From positions 29,321,786-29,385,785 of the forward strand of contig QCXZ01000041.1 of NCBI GenBank assembly GCA_025024175.1: 64,000 bases of DNA, read 5' to 3'. This document shows, piece by piece, positions 1 through 64,000 of this stretch; the first letter of the stretch is position 1, and each line of letters begins with the position of its first letter. This stretch comes from Rhyzopertha dominica (Eukaryota; Arthropoda; Insecta; Coleoptera; Bostrichidae). The translations under genes and the position numbers were made by a program. The notes beneath the pieces are model-generated. The model did no database searches and was not told the DNA's origin. It worked only from the letters and a program-made list of their open reading frames with translations.

Positions 1-2509
1 GTTTAAAACACAACGTTGATCAGCTTTTGCGATCTTGGGTTATTAGTTACATAAATTTTAAATTTATTATGTTGAAATATGTCATTAGTGATTATTCGAT
101 AGGCAGGTTTCTTGTATTTAAGCTAAAATCAACTCCGCAATTGAAATCTTATCCAACCACATTGTCTTATATTAAGGTGTTGTCATGGTTACCGAGTTGA
201 TTTTAGCTAGTATCAACTTTAATAAAGAGAAAAGAAACCGGGACAATGTTATTAGGGAATATGTATTTAGCTTAAAAGAATTAAAACATCACCTCAAGAC
301 AGCCGAAGTAACTAGATTCATAAAAGCCTGATTCACACTAAATTTTTTTTAAACTTACACTAGGGAGTTATTTTATAGCAATTGAAGAAAGATGATTATC
401 AAATTATGTATTTGTGCAATACTTCTAAATCCCACGGTATATTGAGTGAAGTGTTTTTTCCATAACATCTGATATAGCAATCTAAAATAACAAGCCTACC
501 AGAGTTTCGTATTGATCGATTCTCTTTCTACCCTACAAGTTTTTATTACTAGTTTATTAATTAATTAATTAATTAATTAATTAAATCTATATAATTAATA
601 CTAAGGAGTATTTTTCACACGCACTTGGAAAACAAATTACAGAAATAATTGCACTTAAGGATCATTGTTGGGAATGTAAAAGTTGTGCTAGCAAAACACA
701 AAACCCTAAACACACCAATTTGCCCGTTGTCAAATAATTTACAATAACCATTTTTGTTCCATAAAAAACGCATATTTACTTGTAATTCAGAAATTAATTT
801 ATAATAATTAATATTACAGTAAAAAGAAAAGTGAACGTCACTGATCTTGGAGTAAATATTTAAACAAGCCTAAAAGATAATGTTCGTGTGTTATCAATAA
901 CACAGCGATAGGGCTGCTAACTGTTGTGTGCATTCTGCATTTATATATTAAAACATAAAATGCTAGTAGGTAGGTAGTATTGCAAATAAGAATGATTGAA
1001 AAATTTAAGTTTATTTCTGTGAACATTACAAGGGAAAGTAAAGCGCAACATTTATACTCATATATCATGTTTCAATGGTATAAAATAAAAATACAGTTGT
1101 TTAATCAATTTTAACCACCAAAACAATTAGTAATTTGTTAACTGTATGTAATGATCATAATCCGATTTATTTACAACCAAAGATAACGAACTTGCCCAAC
1201 AGCGAATGCTAATTTTCTTCTTTTGATAACAGTTTTATTTTTTATTTATTTTATGGATCGGATGTTAGTAAAAGTCAAACTTTCTTGATCTTTCAATTAA
1301 ATTTCGTTCATTATGTTGCGGTCACTTGTATATTGGATTAGGAATTATCAGACAAGAATGTTTTAGCAAGTTCAATTTCACTTCTTTTGTACACGGTAGG
1401 AAACGCTTCTTTTTAGATACAAACTTTGGGAAAAACGTGCCGGGTAAATTTGATTCAAACTGCTATCGTGATGATACATTAAATTCTAACATACACATAC
1501 ATTCGTTACTATATGTCTAAGCTGAGGATTGCAAACAATACCGTTATGCGTTACGNGACAGAAAATAGCCTTGTTAACGAACAAACGTTGTAAATCGGGA
1601 CAAATCATAAACCGCAGCACTCCGTGATTGATTATAAATTGAGCGTTTGATCAGCTAAAGAACCGCATCGTGAAACAGCGTTCAGCCGTAAATCGACAAA
1701 ATGTTCAATCATAGGCACATTCGATTGTATGCTAATTTCGTCTCTCATGCAAAGCTTTCGCAAAGAATACAGTTACTGTACTTTTCGATTTAAATGACAA
1801 AATACATTGACATCCATTTTTTTTCACGTTGCTATGTAAATTTATTTTACAGAAAAATATTTGAAATATAATAGACATAAGAAAAGTCATGTTCATACAA
1901 GGTGTCCAAAATAATCCGTATAAATTAAATAAAACTGGCAGTTGGTAAGGATACCAGAGAATTTTGACTGTAAAACAGACAAGCAATTTTGGTTTTTAAG
2001 AGAATACTCCTTTCTGGAATCGCTGTACATTAACTCCTATTACAGCAACCTCAACAAACAAGTAAACTTCCAACAGAATACGAGTTTTTACAAAAGTTTA
2101 CCAGACATATGACACTGAACAGTAATTTTTTGTTTATGCCTTGGTATGCCTTGGTCAAGCCGAACTGAGCACATACATATATATCTCAGTATGTCCACTC
2201 ATTTGATCTTTGCTGTGGATCAACTTACTCTGCTTCCTATGTTGTTTGTGGATGTATATTCCAATAACTGTCTGTACTTACGTTTTTAAAACTTTGTAGC
2301 CCCCNATGAATATCTAAAGTTTTATAAATTTGACATTGCAATAAAGGGTTTGCGTTAACCTGGAACTGTATTGTTTTTTTATAAACAAATCAGCGGGCAA
2401 CATATTTAACAAAATTTTTTTAACTTGCTTAAGTTAAAAATGAACAAGTAACCACTTCGCACTTCCTTACAGTTATGGAGGTATCATGCCACTAATCACC
2501 ACCTTGCCT
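1..2509. other. AT-rich DNA without a recognisable gene
   Basis: Only short open frames occur on either strand, none with a recognisable motif. Apart from the short TTAA microsatellite I see nothing structured here. Single N bases occur near 1556 and 2305. Confidence 0.6.
555..584. repeat. (TTAA)n microsatellite
   Basis: About seven perfect TTAA/TAAT units in a row lie in AT-rich DNA. It is a simple tandem repeat with no sign of a function. Confidence 0.9.
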
Positions 2510-2668
2510 AAGCACCGTAGTTTTGCTTTTGCCTATAATATACCAAAGGCTGGTTATGATGTTAGTAGATAATTAGATGCCAATGCCATCTATCAACTAG
2601 ACTGGCATGATGACAAAACACCTATTTAGATGCCCTAAAGGGCCGCTTGCTTTAGGAAGTAGATCCCA
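2510..2668 (-). repeat. Diverged copy of the hammerhead-element body
   Basis: This stretch aligns by eye with the left arm of the large palindrome near 62.6-62.7 kb. Shared blocks occur in the same order: TTTTGC followed by TATACCAAAG, then ATGCCATCT, GACAAA before the CCTA region, and CTTTAGGAAGTAG. Relative to the ribozyme orientation it lies on the minus strand. No hammerhead core is present, so the copy is truncated or has lost that end. It is clearly older than the 62.6-kb copies. Confidence 0.6.
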
Positions 2669-2696
2669 TTATATCAGCTAGGTGGCTCTATATTAA

Positions 2697-2911
2697 AGAT
2701 AGATAAAGTATCTCAATTAATGGTGAACATTTGGTAAATTTTTGCGAAGAATTTAGTGTTTATAGATTGTGACGCGTTGACAGAGTGCTTCTATGTGTTA
2801 AAAAAGACAGATTAGGGTTGATTCTAACAACAGTGAATTTCCGCAAAATTCACCATATGTCCGCCATTTTGGCGCCACGACGACAAACCAATTACGGTAC
2901 TTTATCTATCT
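2697..2911. mobile_element. Small TIR element (MITE)
   Basis: The ends are 22-bp inverted repeats matching at 19 positions, beginning AGATAGATAAAGTA at both sides (2697-2718 and 2890-2911). The 215-bp interior has no coding potential. This is the form of a non-autonomous DNA transposon. No clear target-site duplication was resolved, so the superfamily is unknown. Confidence 0.6.
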
Positions 2912-4005
2912 AGATACTTTAGTCTATATTTTTTTATCATGTCTGTTTTACAGTAACTGTAAGCTTATAAGTCACTCTAGTCAGTTTGTAGCTAACATAT
3001 AGCATTGTCATCCAACTTTCTACTAAGGAAAAATAGGATTTCATTACAATAGCAGAGCTGAGGATATATGCATTCACCTGTTTATACTATAGACCTCATT
3101 CTGTTAAAAGTCAACTGAAAGTCGATTCGCCGATACTGACTGTAAAGCACTGTCACATCTCATGTACTCACTTTAGGTGACGAAGAGTAATAATTCTGAA
3201 CGAGACACATACGGGTGCGGATTAGGGGAAAGCATTTCATAAGAGCCAACATTAATCACCCCAAATTATTTACCGATGTATTCCGGCCACAAAAGTTGAC
3301 AGGCGGCGTTTATTTACTGACGAGGGCATTCGAGCTAAATTAAGTCGTTGAAACCCTTAATATGAATTTGAAAAGGACACCTCCAAAGAGACCAAATTCA
3401 ATTTGGGTTAGCGGTGATGTAGNTTTAAATCGAACGTTCCACGNCACANATGTTTGGTTTTGAGTGCAGGGAAANTTTTAGAATATATATCACCCGNAAT
3501 CAAACTACCCAGTAATAAGAGACCGATNCGACGTTTTGCCCTCTGCGGATNTCCTCATCAAAATAGATGCTGTATGTAATATTTATGTCATTATTTAGAT
3601 ACATTCAGTCTGTTTGGTATTCACTACAGGCATCTCATTTCATAGTATACACGACCTGCGCCGTACTATATAGGGCATTCAACGCGGTGAGTGGCATATT
3701 CGTCTATTAGACATTTCTGGTGAACTTCAGTCGCGAGCTTTGCGCAATTTGTTGGTTGCTTCTTCTTAGCTTGCATTAGATACGGGTATTTATTATAAGC
3801 TTATTTTTATACCGTTTTAACCAGGGGTCTTTTCTGTTAAAAAGTATTTACATTCCCAAATTTGATATATGACCATCTAGTATTTTAAATGGACATCAAG
3901 GTTAACATGTTTGATTATNGATTAAACCAGCGTACGGTTAANATTATTGCTGCTCCTGGATATCGCGCTGGGCCGGCCATCTATGCTGGGTGGGAAGCCT
4001 GACAT
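2912..4005. other. Non-coding DNA with a cluster of N bases
   Basis: There is no gene or repeat that I can recognise. Seven isolated N bases fall between 3423 and 3551, suggesting an ambiguous consensus rather than a gap. Confidence 0.5.
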
Positions 4006-4758
4006 ATGCGTGTTGCTGTGGACTCCCATGTAGCGCATATTACGGGAAGCTGGAGGAAGGCGAAGGTTTCTAGGATGCATCCAAACAGTGGTGCTTCTGT
4101 GTTTGATATTGACTTATCTGGGCTGCATTGTTCTTGTTATTCATGTGAACTACTGCCTGGAGTTGTGAACAGATTTAGAATTTCTTTATCTATTATTTTC
4201 TTGCCTTTTGAGATCCATGTGCCTTGCTTAATTTGCATTTGCGTGATGGTATCAACGTTTCTTTGGGTGATTTCATATGTGTTTATCTTTTCGCTTGCTG
4301 GAGCTCTAGAGGTGGTGAGGCTGCGCATAAATCTTTTTTATGTCAAAGATTCTTTACGGCGATCACCATTTTTTGTGGCTGGGCTTATTTCCATGCCTTT
4401 CTGGTTTCTCTATAAACTATCGCGTTGTCATAGTGTTATCCTCCGCCCGTTCAGTGCTTTTATCCCGTTGAAATGTTGTGTCCTCCTATTTCATGTAGGC
4501 TATTTTTCCTTGTGTGACATTTATACTACGAATTGTTCTACTTTCCAGACGCCATCTTGTTCGAGATCGTTTAGGAGTGCCAGAATTTTGGTTTCGTCGT
4601 AGTTTTTGAACATTTTCTTCCAAGTTACATCTGAACTTCCACACGTTCTGTCTAATGTGATTTACAACTATTCTATTTTTGTAGGGTTCTCTACGTATAT
4701 TCGATGAGCCGTTTCCCGGGATTTTCTGTACACAAATTGTGCGATTTTTTATACCCAC
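4006..4758. other. Overlapping ORFs, not recognised
   Basis: The plus strand has a 198-codon frame (4006-4602) rich in Phe, Leu, Cys and Ser. The minus strand carries charged frames at 4486-4758 and 4137-4328, including the stretch YDETKILALLNDLEQDG in a third frame. The plus frame's hydrophobic bias is what antisense of a charged protein gives, so if anything here is old coding DNA the minus strand is more likely, broken by frameshifts. I recognise no family. The plus frame could also be chance. Confidence 0.25.
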
Positions 4759-5441
4759 CGTTTCGAGGGTTTCCTTTTTTTATATCTATCTTGTTTTCCT
4801 TCAACTAAGTTGAGTTCTTAGTGCTTTAGGATAATATGTTGACTGAAAGAACGTGTAGAGACAAGAAGACTAGATTTGTTGTCTGTTTGTTAGTCGTTCA
4901 ACTTGCTATAGTACGGGAATTGGTATTTACATGTTTTGCTTCTTTTACTTCAACACATACTCGGAATGTTGGCCATACACGACTTAATAAGACCCCCAAC
5001 GGAACTGACACACATATCTAATATGCACTTTCAGCTGCTCAATGTTATTTAAAGCTTTACTATTTAAGCACCTTTAAAAAAGTAGTTCAAAGGAGTAAGA
5101 TCTGGACACCTAGGCGGGCATAAGGATCCGCGTTTATTAATCGATGTAACTTGAAATACTACATCCAGGTATTTACTTTATTTAAACCAGATATTTCTGT
5201 TTGGTACTCCAACTTCAACTACAACAGAATATGCACTCCAATTAGATTTCTTAAAAAAATATTAGTCTAATATACGATTATCAACAATCCCTGCACAAAA
5301 TAAAATTTTCTAGTCGTTAAGTATGGCCTTTTCTTTTCCAGTGTGGATTTATTCTACTTTTCCCAATAACGGCAATTTTGTTGGTTTACCCTACTAACAT
5401 AAACGTTCATTTATCATAACAATTATCTGGTGGCTGTAATT
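4759..5441. other. No gene seen
   Basis: AT-rich sequence with short meaningless frames only. Confidence 0.5.
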
Positions 5442-5633
5442 TCAGCGGGCTCCTTTCTCGCTGGGCTTTTCCAATGGTCTTAAACGCTTAGAGGGCAATC
5501 GGCAGTGTAGGTCTCTGTACTCTGCACCGAACGTCGTTGTTCGTAAAACCACCGCTAGATCACACGCATTACCTACTTTAATAAATAACCGGGCAATCGG
5601 TACATAGGTTTCTGAACTTACAAACCATACCAA
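5442..5633 (-). repeat. Dispersed repeat, copy 1 (shared with 22.97 kb)
   Basis: The nucleotides share several blocks with 22,975-23,105, in the same order: TGTAGGTCTCTGTAC, GTTCGTAAAACCAC, GCTAGA and AATAACCGG. On the minus strand both copies read open and share the peptide features AVVLRT, YRDLHC and RLxPLExPS, so the repeat may once have been coding or simply share ancestry. A shorter third match (TTTCGTAAAGTCACCGCTAG) lies near 25.35 kb. The family is not recognised. At 22.97 kb it directly follows a mariner C-terminus, so it could be a mariner 3' flank. Confidence 0.5.
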
Positions 5634-7861
5634 CGTAAACGTAAAGCCATCTCTAAACGACTCATTACAGATTGGAGATTGATTTTTATATATAAAATGA
5701 ATTTCGTGCCACTATAGAGTGAAAATTATTCATTCCTTAACTACAAAGATCTATAAAAAATGTATTAGAACTAGGCGTTTACTGCGCTATACCTCAAGCA
5801 AAAATAAAAGATTTATGAACCGTTTATTAACGCGTAGGCTGAAACAATGTAACTGTTTTGCTTTCCTTGCCTATTATTCCCAGGTAAGAATCCCTGAACT
5901 GGATTTACACATCTAAATCATTTAAGATAAATGTTGTTGCATTATGTAATGTGTAATGTGTTAATTAATTTTACTGCTAATAAACGACACACATTTTAAT
6001 GAAAAGGTGATGTGCGAATTACAGATTTTTATGGACATTAAACATATACATAAGTATTAATCTCTACATTTTTTTATAAGGCAGAAGACATATTTGTGAA
6101 ATCCGGGAACAGTCACTGGAACAAAGTACGTTATTATTATTGATTGAATGAGGACTTTGTGAAATTTAAAGCATTAAATATAACCAGTGAATGTCACTGT
6201 TTAAAAGGACAAACTAATAAGTATGTTACATATGCAACGGACGTTTATAAATAAAGGGGTCAAATGAGCTGGTGATTGTTTTTGTCATCGTGAACATAGC
6301 ATAGCAGAATCAGCAGCCCCATATATTGGTCTCAAGTATTAGTATTAGCGTGTTATTTTCACCGGGACAATAATTGACGAATACATCAAACCAGCGAAAC
6401 CTCAAATATGCATCAAAATTATATAAACTGGCGCTATGTTCGCTTTAGAAAGCAAACTGCTTAACCCATTTTTTATGTACGCCCGTTATGAAAAAGTAGT
6501 TATGAAAATGTTTTCAATATACATTTTTCATACGTGTTCTGCTAAACGTATCTATAAGCTGTAGTTCAAAAATGATGGAGCATCCAAGATTTATAAACCT
6601 GGTCATTTGCCTTTACTACCGTATCACATGCTAAAAAAACGCTTCTAAGTATCGGGTAGTTACATTAGAATTTATTTGTTAGTAAAAGAAACATTTTTAG
6701 TTTGTCTTCACTCTTCGGGGTCGCAAGGGTTTCACAATGCAAGCAGGCGAAAGAAACAGGAACTTGGGTTTCAGTGAAATTACAAATTCATTAGGCGTAT
6801 AACGGTGGTAACGTCGACCCTAATCAATCGATTCACATAATTAGATCTATTCAGGTGCAGATATGCCTAATCGATTTGGATATTACAATTTCTGCTTTAA
6901 TGCGCAATCGTAGGTGGACACAAATGCGCCGATAATTGCATGACCTTCGCAAAGTTTAAATGGACAAACAAGCAAAAGGGGCTAACAACCCCTACACGTT
7001 ACGGTATCGCGTTAGTTACTAAGCAACTATTGTACGAATCACTTTAAATACTAGGTTCTTACATTATTTTTGTAGATATAATTTATGTAACAATAAAATT
7101 GTTGCAGACTAGTATGTGAAATAGTTAACCAAGTTTAGTTCATAAAAAAGCAAGACAACTGACACGTTATTTACATTTTTCTTCGTAAGTGAAGCATTGC
7201 ATGCAGTCAGCTTTAATGTGGAGGTACATTATTGAATCCAGAAATTAACATGAATATCAAATCATTTTTTTACCTTGTCTTGCCCTATAAATGCAAAACA
7301 TTTAGTATTTTTTAATGACGGTGTCTGCGTCAGGTGGCCTTTATTCATCTTTATTTTTATCATATTCTTGAGAATATAAGTCTAATATCCATTTATCTTT
7401 TACAGCATAATAGTAAAACGCTACGCTATTAGCAAGAATAAACAAATCTCTTTTTAGGATGCACTGTTAGTTTCAATACTCCAAAAGGAGATATCCATCT
7501 TTTATCATATATCATTTTGATTTTTTCAGGCTGGTTGTGTTTCTTTCGAAAATGAAATGGGTGAATTTCTGCTTTAAGTAATTTACAAATCGTTTAATAT
7601 AGAAACTACTCAAAATATTTCAGAAAATTTAAATTTTCTTTCAGTACCACTTATTTTGATAAAAAAAGTTAAGGTTTGGTTTCCCCTTAAGCTTGCTAGT
7701 CAAGTCTCAGCCTGTCTAAATTATTTTTATCTCGTAGATTAAATATTGCCTTTTCTACCGTGGGCAGTGTGCTTTCCCGTTTTATCCATAATAAAGACCA
7801 AATTCTAGTTATAAATCATTCAGGCGTTTTACAGTTTTCATGTAATGATTACAATTAAGTT

Positions 7862-7863
<2 letters not shown>
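5634..7863. other. No gene seen
   Basis: No coding motif or repeat was recognised. Part of it (about 6.70-7.02 kb) is compositionally more balanced than its surroundings, which is compatible with a conserved non-coding element. This cannot be judged without a second genome. Confidence 0.4.

Positions 7864-7922
<59 letters not shown>
7864..7922. repeat. (TAA)n microsatellite, 3' tail of a LINE
   Basis: About 59 bp of almost pure TAA repeat. It sits exactly at the 3' side of the minus-strand LINE that follows, so it is probably the element's simple-repeat tail rather than an independent microsatellite. Confidence 0.85.
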
Positions 7923-9190
7923 TATTTAATTCCAACAGACTTACAAAGTCTCCAAACAATAATAACAGTTACAAAACATAATTCTTACACCTACGTACAA
8001 ATGACTGAAATGGCGATACAAAAATATCAACACTTCTACATATTTCATTATATAATCTACACATACGTACAATAGGAGAATGAAAATGATGGCTAGTCCG
8101 TGAAGGACAAACAAAATGTTACACAAGATCTTGAATTCACTCTTGGTACTAAGAAAGACAATTGACAATAATGTACTAACAATGCAACCATGTAAATTTT
8201 ATACAAGAAAGTTATAGCATAAAGATTTCGCAGAAAACTTAATGAATGCAACTCAAATTCGGCATACAGAGTCGAAGACGAACAATCAAGAAGGGGATAT
8301 AGGTTAAATTTCTTATAAGTATCTACGGAATTTCTTTTGCATACGTTCAATCTGAGTAGCATAACCAGGACACCAAACTATTGAACAGTACTCTAGTTTA
8401 CTTCTCACAAATGCACAATACCGTTTCAAAATACAGAAAATGTTATTGAAATCCCTAGTTTGTCGCTGAATAAACCCCATTGCTCTAATAGCATCACCAC
8501 ACATTTGCTCTACATGTAAGTTAAATGAGAGAGAACTATCAAAAGTGATTCCCAGATCTTTTATTTGAGATACACGTTCTAACTTAGTATTGTTAACACT
8601 GTAATGAAAAACAATCGGATTCTGAATCCTACAGAAAGAAATAATCTTACATTCAACAATATTTAGATTCACTTTGTTTTCTGCACACTAGAGAGAAAAC
8701 TGTTCCAGATCATTTTGCACCGCAGTACAATCTTCAACAGATTTTATGCATCTTACAATTTTCAAATACAAAAAACAATACATGCGACTAAATATAGAAA
8801 AAACATCGTTAAGGAAGGACAAAAACAAAAGTGGTCCTAAATTCAAACCTTGCACTATTCCACTACATGTTTGAAATGGCTTTGATTTATAACCTAAATA
8901 TTCAACATATTGTAATCGTGCTGTCACAAAGAATTTAGAAACGATATCAAAGAATCACATAAGCCGTAACCTTGTAATATCTGCAATAAAATGCGATGAT
9001 CGACAACATCAATAGCTTTTGATAGATCAGTATAAATAACATCAGTTTGTAACTTATTTTCTAAATTATTAGAAAGCAGTTGCGTGTACTCACATAAATT
9101 GGTTGGATTTACCCTTTATAAAACCGTGTTGACCTTCATTTATAAATATGTGCATGTGGTTGTATAGATACTTTGCAAAAAATTTTGGCG
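7923..9190 (-). pseudogene. Non-LTR retrotransposon reverse transcriptase, 5'-truncated and broken
   Basis: Reading the minus strand from about 9190, translated pieces follow the reverse transcriptase of jockey/CR1-like LINEs in order. These are QHGF with KGK, TDLSKA with VDH (shifted frames near 8950-9130), then GIVQGLNLGPLLFLSFLND, LKIVRCIKSVEDCTAVQNDL, KDLGITFDSSLSFNLHVEQM, and the thumb-like RSKLEYCSIVWCPGY followed by IERMQKKF. The C-terminal frame continues through 8362-8093 after a frameshift. At least three frameshifts or stops break it. The catalytic YADD box is reduced to a Tyr followed directly by LKIV, so the Ala-Asp-Asp residues are missing in frame. The enzyme would have copied its own RNA at the target site. 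Upstream domains are absent, as is usual for 5'-truncated LINE insertions. The copy is dead. Confidence 0.85.
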
Positions 9191-9202
9191 AAATTGCAGC
9201 TT

Positions 9203-9360
9203 ATGGCTACTTTGCTGAACAAAGGGGGAAATCTTTTTTAATTAGAGGTAAGGAACATTTAAAACAATTCGAAAGGTATAAAAATACAGATACTGTAACA
9301 ACAAATCTATTCTAAATTACTTTTAATTTCAATTGTCCAGTTCTAAGTTATATAGTTTTG
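9203..9360 (+). pseudogene. Penelope-like element GIY-YIG fragment with internal deletion
   Basis: In frame, the plus strand reads GKSFLIRGKEHLKQFERYKN, nearly identical to the GIY-YIG endonuclease region at 46.1 kb. It then jumps after the residues VTTN to FNFNCPVLSY, which matches the very end of the 46.1-kb copy. About 60 codons between these points are missing, so this copy carries an internal deletion. The YVGQTG block is degraded to YFAEQRG. Penelope-like elements join a reverse transcriptase to this endonuclease, and only the C-terminal end is here. It abuts the 5' limit of the neighbouring LINE. Confidence 0.8.
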
Positions 9361-12300
9361 TGACCTTATATTATTTTATTATATTCCCATTTATTGGTAA
9401 AGTAAGAAAGTAGTCTTACCGTAAATATCAAAGATAATAGCAAAAATAATTTGCTTGCGCTCTGTCATTCCCACAACTAAACATATAGCTCACTAGAATT
9501 TACTAAAACCACACAACCCTAAAAAAATCTAATGAGTTTTTATATATAAAATGCGACTATTTGTTTCACAATTTTGTTAAAGTTTTCAGAATATCGATTA
9601 TTTAACAATGATAACATAATTGCGGCAATTCCTAAAGGGCAGGTTCCAAAAAAATAACATTTGATATAAGCGGATTGGAATTACGTGAGATCACTCTAAT
9701 ACTTCACAGTAAAATCCTTTAAGGACCCTAAAGTCTCATGATCAATAAGATTTTCTCTCAAGGCTGTTTGCTATTATTCGAATACAATAGCGAACTTTTA
9801 TTGTTTGCAACTTGTTACAACAATTTTATTTCAGATTATATTATAAGCTGAGTAATTTGCTTACTTATAACTAAGGGATAACAAAAAGATATTCATTTGG
9901 TCAGTTTAATAGCTTTAGTAGTCGCCTATCCCTTTACTTGACTTGGAAGTCGGGCATACCAAAAGGGGCTACAGTTCGGTGTTAGTCGAAAAATGGACAA
10001 ACACATTACTTGAAAGAAAGAAATTTATTGTTTCCAAATACGCTCCATAATGTCTAAAGTAAAAAACATTGCCCTGCCCGTGGCCATCGGAGGCGTGAGG
10101 CAAATAAAGCCGGACCTCACAGGCAAAATTAGAAGAAAACAATATATAAGATGAACGAAACCCGTAACCGTAGAGACCTAAGGTAATTTAGCTGACTGAC
10201 AGGTATACCTATAGTAAACACGGTCTGCACTTAGACTGGGATGGGTTACTTGTTTCTTATGTACGCATCCGTACATTATATATGATATTGTGCTTTTATA
10301 CTATGCTGCTAATTTTATACTAAATTTAGTTTAACATACATAATTATTCTGTTAGTAATTTGTCAGTCTTCATGATAAACGCTTTTATAATTATTTTGAT
10401 TTTATATCTGTTGTTACTGTTACAGTAGTACTGCGTTTCTGATTGAAACATTATTTTCGCGCAAGCACCGAAATACGCTAATTTGCAGCACCACTATTAT
10501 TATAACACTACTAATTTAATTAACCACTATTTAAAAGTCTACATTTTACTATAGTCGCTCTACAACACTTTATAACACGCGGGTCGCTTTGTTCGTTTGC
10601 TTCAGTACTCTTCAAATCAGACCGACAACCCGGCGATCGTGACGGCTCCTTTACCGACAGAAAATATGCGACAGCCGTCTCCCAGTTTGGTCTAGAACAT
10701 TTCCAAACATACGGGAACAAGGAACCTTGTGGCAATTGCAACTGCAACCTTCGGCGTTAGTCTAGTTGTCCAACACCCAGGCATTGGTTTTCCACAGCAT
10801 AACAATACTCTGTCATGATATATGATTTTTTACAGTTGACCCGAATAGATTCAGACACAAAAGTGCTACTGTAGAATATTAGGAAGTCGCTGTTTCTAAA
10901 AATATAAACTATTTGATGTATGTTTATGGGTAGATCACTATATTGCATATGCAATTCATAATATCAAAACATTCTTAATACCCTGTATTGAATTATTATT
11001 CTCTTTTCAGGTAAGTCTCCAAGATATGTTACCGTTTTGTTACCAAAATACGGTGAGTAGCGTGTTGCAGTTTTCTGTGCTTTAAGGGATTTCTCCACTA
11101 TATAAGCCACGCGACATGTTATAAAGATTCACATATTATTTGAGTAATAATCACCCTTGTTCGTATGGATGATGACTCGTATATTTTAGTACTAGTATTT
11201 TATAAGAATTATCGACATTTGTGTAATATTACCAGCATGCCGTTTATACTAACTCATTAAGCGCCATTTGTGTTCATTTATCTATGCAGCCCTGCATTAA
11301 AATGTCATCACTGAATATTTTATTTCTGCTCTAAGCTGATTCACTTCTTGCATAGAGTCATATGCAATGCAATTTTATTTTTTATTAAACACAGGAACAT
11401 GTGTACCATTAAAGGTATTTTATTTTTGTTTCACTATATAATACACACTTCTTATTGCCACCATCTCTCCTAAGTTTATTTATTATTCAAAACTAAAATA
11501 AGAATACCTATTTTGTTTCTCTCATCTAATATGTATTCAACACAATGAGCAAATATCAAATTAATTAAATTGGTACTTCAAATATACGTAAGGCATTTAT
11601 TTCAATGGAACAGATAATTTATAATGATATTTAAACTTCAAACTTCCTGTATTAAAATGTTCAAAAGGAAAGATTTCTGTAATTTTACCATTGACGATTA
11701 CCTATCTTAATTAATATATTAATTAATAAAAATTTGCTCTGGTCAATCCACTCGGACTCTACGTCTAATTTCGTCCTTGTTGGGGCTCCTCAAGTAGGGT
11801 TACCGAGTAAATTGGCCTAAGCAAACTGCCGTCTTAACCGCAGTGTCCGGAATTACAAAAATTGGGTTGCTCATAAAAAATATTTTATTTAAAAGTTTTC
11901 CAAATTTATCTATTTCTTGTTATTTGTACGACACAAATAAATAGGATTCCCTTATACGTTGGGCCAATTTATTTGTTCCCATTTTTACGTTACCGGAATT
12001 TATCTGATACAAAAACTTAATGTGTCCATTGTGTGAGCATAATTTTATTTCGCTTGCTCGCTCTCTCTCTCTCTTTATACATGGGAGAACGTCAATTAGG
12101 TAGTATGAAGTTTGCCTTCCAGGTAAGTTTAAAATAGAGGAACAAATAAAAATTCCATTTTATTTAAGAAAAATGGTGTAATTTATATTATCTCAATTCA
12201 TTTAAATCGGATCCAATAGTGCGTATAGTAAAAACAAAAACGGCATTTCATAGATTGAGCGTAGTTTTAAGTTGTCTTCGTAGATATGCTTCTTATTATG

Positions 12301-15300
12301 CTTTACTTTGCACACTTCCTGCTTGCCATTTAGTAGTTTGCAAAATGAACTTAGTGCAACTACAAAGAGTTTGCCTAGTTATATACCACTTCAAATACGT
12401 TCTATTTTAATTCTTATTTTCTTAGTTTAACACTTGTCTATACACTTTTTTGTGAAACCTGTTAAAGTTTTATCAATTTTATAAATATCATGTACCTCTA
12501 CTTGCCACGATCGAGACACCGAATCGAACTCCTTCTGTTACTACGTATGTTTCTGTTATTGTATCTTGCATGTTGGGTGAGGATCGTACCCTATTCATAA
12601 TTGCTTCTTAAGTCCTGGTGTGCCCTCACTTAATCTTTTCTGTTGATCTGCTAATGTGCTGTTTGGTTCGAGATGACTATAAAGCTTTGCAGCTTTTAAA
12701 TTTAAAGTTATTATTAGTTATTTGCAAACATCTTATTGATCTATACTCATGTGATTTTTTATTTTCTCCCGATTTAATATACCTGTCAGAGTTTTAATTT
12801 TCTACGATGACGTCGTATATTACCATTTAATCATTACTGATAAGCACTTAAATTGGAGTACCTGATGGGTTTAGATTTAAAAAACATAGTTGAGTTTAAC
12901 TTAAAATAGAAAAGAAAAACCGGCCTGAAACCAATACACTATTTCTGTTTAATATTATGTGCCTACGCACTATACCTCTATGCTACTGTAGCCAGTAAAT
13001 TTTACAATCGACCCACCCAAAATATAAACATAATGATTATTGATAGACCATCCCAAATTTATGTTCATCGAGACATTTATTGTCTATAAATAATGGGGCT
13101 ATAAATTAGTTCTTCTGAATGATCCAAGGCGTAAATACAACATGATTGATGACCAAATAGCAGGGGCTATTCCTGTTACACTGAACGGCGTACGTCCAGG
13201 TAGACAAACGTCTGTACCTCCGCCAATTGACATATTGGACACAGCGGTCTGCTGTAATAATTAGTAGCATCCTGTTCAACCGCTCCCCACAGGAATTTGA
13301 ATATGCCTACCTACCACGATATCTACCTACTGTATATACAGACCATAAGAATTTTATCTCTACAGATCAATATTATGCCGTCCTGGTGGCACACCTACTG
13401 CGAAATTTATGTAAGGGCGACAGTGAAAGGTTTTAGAAATCAATAACTGATTTACAAGTTCATCTAATGCTTTTATGTTTTAAAAATTAATTTAATATTT
13501 GATAATTACCTAACGAATTGTTCATACGCCATTGTGGATACACGCAGAATATTTTTTTCACAATAAATTGTGTAATATTTTCTTTTTTTGCTAGCAAAAG
13601 CAGAATTCCTTTTTGTTTCATCCATATTACTAGTATGCTTACATAATTACCAAACATATCATATGTTTTCTATTAGTTTTATAGTTTTAAGCTGAATTCG
13701 AATACGTTATATTGAGATGTTTAAATCAGTTTTGCTGTCATCTAAATGTTACAAAAGAATAGGAATAGGTAATAAAAAATTTATTACCTGAAGAAAAATG
13801 AAGAGTCCTTTTTAGCATGCGCGTCGACAATATGTTGAGGCCCGTTACTCTGACTTTCATGTGGGCCCTCATAGTCTGACGACTGGTACTAAGTATATTA
13901 TACAGGAAAAATGTTTTACCGTCTCCAAAATGTTGTACACCGCGGCAAATATGTCCCTAGCGTACTCGTTCTCACCCATTTATCACATAAAAGAAAGAAT
14001 ACTATACTATACTATACTATACTATAGTATGTAGATGAATCAGTGTTGTCGCCTACATTAGTAATAAACTGATTTTGACTATCGTATCGAGATCAAATAT
14101 AATGGATTGGTTGAAGTCCTCTTGTACTAACTTCTCAGTCGCAAGGTTTTGGTTTTAAAAGTTTTTGGCAATTACCCTGTGTTTAATCTTATTATATTGA
14201 GAATGATCAGGTGGTATACGTAAACTAAATGGCCACGGCTGCTGTATAATTTATTAATTAAATATGATTTTTCCGCAGTTTTGTGTCGATTTGCAACATC
14301 TAAAAGTTCTATGTCAGTTAAATTTGCTCCCGCACCCTGGCCTTGTATCAAAGATTTGGTGTCTTGTTTTAGACAACTTATAAAAGGATTTTTTTCAACT
14401 AGTTTGAAACGACATGAAGCGTTCTCCGCAGATTTAGCTGCCGGTTCTTGCAGTAGTGGTTAAAAATTTTTCGCAAATCCATTGTTTTAAGGCGTGACGT
14501 CGATATTATCATTATAATTACCTGATTTGTTTCTGGACCAATAAATTAAATTCTCACCTTTATTTTCCTCTTTTCACAAACTTACCTTTGCCTCCTGCGC
14601 TTAAAATGATGCATGTCTTTCCATCACTGCTGTTTAACGATTTATAACTAGATCATCTTGACATTTGCTTTTATTTTTTCCTTTAAAAAAAAATAAAATT
14701 TTCTCAAGAAAATAAAGGTTGAATGTACTACTTTTTTTAGCTCAGCTCTTTAAATATCGGTAAAAATTTGTTATATTTGAAACTTTCTTCAAAACGTATC
14801 CACTGTCATAGTAAAGTGACCTTAATTCCAAATGTAGTTTGAAAGAGTTCACTCTCACTTGGATTTGTGCAGCTAGTAGATTTGGTGTATAATTTCAAAC
14901 TTGTTGATTGAATTGCTCTTCTTCTTCGCTATACGTTTATTGTATAATTCCCCGGACAGATTTTCGGAAACGATGAACCACTACAGTCAACAGCTTATTA
15001 GAAACAACGCAAGGTGCCATCCTCCCGTCTTTCTCAAAGGGTGAATAACTAGGTGGTGCCACACGATGGTCAGTAAAAATTACAGCAAATTCGTTTATAC
15101 CAGCGCCTGTCATCGTTGAATTTATTTAATTGAAACAACATTATAATAAAAACATTTTTTTTTCATTTACAGGAAGGATTTGTCTAGGTCTGCGCTGTAC
15201 CATATTTTAGAATTAATCTTTGATAAAGCTTCAAACTGCCCTAGAAAGTAGGCCTATTTTGGTGACCTATAACTTGCTTTTATTATGTCATTAAAAACAA

Positions 15301-18300
15301 TATGCAAATTCATTATAGAACAGTCCTACGTCAAGATTTATTCTTTTTTGTTTCATTCACATTTCTAACGGATTGTGTTATTAAGACAGCAAATATGAAC
15401 GTATAAGTTCAGTATTGACTTGAATATACGTGACTTTTAGGTAGTACAGCTGGTCAGCACGTTTAACGTAAACGGATAACTCCTACCGGCCTTCACAGTT
15501 TATAATTAAGTATGTTAATGGCAGAAAAGGAGGGTTGCTGGTGGTAGTCATGTTTCGTAACGAGAATGCGAAAACGGTAAAATCACTGGAGGTATATAAA
15601 AAGTTCATCGAACTTACTAATAATACACAAAACAATAGTGTAGAGAATGGGTAGACTAAGACGACTATCACTAACCAAGGTTTACAGAAATAACAGTAGT
15701 TATATGTTACTAAACAGAAAGGAAGCAACAAATACAGGCATTATTTGGCGAGGAGGAAAATAGAGCACAAAACGTGCACAAGCAGATTAGTAGTTATTGA
15801 CTACTATACCTAATCGACTAATATATTTGTTAAGAAGTATAATGTAATGTTAAATTATTTATTTTTATTGTATTTCTAGAGATCGTTTGTTTTACCCAGT
15901 ATAATTTAGTTAATAAAGTTTATCCAAGAGGGCTGCAGTTGTGCCAGAGACGATCCGCACATAACCTTCCTTCATCAGACGAGCAAAATGTGCAGTTCAT
16001 TTCAGGAATTGCAAGTGAAGCAAAAATTGGAGCGAGAAAAGTTTGTGTTTAATTATCTCCAGCGCAAGGGACCTGCTTTATCACCGAATTATTATTAATG
16101 AAAGCGGCGTGCATGACATTTTTGAGTAATTAGCATTGCTTTTTGTGCTTTGGCAGAAACGAAAAGCGCAAAAAGTGCTCAGCTCAGTAATACCACCTTA
16201 CAAAAATTTACGAAACAGCTTTATTATATTGAGGGTTTTCCACAAGGGACCTTCGTATAAAAGCTCTGTGATAGACACCGTACTTAATTACATATTAATG
16301 ATCCCCGCTATTCAAGTTATACGAGTAATAAATAGAATAAAAAATGGTAGGTTCTTTTCCGTCGAGGTAATCACTGCTCAATAGACACGGGATTGAATGT
16401 TAAAATAATCGGATAACGACAAAATTGCTATGTGCTGTTAAGTTAATGGGGCAGCAGAAGAATAATTTTATTTCTAGATAAATGCGCCGTGCCTTTTAAA
16501 TGGCTCGATTAACTAACATAACTAGCGTTTTTTGCTCACAATCTGTGATTATCTATTAATAAAGAAACAGCGTATTTGGCATGAGCATGGAAACGATTAT
16601 TAAAAGTAACGGCACGCAAAAACAGGGAAGAGTAAATAGAAAGTAATATTATCAAGCTGAAAAGTGCGCCACGAAAAGTTCTGAATTTCAATATGTAGCG
16701 GAAACTTTCGGAAACGATATTAAAATTGGAGAACACCGCAAGAACGAACCAAGCCCGTATTAAATATTATGAGAAAATCATTATCGGGTTCCGGTAAAAG
16801 CAATTTCTTGTGGTAAAGGTAAAATGCAGTTGGAGGCTATAGCTTTTTTGGAAAGTTCATTAACCTTTATCTATTTTTATTTTGTTCGCATTCATTCGTT
16901 AAATATTACTTTGAGTCATTGACAAATTCAAATATGCCTTAAAAATTGATACAAAAATCTAATGTACACATGCTCCTTTAGGAAATTTTGCAATTGAAAC
17001 ACAATTATTCTGTTGCCATTTTATATATAGCGCGTTTCAGTTTCCCGTCTTTGAGAATATCGAAACGGTAAGAGGTGGGGTTTATTCTCTTTAAGAATCT
17101 GAATGTAGAATTTCAACATATCAAACGTTTGAAAATACTCTAAATATTGACTTTTTGCCCGTAACTTCTCCAATAAACACCGGGTCAAAAAAAGGATTGT
17201 ACATCATTAAGGCTCTTTTCCACAATCTGTCCACCAGTGCTAATAGTAATTTATATATATGTTTTGGCTGTGATCGTCATCAACTTTCTTTCTTCTTACA
17301 GCTGCGATATTTGGAAAAAACGATGTTCAGTGAAGAATGACGTATTATTACTGGTAGTGTGGTAGTAATTAATTTCACAAATCAATACCGCACTTTCAGC
17401 GATGAAAAATGTGCCTCTAATTTCCAAATTAATATAATATTTTATATACGTTTTGTATTGCAATGTTTATGCTGCACTGCAAAAGACTACGTTGCTGATC
17501 ACTAATACTACTTATGGAATATTCAAAACGACAATTAGGGTATCACAGCTTTTGTTATTTTCTGGTTTAAATAATTTAGCTTTCTTTTTTCTCGCAATAC
17601 TATAAATCTTCATCAGATAAGATATCAAAATTAGTAAGTAACAATGTAATGAAGTTTATATACATGTTCCTTACCAGCTTCATTTTTTGTTAAATAAAGC
17701 TATGCGCGATAAAAAATAACATCCGGTACGAAAAGAAATACATCACACTGATATTTTAACTGGCGTTCAAGATTATAAAGAATTGGCAGAATTTATTTCT
17801 CCAACTTCGAAATCGTTAAAAATTGTTAAAGGCTTGGGATAACGCAATGAATTTTATGGCCATAAAGTTCATTGTTTTAATGTATCCTACGCCCTCAAGA
17901 ACAATTTTTAACGCTTATATAGAACCTTATTGACTAAATATCTTAATAAGTTATCTTTTACATTTTATGCATATTCGCTAAATTATAATTTCCAAGACAC
18001 TAAATTAGGTATTTGAAATCTTACTCACTTCTGATAGTTTTAATGTGCTTAAATTATTTAAAAACGAATGCTTAGATTTAAATTAGACATTTCACCGAAA
18101 TTATAAATAACCACGCAGCAAAACTGGGAGAGTTCGAATGCAGTTTCAAAGTAACATATAATGTGTAAATTACATTGCTAGTAGGTATTGCTCATATAGT
18201 CTTTTTTTACTTATATAACTGTTTCTGTGTAATTTGGTAACAAAATTCTAAATTATTTTACTGAATTATTATCAACTACCCCTAACTTATTCATAAAATA

Positions 18301-18480
18301 ATATTTTTTGCTCTATACATGAGAATCTAATTTTAGTTACACCACCATTGCCCTTTATTTTTGACAATACGAAGTAACAAAGGTTAACGTTAGGTACCTA
18401 TCTACTTATAATATATAATCTCATAACGGGACAAGAATATAAAATATTCCCTGGGCTTCTTTGAATTAAGCTATTTTTCC
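9361..18480. other. Long stretch without a recognisable gene
   Basis: Only short, motif-free frames are found over 9 kb. A short (CT)n run lies at 12,060-12,074. The block 10,540-10,760 is richer in G+C and carries a 75-codon minus-strand frame with no recognisable similarity, and 16.1-16.8 kb is also compositionally balanced. Either could be conserved non-coding DNA or an exon, which I cannot tell from sequence alone. Confidence 0.4.
14001..14026. repeat. (ACTAT)n microsatellite
   Basis: Five perfect tandem copies of ACTAT, followed by a mirror-like AGTAT. Confidence 0.85.
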
Positions 18481-18600
18481 ACTGACCTATTTTGTCGAGG
18501 GCTACTTTGTCGCAGGTTTTCTTGTCACCGAGCCATTTTGTTGGAGCTATCTTGTCGGAGCTATTTTGTCGCGCGCCATTTTGTCGGTGTGCCATTAAAT
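18481..18600. repeat. Degenerate minisatellite of TTTTGTCG-type units
   Basis: About eight copies of a unit close to GCYATTTTGTCG, mostly 12-18 bp apart, appear with variants such as CTACTTTGTCG and TATCTTGTCGG. Because the unit keeps the frame open, the minus strand shows a 71-codon frame with repeated DKIAPTK-like residues. That frame is most likely a by-product of the repeat, not a gene. Confidence 0.7.
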
Positions 18601-19283
18601 TAATATAAGGCACATTTGTTAATTTTCTTACAAAGGCCTCGTACAGAAGCCGCCACTCTTCATAAGTTATACCAAACCGTATATGTAATTCATCATTTCA
18701 CACAATCAAAAATAGTGGCTTTCAGCAGTATACATACGATAATGAACAACTGCTTATTTTGAGATAACAAAAATTTACTCACAAATCAAAAAATGTATCC
18801 TAAACTTCGCAAGCTCCAGATATTAATTTAAAGTAGACGTTCAAAGAACCAGTGGCATGGATACATAATCGCAGCCGTCGTGTTGCTATTAAATGCTGTA
18901 AATGTTCTTTAAACGTATATCGAAAGAATGCATTAAACACACTTATTAGCAAATATATGGTGTTATTCGTAAAGCGGGACTCCAACTTTCTAAAATACAG
19001 AGATACCGTAGTAAAGCGGAAACACTGGTATTGCATTTATGATAAGCTGGCTTTTCGAAAGTTTCAGTACCTTCTTGATTATTGATTTTAAAATAGCATC
19101 TAGAGTAAACACTCAAAATGTGTGTCTGTGCGCCACAATTAATTTAAATTCTTGAATTTTGAATTTAAGTTTATTAAAGGTAATATCCGTCTTTAATGTT
19201 TTGTTATATTATTGGGTAAATCAACTCCAACAAGCCAACATTCAACTAATACTTAAATATTCTGATGAATTTAACATATGTGG
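18601..19283. other. No gene seen
   Basis: Two overlapping opposite-strand frames near 18.8-19.1 kb have no recognisable motif and are probably chance. Confidence 0.5.
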
Positions 19284-19550
19284 TATAGTCTGTGAGACGA
19301 AAGTTGAGCCTCACATCACGATTTCGCGAATCAAGCACCGACAACTAATTTTACTGTTGTGCCGTTCGTGCTTTCGTTGCTTATATGAAGTGGCATTAAG
19401 GACGTACGTCTCCTACGGATTAGACATACGTGCCCATTTCTCACTCTTTCTAACGGTAGTGGTCTTGATGTAGATGCTGCGTGAACGTATGTCAAGTAAT
19501 ATCATCAGTGACATCTTATCAGTGGCGTATTATTTGTATTGTAGTGATTG

Positions 19551-19632
19551 GCCTCGTGGTTTGTTTTGTGGTCTTGCACACATTTAAACATTTTGTTTAA
19601 CTAACGTCGCGAGTTCAAATCTCGGTCAAGGC
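19551..19632 (+). repeat. tRNA-like sequence, probable SINE head
   Basis: TGGCCTCGTGG resembles the pol III A box. GAGTTCAAATCTCGG, about 50 bp on, resembles the B box within a T-arm-like stem. The acceptor and anticodon arms do not fold as a functional tRNA, so this is more likely a tRNA-derived SINE inserted in the surrounding transposon. Confidence 0.4.
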
Positions 19633-19744
19633 TGGCAATACCTTTTCATTTCTTCTTATTTTGTTTAACCTTTAGTGAGAGCAGTTTACAATAAAACAAC
19701 TTGTGTAAGTTGGCGTTCTAACCCATCAAGCGAGAGTTTCTGTT

Positions 19745-20200
19745 TATAGATGAAACTTGGATAGGTATTTCAAAAGGGTGAAGCCCATAACTGCTGCATG
19801 GACCTAGGCACGGATCCGTGAGGCCGAGATGCTGGCATTGGCCAAAGAACATGCTTCGGCTAAGCAATATGTAGTAGATGAGTGCCTTAGAGAGCATGTT
19901 GCACAAGGTGATTCGCATGCTGTACCACTGCCATTTCAGTGCTATTGATCCTATCTGGGCACAGGTAAGATAACGCGTTAATAATTGTTGTTTGTACCCT
20001 AGGCTGATGGAATATTGTTCATAGACAAAGCAGTATCATGATAAACACATTGGCGAAGAGGGCAATGTTGAAGCACATGTGTTGGCCATGTGGACCCCAG
20101 CACTGGAGGAGTGCACCCCCAANCGCTGGTGTTCATTTGTCCGGCACCTCAAGCAACTGATTAANTCTTGGTAGAAACGGATNCGAATAATTGATGTACA
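19745..20200 (+). pseudogene. DDE transposase remnant (Tc1/IS630-like)
   Basis: The plus strand keeps scattered blocks in family order. DETW is the usual context of the first catalytic Asp. EAEMLALAKEHASAKQYVVD follows, then the HAVPLP block and, one frame over, AIDPIWAQV, which matches the LPPY...NPIE..WAQVK region carrying the last acidic residue. A C-terminal RWCSFVRHLKQLI segment matches the tail of this family. Stops and at least two frameshifts lie between blocks, and the middle of the catalytic domain is missing. Flanking 35-bp inverted repeats support a cut-and-paste element. It cannot encode an active enzyme. Confidence 0.65.
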
Positions 20201-20406
20201 ATATCCAGAGCTTGCCCCTTACACATGCGCCACCAGCAGCACACATTATGTATAATTTGTAGCCCGTTAACAGCACGCCACTGAAAAAAATCTGACAATG
20301 ATTGTCAATCGGTTTGAATCATACATTCTAGATATATGACGTGAGGCTCAACTTTCATCTCATACACTATATTTTCTCGTCCGCGGTTAATATTTGTAAA
20401 TTTTTC

Positions 20407-20566
20407 GAAGAAAACCGGACCTTTGTTTCTATACATTTTTATTTCAATAAACTGACGTTTCCTTACTCATGACTTTAGACTAAAATTGTATAAATAAGTC
20501 ATAAATAAGGACCGAAACGTTCACTTATTGAAATAAAAATTGATAGAAACAAAAGTCCGGCTTTCT
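20407..20566. repeat. Inverted repeat with about 68-bp arms
   Basis: The left arm (20,407-20,475) and right arm (20,498-20,566) are imperfect reverse complements sharing CCGGAC, TTTGTTTCTAT and TTTTTATTTCAATAA. A 22-bp spacer separates them. The block begins 35 bp after the right end of the TIR transposon. It could be a fold-back MITE or two opposed fragments of a retroelement end. Confidence 0.7.
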
Positions 20567-21419
20567 CCGAAAGGACCTATAGTTCTCATTAATTTCCTTC
20601 GTGCCTTCTTGCACATATTCATAAAGGAAGCCGTACATGCCATATACATACAGTTCACAAAGTGCATTATTCCGTTTAGGAGTAAATGATGTAAAAGCAA
20701 AACCTAGTTCCATTTGCATATCATCTACTAAAGAACGTTTTGCTCACAGTGCCTTTTATTACCACACGACTTTTGCGTTTGTGTATAATTGACAGAATTG
20801 ATCGTTCAAATCCTATCATCTTTTTCGATAACTAAATGTTATAAAAGTGTGTTATAGTACTAATTATGCCTTAAAGTCCCCTACGAATGCGTTTGCTGCA
20901 CTACATACATCTTACAGTAACTCAAAGGCGTCTCAGTTTTTTACATGGGGAGTTCGCAAATATGCGATATAGAGCAGATTAAATTGGAGCAAGCTGTGAA
21001 TTTCGTGCTCCTTAATAATCCAAGAAGAGTCGACTCATCTCGTGTTGTTTTCTAAATGTTTAAAAATATTTAAGTACTCATTTTCATTTTTGCTTAAAAT
21101 TGTTTAATAGGCACTGGATGAAATAAAGAGCTGCACCCTCTTTATACAAGCTATTCATTAGTACTAACAGTGATTAGTACCACATTTCGCCTATAGTAAT
21201 CATCATTAACTTTGTTTTTTCACGAGCCGTACGCCTATTATAAAAAGACGTTTCAACGAGGAATTGTTTCTGAGTAAAATAATGTGATGGTGTATTGAAA
21301 TGTAAAAGACTTAAATCAATCAAAATCTTAGTCTTTCTTGTTTTTGGAAATACGATCGACGTTTCGTTAGATCTTGGAACAAGCACAACACATGTGAAAT
21401 TTCAGAGCTCAATCAAATC
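20567..21419. other. No gene seen
   Basis: Short frames without motifs. Confidence 0.5.
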
Positions 21420-21776
21420 CTAAAAGTGGGTTGCATCTGGCTTTATGTAGATGATGGGAATGCTTATGTGTAGGATAGGTGTTGCGTGATTGAATTCCAA
21501 ATATCTATTGGAGAGGTGATAACCATCTTCGCGGTTTAGGTTGTTTGGGTGTTTGCTAAACTCAGCAGCCTCCTGGAATTTGGTAGTGATGTACAAATTG
21601 ACAATACTGGCAGGTCTCATTTGATATCCTGCTTTTGTTTTGTCTTTCGGTAATGGAAGTATATGTGACATTTTCGAATGAAGCTGGCAGATAGTTCGGA
21701 TGAGTTGTTTTCTAAGAATTTTGACAGCTCTGAGAACTGATTTAATATCTTTTTTAGGCATATATCCCCAAATCAA
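21420..21776 (-). pseudogene. Penelope-like element C-terminus, internally deleted
   Basis: The 118-codon minus frame starts with PKKDIKSVLRAVK, resembling the PPKK..SLL..VKD linker that precedes the GIY-YIG domain. It ends with EAAEFSKHPNNLNREDGYHL, resembling the REAIEI.K.PNN.NREDG.xL block that closes the endonuclease region of many insect Penelope-like elements. The GIY and YIG motifs that should lie between are absent, so the frame seems to fuse the two flanks across a deletion. It is a different lineage from the 9.2- and 46-kb copies. The assignment rests on remembered motif patterns. Confidence 0.55.
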
Positions 21777-22680
21777 ATGCTCTTTCTAGCTAGCGCGTAT
21801 CTGAAAATTGAGAAAGTGTTCATTTTTCTAGCGTTAAAACCCTGACAATAGTGCGTTGCTCAATTAACACCGATACTTCTTGCACGTATTACAGTGCACT
21901 ATAGGCAGCAACAACAACAAATGTGAAACATCACAACAATTATAAGTTGAAGAGGATTATTTATTATATTTTTATTGCGTGCAAATTGTAAGGGAGGGAT
22001 AAATGTGTTACTTATACTGTCTGCTAAGACACTGGTTCACAAAGTAACTTTATCGCTAAAGAAACGAAAAATGCATTCGGGTATCGGTATGTCAACATTT
22101 TTGGCATACGGTTTCACATCCCATAATAAATATAAGTAATCTAAGTCAATATATGGCACAGGCACACGCNCTTTTTCCGCTTGTAGTTTCACCTAAATCT
22201 TGCTGCATTCACTTGTGGCGTAATATGACCAGTAGGATAGCTTCCAATAAATTAAATTAAACCATAAATTCACTTTCCTCCGTTGTTGCAGTATTCGCTC
22301 TGCTACTCTTATTAAAGTGCTTCCATTATTGACAAGCCCTTCAAGTGAATATTCAAAGCTTTTACTTCTTGGATGCTTCCTTCATGTACTAATTACATTG
22401 TACGAACGTATTTAGTAGTATTTTCTCTAATTAACAGACATAATTAATATATGTATTTTTAATTCCCTATCCACGCCTTGCTTTTACATGAATTTAGTAG
22501 CATTTGCAGTCAGTATGGTATGAACAATAAATATAAAATGACGAATCATAATGGATCTACTTTCCTCACATCAAAGCTAAAACATTTATAACCTTATAAT
22601 AGAAGACATATTCAGCATACTTTTATTACATTACTGGACTACATCACCTGTTAGGAAGGCTGTAAATGCAAATTAATAAA
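21777..22680. other. No gene seen
   Basis: AT-rich, no recognisable feature. Confidence 0.5.
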
Positions 22681-22696
22681 TAGGTTAGGTTAGGTT
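22681..22696 (+). repeat. Short interstitial TTAGG (arthropod telomere motif) tract
   Basis: TAGGTTAGGTTAGGTT contains three in-phase units of the canonical insect telomere repeat. Such short interstitial tracts arise by chance or by break repair. Confidence 0.6.
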
Positions 22697-22795
22697 GAAA
22701 AACAGCATTATGGTGATACCTCGCCTATAATAATTTCTTGTATAATCTTTGTTGCTATTGGGAAGAAATGTAATAAAGACGATTATTATTATTAT
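22697..22795 (+). mobile_element. Probable LINE 3' end with ATT tail
   Basis: The sequence ends in AATAAAGACG followed by about five ATT units. This is the form of a LINE 3' untranslated end (polyadenylation-like AATAAA, then simple repeat tail). No coding part remains. Confidence 0.4.
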
Positions 22796-22949
22796 GAAAA
22801 AAATTCTGGTGGTTGTATCGTTAATGCACCCGTAAGATTGTCGTGGAAATGTCTATATTAAATTAAAATGTGGTAGACGAGGTAGTTTAAACTAAAATGA
22901 ATATGACAAAGAATAATCATTCAAAGTAATTATATTTCATGGTGAGCTT

Positions 22950-23745
22950 TTTATGCTGGGCATTTCAAGTGGGTTCAAACGCTCATTAGCAAATCAGCAA
23001 TGTAGGTCTCTGTACTTACCGACTGAACCAGCCTACATCATAGTTCGTAAAACCACTGCTAGACGGTACCGATTTTCAACAAATAACCGGACAATCAGCA
23101 CACACGTTGCCAGTAGCAGTAACTCAATGCCATTAAATACACCATTCTTGTCAAGGCGTTTCAGTACTTTAAACGCACGCTATTGCAGGCTTTCCAAGTC
23201 AGTAAATTGGACTCCGCGGAGTTCTTCTTTCCGCTTAGGGTACTGATCGAAATTTGGACTGCTTATGTCAGGACTGCAACGGAGTTGTGGGAGAACTCGT
23301 TGTTCTTGTCGAAAAATCCTTCGACTGACATTGCTTTATGCGATCTAGGGTTGTTGGGCAAGATTATTACGCTGTTGTCCTTCAGATTTCGTCTGCATTT
23401 TCGCAATCATTCATTTAGATTTTCGCGCAAGAGAGACAAGTACATTTGACTGTTGATTATTTGTCAATGCGGTATAGGCTTTGCGTAAATAATGCCAAGC
23501 CAATCGTAAGCAACAATACCTACCGTGCAGAAACCTTTCTCTTCATCAATATCTCAATTAAAATGCGATGAACGGATTTGGCGTTAGCTTCTCTTTCTGT
23601 TTCAAAACACGTCGATCTTCGATTATTGTAGCCACCATAGGTAGCAGCAGAAGTATTGTTGGTAGCATTACAAGATGTACCACTTCTGTAGTCGTCTTTA
23701 ACACTGGTCCGGTCCTCTTTGCAACGCATACGCACTACATTAACT
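22950..23745 (-). pseudogene. Mariner-type transposase remnant
   Basis: Near 23,735-23,520 the minus strand reads EDRTSVKDDYRSG and then KSVHRILIEILMKRKVSAR, matching the helix-turn-helix end of the mariner DNA-binding domain. Near 23,310-23,150 it reads CSPDISSPNFDQYPKRKEEL followed by RGVQF and KVLKRLDKNGVFNGIE. This matches the C-terminal YSPDL.P.DF.LFPKLK block, which in mariner carries the third catalytic Asp. The central part with the first two catalytic residues is missing or unrecognisable. Several stops and frameshifts occur. A dispersed repeat shared with 5.4 kb follows immediately. Confidence 0.75.
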
Positions 23746-24100
23746 TACGCTGAACGATCTACGCACTACTTCTGAGAAGCTTCTTGTAACGCACCGTGAA
23801 TTTCGGCAAACGTGTTTTTCTTACAATGTTTCAATTTTGATATATGCGGGTTGATCTTCAACAGTGACGCATTCCATTGCACCAATCTACCTGGATTGGG
23901 AAATTTTTACATGTTAACTAACTGAACTACGCAAGTACCTTGCACTCCTTCGCTTTACTTAGCAAGTATAACAAACCGAAATTACATTTACTTACAATGT
24001 ATTGTTCAAAAGCTTAACATACACCAAGTGCCCGTGTTGTGCATTACAATTTACAAGTTGTACTAGAAAATTATAATGCGTTGGGTCCCTCGGTGTTTAA

Positions 24101-24647
24101 TTAGGCTTTTTAGAACACGTGACTTTCGGAGCGACTGCCAGGGGGCAAATGTCATAACGATGCAGCTTCTAGCGCGCTGTCATAGAAACCCCATTACTTA
24201 ATGCCAACGTCAGTCACTAGAGCTGGGACATTCGATTCAATTCAAATCGTTCAATCAATCGCGTAGATTAGGATCATTCAAGTCGTTCATGAATCATCAC
24301 TGAGAACGAGTTACCGAGTTGTTTGGACCCGCTTAAAGACATATGAATCGTGAATTGAAAGTGACAGCGGTGTCTCCTGTCTCGCCACAGTATATAAATA
24401 TGCTGTCATGATGTGTTCTCGTCGTGTGCTGTCGTCAGCCGTTAACCATGTACGACGCACGAACGACGCTGATTCATTAGCTGTGAGCCAAATCAAGGCA
24501 TAAGTCATTCAATTTGAACGACTTGGTCATGAAGGACCCAACTCTATCAGCCACGCGTCCGTTTCCAGGGTTTCGCAGGCGCGTCCCATGCGTGCACTTT
24601 TTGCCCCCTGGACGCCATATTGGATGACGTAATCTTAAAAAGCCTAA
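24101..24647. mobile_element. TIR element hosting a nested hAT MITE
   Basis: The ends are imperfect inverted repeats of about 50 bp: TTAGGCTTTTTA at the outside and CCAGGGGGCAAA further in, mirrored at the right end. The total is 547 bp, or about 210 bp once the nested element and one target copy are removed. No transposase is present. The target duplication was not resolved. Confidence 0.65.
24218..24546. mobile_element. hAT-type MITE, 329 bp
   Basis: The ends are TAGAGCTGGGAC and its imperfect inverse GACCCAACTCTA. They are flanked by an 8-bp duplication, TCAGTCAC on the left and TCAGCCAC on the right (one mismatch). The TAGAG.TGGG terminus and 8-bp target site are hallmarks of the hAT superfamily. 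It has no coding capacity and must have moved using a transposase encoded elsewhere. It is inserted inside the 24.1-24.65-kb TIR element. Confidence 0.8.
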
Positions 24648-25075
24648 TAGATTGCAACAAAATGAAATTTTGGTTTATACTATTACTGCTACTACTTAAA
24701 TATACACGATAATATTCAATGTTCAGAGCAAAATTATAGTTTAAAGCAATATTTTCAAGTGTTACTGTGTATGTTTGGACGATTTACACGCCTTCGTATT
24801 ATTCAGTAAGTATTACAAACCGAAATTACATTTAATTGCAATCTGTTGTTGAAAGCAATCTAAAATAAATGCTGCATAGTTTATGTTTCTCTTTCATTAT
24901 AACGAGAACATCCAGGGACCCAGCACGTTATCATTTTCTGCTACAACATATAAATTGTAATGATCTACACACGCACTTATTGTAGGTTAATATTTTCAAC
25001 AGTATATTGTAACTAAATGCAATTTTGGTTTGTGATACTTGTCCAGCAAAGCTAAGGAGTATAAGCTACTGAAAC

Positions 25076-26146
25076 ATACACAGCACTGCTAAATATTCTT
25101 TTAAAGCTACAAAATTGAACCCAGCACAAAGCTCTGTTACGCAAGTTATGGCAACTCGTTTTGTTTTGATCCAGGACTTAAACGTACCGCAGAAAAATGG
25201 CCGACACCTACGTCAGTACTAATATAGCGTATATTGCTGTTATGTCTCAATGACAAGCGTTTATAATTTGACAGCACTTATCACCATCGCCAGTTCAGCG
25301 CCAGCCTGATGCGAGCACGAATTCTGACATGACTTTCACATTTCGTAAAGTCACCGCTAGCTGACTACCAATTTTNAAAAAATTACCCTCAAAGTGCCGC
25401 ACATGGATTACCATAACACCCATTTATTTTTACGCAGTTAGGTTGTTGATGGTTCAACAGTTAACGACCTAGAGCAATAAAACTATTCGATTTATTTTAG
25501 CTTATATTGCACGAATACACAGGGCCAAGAATCAACATGCGAGTGAAATAACTTAGAACTTTCCGTAAATATTACACCATGGTACTACAATTTTAATTTT
25601 TAGAAAACTCATAACCCAACTGTTTGACAATATTATTATTAATATCTGCTTGTGCGACTTGGACATTTTTGTATGTCATCTTAAGGGTATATTTTTAATT
25701 TTTATATCGCATTTACTTGTGTTTTAAATATACCAATGCTTATTATTATACCTTCTCTTCAGTCCACCAATTCTCCCATAAGCAAGGAAATTTGTCTTAC
25801 TTTTCAACAGCAATGCGCGTTTACGCATAAATTATAATTTTCTACCTTACAGGAGTAGAAAAAAAAATGTAGATAAAGCACTTTGGCGTAAATTATACTA
25901 AATACACGCTAAAACTAAACAGAAATTATTTTATTTCTAACCTCCCTGTTTCGTTAGCTATTCCATTTGTTGTTAAATTTAATAGTTTTTATCTACAACT
26001 TTTGTTATATGGATGTGTTATAAGCGTATCTGTAGCAACATCATACAATCCATATTACACTAAAGATAATATTGCGCGGTATTTGTCTATTAAACCAGAT
26101 TCGAATGCAATATAGTCCATTATACATGAATTGAATGAATGCTATA
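25076..26146. other. No gene seen
   Basis: A partial match to the dispersed repeat of 5.4 and 22.97 kb lies at about 25.33-25.38 kb. Otherwise nothing is recognised. Confidence 0.5.
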
Positions 26147-26314
26147 TCTACAACTGTATACAGAGTGTCTCATTGCAAATGAAGGGTATTTTTACCGAAA
26201 CATATTTCAAATTGTAATGTTACTATGAATTTCATCAGTAAATATCATTTAAAGAGAATTTCTAAAAATACTCATCATTTTCAATGGGCCACTCTGTGTA
26301 GGTACAGTTGTAGA
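26147..26314. mobile_element. Palindromic MITE, 168 bp
   Basis: The arms start TCTACAACTGTA at both outer ends and continue through CAGAGTG, CATTG and GTATTTTTA in inverted order over about 50 bp each. A similar pair of blocks containing CCATATTACACT lies on either side (about 26,050 and 26,340), as if the element sits inside an older repeat. Confidence 0.7.
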
Positions 26315-28896
26315 TAAAGTATAATATGCAGTTCGTCCATATTACACTCGTATATTAAAACAATTCGCGTGTAATATGGTCTACATTATACACTTATTAT
26401 ACTATTTTAATATCTATATTACAAACATGCATAACATATTTTAGTAAGTTATCATGGTATCCAAACAGTTTTCTTACTCTTTGGGGCATAAAAGACAAAG
26501 CATTCCTGTGCGTTTCGAAGTCTTTCCTTCCATAACTATATCAGGTATATCCCTCATAAGCTGACTTTTTACATGCTATCAAATTCTGAAGTGCATATTT
26601 CACATAAAAAAAATATATTTAGGTACTATAAATAATTATCACTTGCTACTTGCTTCTTTATATATAGTTCACAAACGAGAACTGTGTGTATATCGTGCTA
26701 ATGCAGCACAATAAAATTGACCTGCGATTAAAAAGAACAAGGGTAGCGCATGAAATTGCCCGTCCATTTCCATTTATAGAGAAGAAAGGTAATAAAATCA
26801 CAATTCAGAAAACTACAAAGTGCTTTTGACAGCACGTTTGTCCTGCTTGGTCTGGTCTTGCGACCTTAAATGACATGCCTAAACAAGTTATTGTTGCTTG
26901 AACATTTACCTAGTTAACCTAATTACAACAGGGTAGTATTTTGTTTAGTGAACAAATAATAAAAATAATAATAATAATAATATATAAAACAGTAATATTA
27001 CGTTTGAGGCGTTTTGATCAGTACTGATAATAAACACAATTAAAACGCTAAATATATCTAAATTTGTGTTTATCTACACAATGCTATTTTCTACAGTAAC
27101 TTTCAAAGTACAATATTACATAGTTTACGCGTAAATAATAGCGTAATCGACATGGCATATTCTACGCGCCCATCACTGCTTTTCAAGGCATGGTCACTTA
27201 TACATATCTCTGAAAAGTAGTGCCTAATCTTTTGCTTTAAAATATTTTTTGTTGCCTTTCTGGCCTGCTCCTTGTTTATTAACGCGCACCAGTGGATAAT
27301 AGTAAATCAAACTGACAGGTTTTATCAACACTTAATCAATAATTTTCTTATATTATATGCATTGTCTACGTGAAAACCATTTTGATACAACTGCTAGTTA
27401 TTTCTATCACCTTACCATGCAAGCAAATGTAGGCTCTTTCTATAAAGGGTGCTCAATTTTGATCTTATTACGCATATTGCGTTTATCAGTCTCCCTACAT
27501 CCTTTACAGCATAACTCGCATATTAGCACCCATGCTACATTATAGTAACACCCGTCTACTAATATTCTCTATACATTAATTATTGTATCAGTTTAAATGC
27601 AATGTATGCGATAAAACACGCATACTGATAGGTCGAAAGTAATGCATTTTCTAAAAAAAATTCTGCCATCTGTTGCCGCAAAACATAACATGCGCACTTT
27701 CTTCAGTTTATGCCTGAAATTGACTAGAAAATAGGAGCGCCTACTCGCTGAAATATCGACAAAGCGATGTTTTCTATTATGCATTCGCATGGAAGTATAA
27801 ATCCGTCTACATTTTATGTATCACACGGATTTCGCCTATCTTAGTGGAAGCTATATCTTCCTCATGACAATCCAGAAGGGGAAAGTAGGCGCCTAAAATT
27901 TATCACGTCATCAGATGCTGAAAAACGTTAAATTTCGCGGCGTAAACGCGCACAAAACGATAACACTTTCAAAGTACGTGACAACCCAAGTACAAGATAT
28001 AATTAACAAAAACAGAAACGAGGAATTCGCACGTNNAGCGGTGAGCGGGCGTACTAACAAAGTTTCTGCCAGGGCTGAGTATACGTGAGCTGTCGACCGC
28101 AGCGCCATCGCCGTCCTAGGTGCTAACTTTTACTCGCGCCTCACGGTTTATTAAAATATGAGCGCAACGTGAATTGCAGACGTCGGTATGTTCGTGCACC
28201 TGCAATTATTTCCGGTGATGATCGTAAATTGCGTGAACAACGAGCTTCATTTTTCGTCTCCCGTTTCGCACAGTGAGGGCAGTTTGAGGTTTTCTACTGA
28301 ATTATACATAGACATCTGTAGAAAAACGTTGAAAGCATGCCCATCGGATGTCTACTACGTTATAGAATAGAAATAAAACAGTACTACTGTACGACAGCAT
28401 TGAAATGAGAAAAAAATGATACATTAAATCAGGTATTCTTGCTCTTTTTAATAATTTTTTTTTATGATGCAAAGGGATATGAAATTCAAGTCCAAGTCCT
28501 CGACATTCGGCAAACGAACGCGTCATTGTCAAAAATCAAGACCTCGAAATATTCGACCTTTCTTGTAGTTTTTGTCGATTTTGATCCAGGACTGGTTATT
28601 CCGCAACCACCATATTATTCACAGGTATATGAAATTTGTAACAATTTAAAATCAAAAACCATTATTGTAGAATTAATAGTTCGGAAATAAAACTTTTCAA
28701 AATTTAACCAATTTTTTTAAATATTATAGCAAAATCATCTTCAGTAACATTTAGGTATGCTTTGAAGGCCTAACATATTATTCGAAAGCTCCCAATGGAT
28801 TACTTCAACACTGTACTTGTTACTTGTACCAATTAATAACCATGTGAGTTATGCATGGGAAAAGGAGGAGCCATCAGCATATGAGAATGAGGGGCA
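26315..28896. other. No recognisable gene
   Basis: A short AAT run lies at about 26,960-26,983. Frames of 60-83 codons occur on both strands near 27.4-28.7 kb but show no motif. An NN pair sits at 28,035. Confidence 0.45.
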
Positions 28897-29148
28897 GTGC
28901 GGGGCCTTGTTATCACGAAAGGGCCGACATTNGGCCCTGACTCACCCATCTCAGATGACGTACCAGATGAAGACGAACTAAACGAGGTACTGTGGATGCC
29001 CGTCTTAGAAATTTTGGAAGTCCCTTCTACCATCTGTGAAAATAACGCCTTGAACCAACTAAGTCGATCAAAAGAAGAAGAAAAGTTGAATAAAAAACAA
29101 ATGCATCGTCCAATCCTATACTGTACAATCCAGTGTAGATGTAATTAA
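28897..29148 (+). other. 83-codon ORF, not recognised
   Basis: This frame is rich in Asp, Glu and Pro at its start (SDDVPDEDELNEVLW) and Lys-rich later. The opposite strand is also open and Ser-rich, so one may be the shadow of the other. I do not recognise a family. An acidic low-complexity transposon protein piece is possible. Confidence 0.2.
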
Positions 29149-29416
29149 AAAAATTTAGAGAAACTGGATAGGCAAGAGATATTCCAAGTTAGCATTATGT
29201 ATAAGGTATAACTCATCTACCCCAACCATACAGCTTCCATTTGACAACAGTATTAGTCAATCGCTGTTGACCCACATTAAAAAACATCATTAAAAACCCT
29301 ACAAAGTACACCTTTACTCTGAGCTAAATGAGGATGATCCTAACAGAAAAAGTGTAAATACAAGTTTTGTAAACATTTTAAGTTCTGAGCTAAGCCACTT
29401 TACGCCTAAATGGGTG

Positions 29417-29797
29417 TACAGGGTTTCTATAAATGATTCGTGCAACCCGGACGGCGTTGACTTCTGAATTCTTTGTGCCGCCTTTTTTAACTGCTGCCAA
29501 GCTACAATATGCACGGCGATAGTGTTTGAAGGTTGCAGATCAATGTCACACCACAGCTCCGAAATGTGAGCTTTCTGCAACCTTAAAGTTAATTATTCCA
29601 CAAAACACTACAGAATATGTTGAAAATACACACTCCCAGACGTNTTCNCCTATTAGAATATATCAAATATATGAAATAATTCAAAAGTCGACAGATGACA
29701 AGAAGTATACGTCACTTTCCTGAGAGGCGGCAAATTGATTTAATTGATAATTTCTATAAGTGCCCTAGATGCATGAATTATTTATAGAAACCCTGTA
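29417..29797. mobile_element. Mariner-like MITE with 28-bp ends
   Basis: The ends match at 26 of 28 positions, starting TACAGGGTTTCTATAAAT. Each begins with TA, consistent with a TA target duplication around a CAGGG terminus. The interior of about 325 bp is non-coding, with two N bases. It lies 128 bp before a mariner-type transposase pseudogene and might have been mobilised by that family. Confidence 0.7.
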
Positions 29798-29924
29798 TAA
29801 ACAAACTTTGCTAAAGGGTTTTTCAATATGGGTGAGTCGATGTTGACAGGCTGTTCGGCCATATAGTTTTAGCAGTATCTGTCAAATTTGTTGTTTATTA
29901 TTAAGTCACTAATGTAAAATCACC

Positions 29925-30765
29925 ATGTCAAGTTACATGACTGAGCAGCAAGTCGTAATGACAAGCTTTGTTATCAATCAATGCGCCCATTTTACGGCAG
30001 ATGCGGTGGGCCGACAAAATCGACTCCAACGTTTGGTGGCCAAATTCGAGACGACCGTACCTGTAGGTACGTGCATGGAACGCCAGATCGGCCGATATTA
30101 TCGCCGCTGTTCATGAATGTGTGCAGAAGAACCCTAGGCAATCAATTCCTCGCCATGCACAAGAACTCTATCTTTCGCAACTTCAACTTGGTGGATTTTG
30201 CGCCTTGACTTGATCCTGCACCCATACAAGATCCAACTGGCCCAGGAGCAAAAAACTAATGATCATAGACGACGCCGTTTGGACTGGACTTCGGCACATT
30301 TGGAATAGGACCCCAACTTTGGCCGAAAAATCATTTTTAGCGACGAGGAGCATTTTTCGATTAATGGCTTCGTTAACAAACAAAATTGCTCCATGTACTT
30401 TTTCGAAACCAAAGCTGGTGAAGCCATTGCCGTCACCAGCGAACACTACAGGTCAATGGTAACTAATTTCTTTTGGCCCAAATTGAACTTTATGAACGTG
30501 GGCGACATGTGGTTCCAGTAGGAAGGCGCTACGTGCAACACAGCGAAAGCAACGGTGGACATTCAGCATAAACGGTTTGAGAGTATGGTTATCTCTGCCA
30601 GGGGTGACCTGTATTACCCATCCAGATGTTATGATTTGAACCCACCAGACTTTTCTTGTGGTGTTTTCTAATATATCAGGTTTATGCTAACAAGTTGTAA
30701 TTGACCGTTGCCCTCAAGGTCAGCATGAGCCAGGCCATTGTTCAAATTCAGCTGGATCTGCCGAA
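29925..30765 (+). pseudogene. Mariner-type transposase pseudogene
   Basis: Across three frames the plus strand keeps family blocks in order: an N-terminal MTEQQ start, AAVHECVQKNPRQSIPRHAQ (DNA-binding region), LHPYKIQLAQEQK, and DPNFGRKIIFSDEEHFSING, which contains the first catalytic Asp of the DDE/D triad. KAGEAIAVTSEHYRSMVTNF and MWFQ-EGATCNTAKATV follow; that is the second catalytic block, where a stop replaces the residue just before a Glu in the usual Asp position. CYDLNPPDF at the end is the third block. A segment of about 40 residues is missing after NKQN. Stops and frameshifts make it non-functional. Its 3' end is replaced by a LINE at about 30,765. Confidence 0.8.
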
Positions 30766-31719
30766 GATATAAACAGCGATCTTAATAAAATTGAAAGATT
30801 TTCTAATGACAATAATTTACAGTTAAGTCCACAAAAGTGTTCTGTTATCTGCTTCTGTCATAAAAGGTACAGGACTATTGTGAAGGCAGACCTGAAGTTA
30901 TATATTTCTGGCAAAAAGTTAGAAATCATCGATCAGGTAAAGAACTTAGGACTGATTATTGATGAACAGTTGAGATTTAAACATGTGAACATGTTAATCA
31001 AAAATGTTACTGCTCCTTAAAACTGCTATATAGTATCATAAATATTATAAACTTCAAGCTGAATAAAAAACTTTGGGAGAATCTAGTATTACCAATAATG
31101 AATTATTGTAATATCGTGTATTATAGTTGCTTAGACAAATACACCAGGGATCGCATGCAAAAAATTCATTCATTCATTCAATTTTGTGTATCATATTAGG
31201 AAATATGATCGAGTATCTTGCTAGATTAAATGAACTGGAGTGGTTGGTAGTTCAAGATATTTTCCAATATAACCGAATAACGTGTGTCCCTAATGTGATG
31301 CTTACCTCCTCTCCACCCCGCCTACGTAACAAACTGTTTTATAGACATGATCTCCATAACATAAATGTACTCCACGTTAATAGTCTTTCATTACCTCCCC
31401 ATCGGTTGGCCACGTTTCGCAAATCTTTTTCATACAATTCAGTCATTGCGTACAATTATGTTCCTGGCGCGATTAGACGATTGTCTTCAAATGTTTTTCG
31501 TAAGGAAATAAAAAATATTTTTTTGTCAACGCAGTAAAGCAAACCTGACTGTTTTGCTTGTTTGATTGTATTATTTATTGTATTGATTATGAATGTGCAT
31601 GTACTATTTCTTGCTGCTAAAGGTTAAGTTGAATTGCTAAAGCTAGACTTTGCCTTAATAGGAATCAATATGCAAGGATGTATGTTATTCCTAAATAAAA
31701 CCTTATTATCATTATTATC
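30766..31719 (+). pseudogene. LINE reverse transcriptase C-terminus and 3' end
   Basis: From the junction the plus strand reads EDINSDLNKIERFSNDNNL with LSPQKCSVICF, then VKNLGLIIDEQLRFK. These are the palm-to-thumb region of a jockey/CR1-like reverse transcriptase, just after the catalytic box, which is missing. A frameshift leads to LPIMNYCNIVYYSCLDKYTR, and another to the 342-bp frame ending in NVFRKEIKNIFLSTQ. The C-terminal SSPPRLRNKLFYRHDLH block is well preserved. The 3' end has AATAAAACC and a short TTATTATC-type tail at 31,719. It is 5'-truncated and inserted at the end of the mariner copy. Confidence 0.8.
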
Positions 31720-33188
31720 TATGCGACAGTCATTGATAATGGACTTCTCGGTTCCATGCCGTCGTGAGAAGCCGCAGCAACACGGACCTTTCAAATAATA
31801 AAAATAATTTTAAGGTTAAATGCTACCTCGTCTATACGGGTTGATAAATTTTGTGGAATGAGTTACAGCGCCATCTGTGAATGTTGTATGTGAACTACAT
31901 TAATGAATCGACCAGCAGGTGTAGCCGATAAATCAGAAACTCCGAGTCATACAAATGTCATTTATTTTGACGTTTATTACTTGTCTTAATTTTAAAACCT
32001 GACATCTACTTTGCCCACTATTTTACAGGAAATTAAGAAAACAATCTTTTTAATTTATGTAAGCATGTCTAACTTAACTTTTTTATATTGTTGACTTTGT
32101 ACGCAAAAGTGTAAGTCAGAAAGGTTTACTTTAAATAACAACTAATAGGGTTGTTTTCTTCGTTTCAAGAAAAATAGTGGCAAAGGAAATGCGAGGTTTT
32201 AAAAAATTATTTGAATTGTAAATGTAATTACCAAAAATAAGATTCAAAAACAATGTTTATCTTGCACCATTGTTTATTATTTATAGTGTGGGAACTACTC
32301 TTCTATTTAGTTTATTTTGCTCTGGCGTTTAAAAGCAATTAGCTAGAAAGTATTCTCCACATACCACAAATGATGCTCGAATAGACATAAGGCTGCGAGA
32401 CTGCACGTCAAATTGTTTGTCCGTTTTACCTGTTCTTCACACATGGCATCTTCTCTTGGGAAGTGGTGAAATGTGATTTTAACATTTTTCAAGGTACAAA
32501 ATTAAAGCAAATGTCTTACCTTCTTCGTATTCAACTTCAATGTCACAATATACTACATGCCTGTAACTTTAAACATAAAAATGCCACCAAAAAGGTTAAC
32601 AGGTTGCAAAATAATAATAACTATAACATATTAAAATATCGTATAAGTAGGTACGTTGAGAACTTGTGACAATTTTTTGCTAGATATCAAAGCTTGACAT
32701 CAACTTGATTTGAACATACCTTGATTTAAACGCAATCCCGCGTGCCTGCGTTAGCCGTGCTTCACACACACAGCACAGTGTGCTATCTATGAATGTTGTA
32801 TCCATAGCTGTATCGTGTATGTGGTTGCAGCAATAGCGTTTACGGTTATCTAATATGAGAGTGTCCACTACCTGATCCACACATACGGAAAAAGATAAAC
32901 TCACAATAAATACTGGCATTCTGGCATTGTCAATTTAATGGCAATGTCAATTATCCAGCATAATTGTTTCTTTGTATTATGGATTAATTTTTGTTTGCTT
33001 CGCTTCTTTTGTTAGAGAATACATAACGCGTGGCTGTAGTATTCTTTAAAGATTTTATGCATTTGTTGTACTCTTTTTGAATGCAGCATTCATTCCCAGA
33101 ATCACTACACTACATCGCTTCCAGCTCAAGCAATCCCCTACCACCTTTTGCTCTATTTTATGTACAACATTATTATTATTATTATTAC

Positions 33189-33233
<45 letters not shown>

Positions 33234-34186
33234 CTAATAATTAGGGTACAAATGTATCATATGAATTAACATAGCTAAGGTGTTTCCTATATTAAAAAAA
33301 CGGTTACATACAAACAAGCTTTGGAATATAAAAGCTGCTACTGAAACCGAGTGTATTCAACTGTAAAATGATAGCCTTACTTTATCGATATAAATTTATT
33401 ATCCTAAATACCTCTTTGTGCCCGGTTAGCTTTAACATGGTGTTATTAATCGACTCATTTAGCAATTATCGCTTACTTAATTAAAATACAAGCACTTAAT
33501 TTATAAATTCCTCCGTAGAAAGTGTAACTGGGAGAACAAACAATTACATTAAGGCGTCTTCTGAGTCAAAGTTGCCTGCCCGAAACTCGTCGCTGGGGCC
33601 TTAGCAGAGTGCTCGGAGATTAAAACTTTCCGCTCGGTAGACCGGGGGGAACAGCGTTCAAAACGTAGCTACCTCACGTTCTGAATATTAACATATTTAC
33701 AAACAGATTATTGCACAACGCGTGTGTTGAAATTTTATAAAAGCGAATGCCTGCAAAAGATTTTGTGTCTTTCAGGGAAAAATAAGCGAGTCACAAGGGT
33801 CTAGCAAACCACAGCCCACGGCTCCTTTAAGGGAGGGTTCCGCTCGACCAACCTCAAATTTATGTTACGGTAGGCATAATTTGCCAGGTCATTGAGCTAT
33901 TTTAGGGAGTTTTGGAGTCACTCGAACTCCGTACACGTAAGATTTTCTTTGAGTTTGTTTACGAGTTCGGCCCAGCACGGGACTATTATTTTATATTTAG
34001 GCTGTAGGATCACGATGCCGTTATTAACGGAAATTTACGATTGCAACGGGCAAGGAGGTGAACTTTATGTGCAATGTAGATAAATTAACGCGGTGCAATG
34101 ATGGTTGTTCTATATTTACTTCATTGTTAAGTACGCAAATTCCTTTATACGCAACGGATGGTCAGCTGTTGTCACTAAACTATAAT
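31720..34186. other. No recognisable gene
   Basis: Besides the TTA microsatellite at 33.2 kb nothing is identified. A G+C-richer block at about 33.54-33.87 kb has no coding motif. Confidence 0.45.
33169..33233. repeat. (TTA)n microsatellite
   Basis: About 21 nearly perfect TTA units. The translated poly-Tyr frame across it is an artefact of the repeat. No LINE body was found next to it. Confidence 0.9.
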
Positions 34187-34300
34187 AATGCAAGCGATCG
34201 ATGTTAAAATTACTTCACAATTACTACACAATTACAATTACTATGGGTAAATTCTAATTAATTACAATTACAATTACACGCATTTAATGTAATTTCTATT
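34187..34300 (-). repeat. AATTAC-rich subterminal repeats of a hAT-like element
   Basis: At least eight copies of AATTAC occur in about 110 bp, some in tandem. Repeated short motifs next to the ends are usual in hAT transposons, and a hAT transposase C-terminus lies at 34,558-34,690 on the minus strand. They probably belong to the same old insertion. Confidence 0.5.
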
Positions 34301-34557
34301 AATCAATTAGATCTACTCTTTGGGTAGAATAAGGTAGAAGATTGGAAAAAGTTTTAAAACAATAATATGCTACTGTATCCTCTCTCATACCTGGTTGTTT
34401 TAACAATAAAACGTTGTAATTCTTATTACATAAAACGAAACTCAAAAACTTACATCCACTCAAGTCAGGACTAATTATTCTAATTACTTTTATGTGCAAA
34501 CATACAACTCTAACTAGTAACTAATAGTCTAACTTATATTAGTTATTAATTTCATTA

Positions 34558-34690
34558 ATATAGATTAGAAACCACCTTTATGTCTTAATAACAATAATTT
34601 TGCAAATTGTCCATCTGACCAACTGTTTCGTCTAGTTTTCAAAATTAGACCACACGAATTAAACATTCGCTCCTCGTCAAGTTATTCTGT
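34558..34690 (-). pseudogene. hAT transposase C-terminal (dimerisation) fragment
   Basis: The minus strand reads LDEERMFNSCGLILKTRRN and then SWSDGQFAKLLLLR before a stop. This matches the conserved hAT dimerisation tail (SxERLFSxAGxI...RRxxLxxxxFExLLFLR). Nothing of the upstream catalytic domain is recognisable beyond 34,690. It is a short relic whose 3' side leads to the AATTAC repeats. Confidence 0.7.
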
Positions 34691-35099
34691 GGTAAAGAAC
34701 AAGTAGATTAAAATCTAAAAGGTGTGAAAAGCATTTTTAATATTTTTATAACTGAATCCCAAATCTCAGCACAAAAGTTGAAATTTTCAATTTTCTTCAC
34801 TACTTTCTGATTAATTAACAAATAGGTCAACGAGGAGAAAAGCGCGCGTGTAGTGTAGTTTTTTGACTCGAGCAAACATTTTTGGATTTCGCGTATTATT
34901 TATCGATTCTGTTTGTAATTTAGGAGACAGTGAATTGTAATATTGTTTCTGCAGTCTACAATAGTGAGTATGTGAAAGATTCATTACTATTTCAAGATCA
35001 TTTTGACCAAATCACGCATTGTTTATGTTGTTTCAAAGCCGCTTGACGCCATTATTTTTATTTATGGTTCCGTTGGGGTATAATCGGGTACTCATGTAT

Positions 35100-35590
35100 G
35101 GGGAGTACCAGGTAGTACCCGGTAGTGCCCCACAGTCTAGACAAGCTCCTTTCTCAGCATATACCGTTTCTCCGAAGGATATTAAGCCAGTGCCACAAGA
35201 AAAAGAGTGAGAGGATAAAAAAATGCTAAAAGAAGGGGAAAAAACGACAATTTTGACATCCTCGCCGTATAAATCAGTATTGGAGTCAGCTCAATCTTCA
35301 AAAGAGCAAGGTAAAAAAAAGCTTTTTGTCACTCCAAATAAGAGGGCTCCAAAGAAACGCAAGAGGAATGATAAAAACCAAAACCCAAAAACAACGTAAT
35401 ATTTTAGATCCGGATAGTGATTCGTCTTTAAAAGAAGACGATGAAGCGTGCATTTTTTGCAACGAACTGTATTGTCGGTCTACAAATGAGGGGTGGGTAA
35501 GGTGTCAAATGCTTGCGTTGGGCCCATGAGCAATGTAGTAATGCTGACGAAGAAGATGATATTTTTATTTGTGATTTTTGTCTGTAATTT
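35100..35590 (+). pseudogene. Pogo/Tigger-type transposase tail with C-terminal zinc finger
   Basis: The plus strand reads PFSAYTVSPKDIKPVP, then a basic stretch with ILTSSPYKSVLE and KRAPKKRKRND. These resemble the C-terminal tail of insect pogo-like DDE transposases. A second frame continues with an acidic SDSSLKEDDEACIFCNELYC. After a frameshift near 35,510, CLRWAHEQC and FICDFCL complete a PHD-like pattern (C-x2-C, W-x2-C, W-x-H-x2-C, C-x2-C). One stop (35,208) and two frameshifts are present. The DDE catalytic core upstream is absent. The finger presumably bound DNA or chromatin in the intact protein, which is an inference. Confidence 0.65.
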
Positions 35591-35676
35591 GATTTTTCAC
35601 TGTTAAGTACTAATATTTTTCTACCCTAAATATTTATAAGGTTAAAACAAACTTGTAGTTTTATTGCTATTTCAAA

Positions 35677-35722
35677 GGGGCAGAATCGGGTATAGAAAGA
35701 ATTTAACACCCGATTTTGCCCC
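35677..35722. repeat. Hairpin of GGGGCAnAATCGGG arms
   Basis: GGGGCAGAATCGGG and CCCGATTTTGCCCC are inverted copies separated by 18 bp. A related GGGGTATAATCGGG lies at about 35,070. They flank the pogo-like coding tail, so they may be its terminal or subterminal repeats. Confidence 0.6.
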
Positions 35723-36605
35723 ATAGAGTGGGGTAAAACGGCGCAAGTACCAATTTGGAAATAAAATATTGTTATCCCGTTGTAGTAGCTTATATCAGTA
35801 AAATAGCTTAGTTTACTTTGCGGCAATCACAGTACTTATTTTAAGCGAATTTTGGCTGCTAGAAATTATTTTCTGTACTATAATAGCTTAGGGACCCGTT
35901 TTTTCCCTTCTCTCCCCTATATGGAATACAGCGATTCCGGTACTACCTCCTTGGCATTGCTTTGAGCAGATGTGCACAGTCACGACCACTTCTGATGATA
36001 TTAGCTACCCGCCCGAAATAGTACACTACACTCTTGTTTAACGATTTATTAATTGCTTACTTCGCTAATACAACGCACACGTCTCTGTCATCTGCCTTCC
36101 ACCCGATGACGCATTCACCGGGCGCATTACGTGAGCGATTCAAGGACGCTCCATGATGATCTTCGAACTCAAGGCGGCGCGATGGTATCATATCGTCTCC
36201 ACGTACAAAATGTCGAGAACGAGAACTACGCTGAAAAAGTCATACAAGGCTATCGTTATTATGTATGTCATTTATGTGCAATATTTTTATTTAGTAGTTA
36301 TTTCTCTTGTGTTGGTCTAGTCTCCCCCTTTATTTACTTTGTTAATTGTCTAGATTTTATCCATGTCTCTTATTCCTTTACAACTTAATTCTACAAATAT
36401 TTCACAGCGATATAGAACCGTTATTACTGATCAGTGTAGTTCCACCATTAAAACCATTGTTTGTTTTTCAAGAAGAAACAATTAAGGTCCCCGACCTGAC
36501 TTGACCTAACCTAGCCTTTTGAGTATTTATTATGCAATATACGATACTTGAGTAAATTCAGTACTAGCCTGTTCTGCCACCACTCAACTTGTATATTCAT
36601 AGTTA
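35723..36605. other. No recognisable gene
   Basis: Short frames only. A CCTAACCTAG stretch near 36.5 kb is too short to call a telomeric repeat. Confidence 0.45.
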
Positions 36606-37298
36606 TGTTACAATGATAAACCAATGCCTGCGGATTAGGCATCCAGACCAACAAATTACGAACCTGACGGATGACGCATGGATGGAGAAAATGTGATTTG
36701 AGAAGCGGTGAAACAAGAAACAAAAGAAAGCAGGTGTTGTAAAGTGTTTTATGTACCAGTCAGTGTAATATAGTATTTTTTTCAAACGTTATTAAAGTGG
36801 CAATTTTCTGCAGCTAGCATAGGAGCCAAAGTGTCAAATTATATCTTAGCAACAATGACACTCACTTTTGCTGCATATACGCAGCAAAAATCATTTGCAG
36901 CCACGGCGGCAAATTATTTTTCTGGTTGTTTACATTTCGTCACTAGAGAAACCTTTCCCAGAGCAAACTAAAATAATCACTGAAGCACGATACACAAATT
37001 TAAAATTACTCAAATTTTTAATTAGTGCTAGATTCTTTGTCGACGTTTAAAAAAAATAGCATATGTTATTTGGAGCTAAAGTGACTTTATGTAGCGCGGC
37101 TGGACCTATCTGCCTCGCAAGCTCGGCAGTTAAACTCCAGCCTTGCTACATAAAAGTTCACTTTATCTCCTCATAACATAATAAACTATTGAATAGTAGT
37201 GTATTGAACTTAGTGTTTGAATTTAGTGTATTTCAGTATAAAACATAAATAAAGGAAGTTAAATTAGAAATCATTTTTTATAAACCGTACACGTAACA
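36606..37298 (+). repeat. Gypsy 5' LTR, enlarged by an insertion
   Basis: It matches the 3' LTR in blocks: GATTAGGCA with GACGGATGACGC near its start, ACAAAAG..AAGCAGGTGTT and CCAGT.AGT in the middle, then TGTATTTC and CGTAACA at the end. It is 693 bp against 338 bp for the 3' LTR. The difference lies mainly between about 36,770 and 37,200, where a palindromic element has inserted. Confidence 0.7.
36817..37190. mobile_element. Palindromic element inside the Gypsy 5' LTR
   Basis: The clearest part is an inverted repeat of about 48-bp arms (37,061-37,110 and 37,140-37,190) sharing AAAGTGA, TTTATGTAGC and GGCTGGA. A weaker outer match, TAGGAGCCAAAGTG, lies at about 36,822. Borders are approximate. 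It is absent from the 3' LTR, so it arrived after the Gypsy element. Confidence 0.55.
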
Positions 37299-37479
37299 GC
37301 GGATATCAAGAAGTGGATTGCGGATTTCTGGAGCATTTTGTGACTAGGACAGACAGTACTGCAAAGGTTAGAATAGATGAAGCAATAATCAGAGAGTGCA
37401 AAGTCAAATGAATCAGATGTGGGATAGGATATATGCCAGTAACGAGAACCTAATCTACCGACATGTAGTACGGAAAATT

Positions 37480-38065
37480 GAAAATTGAAGAAAGAGAAAT
37501 TGAAAGAGAACTAGAATCACTGAAAACCAACGAACTAGGAGCAGCGAAGTTACCACCGCCGTATGATGGACAGGTGTCATTTGAGGTCTATAAAATGTAG
37601 TTGGCATTGGATTTGCTTCGCATGTTTCCTGCCGCCTACAAGGAAGATTACCACAAGCTATTTATTATTTTAAAAACTAACACTTGCAGCAGCTGTTTTG
37701 CGCTAAACTGTGGACTCGTAAGAACGTCAACGAAACTGCATGATTTTACGGTAGACATATGAAAACTAATGCTGAGGACATATCTAACAGCTCCACCTGA
37801 ACAAGGAACAAGAAATTTTATGGACGGTGTGAAAGATAACATTCTACGACCAGGTAAGCCCTAGGAATGACTTGCGAAATCGAGGCAGCATGCAAGGCAT
37901 CAGCTGCCAGGTGGGGCCAGTACAAGATACGTGAAACACGGGTTGAAGAGGGTGATTCCATGAAAGAGCTTATAAAGGTAGTGGACAGCAATCGTTCAAC
38001 TTGCTACCGCTGTGGACAAGCAGCCNACGTTAAGAACTGCATAATGGTGCTCCCATGTGCCTCGT
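37480..38065 (+). pseudogene. Gypsy gag remnant with zinc-knuckle end
   Basis: Gag packages the element RNA in a virus-like particle. The frame reads KLPPPYDGQVSFEVYK, a stop, then LALDLLRMFPAAYKEDYHKL, which matches the capsid-like part of Mag-type Gypsy gag. After frameshifts come NFMDGVKDNILRPG and CEIEAACKASAARWGQYKI, then RVEEGDSMKEL and a CYRCGQ knuckle start. The N at 38,026 falls in the codon where the CCHC histidine is expected, so that residue cannot be read. Several stops and frameshifts disable it. Confidence 0.75.
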
Positions 38066-38229
38066 GAAATCAAGGGTAACGGTAGGACTACAAAATACAG
38101 CATCCTCCAAGCAGACGTCTCAACAACTCTGATGCTGTACCCATATGGTCTAGGTGGTAATTTTCGCGTGTGGAGAACAGCCTGCTATTAATAGTACTAA
38201 GCAGTATGTACCACGAGTATTGAAAGAGG

Positions 38230-38480
38230 TGAATGAATGGAACAGCATCGGAGACTGAACAAGGTTTCGGCAAAATTACGCGAGCAATTATATTGGGTGG
38301 ATTGCAGACGAGACGTAAAGGAAGGACGAAACATAACATCTTGGGAGTACCGTTTGAAAAGATTGTCAGTGATCGTGCGAAAGCTCGCTATAAAGGAACG
38401 GCCATTCATAGGCCATTCTGGTGTGACTCTGTATCCCACAAAGGAGTTTCGCCCAAGTTGTAGCCATCCTAGAAAGAACC
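38230..38480 (+). pseudogene. Gypsy integrase N-terminal fragment
   Basis: KLREQLYWVDCRRDVKE matches the stretch in Gypsy integrases (KxRERFYWxxCRRDVExW) that leads into the zinc-binding Cys pair. One frame over, GVPFEKIVSD resembles the G.PFERIAxD start of the catalytic core. So gag is followed almost directly by integrase, showing a large internal deletion of pol. Integrase would insert the cDNA into the chromosome, but this fragment cannot. Confidence 0.65.
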
Positions 38481-38609
38481 TCATAGAGTAGCGAAAGGGA
38501 TTAACGGCGTAGCGCAGCCCTTGGGTCTTGATTCCAGATGAAGGTGAATTCTTTAGGCGACTACCATGGAAGTCCAAAGGAATGGAACTGATCAGGCTGA
38601 ACAGTTTCT

Positions 38610-38618
38610 AAGGAGGGG
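38610..38618 (+). other. Polypurine tract
   Basis: AAGGAGGGG directly precedes the TGTG start of the 3' LTR, the expected position and composition for the plus-strand primer of a Gypsy element. Confidence 0.65.
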
Positions 38619-38956
38619 TGTGGATAAGCCCACGGCTGCTGCAGATTAGGCAACGAGACCGATAAATGAGAAACTGATGGATGACGCTCGACCTTTGGGC
38701 ATTATCGATCGCTCGAATGCTCTCGAAGGTGCTTCCAGACTATTCGGGAGTGTTCGTCCGTAGGTATAATAGAGACCGTGAACTTGCGTGCGAAAAGTCT
38801 GACTTAGAAGGAGGTGTAGCAAGCGAACAAAAGCGAAGCAGGTGTTTTAAATGCCAGTGAGTTTGGAAAGTTGTGTGTATTTCGTGTATTTCGGTATTGG
38901 TCTTCAAAGAAAGTTTAGTTGGAAATCCGCATTTTTCGAACCCGTAAGGCGTAACA
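38619..38956 (+). repeat. Gypsy 3' LTR
   Basis: It runs from TGTGG after the purine tract to GTAACA and aligns in blocks with the 5' LTR. The two differ at many positions, so the insertion is old. It is followed by the GTTA duplication. Confidence 0.7.
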
Positions 38957-38960
38957 GTTA

Positions 38961-41681
38961 AAAATACCATATATTTACTATATACAGGCTGGAGCTTCTC
39001 CTGTGGTTTTTGGTGTCGTATGCACTTCAGTTTTTCAGTGCAAATTGTAGATGCCTTTATTGCACCGATTTATGTGTTTTTGTGTATATTTTTGTTAAAC
39101 CTGTATATTAGTTAATATACACGCAATGTAGTTTTGGGTCTTACTATATAAATTAACGATCACCATAATTATAAAGTATGTATGTAACTTTCTCCATCTA
39201 TTAAGAACTTACTAAATTTAAATACATAACCGGGGTAGGTTATGTAGCAATATGCAAAAGAAAGCTAAATAAAAAATGAACCATTTTGATTTCTGTCACA
39301 AGCCCACAAGAATTGCTCCTTAAGATATATGAGTATGTAACGTCAACATCCGCTATCTTGGGAAATCCAAAATGTAGTCAACATTGGAAATATCCGCATA
39401 TAAGGGCAGATAATAAATGCATTCCAGGTTACGGCTTATTGCAGTCTTGTGCTTCCAATTTCCATACTCCTGCACTTAGAGATAATACAGCACGATTCAG
39501 AACAACGTGCAAAGATAAAATAAAACGAACAAGCTAAGTAGAGAGCAGAATAAGGCAAATCCACAATAACATTACCGCCGTTACTCATACCGGCAACAGG
39601 ACCTCCATAATTGTTGGTATTATATCTGCGATCGTAACGGCATATTTGTCAGAGGTTGTTTTGTGATAGGATTCCCCTGGGGTTCATTGTGAAATTTTGA
39701 CGTAGTGCATATAATTTCCGGCGTCTGGAAAATTACCTTCACAGAGTTATTAATTCCCTTGGTGCATCCTGTTCTTACGATAATATAAATTATGAATGAG
39801 TACAAAGTATAAATTGCCCGAGAATTGCGGGAGTGAAGGGGTTTAACGAAACACGGCGTGTTAGTTTTCTTTATGACTGCACCGCTGCGTGCAATTTAAA
39901 TTCTCGTTTATGTCAAGAAATAAAGCCAATGATTCTCATAAAACTTGGTCTCCCCAATTATGAGGTAAGGGAATGCTTTTGCCTTTTTATATTCATGCCG
40001 TAAGGAAATTCAAGTTAACCTGTGTCTATTTAAATCGTGCGATTTAGAATCTTTTTTTTTCTCCATTCTTAAAGTAAATATATACATGCCGACATAGAAA
40101 TAAATAAAAATAAATACCCAGTGATACTTTTTTTAAATACGTGTCAGACACGTTTCTTTTTAATACGATGAAGGTCGATCAATTTATTTTGTTTTTTGTT
40201 TATTTACTTAACAAAGTAGACGAAAATTATAAATTGTAGCTGGATGAAGTGGTATTTCTATAAGCTCTAAATTGTTTTTATGCCTAGAAAAAAGGCCGAT
40301 TTATCCTTTAGATTATATTGTTACTAGAACGAACAAGGGTACGTTGTTGTCAGGCGTGGTCTCAGGAAGGCCGAACACGAAGAACAAGATGTTTTTTTCT
40401 TTTTAACAGATTATTATTTATTTCTCTGCGAAAACTGTTTGTGGCTGCAACGGGCATATATGCTCATGAGCAGAAGTTTGAGTCAGCTGTCCACAACGGA
40501 ATTCTTTCTTTTTTATAATAATTTTTAATATAATGTATTCATAACAATCCCTTGCGGCCAGTGAGTAGCTTTTCTTTCCAGTGTTCATCTTCAAGCGTTA
40601 TAAAGTAAATTACCTGCGATATTTTATATATTTCAACAGCAACGTTGAAATTTAAACATACCTTATGAGGAGACATCCACCATAAAGCGAACAAAAAGTG
40701 TGCGCCTTAGCCTTTCCATTCGAACCTAATTTCTTGCCTGTTTTCCTATAACACGCTGTAATCTGCATCAAACATGCGATTTCGCATAGCAGGCCTTTAT
40801 TTCTACATGACTGTGCGTATTATTACTAAAGCGAACCCGCAGAAGGTAACCTTCAATTACGATATAATTTACATAATAAAGTCATTTCAGTATTACATGA
40901 AATAATGCAAATTTCATATTTGGCCGCCCCATTAAAACCGTCCGTAAATTAAGGGTAGAGGCAAACGCAGAAACTAAGTTGTTGCCATTGTCACATTGAC
41001 GCCTCCGATGCTTGCGAATGGGGCTGCGCCATTATGAAGAACAATCCATTAAATTCTGTTGTATGTACGTTGATAACCCTCAAAATGTGCCACTTTTCAC
41101 CCTTAAATATCGTTTTGTTGTTGCGGCTTTATTCAAATGAATGTTCATTAACGTTCGAAACGCTGTTGAGTTGTACTGTATTATATCAGAGTGAGGTTGC
41201 TTTTATTATCCATAAGGCAAAGTACAGGTATGCGTATGTAATAAATGGAATTAGGTCCTACTGTAACTTTTCTTTCTGATCATCAATATAATACTCGACG
41301 TAATGTGTGCATGCATGCTTTATATTAAATTTAACAAAATTGATAAAGCACTTTCAAGTGCTTCAATTTTACACACATTTACGGCTTTATTCAGTTTACG
41401 TTACTCGTTCGAAGGCTACAACTTGTAAAATGTATTTTAAAATTGAAGCTTTATATATTGAACAATTAATAACACAACAATTAAATAGTGTTATTTGTGC
41501 ATAACAATGAAGAGATTTTATTCAAACAAGTTCTAGAATGTGCTATTCTACTCAATCCCAGAAAGACCAAAACACATAATAAATAAAATATTAGCTATAT
41601 TTTCTATTTGAGGAACGCACAAAATAAGCTGAACAAGAGTTAAGGAGGAACGTATTGACTTCTGTAATCTATAATAAGTAG
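38961..41681. other. No recognisable gene
   Basis: No motif-bearing frame. The stretches 39.57-39.96 kb and 40.84-41.03 kb look compositionally balanced, which would fit conserved non-coding DNA, but I cannot test this here. Confidence 0.4.
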
Positions 41682-41932
41682 TGATTCTCAAAGTGGTCTA
41701 TATCGACGATAACCTGCATGGAGTCCATGTCAAAGAAAAAATAAATCGGAGATCTGCGAGATGTAAATGGGGGTCCAAAATCTAAGGTGGTCGTGATTTT
41801 ATGACTACGGCAGTACACAGTGGATAATAAATCCATTTGGTGACAGTGAAGAGATGGATATCCTATTACAAGAACTGATCGGAATAAGCACTAACGAAGA
41901 ACTTAAGGTACAGTTTAGAAATGGATATCAGT
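41682..41932 (+). pseudogene. hAT (ZBED-like) transposase fragment at an element end
   Basis: GTGATTCTCAAAGTGG near 41,682 resembles the CAGTGRTTCTCAA terminus of Buster/Charlie-type hAT elements. At 41,808-41,930 the plus strand reads QWIINPFGDSEEMDILLQEL followed by TNEELKVQFRNGYQ, matching the NPF...LxEELIxLxxDEELKxxF segment upstream of the C-terminal dimerisation domain of ZBED5-type hAT proteins. The frame ends in a stop at about 41,946. The reading direction away from the terminus implies a rearranged or partial copy. Confidence 0.55.
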
Positions 41933-44900
41933 TTGTAACAACATAGGCCTTCGCGGTTAGAGTTAGATTGATATCTTAGTCTTTTGGGCTTAGACCGCGT
42001 CTGATTTCAGAATTCAGAATAAGGTCGACGTATCGTCCGCACTTGTAAGAAGCATCATCAGGACAACAATAAGGAATATGGAATATGGTACAAACCTAAC
42101 GCGAGAAACACGTCCAAACTGAACCAAATCCCAAGATGGAAAAGAATGAAAACAATAGATGTCGTTGTACCTGGCGCTACGAGGGGGGTGGGGATGCTTG
42201 AGGGGCATATGTGGGAAATTGTGAAAGTGGGGATAGCCGTCAAGTGATTACGTACCAAATTATTGTGAAAAAAGGGGGACTTTCGCTTTTCAAGACTAAA
42301 AAATTTCGTGGAACCGTAGAAATTTCCAAATATCCCAATAATCTAAGCCGCGAGGACCGTTTTCGTTGCCACGTCTGAAGCCTTTATTAAAGACGGCTAT
42401 GATAATGCACATGCTTAAAAGTTGGGGCTACAAGCTGTATTAACTAAATGAAAATTATCTCTTTAAACAACAAATGTACTGCTATGCAGTCAATTTACTA
42501 GATGTGCACTCAATTTATTAACTAAATAAATCCAAACCAACCACCAACTTTAACGATCAACACGCAAAGCATATTCAGTACATACATACCTTTCGAAGTT
42601 AACAGACGCTGACAATGTAATCAAATTCATATTTATGCTCCAGTTGGGTAACATACGCAAAAGAATACTTAGCGCAGGTGAAGATGTCGTAAACGTATAT
42701 CACACTATTCCTTGAGATTCGCCCCATGTAACCATAGATAAATAAATTAATTTATCTATGATGTAACATATTGCAGTTCAAACAGTTGTAGTTTAAACAG
42801 TTGATTATTTTATAGTTTACTCTTCGAAAACTAGAACTTAAGTACCTGGAGATATATTGCACTTCAAAATTTTTAAATTCCAGCAAAGAAAATTGCATTA
42901 CCTAAGATTTTTGATTGTTTTAAATGCCTTTTCAAACGTAGCAAAAATGAATATATGTTCTTAATAACTTATTGCTTCTAGTATATGAAACATTCATTAT
43001 TAAAATATCTTTCTGTGACACACGCGCCTTACTAATTTACTTAATTAGCATAAAAGCTAAAAATGCTTAATGTCAACTTCATTACGAAGCACAAGTGGGA
43101 GCCCACACCGGCACAGGTATTTGATTATGTTACAGAAATTTGTGTTGCTTAAACTTTGCACCCTTCTCTCTAATTTAAACCTCTTAGCTGCCTCGTAGTT
43201 ATCTACAAAGTACTTCCAAACTAACCAAAAGTTACCACCGAAAGGTCGAGCTTGTTAAACACACTACAGTTTATTGTACGAGGGCATATTGAATTGTTGC
43301 GACTTGGCCGTTTCCTTGAACAAAACAATCATGACAACAAATAATAGCTTAATATATATAATTGCGATATTCTCTTTAGGAAACATCGATTTGAAATAGT
43401 TTGAAAGATCACAAATCAATGCATTTTTTATACTTGTATATACCTAAAGGAATTGTCTCCTTTGGAATGATGAAGACGTCATTGTCAAAACGCTGTAAAG
43501 TTAAAGATAGAAATCATCACATATTGTAATAGTTTTAGCAAGCTAAAACATCTATTATCCCTGTTACACATCACCCAAAGTACCTCTGCAAATTGAAACA
43601 ATACTTCCACAGCCAATTGTCAAAATGACATTTACGCTTTTATTTCTTATATTATACGATCAATAAAGAGGTTTTGAATATTTTTGTCTCTACACATTTT
43701 TTGAAACCATAAACGGTTCTGTAATACATAAATTTTTAAAATCTTTTTTTTGCAAAAAAAGCGAAAATTATTAACATAATTAAAAAATTGCATTAGTGCT
43801 TTTCGATTAGAAATCCAGTTTTTTGGAAATATTTCAAAAATGTAAATTTTTTGAAATTTTTTTAAACAAATGTTATTTCCTACCTGATGGCATTTTCACT
43901 TTTTCAATATATTAAGTATTTTCGGAGATATTCAGGAAAAACAGTTTTTTTAAGTGATGCTTTTTTTACTGAGATCTAAACCGTTTGCCGTAACTCAAAT
44001 TTATAGGGACGAATAATACTCGCAATTAAACTAATAATCACATACTAAAATAAACAAAAATAAAAATATGCAAAAAGGGTAGTTACCCTCCAATTTCACC
44101 CCCTTCCCTATACCCTACTTACCCCAGTTGAGATTTATATGTATGTCAGATTTCAATTTTATATGTTGTTATATGTTGTCTTTCGAACACACACACACAT
44201 ACACCCGACATGTGTTTGAAGCTGATTAAGGATGTATATAATCGTGTGACGATTGGACTGATGCAATTTATCTCAACTTTAACTTATGAAAACTAAATAA
44301 AGTATAAATTAATACAAAAATAGGTAAATTGAATACGATGCCGATTTACAAAAAATTATGTTTTAATAAGATAAAAATTAAACATTTATATTGTAATGTA
44401 CGGATTCGAAAAATGCGGATTTCTGACTCAACTACCTATATTTACACACTTGTAAAGATATGCACTAAATCCAAACACAACTAATTCAAAACGCTACCAT
44501 TGTAGCCTAAAATTAAGTTTTGCAAATAATTTAATGACATTAGCGTAAAATAATATCCTCCGCCCTTGCAAAAATCTAGCAGTATGGAAGGTAACTGCTA
44601 CCGCTATTCACTCAAACCCGAATTCAATGGTATTCCTAGCTTTAATAATACGCTCTCTCCACCGCCACGCCCTCATAGCGCTAAGGGGCTACAGCCTACA
44701 ACTATTACTACGCTAAAACGTAGCTACTCTTATAGCACTACAAATTCAGTACACTACTGCTGAGATCGCTACACTGCACTCACATGTATTTGAATCACTT
44801 TAGAATACCTACCTGGTTCGCTTTGGTTCGCTTTTGTTTGCTTACTTCAAAGTCTACTTTACAAGTTGCATCAATCGGTCGGTTTATGGGCACGGTAAAA

Positions 44901-46034
44901 GTAGGGGAGGACGTAAAAAATGACGTATACTGGCGACTCCGTCGCCATGCTTGTCTTCTTTTTCAGATTATTTGTTAGTAGAAATAAGTAATTAATTTTG
45001 TTTGTCATAATGGGGTGGCGATGTACGATTGCAATGTATAGCTAATGATATGGCGAAGAAGACTGATCGCGCGGGGCTACAAGTATCCTACCATAGATCC
45101 AAAGACAAACAGTTAAAGCAAATATGATGTATGCATTAGTATTAAATTTTAAAATCCTCACCGAAAAATTTGAGTCAGCTAACATTTGATTTAACTAAAT
45201 TGTGTAGTGTATTATAAATCTAACGCATCTGTTTTGTTCTTGCAATAATAGTAATTGCCATACAAATGAAGCATTTTGTTAATTGTTAGCTTCTAATTGG
45301 ATTGTTACTATCTTTGAGTGTAAAGGATTATGTTTACATAAAATACAAAAAAAATAAACTTTTNTTGTTCANTTGCATTAGTTACAGCTAAAAATNCACT
45401 CGAAAGAAAAAAATATTATTTTCCTTTGCTTTCATAGTTGCTTTGTTGCTAAGCTTTGTTAAGTACCTACTTAATCGGATTTTTCTATCAACTCTGAGAT
45501 TATAGTAATAATATCTGAGTACCGATAATATACAATATTATATTATATACCTTATAATATAGAATTTCCGTTTCAAACTTATTTGAAGTAGACGTAACAA
45601 GAGTAGATATAAAGCATCGACCATAATAAACTGTAGTATGTAACTTTTATTTAACTTTTAGTTACATAAAGAGCTAACTGTTAATAATTATCATTGAGAA
45701 TCGCACAGGTAGTGTATATTGTAGGTAAGTACCTATAATATCTAGAAAAATAAAAAATATTCTTAACAACGAATGTGTTTTATTTTGCAACAAAATGGAA
45801 TTGTGACATGTGTTATTCTAATCGGGATGGAATGAGTTGCCTGATGTCGCAACTGCTTCTTATTGGCTAGAACCAGAATGCTGCAGCCTGTGGTAGCAGA
45901 ATAGAGCTTGCACTTACCTCACGGTCCCTTTTATACTCATCGACGAAAGCTCCCTAATAGTCTCGATACACCTTTGAGAACATTCAACGATCGATCAATA
46001 ATGATCGAACATTAAACAACTACCGAAACGTGGC
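41933..46034. other. No recognisable gene
   Basis: Contains a small hairpin (42.73 kb), a short CA run near 44.19 kb, and a G+C-richer patch at 44.54-44.77 kb with a 65-codon plus frame rich in Ser, Pro and Tyr that I do not recognise. Three N bases lie between 45,364 and 45,397. Confidence 0.4.
42733..42760. repeat. Short perfect hairpin
   Basis: Eleven-base arms, CATAGATAAAT and ATTTATCTATG, around a 6-base loop. The sequence ATGTAAC occurs directly on both sides, giving a pattern like a small insertion with a target duplication. Confidence 0.6.
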
Positions 46035-46391
46035 GGGTCGTTGGTCTAGAATATTCAGGCGTTTATAGTTTTTCATGCAATGTTTTATGTAGGACAAACG
46101 GGAAGATCTTTTTTAATTAGAGGTAAAGAACATCTAAAACAATTCGATAAGTATAAGAATACAGATATTGTAACAACAAATTCTTCGTTAGCTAACCACT
46201 TATTGTTGAATAAACACACTGCCACGCTAGACAATTTAAATTCATTACATTTGTTCAGTAAATCCTCAAAATTAATTTTTTTTGAAATTTTAGAAATCTA
46301 CAAAATTGTTAGCGAACAAAATTTTACTTTTTTAAATGATTCCTGTAATTTCAATTGTTCTGTTTTAAACTATTTATTTGATCTAAATTAA
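46035..46391 (+). pseudogene. Penelope-like element GIY-YIG endonuclease end
   Basis: A 103-codon frame begins FYVGQTGRSFLIRGKEHLKQ, the YIG-type half of the GIY-YIG nuclease with its conserved Arg and the Glu-His pair. It continues with NSSLANHLLLNKHTA and LFFEILEIYK-like residues, as in the C-terminus of Penelope-like elements. Just upstream, in another frame, GVYSFSCN fits the GIY...C part, so one frameshift near 46,075 separates the two halves. The reverse transcriptase half is not visible before 46,035. The nuclease nicks the target in transposition. A deleted near-copy is at 9.2 kb. Confidence 0.85.
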
Positions 46392-48782
46392 TATTACGTT
46401 TGTGTTGCTGGCATGTAGATTATTTCTGGTGTGTAGTCAAGTTTGCTCGTTTCTAAATTTTTTGACGTTGTCAATCGTATTACAAAAGTTTCTTTTTTCT
46501 ATATTTTGACCTATATTGTACTGACGATTACTACCTGTTAATCAAATACAATTAAAAAATTAAGTGAATTACACTTCAAGAATTATTATATTAAAGAAGA
46601 ATTCATTAAATACTATTCCACTTTGAGAGTATGGATCAGTTTTCAATTTTTAAAGTAAGTAACTTGTATTTAAAAGTTATGAAAATTAAGAGGCTTATTA
46701 CATATTCATCGTNTTAAAGATTGATTTGTAGCTAAACAGAGAAAGCAAGTTTCATAAGAACCGCAATAATAATATAATAATTATATGAAAAATAGGGTTT
46801 TGCACCAACAAAAAAAGAAAGTAAACGTTATGGCATAAACGCAAAATGATCTGACGTTTGAACACTAAAAAAGAATTTTCTATACAACTGGTATGCATAT
46901 TTGTATATATTATATCATTATAGAAAAAATCAACACCATGACTTGTACCTAGGTAAAAGAACCAACATTTTGGTAATTTAATATTTTGGTAATAATTAAT
47001 ATTATGTGTAACCGTATGTCTGCTGCTTTCCTTTTTCTCAAAGTTTAGAAACAACTTGGTGTAATTTCTAGTAGAAAATGTATTAAATAAGTACAATGTT
47101 CTACTTATCCCGACGAATAGTACATATCGTGCAAAAACAAACCGACGGTGATCTAACATTTCATTTCCATTGATAATAACAGTTCATTCATTAGTGATTA
47201 ATTTATAATATAAATTTTGAACTACTCGGCATACTCCAGAGTCATATTTCATCACATCTTCATCTTCAAAGAAACATCTTACAATAAATTTATTTACATC
47301 GGGTGGTTGTAAAGTTACAGATATTGCTTCATAGATAGCGAACCCTACATAAGCGTCTAACGTAAAATTTATGTTCTAGTAATAAGTCACGTCCTTTCTT
47401 GGGCGTCAGCCATTCCATGACACGCAATGAACGGATTTATAAATTCAGAACCCGCTAATGTGAATAGCATTATTATGAATGGGTAAGTTGTTCATGTTTT
47501 AGCAGTATGCCAAGGACAGGCAGCGCCGCTTTAATGAACTATTTCGGTCAAAATGTAGTTTGAAATGAACCGTGAATTAATAAAACCCACATTACACACG
47601 GTGTTCCCCTTAACTTATCGAACCCATTAAACTGTAATCACAGGGTACGCACTGTACTGAAGCCGAAATACGAGTATATTAAGGTAATGTAAGGATACAG
47701 GCCCATTAATCCTTCATGTGAATCATAACGCAAAAGCAACATTACCTACAACTTTACCTAGCTACTCTTGTTTTAGAATTGTATATACTCCAAAAAAGTT
47801 CCTGTAGGTGTGCCTTTTCTTTGCTTTTGTAAATTTCAATGTTTTAGTTTTTCGCTTCTTATCATTATTGCATCACAATTCAATTTAAAGACAAGCAGCA
47901 AATGTATGATTTTAAATATTCAAAAAGTTTTATGGACCTTCCATTGAGCCTTAAGTACCACACTTTAAGAATATTTTATACCGCATGATGCTGGGAAGGC
48001 GCTTAATCCTTTTGAAAGAATAGTTAAGTTAATTAGGGGTTATCTAACAACTGCAAATAACTACTGAAACACATCAACCCTAGGTGCTATTTTTAATTAT
48101 TATTTTGCATAGAAATACGCTCGTGCCTGAAGGCTCCCACCACCTGCAGCTCGGGAAAAAAGTCCCGATCGCGCACATATTATGTTGGCGCTGTCCTACT
48201 ACTTCGATAACCCCACTCTAATCTAGACCGTGATTTGACCCCTCTCTAATCTGGGCCGCCAAAAATGCATAAAAACAGCGGCGCAAGGGCCGCGACTTCA
48301 CCAACGGAGTGCAGGCATTTGCTGATACATAGAAACAAAGATGGCGTATTTCATTTCAAAACGGGGATAACAGGGTTGTCGATTTGCCGGGAATTCCATA
48401 AAAGGTGCATAATTCGTGGCTCATTTCACGTTGGCAGTTTTTACACAGTTATAAGTTTTTAACATGAATGTTTGCAATTGTTAACAAACTTCAATAATCC
48501 ATATCAATGACAACTCTGTATGAAAAACAAAGAAACCCAATTATATCTGCAAGTAGCAACATTGGATTAATCGGATAAGCAATACACCTGGCAGCACCGC
48601 TGGAATTTGAATTTGACGTTAGTCCGCCGTTATGCTTGCCACCGTTCGGCTCAGAGAAAATCCTTGTTTTATGTAATAAAAAGTTTATCCGAAGCTGAAG
48701 TTGAAATAACTATTATATAATATTATTATTATATAATTCCGATGTTAAATGTAAGTAAGTTATTTAATGAAAAAAAATATTC
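46392..48782. other. No recognised gene; one 135-codon ORF
   Basis: A minus-strand frame at 46,752-47,159 is rich in Phe, Leu, Tyr and His, has no motif I recognise, and fits chance in AT-rich DNA. The block 47.39-47.65 kb is compositionally balanced and may be conserved non-coding sequence, untested. Confidence 0.35.
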
Positions 48783-51284
48783 ATGCAAATTTTCAAATTG
48801 TTCAAACAGTTACTTATGGAAAAAAGGTTTGATTATAAAAAAACAAACATTTTTATAGATTTCCTTCAAATCCTGAATTGCGACTAAAATGGAAAAAAAA
48901 TTGCCAAGTAAATGTTAATACAAATACTACCAATTTTTAAATTTGTGAAGACCATTTTCATAAAAGCCAGTTTATGAATTCTAGCAAACATTTGTTAATT
49001 CACAATGCAGTACCTACCGAAATTAAGCAACAAGAAAATTTAATACCTGTTACTTTACCCGATTCATTTGGGAGCCATCAGCTAGACCACAATTACTGCC
49101 AAGTTATGAATGACAATAATGCCAGTATAAATGGTAGTGGTGATAAACTTATGATAACTGATCATTTTGATGATAACCCAAGTGTAAATTATTTAACTGA
49201 AAATGAGCAATTACCATCTCCTCTCATCTCATCTCCATCTCATTTGTGTCGGCTAAAAAAAAGCTAGAATTTGAACGTGATAAATTGAAAAAATTAAAAG
49301 AAGCCCTCGATAACAATATTTTTGATGCTATTGAAAAAGATTTGAATGAAGTCACAAAAAATTTATTGAGTCTCAGTTACGTAATGCAGAACGGTCGGCT
49401 TATGGACGAAGGTAGACGGAAGATGATAAAGCTTTTGCTTTTAAATTGATAAACGGAGTCCACGTGTATATAGATTTTTATGTAATTTCTTCCAATTACC
49501 GTCCATACGTACGCTTAAAGGAATTTTGTCAAAAAAGATACCTTTTTCCACAGGAGTAAGTAAATTGTTATTAGAGCAGCTTGGAAAAAAAATAGCATGT
49601 ATGGAAGAACTGGACCGATGTTGTTCCATTATCTTTGACGAAATTTCTTTAAGCAAAGGATTGCATTATGAGCCACACGCACAAGAAATTGCAGGATTTG
49701 AGGATCTGGGAGAGTTGAAGTGTACTTCTAAACAAGCAGATCATGCTCTGGTTTTGATGATACGAGGCCTTAGGAAATCTTGGAAACAGGTTGTCGCTTT
49801 TTACTTTACAGCCGGGACAATTTCCGCTATTCATCTCAAATCAATCTTAGTTAACAGAATTTGTCAATTAGACACAATTGGCTTGAAAGTAAAAGCCACA
49901 ATCTGTGACCAAGGCACTACACAAAAAAAGGCACTGACGCAACTGTGTTCCGAAAAGGGAGATGGCTCAACTCCCTACTTATTTTTTATAAATGGCAATC
50001 CTATTGTGACAATTTTTGATGTGCCACATCTGTCAAAATGCACTAGAAATGCTCTACTCAGGTGCAACCTCAAGTTTGCTAAAGACAAATTAGCTAAATT
50101 TGAATACATTAGAAAGGCTTTTGATTTTGATCAAAGTAGAAATTATAAGGTGTTATGGAAATTAAAACCTGAACACTTCAATTTTAAAGACACATTTCTG
50201 AAAATGAGAGTAAAAGTTGCAGCGGCACAGCTGAGCAATTCAGTTGCGTCCTGTATCGAAACATCGATGATTTGTGGATTACTGCCAGCAAAATCTTTGC
50301 ATACTGCAGAGTTTGTACATATAATTGACGATTTGTGCGATTCATTAAACGGGTATCATGGCAAAAAGTATGTTCATTCTCAAGGAGGGTTCGCCTCACC
50401 TAGACTTGTGGGCGAATTTATTGCCACAAATGAGGGACTGGCGTTTACTCGAAATAGGTACTGGTAAAGACGTAACAAATGAATATCAACTTCTTACCAA
50501 TTTGCAACTTACAATCAGGGCAATTACATATTTGTGGCAACATTTACAAAAGTTAGGATTTGTGTTTATTAATCTGAAACAGTTAAACCAAGACCCAATC
50601 GAAAATTTATTTTCAATGGTTAGGCAACACGGGGTAACAAATACAAACCCAACTTGCCACCAATTTGTTGCCGCATTGAAAACAGTTGTAATTAATAACT
50701 TGTTTGCACCTGCTAGTAAATCGGCCAACTGTGAAGCAGACAACTGCCAAAACATCGAGACTTTTAGGAATTTTTTGAGTGTTGCTGCATCTACAGAGTT
50801 GTCTGTTGAAAATAAGGTGAGAAGTGTTCAGTTTCTTGATGAGATCAAGTCATTACCATGGGACAAAATTGATAATGACGACAGCCAAGCGGCTTCCTAC
50901 GTTGCGGGATATTAAAAAAAAATTGTTGTACCAGATGATACCTGTATCGTTTGTAAAAAAGGTTTGTTTGCAATTGAGGTGGGACCACAGCATTTGTTCA
51001 CATCTTTCAAAGAATATGATAAAGAGAACTGTGATCCCCTTTTAAAATATGCAAGTGACCAAGTTATTATTTTGACCCAAAACCTTCACAAAATGGTGTT
51101 TTTGTTCTTAGATCGTAATGGATATGAAAAAATGCTTGAAGATACATTTAAAGATATATTTTTTGCAGATTACCAGTCCAATTTTTGTCAGTCACATAAC
51201 TGTGATAAATTAATCATTAATGAGGCTGTGCGACTTCTAATATTTAAATATGTAATAGAAAAGAAGAAGTGTATTTTTTTTTAG
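48783..51284 (+). pseudogene. P-element-like THAP transposase, mostly open but frameshifted
   Basis: The N-terminal THAP zinc finger is visible in pieces: CKFSNC (Cys pair), FYRFPSNPELRLKWKKNC (FP and Trp), then ICEDHF (Cys-x3-His) and AVPT after a stop. A coiled, Lys- and Leu-rich segment follows (49,246-49,449). The main 313-codon frame (49,526-50,467) carries FDEISLSKGLHYE with the first catalytic Asp, the ICDQGTTQKKAL block with the second, and IVTIFDVPHLSKCTRNALL. A frameshift near 50,400-50,460 leads to NQDPIENLFSMVRQHG, the acidic block near the C-terminus. A last frameshift follows YVAGY at 50,913. THAP fingers bind element ends, and the RNase H-like core cuts DNA. With about four lesions it is a young pseudogene or a consensus with errors. 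Confidence 0.85.
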
Positions 51285-51526
51285 TTCTTTTCATAGTGAT
51301 ATGTATAATGTTTATTTCCTTTTTCTAAGTCATTTAAGTAGTGTAAAATAGCTTTTATGTTTAACCAAAGCTTTTCTATTTTTTCATTTATATTTTATAT
51401 ATAACTTTTTCCAGAGAAGACTGTTTTTTTTACATTTTTTATGTTACTTTTGTATTTTTTAAGTTTCCATATATGTATATTTATTGAACTTTTTTAGCAT
51501 TTATTTTGACCCCAGAAATTAAATAT

Positions 51527-51650
51527 GCGCATTTGTCAGTTTAATATTTTTTTATGTTCATGTAGTAGGAATCGTTGTGATTTTTCATTGTTGAACAAAA
51601 TAGTCTGAGTTTCTAATCGAACATGTGAATATTAAACTGACTGTAATGCG
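51527..51650. repeat. Inverted repeat downstream of the P-like transposase
   Basis: The arms GTCAGTTTAATATT and AATATTAAACTGAC, extended by CGCATT on the outside and by ATGTTC inside, form a 124-bp hairpin about 240 bp after the coding region. It may be a subterminal inverted repeat of the P-like element. No matching sequence was found upstream of 48.78 kb. Confidence 0.6.
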
Positions 51651-52304
51651 ACAATTTTACGACCGCCAAGCAGTGAATAGATTCGTTAGTTATCATAAAA
51701 AACGTACCAGGTCTATTCATCTAAATTGAAAAATAATGAATTACTAAGCTACATTTCCCGTAAGACGTAATGCAAAAATCACCCTCATCACTTTTATAGT
51801 GCGAAAGATGACAAAGATCATTCATTACCCTTAGTAAAGCTATTTTTAGACTGGAACATGATGCTAGTTATACTATGTAAGAATATTAGAATATTGAGCA
51901 ATTTCACCAAATTAACGACTAGAACTTATATTTAGCGGCTTTTGTCTTAAAATAACAAGTGCTTATTATACTTTCATTAGTATGCATCCAAAAATTGTTT
52001 TCATCCATTTCAAAGGAAAATTATCAGAAAAGTGGGTAGTAAACATTTATCAAAAAAATGCTTCTAAATCAATAGATTAGCAGAAAAAGTCCAAAATCTG
52101 TAGATTTAAAGAGATATCGGTAGAAGTGGCAACTGTGTATGAGGAATTGTTACTTCCAGGCAACCAGCAGAGGTCGCGGCAGACTGTTTCTAATTATTTG
52201 CAAGGAGCCTGCGCTTCTAGAGGGAAGTGTTCTGTGGACTTCACTTGAGATCTCTTTCAGGTTTCGACCACTTATCCAAAGCTATTACCGTATTGAACTT
52301 ACTG
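51651..52304. other. No gene seen
   Basis: Nothing recognised between the P-like element and the tandem repeat. Confidence 0.5.
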
Positions 52305-52700
52305 CCTGCTGACGCTAATCCTCTCGGGGATAGGTGACCCTGTGGTAGTCCAAAATCGACATAACTTCTCCAACTTTGTGAGCTAGGGAACGTTTGAATC
52401 TATCGCCTGCTGACGCTAAGTATCTTGCAGACCGGGTGACCTTGTGGTAGATTGAATCGAAGCCCAGCTCGAACTCTCCGAGTTAAGTAACGTTTTGTAA
52501 CTACCACCTGCTACGTCCCCTGTGGACGAGGTGACCCTGTGGTAGTCCAATTCGAAACCGAGCTGCTCGCTCACTCTGGCAATCCCCATTGCTGACGCTA
52601 AGTCCTGCGTGGACTGGGTGACCCCTGGAGAATTACCTATCCTAGTTATAACCTGGTGCTCCATTGCTGACGCCAAGTCCTCCGTGGACTAGGTGACCTG
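52305..52700. repeat. Imperfect tandem repeat, five units, with a shared hairpin
   Basis: Five units start near 52,308, 52,408, 52,508, 52,591 and 52,665, each close to GCTGACGCTAAGTCC, then GGACT and GGTGACCCTGTGGTAG. In four of them a stem brackets a short loop, and the stem bases change together: ATCC with GGAT (unit 1), CGTCC with GGACG (unit 3), AGTCC with GGACT (units 4 and 5). An 86-codon minus frame through the repeat is probably a by-product. The DNA is richer in G+C than its surroundings, up to about 52,930. Confidence 0.7.
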
Positions 52701-53013
52701 TGGAAAGCACCTATCCGCACCTTAACAGTTAAGCAGCACAACAAAGACAGCGCTTCGAAACCATAGCGGATCGCCCCACCAGAATGAAGTGTGCCGCTCA
52801 TTCGCATCCTACCCCAGGGCCACGGCGACGGTGCCGCCGTAACGAGCCGGAACCCTCCACGACGGTTACCGAGCTGGGGGATGTGACGAGGGCTTGCGGG
52901 AGACCAGTGGGAACGCTAGGTCACAATCTCCTCATAAAAATCTTCGTATATAGCATTAGCTGAACATTTGTCTGATGTGACACCGATAGTATTTAGCGCT
53001 CTTTAATGGGTTT

Positions 53014-53701
53014 CTAGTCTATTTTCTTTTTAGTATTGCTAGCATTTTCTATAATTAACTGAAGCAATTCTCTAACATAAACTTCTATCAAAAGATCATC
53101 TTTCCCAAATCGTAACTTCATTGCCTCTATAATACTCTCGTAATTTTCTTTGGAAGGAGAAAAACTTTCGACAAGCCGTCTTGCTCTACTTTTAGCAACA
53201 GTAGAATGAATTAAATATTGGATTTTGTCGCTAAAGTCTATGTCAGGATCCTCATGAATTTTCTTAAACTGAGCCCAAAATGATAACCATTCCCGAATAT
53301 CTCCAGAAAATTGTTTAAACTCAATGACAGGTAATTTTAATTTGCGTTTACCTGTTATGCTGACAGCAGAAATACCTGTCACTGATTCGTGGGGGCTACC
53401 GGCAGACCTATTATCTCCATTGAGTTCATCCATAACAAGCTTCCATTCCAAAAACCTCTTCGTGTATACATCCCTACCATCAAGTTCCTCTAAGAGCTCC
53501 TCTAGCATTCGAGGCAAGTAGAGCTTCATAAACCTATTCGTCAGCAACTAATAGACTATCATATTTCTTCTGAAGCACCTCCCATGACACTAACACCTGT
53601 CTAGAACCCGTAGCATGTTCAGTGTAGAGTTGCTCCATATCATTAGCAGTCTTCGTAAACGCCGAACGAAACACCTTCCTGTGTTTCTTTTTAGCTTCCA
53701 T
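53014..53701 (-). pseudogene. BEL/Pao retrotransposon gag, truncated
   Basis: Reading from 53,701 on the minus strand, a Met start is followed by KKKHRKVFRSAFTKTAND and WEVLQKKYDSLL, typical of the BEL/Pao gag N-terminus. A stop and frameshift near 53,550 lead into a 177-codon frame with LPVIEFKQFSGDIREWLSFW and DFSDKIQYLIHSTV, then ENYESIIEAMKLRFGK. This is the DUF1759 capsid-like domain, in the usual order and length. The frame ends at 53,014 and nothing of the zinc-knuckle region or pol follows, so the copy is cut off there. Gag would form the particle that holds the element RNA. The primer site and LTR directly upstream confirm the orientation. Confidence 0.8.
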
Positions 53702-53777
53702 ATTCTAGCACACGATAATTAAGAAGCGCGTTTACCGATACATTAATATAGTCTGCTAAACGAAAACGAACGAAAAG

Positions 53778-53794
53778 TCCTGTCACGGTCGCCA
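53778..53794 (-). other. tRNA primer-binding site (tRNA-Arg type)
   Basis: On the minus strand TGGCGACCGTGACAGGA is complementary to the 3' end of an insect tRNA-Arg as I recall it (ending ...CGGTCGCCA). It lies about 80 bp before the gag start and a few bases after the LTR, where reverse transcription is primed. Confidence 0.65.
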
Positions 53795-53798
53795 AAAT

Positions 53799-54166
53799 GT
53801 TGTTAATCGTCGATCTTCACGCAAGTTACCCGCTTTTTCAAACACCGACAAAGAGGACTTCCACAATAGCACATATTTACATACAGCTTTATTCCAAAGA
53901 AAATTGGGAATGGTACAAATAATTCAATGACTAATGAGTTTTACAAAATTGCTACCTGCCTACTACTTATCTCCCTATATCAAACGTTCAGTGATTCCAA
54001 CAGAAACGTTTATGTGGTAACATACAAAAGTGGATCTGCTAGCTAAAAGTCAAGCAGTGGACGAAAAAATTGTTGCGAATTATTTCGTAGTTGTAAACAC
54101 TGGAAATGAGCTATGTTTCGGTGAGAGCATTTCTTTGGTCTTAGAGCTCAGACCGAGCATATAACA
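53799..54166 (-). repeat. BEL/Pao 5' LTR
   Basis: On the minus strand it begins TGTTATATGCTCGG at 54,166 and ends AACAACA at 53,799, just before the primer site. An AATAAA signal lies at about 53,887-53,892 on that strand. No second LTR copy is found in the window, in line with the 3' truncation of the element. The outer border is inferred from the TG...CA rule alone. Confidence 0.6.
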
Positions 54167-55609
54167 GTTTTCCTATCCTATGTTGATTATGTCACGGATA
54201 ATTAAAAATGTAAATCCTATAGTAGGTAATTAAAGATTTTATGTTCTTGTTCATATTTTGTATCCACGTTTTAAAACACTGTCTGCATTTGGGTCGGATT
54301 TTACACCACCACACCATGAAATTCTTTTCGGTAATAACAGCACATAAAATAACCGTTAACTTGATGCGAAACTATGTCGTGGCGCATGAAACATACCCAA
54401 CAGGTATCGAAAACTTCCGCGTATTACCGGATCTCATGAACAGAAGCTCCGAGCGCGTCGATCTAAATATTCCAAACTGTCGAAGTTCCCGTCATAGATT
54501 GTTCAACTTCGATGGCGCATTACAAATTCAATATTAATCTAATAAGATCACAGTTAAGCCTTGCCGGGTCGCGAAGCTGTCACGGTGGATACAAACTCCA
54601 GGTGTAGAGACAGAACCGTCCCAGAGGAGGCCTTCATGCATATTCCACAATATCATTTGACTGCATAATCTCGGCCTATATACACCCTTGTTTACAATGA
54701 CATGTAACTTATTGGCTTCTCGTTTACGGATTCTGCGACGGAAATGTCTGTCATACCGGAGGATTTAACGGCGATCTAGATTTTGAGACGGCTCGAGAAA
54801 GTTCGGTGGGAACGATATTCTACGCCCATTTCATTGTACATACGTCAGTACATAGGCAAATTTCTCAATTATTTCTGCATATTACTGTACATTTTCCTCA
54901 AAAATAACGCTAAAATTAACTTACTGAAGAAGATTTTAAAACTACTGACCGTTCCATTACTTTTGCAACGGACCGTACCTAAGTTTAGGACTACTTCTAC
55001 AGGTAAATCCAGCGTTGCCAGTTGTATCAGCATGACTTCTAAATTAAAATGGCTTTGGAAAGTTGCACAAGCGTTCAGTAACTATATCCTAAAGATTATA
55101 ATGAGCACGGGAATAATGGCGTAATATACCTTGTCACAAGCACGTTTTAACAATAAAACATTTTCAATAAATATTCTCATTGAATTGGGAAACTAATGGT
55201 TGCATTTAATGATTCTATATAATCATCTCTTTGAAGGAATAGCATCAGAATACAAAACCTAGTCCAATATTTTGGTGGAACCTTGTATCGTATTTGTTGG
55301 GCAATATTTATTGAACGGGGTTCGTTCAAAATGGATTTTCGTGTAACCAGGTTTCTCTGGGGTACAGTCCCTAAAAGACTACTGATCAACCCTCCAACCA
55401 CCTGAGGTATGCGACTTTCTTTTCTGGAATAGCAATTTTAAGGGTTATTTGTAACTTTTTTTAGGGTGCTTAGCACATACTGTGCAAAAATTCAGCCATA
55501 GTGCTGTAATCTTTTGGAAGACCTCGTATTGCGCAGTCCGATTACTCTGTATGAGCCCCCTGGATCTGGGACGACAATTCCTATTTTGAGCTGCTCCTTG
55601 GCAATAATA
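54167..55609. other. No recognised gene
   Basis: Frames at 54,241-54,537 and 54,783-55,124 (98 and 113 codons, plus strand) and 55,177-55,401 (minus) have no motif I know. They may be chance or old transposon debris. Confidence 0.4.
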
Positions 55610-56290
55610 TCTTGATTTGATTTGATTTGATTTGATTTATTCAATTCATTTACATATGGTAGGTAACAGTTTTACACAAAATGAAGTCCTCATTTATTAT
55701 CTTTTCTAACTATCGTTAATAATATTACTGCTATTTCTGGAGATAGATTATATGTAGTTATGATAATAATAAATAATAATAAAAATCGAACTAGTTTCGC
55801 AACAAAATTGTGGATCCGATGTCAGAGCTCAACCCAACTTGCTTATTTGTTGGTTTACTAAATTATGAATAACCTTTACTAGCCTTAATTTATTAAGTAT
55901 TGGCGCACCTTTTTTTTAAACTCTCTGTATGTATTTCACTGCTTAATGTCTGTTGATAGTGAATTATTATAATCTTTTATGGCTTTGTAGTTATTTAATT
56001 CATTATTAGTCCTTGTTGTTTCACCGTGTATAATTTGATGCTTGTGAATTTGATTTCTTCTTAAATCACAATTGTATTTTATTGTATTTTGCACACTTTT
56101 ATATATAAATGTCACGATTGTTTGTGGTTTTATATATTTGAGATGTTGAGGTTCTGTTATGAAACTTATGTAGAACCTTGATTGCTTTGTTCATCAGTCT
56201 TTCCACAATTTGTATATTTCCCGTACCGCACTGCGACTATGCTCTGATTCCATAGATGACGTGTGTTAATCCTATTAGGAGAACATTATC
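55610..56290 (-). pseudogene. LINE C-terminus with (ATCAA)n tail
   Basis: The minus strand shows pieces of the C-terminal part of a jockey/CR1-like LINE protein: EIYKLWKD near 56,215, then HLKYIKPQTIVTFIYKSVQN, ETTRTNIELNNYKAIKDYNN and REFKKKVRQYL before a stop. A 3' untranslated part follows, ending AATAAATCAAATCAAATCAA at 55,610-55,641, a simple-repeat tail on this strand. Stops and frameshifts are frequent and the catalytic domain is gone. It is a different family from the LINEs at 8 and 31 kb, judging by tail and sequence. Confidence 0.65.
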
Positions 56291-57299
56291 CGGGGAAGGA
56301 AGCTTGAAGAATCAGNGGGCAACTTACTTGTGNAGCAGCCTGCAAACAAGGTCAGACATTTCCATTTCTTTGGTGCGTTGCTGTTAGCAGATCTCTCAGA
56401 CGACTGTGCGGTTCGCGTCATTCCCTGTAGCGTTATTTTTCATGTCGTACCTGTAAATTTCATATTAGGGATAAATGAATCGTTTATAGCTAGGTTCTAG
56501 TCTTTTGGCATACTCACCTATATTTTAAATGCGTTTGAACTCATTTGGATCTTAGGTTGCTGGTCGCTTTCGTAATTTTAGTTGTTGCTAGCATTATTTA
56601 CGGTTTTTGGTTCTAAAGATACTAGTTAGGTATCTGGTGGTATCTGGGTTTCTTATCGTGTAGTGATGGGTTTTCAATTTTTTGGCGCCCTATGATTTGC
56701 CTTCTTTTATGGTGTGTTGAATACCGAGTTACGCCCAGCCGACTGGAGCTAGAGGCACCCACCTAATACTATAAAGTTACCCAGCCCGGCGGAGGTAACA
56801 ACTTCTTAGGAGGTACTGGGAGCAAAATAATCTGAGCTTTATTGCAGCGAGCTTTCAATACTACGAAATGCTTTGATCTGCAAGACTGGCTCAAAGAGGT
56901 TATCAGTGTCAGATTCATTGTTGTGATTTAACTCGTTTACTGTTTCTCCAGAATATTTTTGATGTTATATTAACAAATTACTTTATATTTTTATAATGTT
57001 CACTTCTTTGTGCTCCTCGCTGAAACAGAGGAGCGCTTATTAGCAATTAGTTGATAGCTTCGAGTTAGTTTTATTGGCAATTGTTCTCTGAATGAACGTA
57101 ACTTTGCCATTTTTTACATTGCATTTGTGGGTAACGCAGATAACACAGTAAAAGCTCTTGCCGCTAAAAGTTTAAATCCTGCATTGATGTTGTGTACCTA
57201 TTTAATATTTCCTTAATCTCAGTCAAACTTAATTATACAAGCTTAAGAGCAGTTCAGTATTAATGTTGTAGGGGTTCCTGCTGAAGGCATTGTGGACTA
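56291..57299. other. No gene seen
   Basis: Two N bases lie near 56,315 and 56,333. Nothing is recognised. Confidence 0.5.
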
Positions 57300-57730
57300 A
57301 CCGGCTAACCTAATAACAAACCGCGTCTAATGAAATCGCGGCCTTTCCCACTACGCGCCTAGATGTTGCGTCGCGTACGGCGTCTCGACGCCCCACCGCC
57401 ACGCCTTCCTGTTCGCCCGATACACCTTCAGCCTTAAATTACTGAAACGCCCTGAATTATTCATGACTGTAACTCGACCCAGCGTTCCGCTCCATCTCGC
57501 TTTAAATATTTTATCAGTTATGCTGCGGACATCCCGACGGATTTTGTCCCACGTTTTTATCACATGCGATGTAAGTTTTATTCCCGGTTTTATTCTCTTA
57601 CATCCGGTTCCGGCAAGGCCGTATTATTTCCAGCTTAGGTCCCTAAGAAAACTTAAACACCGGAGATTTTTCAGCTCGTTGCTTAAAAGGTCCGCAGGAT
57701 GCTCCCGTCCCATCTGCTTGCCTAAATAAA
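57300..57730. other. G+C-rich island with opposed ORFs
   Basis: This block has clearly more G+C and CpG than its neighbours. It is open on the minus strand for 70 codons (57,351-57,563) and on the plus strand for 88 codons (57,463-57,729). Neither product is recognised. It may be an unannotated exon or promoter, a conserved non-coding element or a foreign insertion. Only comparison with other genomes or RNA data would decide. Confidence 0.35.
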
Positions 57731-59824
57731 TATTTTATATTAATATGTAGCACCCTCACAACGTTTCTGTTTTGGAAATCTAGTTAAATGTGTAATTACA
57801 TAGAAAACGCAGTGGCCCCAAAAACTATATTATATCTTGCATTTTTTCAAAAGTTCTTTTCTGGCAAGGACACGTCATGCGTAAACTAAAATACTTATAT
57901 TAGAGAATTTATTGACTTCTACCACAAAAATTAGCAACAGAAATACCTGTTGTGATTTGTATTTTCGCCAATGTTCCTTGTTCACAACAGTCTCAGCTGC
58001 TATAAGACAAGTATCTAAACAGGGTGTTTTTTTGACGTTTAATGTACCTACTGATTTCAGAAACTACAGGAGATAGAAGGAAGGTTACATGGAAAAAGAT
58101 TTGCTGTTTTGTGAATCAAATATAACGTACTTATGTATTTTTGAAAAATTTTGAAAAAGAAAAAATTAGATGAAATCTTATTCCTCTAACGTCGCTTTTT
58201 CTAATTTTACATAAAAGGTTAAGCACAAATGTCATTGAAAATGACGTCCCCAATCAGATAATGTCATTCAATCTTGCAACTAAACAAAATATAAGATTTG
58301 GTATAAATTTAACTTTCTTAAATACAATTAAAGTTGGTCATTGCGTCAAAGATTCGGCCATTTTTAGTTCATTAATTATCATTAAAAAAAGTTAAAGAAA
58401 AGGATCAATCCATTTCTTTGTTTTATTCTTGTTTTAATCTAGTTAGCCACGGAAAAATGAAAGAGTTTGGTCTTAAATTTTGTAAAACAAGGCATTTCAA
58501 AAACTTATGATGAATTGATTAAATATTATTTTTATAACAAAGTACTATCGACTATTTATGCACGTTTAAAAACTCAACCAAGGCGCACATAATGATAAAA
58601 AAAATAGCACTATTATTATCAATGCATGTATTGAGCCATTTCAAAACAAAGAGTGAAGCTTTTCTAAATAGAAAGCCTATCGATTCCTATGAACGCTTAT
58701 TCATCTGCTTTTTCTAAGGTCTTCCACTCTTTCGTAACTTCGGGAGTAAACTTTCTTTATAATTGTTTCCCTTGTAAAAAAATCTAAAACCGAAATATCG
58801 AGAGATAAATAGGAGGACATGGAAATCGTTCGTTTATTTCAATCCAGGAGTTGGGGAAAGCTTCGTAAAAATATTTTCGCACATCTCCATGTTATGAAGG
58901 GATACTCCGTTTTATGAAACCATTGAAACATTCTGCGAGTCTCTAAATTCCTTTCATCCAACAAATACTTGAATTTCGTTCTGGAGGAAACTAAGATAAC
59001 GTGCACTAGTTAAACCCATCAGAAATATGCTAACGAAGAACTGTTGACTCTACGTTAACCATACGTTACGTCAACCCTTATTTAATTTGTCCATCTGTAC
59101 AACATGTTGAGCATTATCCTTTCCATTTTTTCGAGGGATTTGCGTTATGCCTGTTGAATATATCGCACCTGGTTAATCGTGTTTCATCACTCCAATAACT
59201 TTTAATGAAAATTGTGGATCGGCTCTACACCTATTTTTAAACCATCTGATGAATTTTATGCACATCTCGCAGTCATCAGCATTCAAGTTTTGTCAATCAG
59301 ATAATATTTTTGGTATTTGGGTTTTGATCTACAATTTAAAACATTTCCCAACGTTGCATGCATTTCACATGACACTTCCAGTTGTATCCTTTCGGTCTAT
59401 TTAAGTTATATTTATACGATTTTGTAACATATTTAAGGCAATAATTAAATATTTATACTTATGCTGCACGTTAGAAACTCGCAAACTCATATTTTAATTA
59501 TCACATGTGATTGTAATTTATTTATTCATAACCGGTGCACAGTTATAATATGAACTAATGAATAGGTAATTATGCGAACGTTTACATCGAAAATCAACCC
59601 TAAATACATTTACAGAGACAACACGGATAATTGCTTTTCCTGTTAAAAACATAAAACACAGAGCTTTATCAATTTGTAAATTTTAACAAAAACTTCAATT
59701 CACAGAAATCCGCGTAATCATTCCGATTAGCTTAATATTTTTATAAACTACACAAAGAACGTGTCATTAACATAAAAACTTGTTAATAATAACCAAATTA
59801 CGTCTTATGTCGCCTGCGTCAAAG
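57731..59824. other. No gene seen
   Basis: AT-rich with short frames. Nothing recognised. Confidence 0.5.
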
Positions 59825-59873
59825 CAATCTGTGGACAACTGTTTCGGCTTATAAAGCCTCCGCAGCAAAGTTG
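59825..59873 (-). ncRNA. Degenerate hammerhead ribozyme, family B copy 1
   Basis: On the minus strand the order is an 8-base stem I strand (5 of 8 pairs kept), CTGCGGA in place of the CTGANGA core, a perfect stem II (GGCTT with AAGCC), GAA, a short stem III (ACA with TGT) and the cleavage-site C. The core base A6 is changed to C, so activity is not expected. The flanks match family B at 60.2 kb. Confidence 0.6.
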
Positions 59874-59973
59874 TAGTCGAAACGCAGACAACACTGCATA
59901 GCATAGAACATATATTTGGCTTCCCCTATATACGCCAAGATAGGCGATGTGTATGCGAGAATTAGAATGTGGA

Positions 59974-59986
59974 TGCCATCTAGTGG
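59974..59986 (-). promoter_or_regulatory. CTCF-like motif
   Basis: The minus strand reads CCACTAGATGGCA, agreeing with the CTCF core CCASYAGRKGGCR at every position. One short match in a long window can be chance. Confidence 0.25.
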
Positions 59987-60119
59987 CAATACGGTATCGT
60001 CCACTAATCTCTGTGGAGAACTAATCTGAACGGCAGCCCACTATGTTGTGGGCGTTTAAAACCGGTAGACGTTCCCAACGACAATTTTTGTANAGTGCAG
60101 TTCTCAAGCATAATAATAA

Positions 60120-60313
60120 CAAAATTACATCTATGCCCTGACGCCTGCGTCAAAACAATTTGTGGACAACTGTTTCGGCTTATAATAGAGAAAGGCAGAT
60201 CTTTGTCGTGTTGTCNGCGTTGAGACTATATCTGTACTGAGCAGGTTTTATAAGCCGAAACAGCTGTCTACAGATTGTTTTGACGCGGGCAACATGGCAT
60301 AGACGTAATTTTG
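60120..60313. repeat. Head-to-head pair of hammerhead-family B copies
   Basis: The arms 60,120-60,188 and 60,246-60,313 are reverse complements sharing CAAAATTAC, GCGTCAAAACAAT and CTGTTTCGGCTTATAA. The left arm (minus) keeps only the 3' half of the hammerhead (half stem II, GAA, stem III, stem I). The right arm (plus) includes the whole motif. Another copy lies at 59.8 kb on the minus strand. Confidence 0.75.
60230..60275 (+). ncRNA. Hammerhead ribozyme, family B copy 2, one core base changed
   Basis: Elements in order: stem I ATCTGTA (60,230-60,236) paired perfectly with TACAGAT (60,269-60,275); core CTGAGCA, which differs from CTGANGA at G8; stem II GGTTT with AAGCC (one G-U pair); GAA; a 3-bp stem III ACA/TGT with a 2-base loop; and cleavage base C at 60,268. 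Base G8 is catalytic in hammerheads, so G8 to C should abolish cleavage. The perfect stem I in spite of a different sequence from family A shows that the fold was once selected. Confidence 0.75.
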
Positions 60314-61087
60314 TTGTTATATATTAATTAAACTGAAATTGTAAAAGAAATATTATTTTGAAGAATGTTTGTTGAATACCATTATTGTAATAAATGCTCA
60401 TCTGTAAATTTACGTTTCCAGTTCACTGGTAAAATATTCCTTAAAATATTTGATATGAGGATTTTCATTGATCATTTCTAAAACTCTAGTTTCATTGTCA
60501 AGGCTCGCTGCTAACTTTTTCAGTGGTGGCTAGTTTGACCNTTGCGAGGGTGAATACTTTCATTAGATAATATTGTCGCATACCCTCTAAGCACCCGCAA
60601 CATCGTTGCAATTTCCAAATTATTAGATCTGTTCAAAAAAAATAAGAAACATGACAACCACGTAAAACGCAAATCTGCGATTTTTACCTAAATACGGAAA
60701 TCAAAAAGATCGGGCAGTCACATTCGGGCTTGATCAGACAGAGGTTGCTACACTGCCAAGCAGGTATCTCCATTACTTAGGAAAAAGGACGTAAGTACAA
60801 TAATTTACTTAAGTAATAATTTTATTAACCTTTATTGTCTTTCAAAATTCCCTATCCTTGATGTAACTTAGCAATGTTCTCTTATTTTTGTGTGCTTAGA
60901 TAATTTTTACATTTTTGTGAAAAGCGTAACTTGATCTTTTTTTTGTATGTCCCTGTTGAATTGATCTGCCCATTTTGTGTAAAAATTAGTGCTTATTAAA
61001 TCTAGTGGCTTGTATACGGCATTTGACTTGACCATCCCTGATCCCGTCCCGCTTCAGGTGTCGCTCTCGCTGAGGCCCAGATGCGAC
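60314..61087. other. No gene seen
   Basis: Nothing recognised. There is an N at 60,541. Confidence 0.5.
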
Positions 61088-61279
61088 AATATATTTTCGG
61101 AGGGATCGCTGTTACTAAAAAACACTGACAAAAGAATTATTAATCTTACGTTTCGATTATGCCTGTAATCTTTGCCAAGGAACAGAACCTCAAAATATCG
61201 TCTGAGACGAATTCAAACAAAACCGATTAATGATTTTTTGTCAGTGTTTTATAGTGACAGCGATCCTTCCGAAAACATT
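61088..61279. mobile_element. Palindromic MITE, 192 bp
   Basis: Arms of about 56 bp (61,088-61,145 and 61,224-61,279) are inverted copies sharing TTTTCGGA, GGATCGCTGT, AACACTGACAAAA and ATTAATC. The spacer is about 78 bp and non-coding. No target duplication could be fixed. Confidence 0.75.
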
Positions 61280-62611
61280 ATTTAATTTGTCCTTCATTTA
61301 TTTATTTCAAATCTGTTAAAAATTGTGTCGGCACGAACTTCCGAATTTCAAAAGGTAACCTTTATAAACGGGCAGCAGCAGAAGCACTCTTATTTGATTA
61401 TCCATAAATTAGAATCGTTATTATTATTTCGTTATTTCAATACATATACGTTAATTTAAGATAACAAAAAATCAGTTAAAAGCACTAATTCAGCTTTTCG
61501 ATAACTAACCGAAAGTCGATCAAATTTGGAAAGGGCCATGTATATTGAAAACCATTGACCTATATTCAATAAAAGGGGGAAAAAGTGATCATGACACCAA
61601 CATTAGTTTTTCTGTATCTCTTTGGCCTGCGTACCTAACGAAAATACCTCACTCTATGCACCGGCCAGCAATGATACAAAATTTGACAGTTTATTTTATA
61701 CACATTTGTGTAAATCTGCTTCGTGGTTGATGTTGAGTATATTTTATAATGAACCTGCGCTTTTTTATTTTTGCATGCCTCAAATTTTGTATATTACGTG
61801 TAAGCATACTGCAGTAACTAGTTTCATTATCGATGACTTGATCTAAGATCTCATCTATACCTAATTTTTACACACGTGGTCTAATAATGGTTTTTCAACT
61901 TACAGTATAAGTAATTTTTGATAAATCAACTCTAAGAATTATAATTATGAATCCGTATATATAACATTTCTAGAGGAAAAAAAAACAGCTGAAACCTAAA
62001 GGACGGAAACTAGCGTTGTAGGTTTGACTGTTCAATTGTTGTTTGTCGAATGACTTNAAAGCAGTGGTAATCCTTGAAATTCTGCATTCGGCAAACAAGA
62101 TAACCTATCACAAACGTCGGTTTTCCGACCGATTTCCCACAGCACGCACTTCATGGCAAGGGAAGTGGGCCATTTCATACTGGGTTAATAGAAGTGTTGC
62201 AGGAATGGTTGAACGGGGAATGCCGTAATCGTATAACCCTACATTCAGATGTAGTACATGTACTTGATATTCATAATGGATAGAATGCCTGTCAGTGTAC
62301 CCCGTAAGCGTACGAGACATAGAGGCGTGTTCAGCAATGTCATTTAAAACAGACAATGCAATTTTTGTGAAACGTTTGGCAAATGGAGGAGGCTTTTGAG
62401 GATGCAGTTTAAAATATGTTAACTTTAAAACAATTGTATTACATTTTGAGTGTAATTTTATTATTACAGTATTAGCACACATACTTACTCAGTTCGGTGC
62501 AGTTAAAAAATAGAGCAAAGTGTTTTATTTATAATTAACGTATCTACTGCTATTTTGCTCATACTTACGTATAATGCCTTTAACTGTACATTAATTCATT
62601 AAGCTATTTAT
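61280..62611. other. No recognised gene; one 124-codon ORF
   Basis: The minus-strand frame 62,108-62,482 reads without stops but has no motif that I know. Part of the opposite strand is also open. It could be old transposon sequence or chance. Confidence 0.35.
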
Positions 62612-62855
62612 TATGATGAAAGTAAGAATTTAGGTTGGCAATGCCATCTGTCAGCATTACACTGACATGATGACAAAGCCACCTAGCTGCCTTAACGGGT
62701 ACTACTTCCTAAAGGAAGTGACCTGCAGCCTGATAAATTGGCATGCAACTGCATACTTCAATTTGACATCAGGCCCCNNCGGCACTTTTTGCTGACGGGC
62801 AAGAACCAACATACATAAAAATGCATGTCTATGCTGTGCTGTCTACACCTCAACC

Positions 62856-62904
62856 AACTGCAGATAGTACTATTTCGCTGTCATTACAGCTCATCAGTGC
62901 AGTT
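62856..62904 (-). ncRNA. Hammerhead ribozyme, type I, family A copy 1
   Basis: On the minus strand: stem I AACTGCA paired with TGCAGTT (7 bp), core CTGATGA, stem II GCTG with CAGC around a 6-base loop TAATGA, GAA, stem III ATAG with CTAT around a 2-base loop, and cleavage base C before the second stem I strand. Every conserved core position of the hammerhead is met. Stem I extends outward after an internal loop (ACCT with AGGT), the usual place for contacts with loop II. The short stem III is typical of retroelement hammerheads, thought to act best as dimers or in concatemers. Confidence 0.92.
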
Positions 62905-62966
62905 TAGGTCTAGTGTTACTAGTGTAGACAACACGGCATAGAACTGGTTTTGCTACACTAGACCTA

Positions 62967-63015
62967 AACTGCACTGATGAGCTGTATTGACAACGAAATA
63001 GTACTATCTGCAGTT
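62967..63015 (+). ncRNA. Hammerhead ribozyme, type I, family A copy 2
   Basis: It has the same 49-nt layout as copy 1. The core, stem I and stem III are intact; predicted cleavage follows C63,008. Stem II is GCTG against CAAC, so one pair is a C-A mismatch, and the loop is TATTGA. Cleavage would be weakened rather than lost. It is head to head with copy 1 and 351 bp before copy 3. Confidence 0.9.
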
Positions 63016-63359
63016 GGTTGAGGTGTAGACAGCACAGCATAGACATGCATTTTTATGTATGTTGGTTCTTGCCCGTCAGCAAAAAGTGCCCTGGGGGCCT
63101 ACTTTCAAATTGAAGTATGCAGTTGCATGCCAATTTTCAGGCTGGAGGTCACTTCCTTTAGGAAGTAGTACCCGTTAAGGCAGCTAGGTGGCTTTGTCAT
63201 CATGTCAGTGTAATGCTGACAGATGGCATTGCCATCCTAAATTCTTACTTTCATCATACCATTGCTTTGGTATATAAGCAAAACCAGTTCTATGCCGTGT
63301 TGTCTACACTAGACCTAAACTGTACTGATGAGCTGTAATGACAGCGAAATAGTACTATC
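63009..63359 (+). mobile_element. 351-nt ribozyme-bounded repeat unit
   Basis: From the cleavage point of copy 2 to that of copy 3 is exactly one tandem unit. Cleavage at both would release a 351-nt RNA with ends suited to circularisation. The unit has no ORF. In ribozyme orientation it contains AAGTGCC, the CTTCCTTTAGGAAGTAG block, GGTATATAAGC (TATA-like) and GTTCTATGCCGTGTTGTCTA before the next ribozyme. This is the organisation of small non-autonomous hammerhead retroelements and of Penelope-like terminal repeats. Which of the two applies is not shown by the sequence. Confidence 0.7.
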
Positions 63360-63366
63360 TGCAGTT
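63318..63366 (+). ncRNA. Hammerhead ribozyme, type I, family A copy 3
   Basis: Complete core CTGATGA and GAA, stem II GCTG/CAGC fully paired with a TAATGA loop, stem III ATAG/CTAT, cleavage after C63,359. Stem I is AACTGTA against TGCAGTT, with one G-U pair in place of the C-G pair of copies 1 and 2, so the fold is kept. Downstream similarity to the unit ends near 63,405. Confidence 0.92.
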
Positions 63367-63405
63367 GGTTGAGGTGTAGACAGCACAGCATAGACATGCA
63401 TTTCT

Positions 63406-63742
63406 ATTTATTATGAATTATTATTAATATACTCGTTTGCGAACCCATCTGTATTTCATTACGCGATACAGACGAGTATATTATAATAGCATATGCAAAG
63501 CCACACTAGCGCCACCAACGGTCGATAAACTTTCCTATCTGCGTGATTATTGGTAGGTTTAATACCTATATTATACCTGTTTTGCGTTATCATCATTATA
63601 CATCCTTCATTTCTTGATGTTTAATAACATCCTATGATAACATCATACAGGTAGCTTTTTTTATCAAGCCCTGAAGCGCTGTTGACCTTGCGATGAGAAT
63701 CAACCAAGTACATTTTCTGTTTTCTATTTGAAGATAAGGTAA
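63406..63742. other. No gene seen
   Basis: Nothing recognised. The ribozyme-unit similarity stops here and a new retroelement frame begins afterwards. Confidence 0.5.
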
Positions 63743-64000
63743 TGCACAGCGAGTAGACGTGACCCAGTGGTGCTCTGGTCATTTGTGTTCAAAGTGCCCA
63801 ATTTATGTGATTCAAATTTGTATTCTGAAGCCATAGATGACTGTCATCGTGTGGGAAGTGTGAATACTGGAAAATATGGGCCTAGAATCGTCAGATTCTG
63901 CTTAAGAGAGAATAGGCAACTCATATTCCGAAATAAGAAGTTGTTGAGAGGAACCAATATTTCTATAAAAGGCTTCACGAGGAAGTGCCTAGGATTACTA
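63743..64000 (+). CDS. Partial LINE ORF1-like protein, runs off the window
   Basis: After the stop at 63,740-63,742 the plus strand is open for 86 codons to the window end, with no Met needed inside. The peptide has AIDDCHRVG, then YGPRIVRFCLREN and KKLLRGTNISI. This resembles the nucleic-acid-binding C-terminal region of LINE ORF1 proteins (I.D.HR.G...RPI.V.F......VL.N.KKLKGT.ISI.EDLT). ORF1 protein binds the element RNA. No stop or frameshift is seen in the visible part, unlike the other elements here, so the copy may be younger. The true start cannot be set. Confidence 0.55.

Follow-up and report, generated by a model that had tools for sequence, protein, structure and literature searches.

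Two inverted arms and a 351-nt unit

We consider it quite probable that the 64,000-nt stretch of the Rhyzopertha dominica genome analysed here (hereafter the window) harbors a copy of a young, high-copy non-LTR retrozyme, and that its copies arise from a ribozyme-made RNA circle which is copied from both cut DNA ends by machinery of the Penelope-like element (PLE) type. The element is a 787-bp insertion carrying all three hammerhead motifs that an earlier note on this DNA had described as a cluster. They are instead parts of one insertion, bounded by 13-bp target-site duplications CTATTTATTATGA at 62604..62616 and 63404..63416 (direct repeat family D4, no strand). Its two arms were mapped on the circular unit, in which U1 is the base after the ribozyme cleavage site, and consist of the same 351-nt unit on opposite strands, minus on the left and plus on the right. 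The left arm starts at a position termed site B and occupies about 62617..62954 on the minus strand; its outer boundary is uncertain by ~5 nt, as bases there are in common with the duplication. The right arm lies on the plus strand at about 62955..63403 and ends at site A, and the inner junction of the arms is found at ~62954/62955.

One full unit (U1-U351) extends on the plus strand from cleavage site to cleavage site at 63009..63359. Mapping and folding place a hairpin around site A at 63041..63063 (unit 33-55), while mapping of copy ends puts site A itself at 63053-63060 (unit 45-52) and site B, in a mostly predicted single-stranded stretch, at 63247..63258 (unit 239-250), all on the plus strand. 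By inspection, a TATA-like TATATAA at 63271..63277 on the same strand is a candidate internal promoter; it is located 29-35 nt upstream of the unit position where the right arm of the window copy begins, a spacing that may be coincidence because inner ends differ between copies. The unit is non-coding, with a longest stop-free run of 58 aa over the circle and a GC content of 0.43, and is predicted to fold as a rod (-139.2 kcal/mol when linear, z -7.84; -133.0 as a circle). A reading as miRNA on the basis of matches to MIR6274, mir-279 and mir-4798, all below gathering, was rejected, since these matches span the arm junction, where the palindrome scores.

Type I hammerhead motifs

The three motifs reside at 62856..62904 (minus), 62967..63015 (plus) and 63318..63366 (plus), and both a covariance match and a pattern search point to them, with cleavage predicted after C62863 on the minus strand, C63008 and C63359, respectively. 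Each contains CTGATGA, stem II, GAA, stem III, the cleavage C and a 7-bp stem I, just as the earlier note had read them. The differences it had listed between copies are equally borne out by the sequence, i.e., a G-C to G-U change in stem I of the 63318 copy and a C-A mismatch in stem II of the 62967 copy, and the latter also has a loop change. Stem III had been drawn with 4 bp and a 2-nt loop; it is present, but better drawn as 3 bp (AUA/UAU) closed by a palindromic GUAC loop.

The same note had named the lack of a covariance match above threshold as grounds against the motifs, and in fact none of the Rfam families scores at or above gathering anywhere in the window. When Rfam was run permissively, Hammerhead_HH9 (RF02275) matched exactly the places of the three motifs, with 28.0, 24.2 and 18.5 bits (E 1.4e-4, 0.0023 and 0.15). 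Each motif aligns to the entire model and has an identical core, but the 18.5-28.0 bits fall short of the family's gathering score of 52. No match to Hammerhead_1 (RF00163) is listed for the region in this run, from which overlapping matches of the same clan are omitted. A loose hammerhead pattern finds six matches in the window versus 0.77 expected. Three are the motifs described here and the others are located at 35992, 19262 and 26181. The first of these was tried as a further hammerhead (35992-36033) and discarded, as it fits the loose pattern but has no stem II. Two pattern scans of viral contigs gave no matches. Minimum-energy folds of isolated 54-nt sequences lack stem III, which counts against a hammerhead. 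Hammerheads are stabilised by loop contacts that are absent from such energy models.

The 34-nt ribozyme core occurs in 1,430 exact copies in the 479-Mb genome (754 forward, 676 reverse), compared with none genome-wide for the reversed core used as a control. In an alignment of 102 unit rows from 20 loci, the ten columns of CTGATGA and GAA show no change in 649 cells. All 51 ribozyme columns together hold 19 changes in 3,334 cells, ten of them at the cleavage-site column, and the unit columns outside the ribozyme 265 in 18,916; the depletion in the core columns is suggestive only, because the ribozyme was part of the query to which the chosen loci are similar. A pattern search of the 20 loci yielded 63 hammerhead motifs, 46 of them identical, with one type I motif per unit and a structure assigned by inspection; the ribozyme alignment omits two of the ten variants, one containing an N and one shifted by an indel. 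On the strength of 1,430 core copies against none for the control and of 649 unchanged core cells, we accept the motifs as type I hammerheads despite their sub-threshold Rfam scores, and they would be expected to cleave themselves. Loci L041 and L044 represent a retrozyme lineage in which A replaces C at the cleavage position of all readable units; the lineage is still present in several units per insertion.

Copy architecture across the genome

With the window query, 176 matches were found in the 479-Mb assembly among the best 40 scored of 1,933 candidates. Twenty loci, the window's own among them, were taken first from a list ranked by identity to the window and are thus not a random sample; seven further loci were taken by coordinate from the list of exact cores so as to escape the ranking. 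Two arms in head-to-head arrangement are present in 20 of the 27 mapped loci (21 if the marginal locus L080 is included), and the remaining six are single-armed. The ranked set contributes 16 two-armed loci out of 20, minus on the left and plus on the right, and the coordinate set four out of seven, each with one A and one B end and duplications of 13-14 bp. In every two-armed copy, the outer ends fall at site A (U45-52) on one side and at site B (U239-250) on the other, and neither A/A nor B/B copies occur among the 27 mapped loci. All six single-armed copies end at A. Four of them belong to the ranked set (L032, L036, L037, L046; separate distant fragments at L036 and L037 were not counted as arms), and the two from the coordinate set have no clear long duplication. 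In our own reading, L080 contains a B arm with ~7 nt of an A end opposite and a 12-bp duplication.

Target-site duplications of 10-15 bp flank all 16 two-armed copies of the ranked set, and 12-14 bp are duplicated in five copies of the coordinate set, the four two-armed ones and L080; single-armed copies are mostly without a clear duplication. The duplications of 15 of the 16 two-armed copies in the ranked set have an AT content of 0.81 versus 0.67 in the flanks. In L050, the A end sits behind a later insertion that splits the A arm. This later insertion (1214-2330) duplicates 8 bp, ACACCTCA, as hAT elements do. Among the first 100 listed ribozyme cores there are 21 neighbours within 2.5 kb, 12 on the same strand at 349-352 nt, nine in minus-then-plus and none in plus-then-minus order. 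Folding the window's unit as a circle predicts a 4-nt hairpin loop at U43-46 (unpaired 1.0), where site A starts. Most of site B falls within U232-247, which is predicted to be single-stranded (unpaired 0.74-0.99); the unpaired value averages 0.32 over the unit.

Other hammerheads and neighboring elements

Searching the genome with RF00163 returned at least 22 matches over the cut-off among 66 matches listed; the same search of bacterial control genomes gave matches at E up to 10 in 11 of 14 and none over the cut-off. Other, more diverged dispersed hammerheads of the type CCTGATGAGTCCCAAAAGGACGAAACCCGGGTCGTAGG were seen at the eight loci examined (L071-L078). These comprise seven of the 22 over the RF00163 cut-off plus L076 just below it, and have nothing in common with the retrozyme unit at E 0.1. 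At L076 a weak inverted pair is present, its left member on the minus and its right member on the plus strand.

At 2524-2687, the window contains a diverged relic that matches the unit's middle part, the stretch preceding site B included, at ~79-83 percent identity. A hammerhead core was not seen near it, and the relic suggests an older related repeat family. Two overlapping frames at 49445-50915 contain TNP-like RNase H N, GTP-binding insertion and RNase H C domains and are presumably the relic of a P-element/THAP9-type transposase. A DUF1759 domain is encoded at 53017-53547 on the minus strand, which we take to be of the kind found in the gag of BEL/Pao retrotransposons.

Penelope-like elements of the same genome

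A genome-wide search for GIY-YIG produced 144 matches among the best 150 scored of 2,080 candidates, many of them in minus-left, plus-right pairs. At locus L055 (PLE1), units repeat in tandem every 2,780 nt, and a stop-free frame of 864 aa is present. Eleven loci (L056-L066) were chosen for paired GIY-YIG matches and are therefore two-armed by selection, which does not hold for the rule of one site per side: in all 11, the outer ends fall at unit positions 638-655 and 680-692, one per side, and in ten of the 11 target-site duplications of 12-16 bp are present. This PLE, a common one in the genome, follows the same one-site-per-side rule as the retrozyme, and the retrozyme copies thus have an integration signature in common with a PLE of the same genome. 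The two PLE sites, ~40 nt apart, correspond to the tail known from the available text of earlier work (PMC3846280, PMC11167929). As described there, PLEs resemble the retrozyme in their head-to-head arms, an optional tail on one inverted end, target-site duplications, an internal start of reverse transcription and a TATA-like motif in the repeat. The combination of head-to-head arms, one start site per side and a duplication is found in all 16 two-armed retrozyme copies of the ranked set and in all four of the coordinate set.

The two kinds of element differ in other respects. PLEs encode a reverse transcriptase with a GIY-YIG endonuclease, whereas the retrozyme unit is without a stop-free run over 58 aa, and the start sites of the retrozyme lie ~197 nt apart rather than ~40 nt. 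The retrozyme hammerhead has stems I, II and III; by inspection, the PLE versions encountered in this genome look minimal or decayed. In L056 the PLE's own hammerhead looks decayed, with stem II and GAAAC remaining and the CUGAUGA box lost, and a second PLE family (L067, C136:49383600-49387600), with an 820-aa frame, combines a minimal hammerhead-like motif, CTGAAGAAGATTTAAAATAAAATCGAAAGC, with an inverted stretch of 115 nt. A BLAST comparison of the retrozyme unit with PLE1 and eight further GIY-YIG loci gave only 10-19-nt matches with E of 0.2 or more, and sites A and B have no clear sequence match to the PLE sites. No convincing sequence common to retrozyme and PLE emerged from this comparison, which thus points to no particular PLE as the helper.

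Template and mechanism of integration

Arms of the insertions run repeatedly through the cut site of the ribozyme. Twenty-eight of 36 arms cross the cleavage junction, up to five times per arm, and all 66 crossings are gapless within 6 nt; 26 of the 36 arms are longer than one unit, the longest reaching 1740 nt. A cleaved linear monomer can therefore not be the template of such arms. Thirteen columns of the unit alignment carry a second allele in at least four rows. When each insertion is scored separately, 30 cells are uniform for the minor allele and three are mixed, while permutation gave a mean of 2.0 uniform cells and never 30 or more in 1000 trials, and in 17 of 19 two-armed cells both arms are fixed for the minor allele.

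The genomic copies thus display two fixed starts, one per side, the same haplotype in both arms, several rounds per arm and duplications of 10-15 bp. We infer self-cleavage, a circle, a PLE enzyme and the following order of steps. Retrozyme units would be transcribed, the hammerhead would cleave the RNA to monomers of 351 nt, and these would be closed into circles by a ligase of the host. A PLE-type endonuclease and reverse transcriptase would then make a staggered cut in the target. One DNA 3' end would prime at site A, in the hairpin loop of the circular RNA, and the other at site B, in the single-stranded stretch. Extension of both cDNAs and their joining end to end would result in the head-to-head copy. 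Several points weigh against this scheme. The Rfam scores are sub-threshold, sites A and B have no clear match to the PLE sites, the spacing of the sites differs (~197 versus ~40 nt) and six of 27 loci are single-armed. An anole PLE extended both strands in vitro with no start-site difference between them (PMC11167929), whereas the retrozyme uses one site per side, and uniform haplotypes would also be expected from uncut transcripts of homogeneous arrays.

An RNA circle explains haplotype uniformity and repeated passage through the cut site together, and the main rival is a homogeneous uncut multimer. Here, dual target-primed reverse transcription would take place on linear multimeric transcripts of genomic arrays, and we regard this as a rather unlikely, if serious, possibility. 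Tandem units exist in the genome, the anole PLE took unprocessed RNA in vitro (PMC11167929), and homogeneous arrays would give uniform haplotypes too. However, the units of the arrays differ. Among 122 private variants (in columns seen in two or more units), 107 are confined to a single unit, six are in all units and nine in some, a pattern expected if the changes arose once the copies had inserted. Arrays of this kind should be transcribed into units of mixed type, yet for the common variants 30 of 33 cells are uniform. Moreover, the length of an array could only shrink with each cycle on an uncut template, and yet arms reach five units.

Priming of both arms by a LINE-type reverse transcriptase instead of a PLE enzyme appears improbable. 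LINE-1 is known to produce 5' inversions by twin priming, and the ends of retrozyme and PLE lack a sequence link, which would fit such an origin. LINE-1 inversions are a minority, though, and start at the 3' end, whereas the retrozyme starts at two fixed internal sites, one on each side, and most of its copies are two-armed. In addition, the PLE of the same genome exhibits the same rule and similar duplications.

Self-priming, i.e., fold-back of the cDNA on an antisense template, has been proposed for head-to-head copies of rotifer Penelope (PMC3846280, available text). For the retrozyme we judge it very improbable. It predicts symmetric inner ends; these come within 5 nt of each other on the unit in two of 16 copies (L045 and L047, the latter with a palindrome), as fold-back would have it, but are at least 20 nt apart in the other 14. 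According to BLAST, arm ends overlap at the junction by 0-7 nt in twelve copies and by 20 in L045, and leave a gap of 1-6 nt in three (L034, L047, L048). Inner ends as varied as these are more in keeping with two independently made cDNAs being joined at their ends than with fold-back, a reading already strained by outer ends that use two different fixed sites. Finally, palindromic tandem repeats shaped by DNA recombination, with chance look-alikes of a ribozyme, could claim the sub-threshold Rfam scores for themselves but are hardly credible in view of 649 unchanged core cells and of dispersed copies whose fixed ends and target-site duplications need insertion, not recombination.

A probable new family of metazoan non-LTR retrozymes

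Metazoan non-LTR retrozymes carry type I hammerheads in tandem units of 150-450 bp, have no LTRs and are expressed as circles, according to the available text of Cervera and de la Pena (2020, PMC7229834). The window element is alike in its single type I hammerhead per unit of 351 nt, in tandem units with many dispersed copies, in a non-coding unit with a GC content below 50 percent, in duplications exceeding 4 bp (10-15 bp in all 16 two-armed copies of the ranked set), in a circle predicted to be highly self-paired and in the presence of PLEs in the same genome. The earlier note had thought of a Penelope or retrozyme-like carrier and left the family unnamed. Retrozyme-like was right, since the unit has the sequence-level features of metazoan non-LTR retrozymes, and the carrier can now be placed as a non-LTR retrozyme with a PLE-like integration signature. 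As judged from these features, it fits a new family of the metazoan non-LTR kind, which the signature would tie to PLE-type integration.

The family seems to differ from those known by its head-to-head copies with two fixed start sites. A term search of the main text of PMC7229834 found neither 'inverted' nor 'head-to-head'; in the available text of the 2020 review PMC7761336, 'head-to-head' does not occur and 'inverted' does so once, in a reference title. Within these two sources and a limited literature search, two-armed copies thus seem to be undescribed for retrozymes.

How animal retrozymes re-enter DNA, and by whose enzymes, is left open in the available text of PMC7761336, which finds in the retrozyme repeats no conserved motif from which a helper could be deduced. 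PLEs were put forward as strong helper candidates since both have type I hammerheads, a tandem form and a shared occurrence (PMC7229834, available text). The PLE-type signature described here bears on this question. Two start sites, one per side, head-to-head arms and similar duplications are common to retrozyme and PLE, which makes the PLE-helper hypothesis testable in any genome that contains both.

The signature also bears on the mechanism of PLEs themselves. Their inverted repeats have been ascribed to self-priming (PMC3846280, available text), and in vitro work with purified PLE protein showed cutting and extension of both strands and an internal start, with no start-site difference seen between the strands (PMC11167929). 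We lean towards the view that retrozyme circles may be native templates for dual, target-primed, rolling-circle reverse transcription by a PLE-type enzyme, which would load the two ends of a single staggered cut onto two distinct, structurally exposed start sites of the circle, with one start site per DNA strand and joining of the cDNAs, and that the same strand-specific two-site rule may be the normal integration of PLEs, replacing self-priming as the explanation of their inverted repeats.
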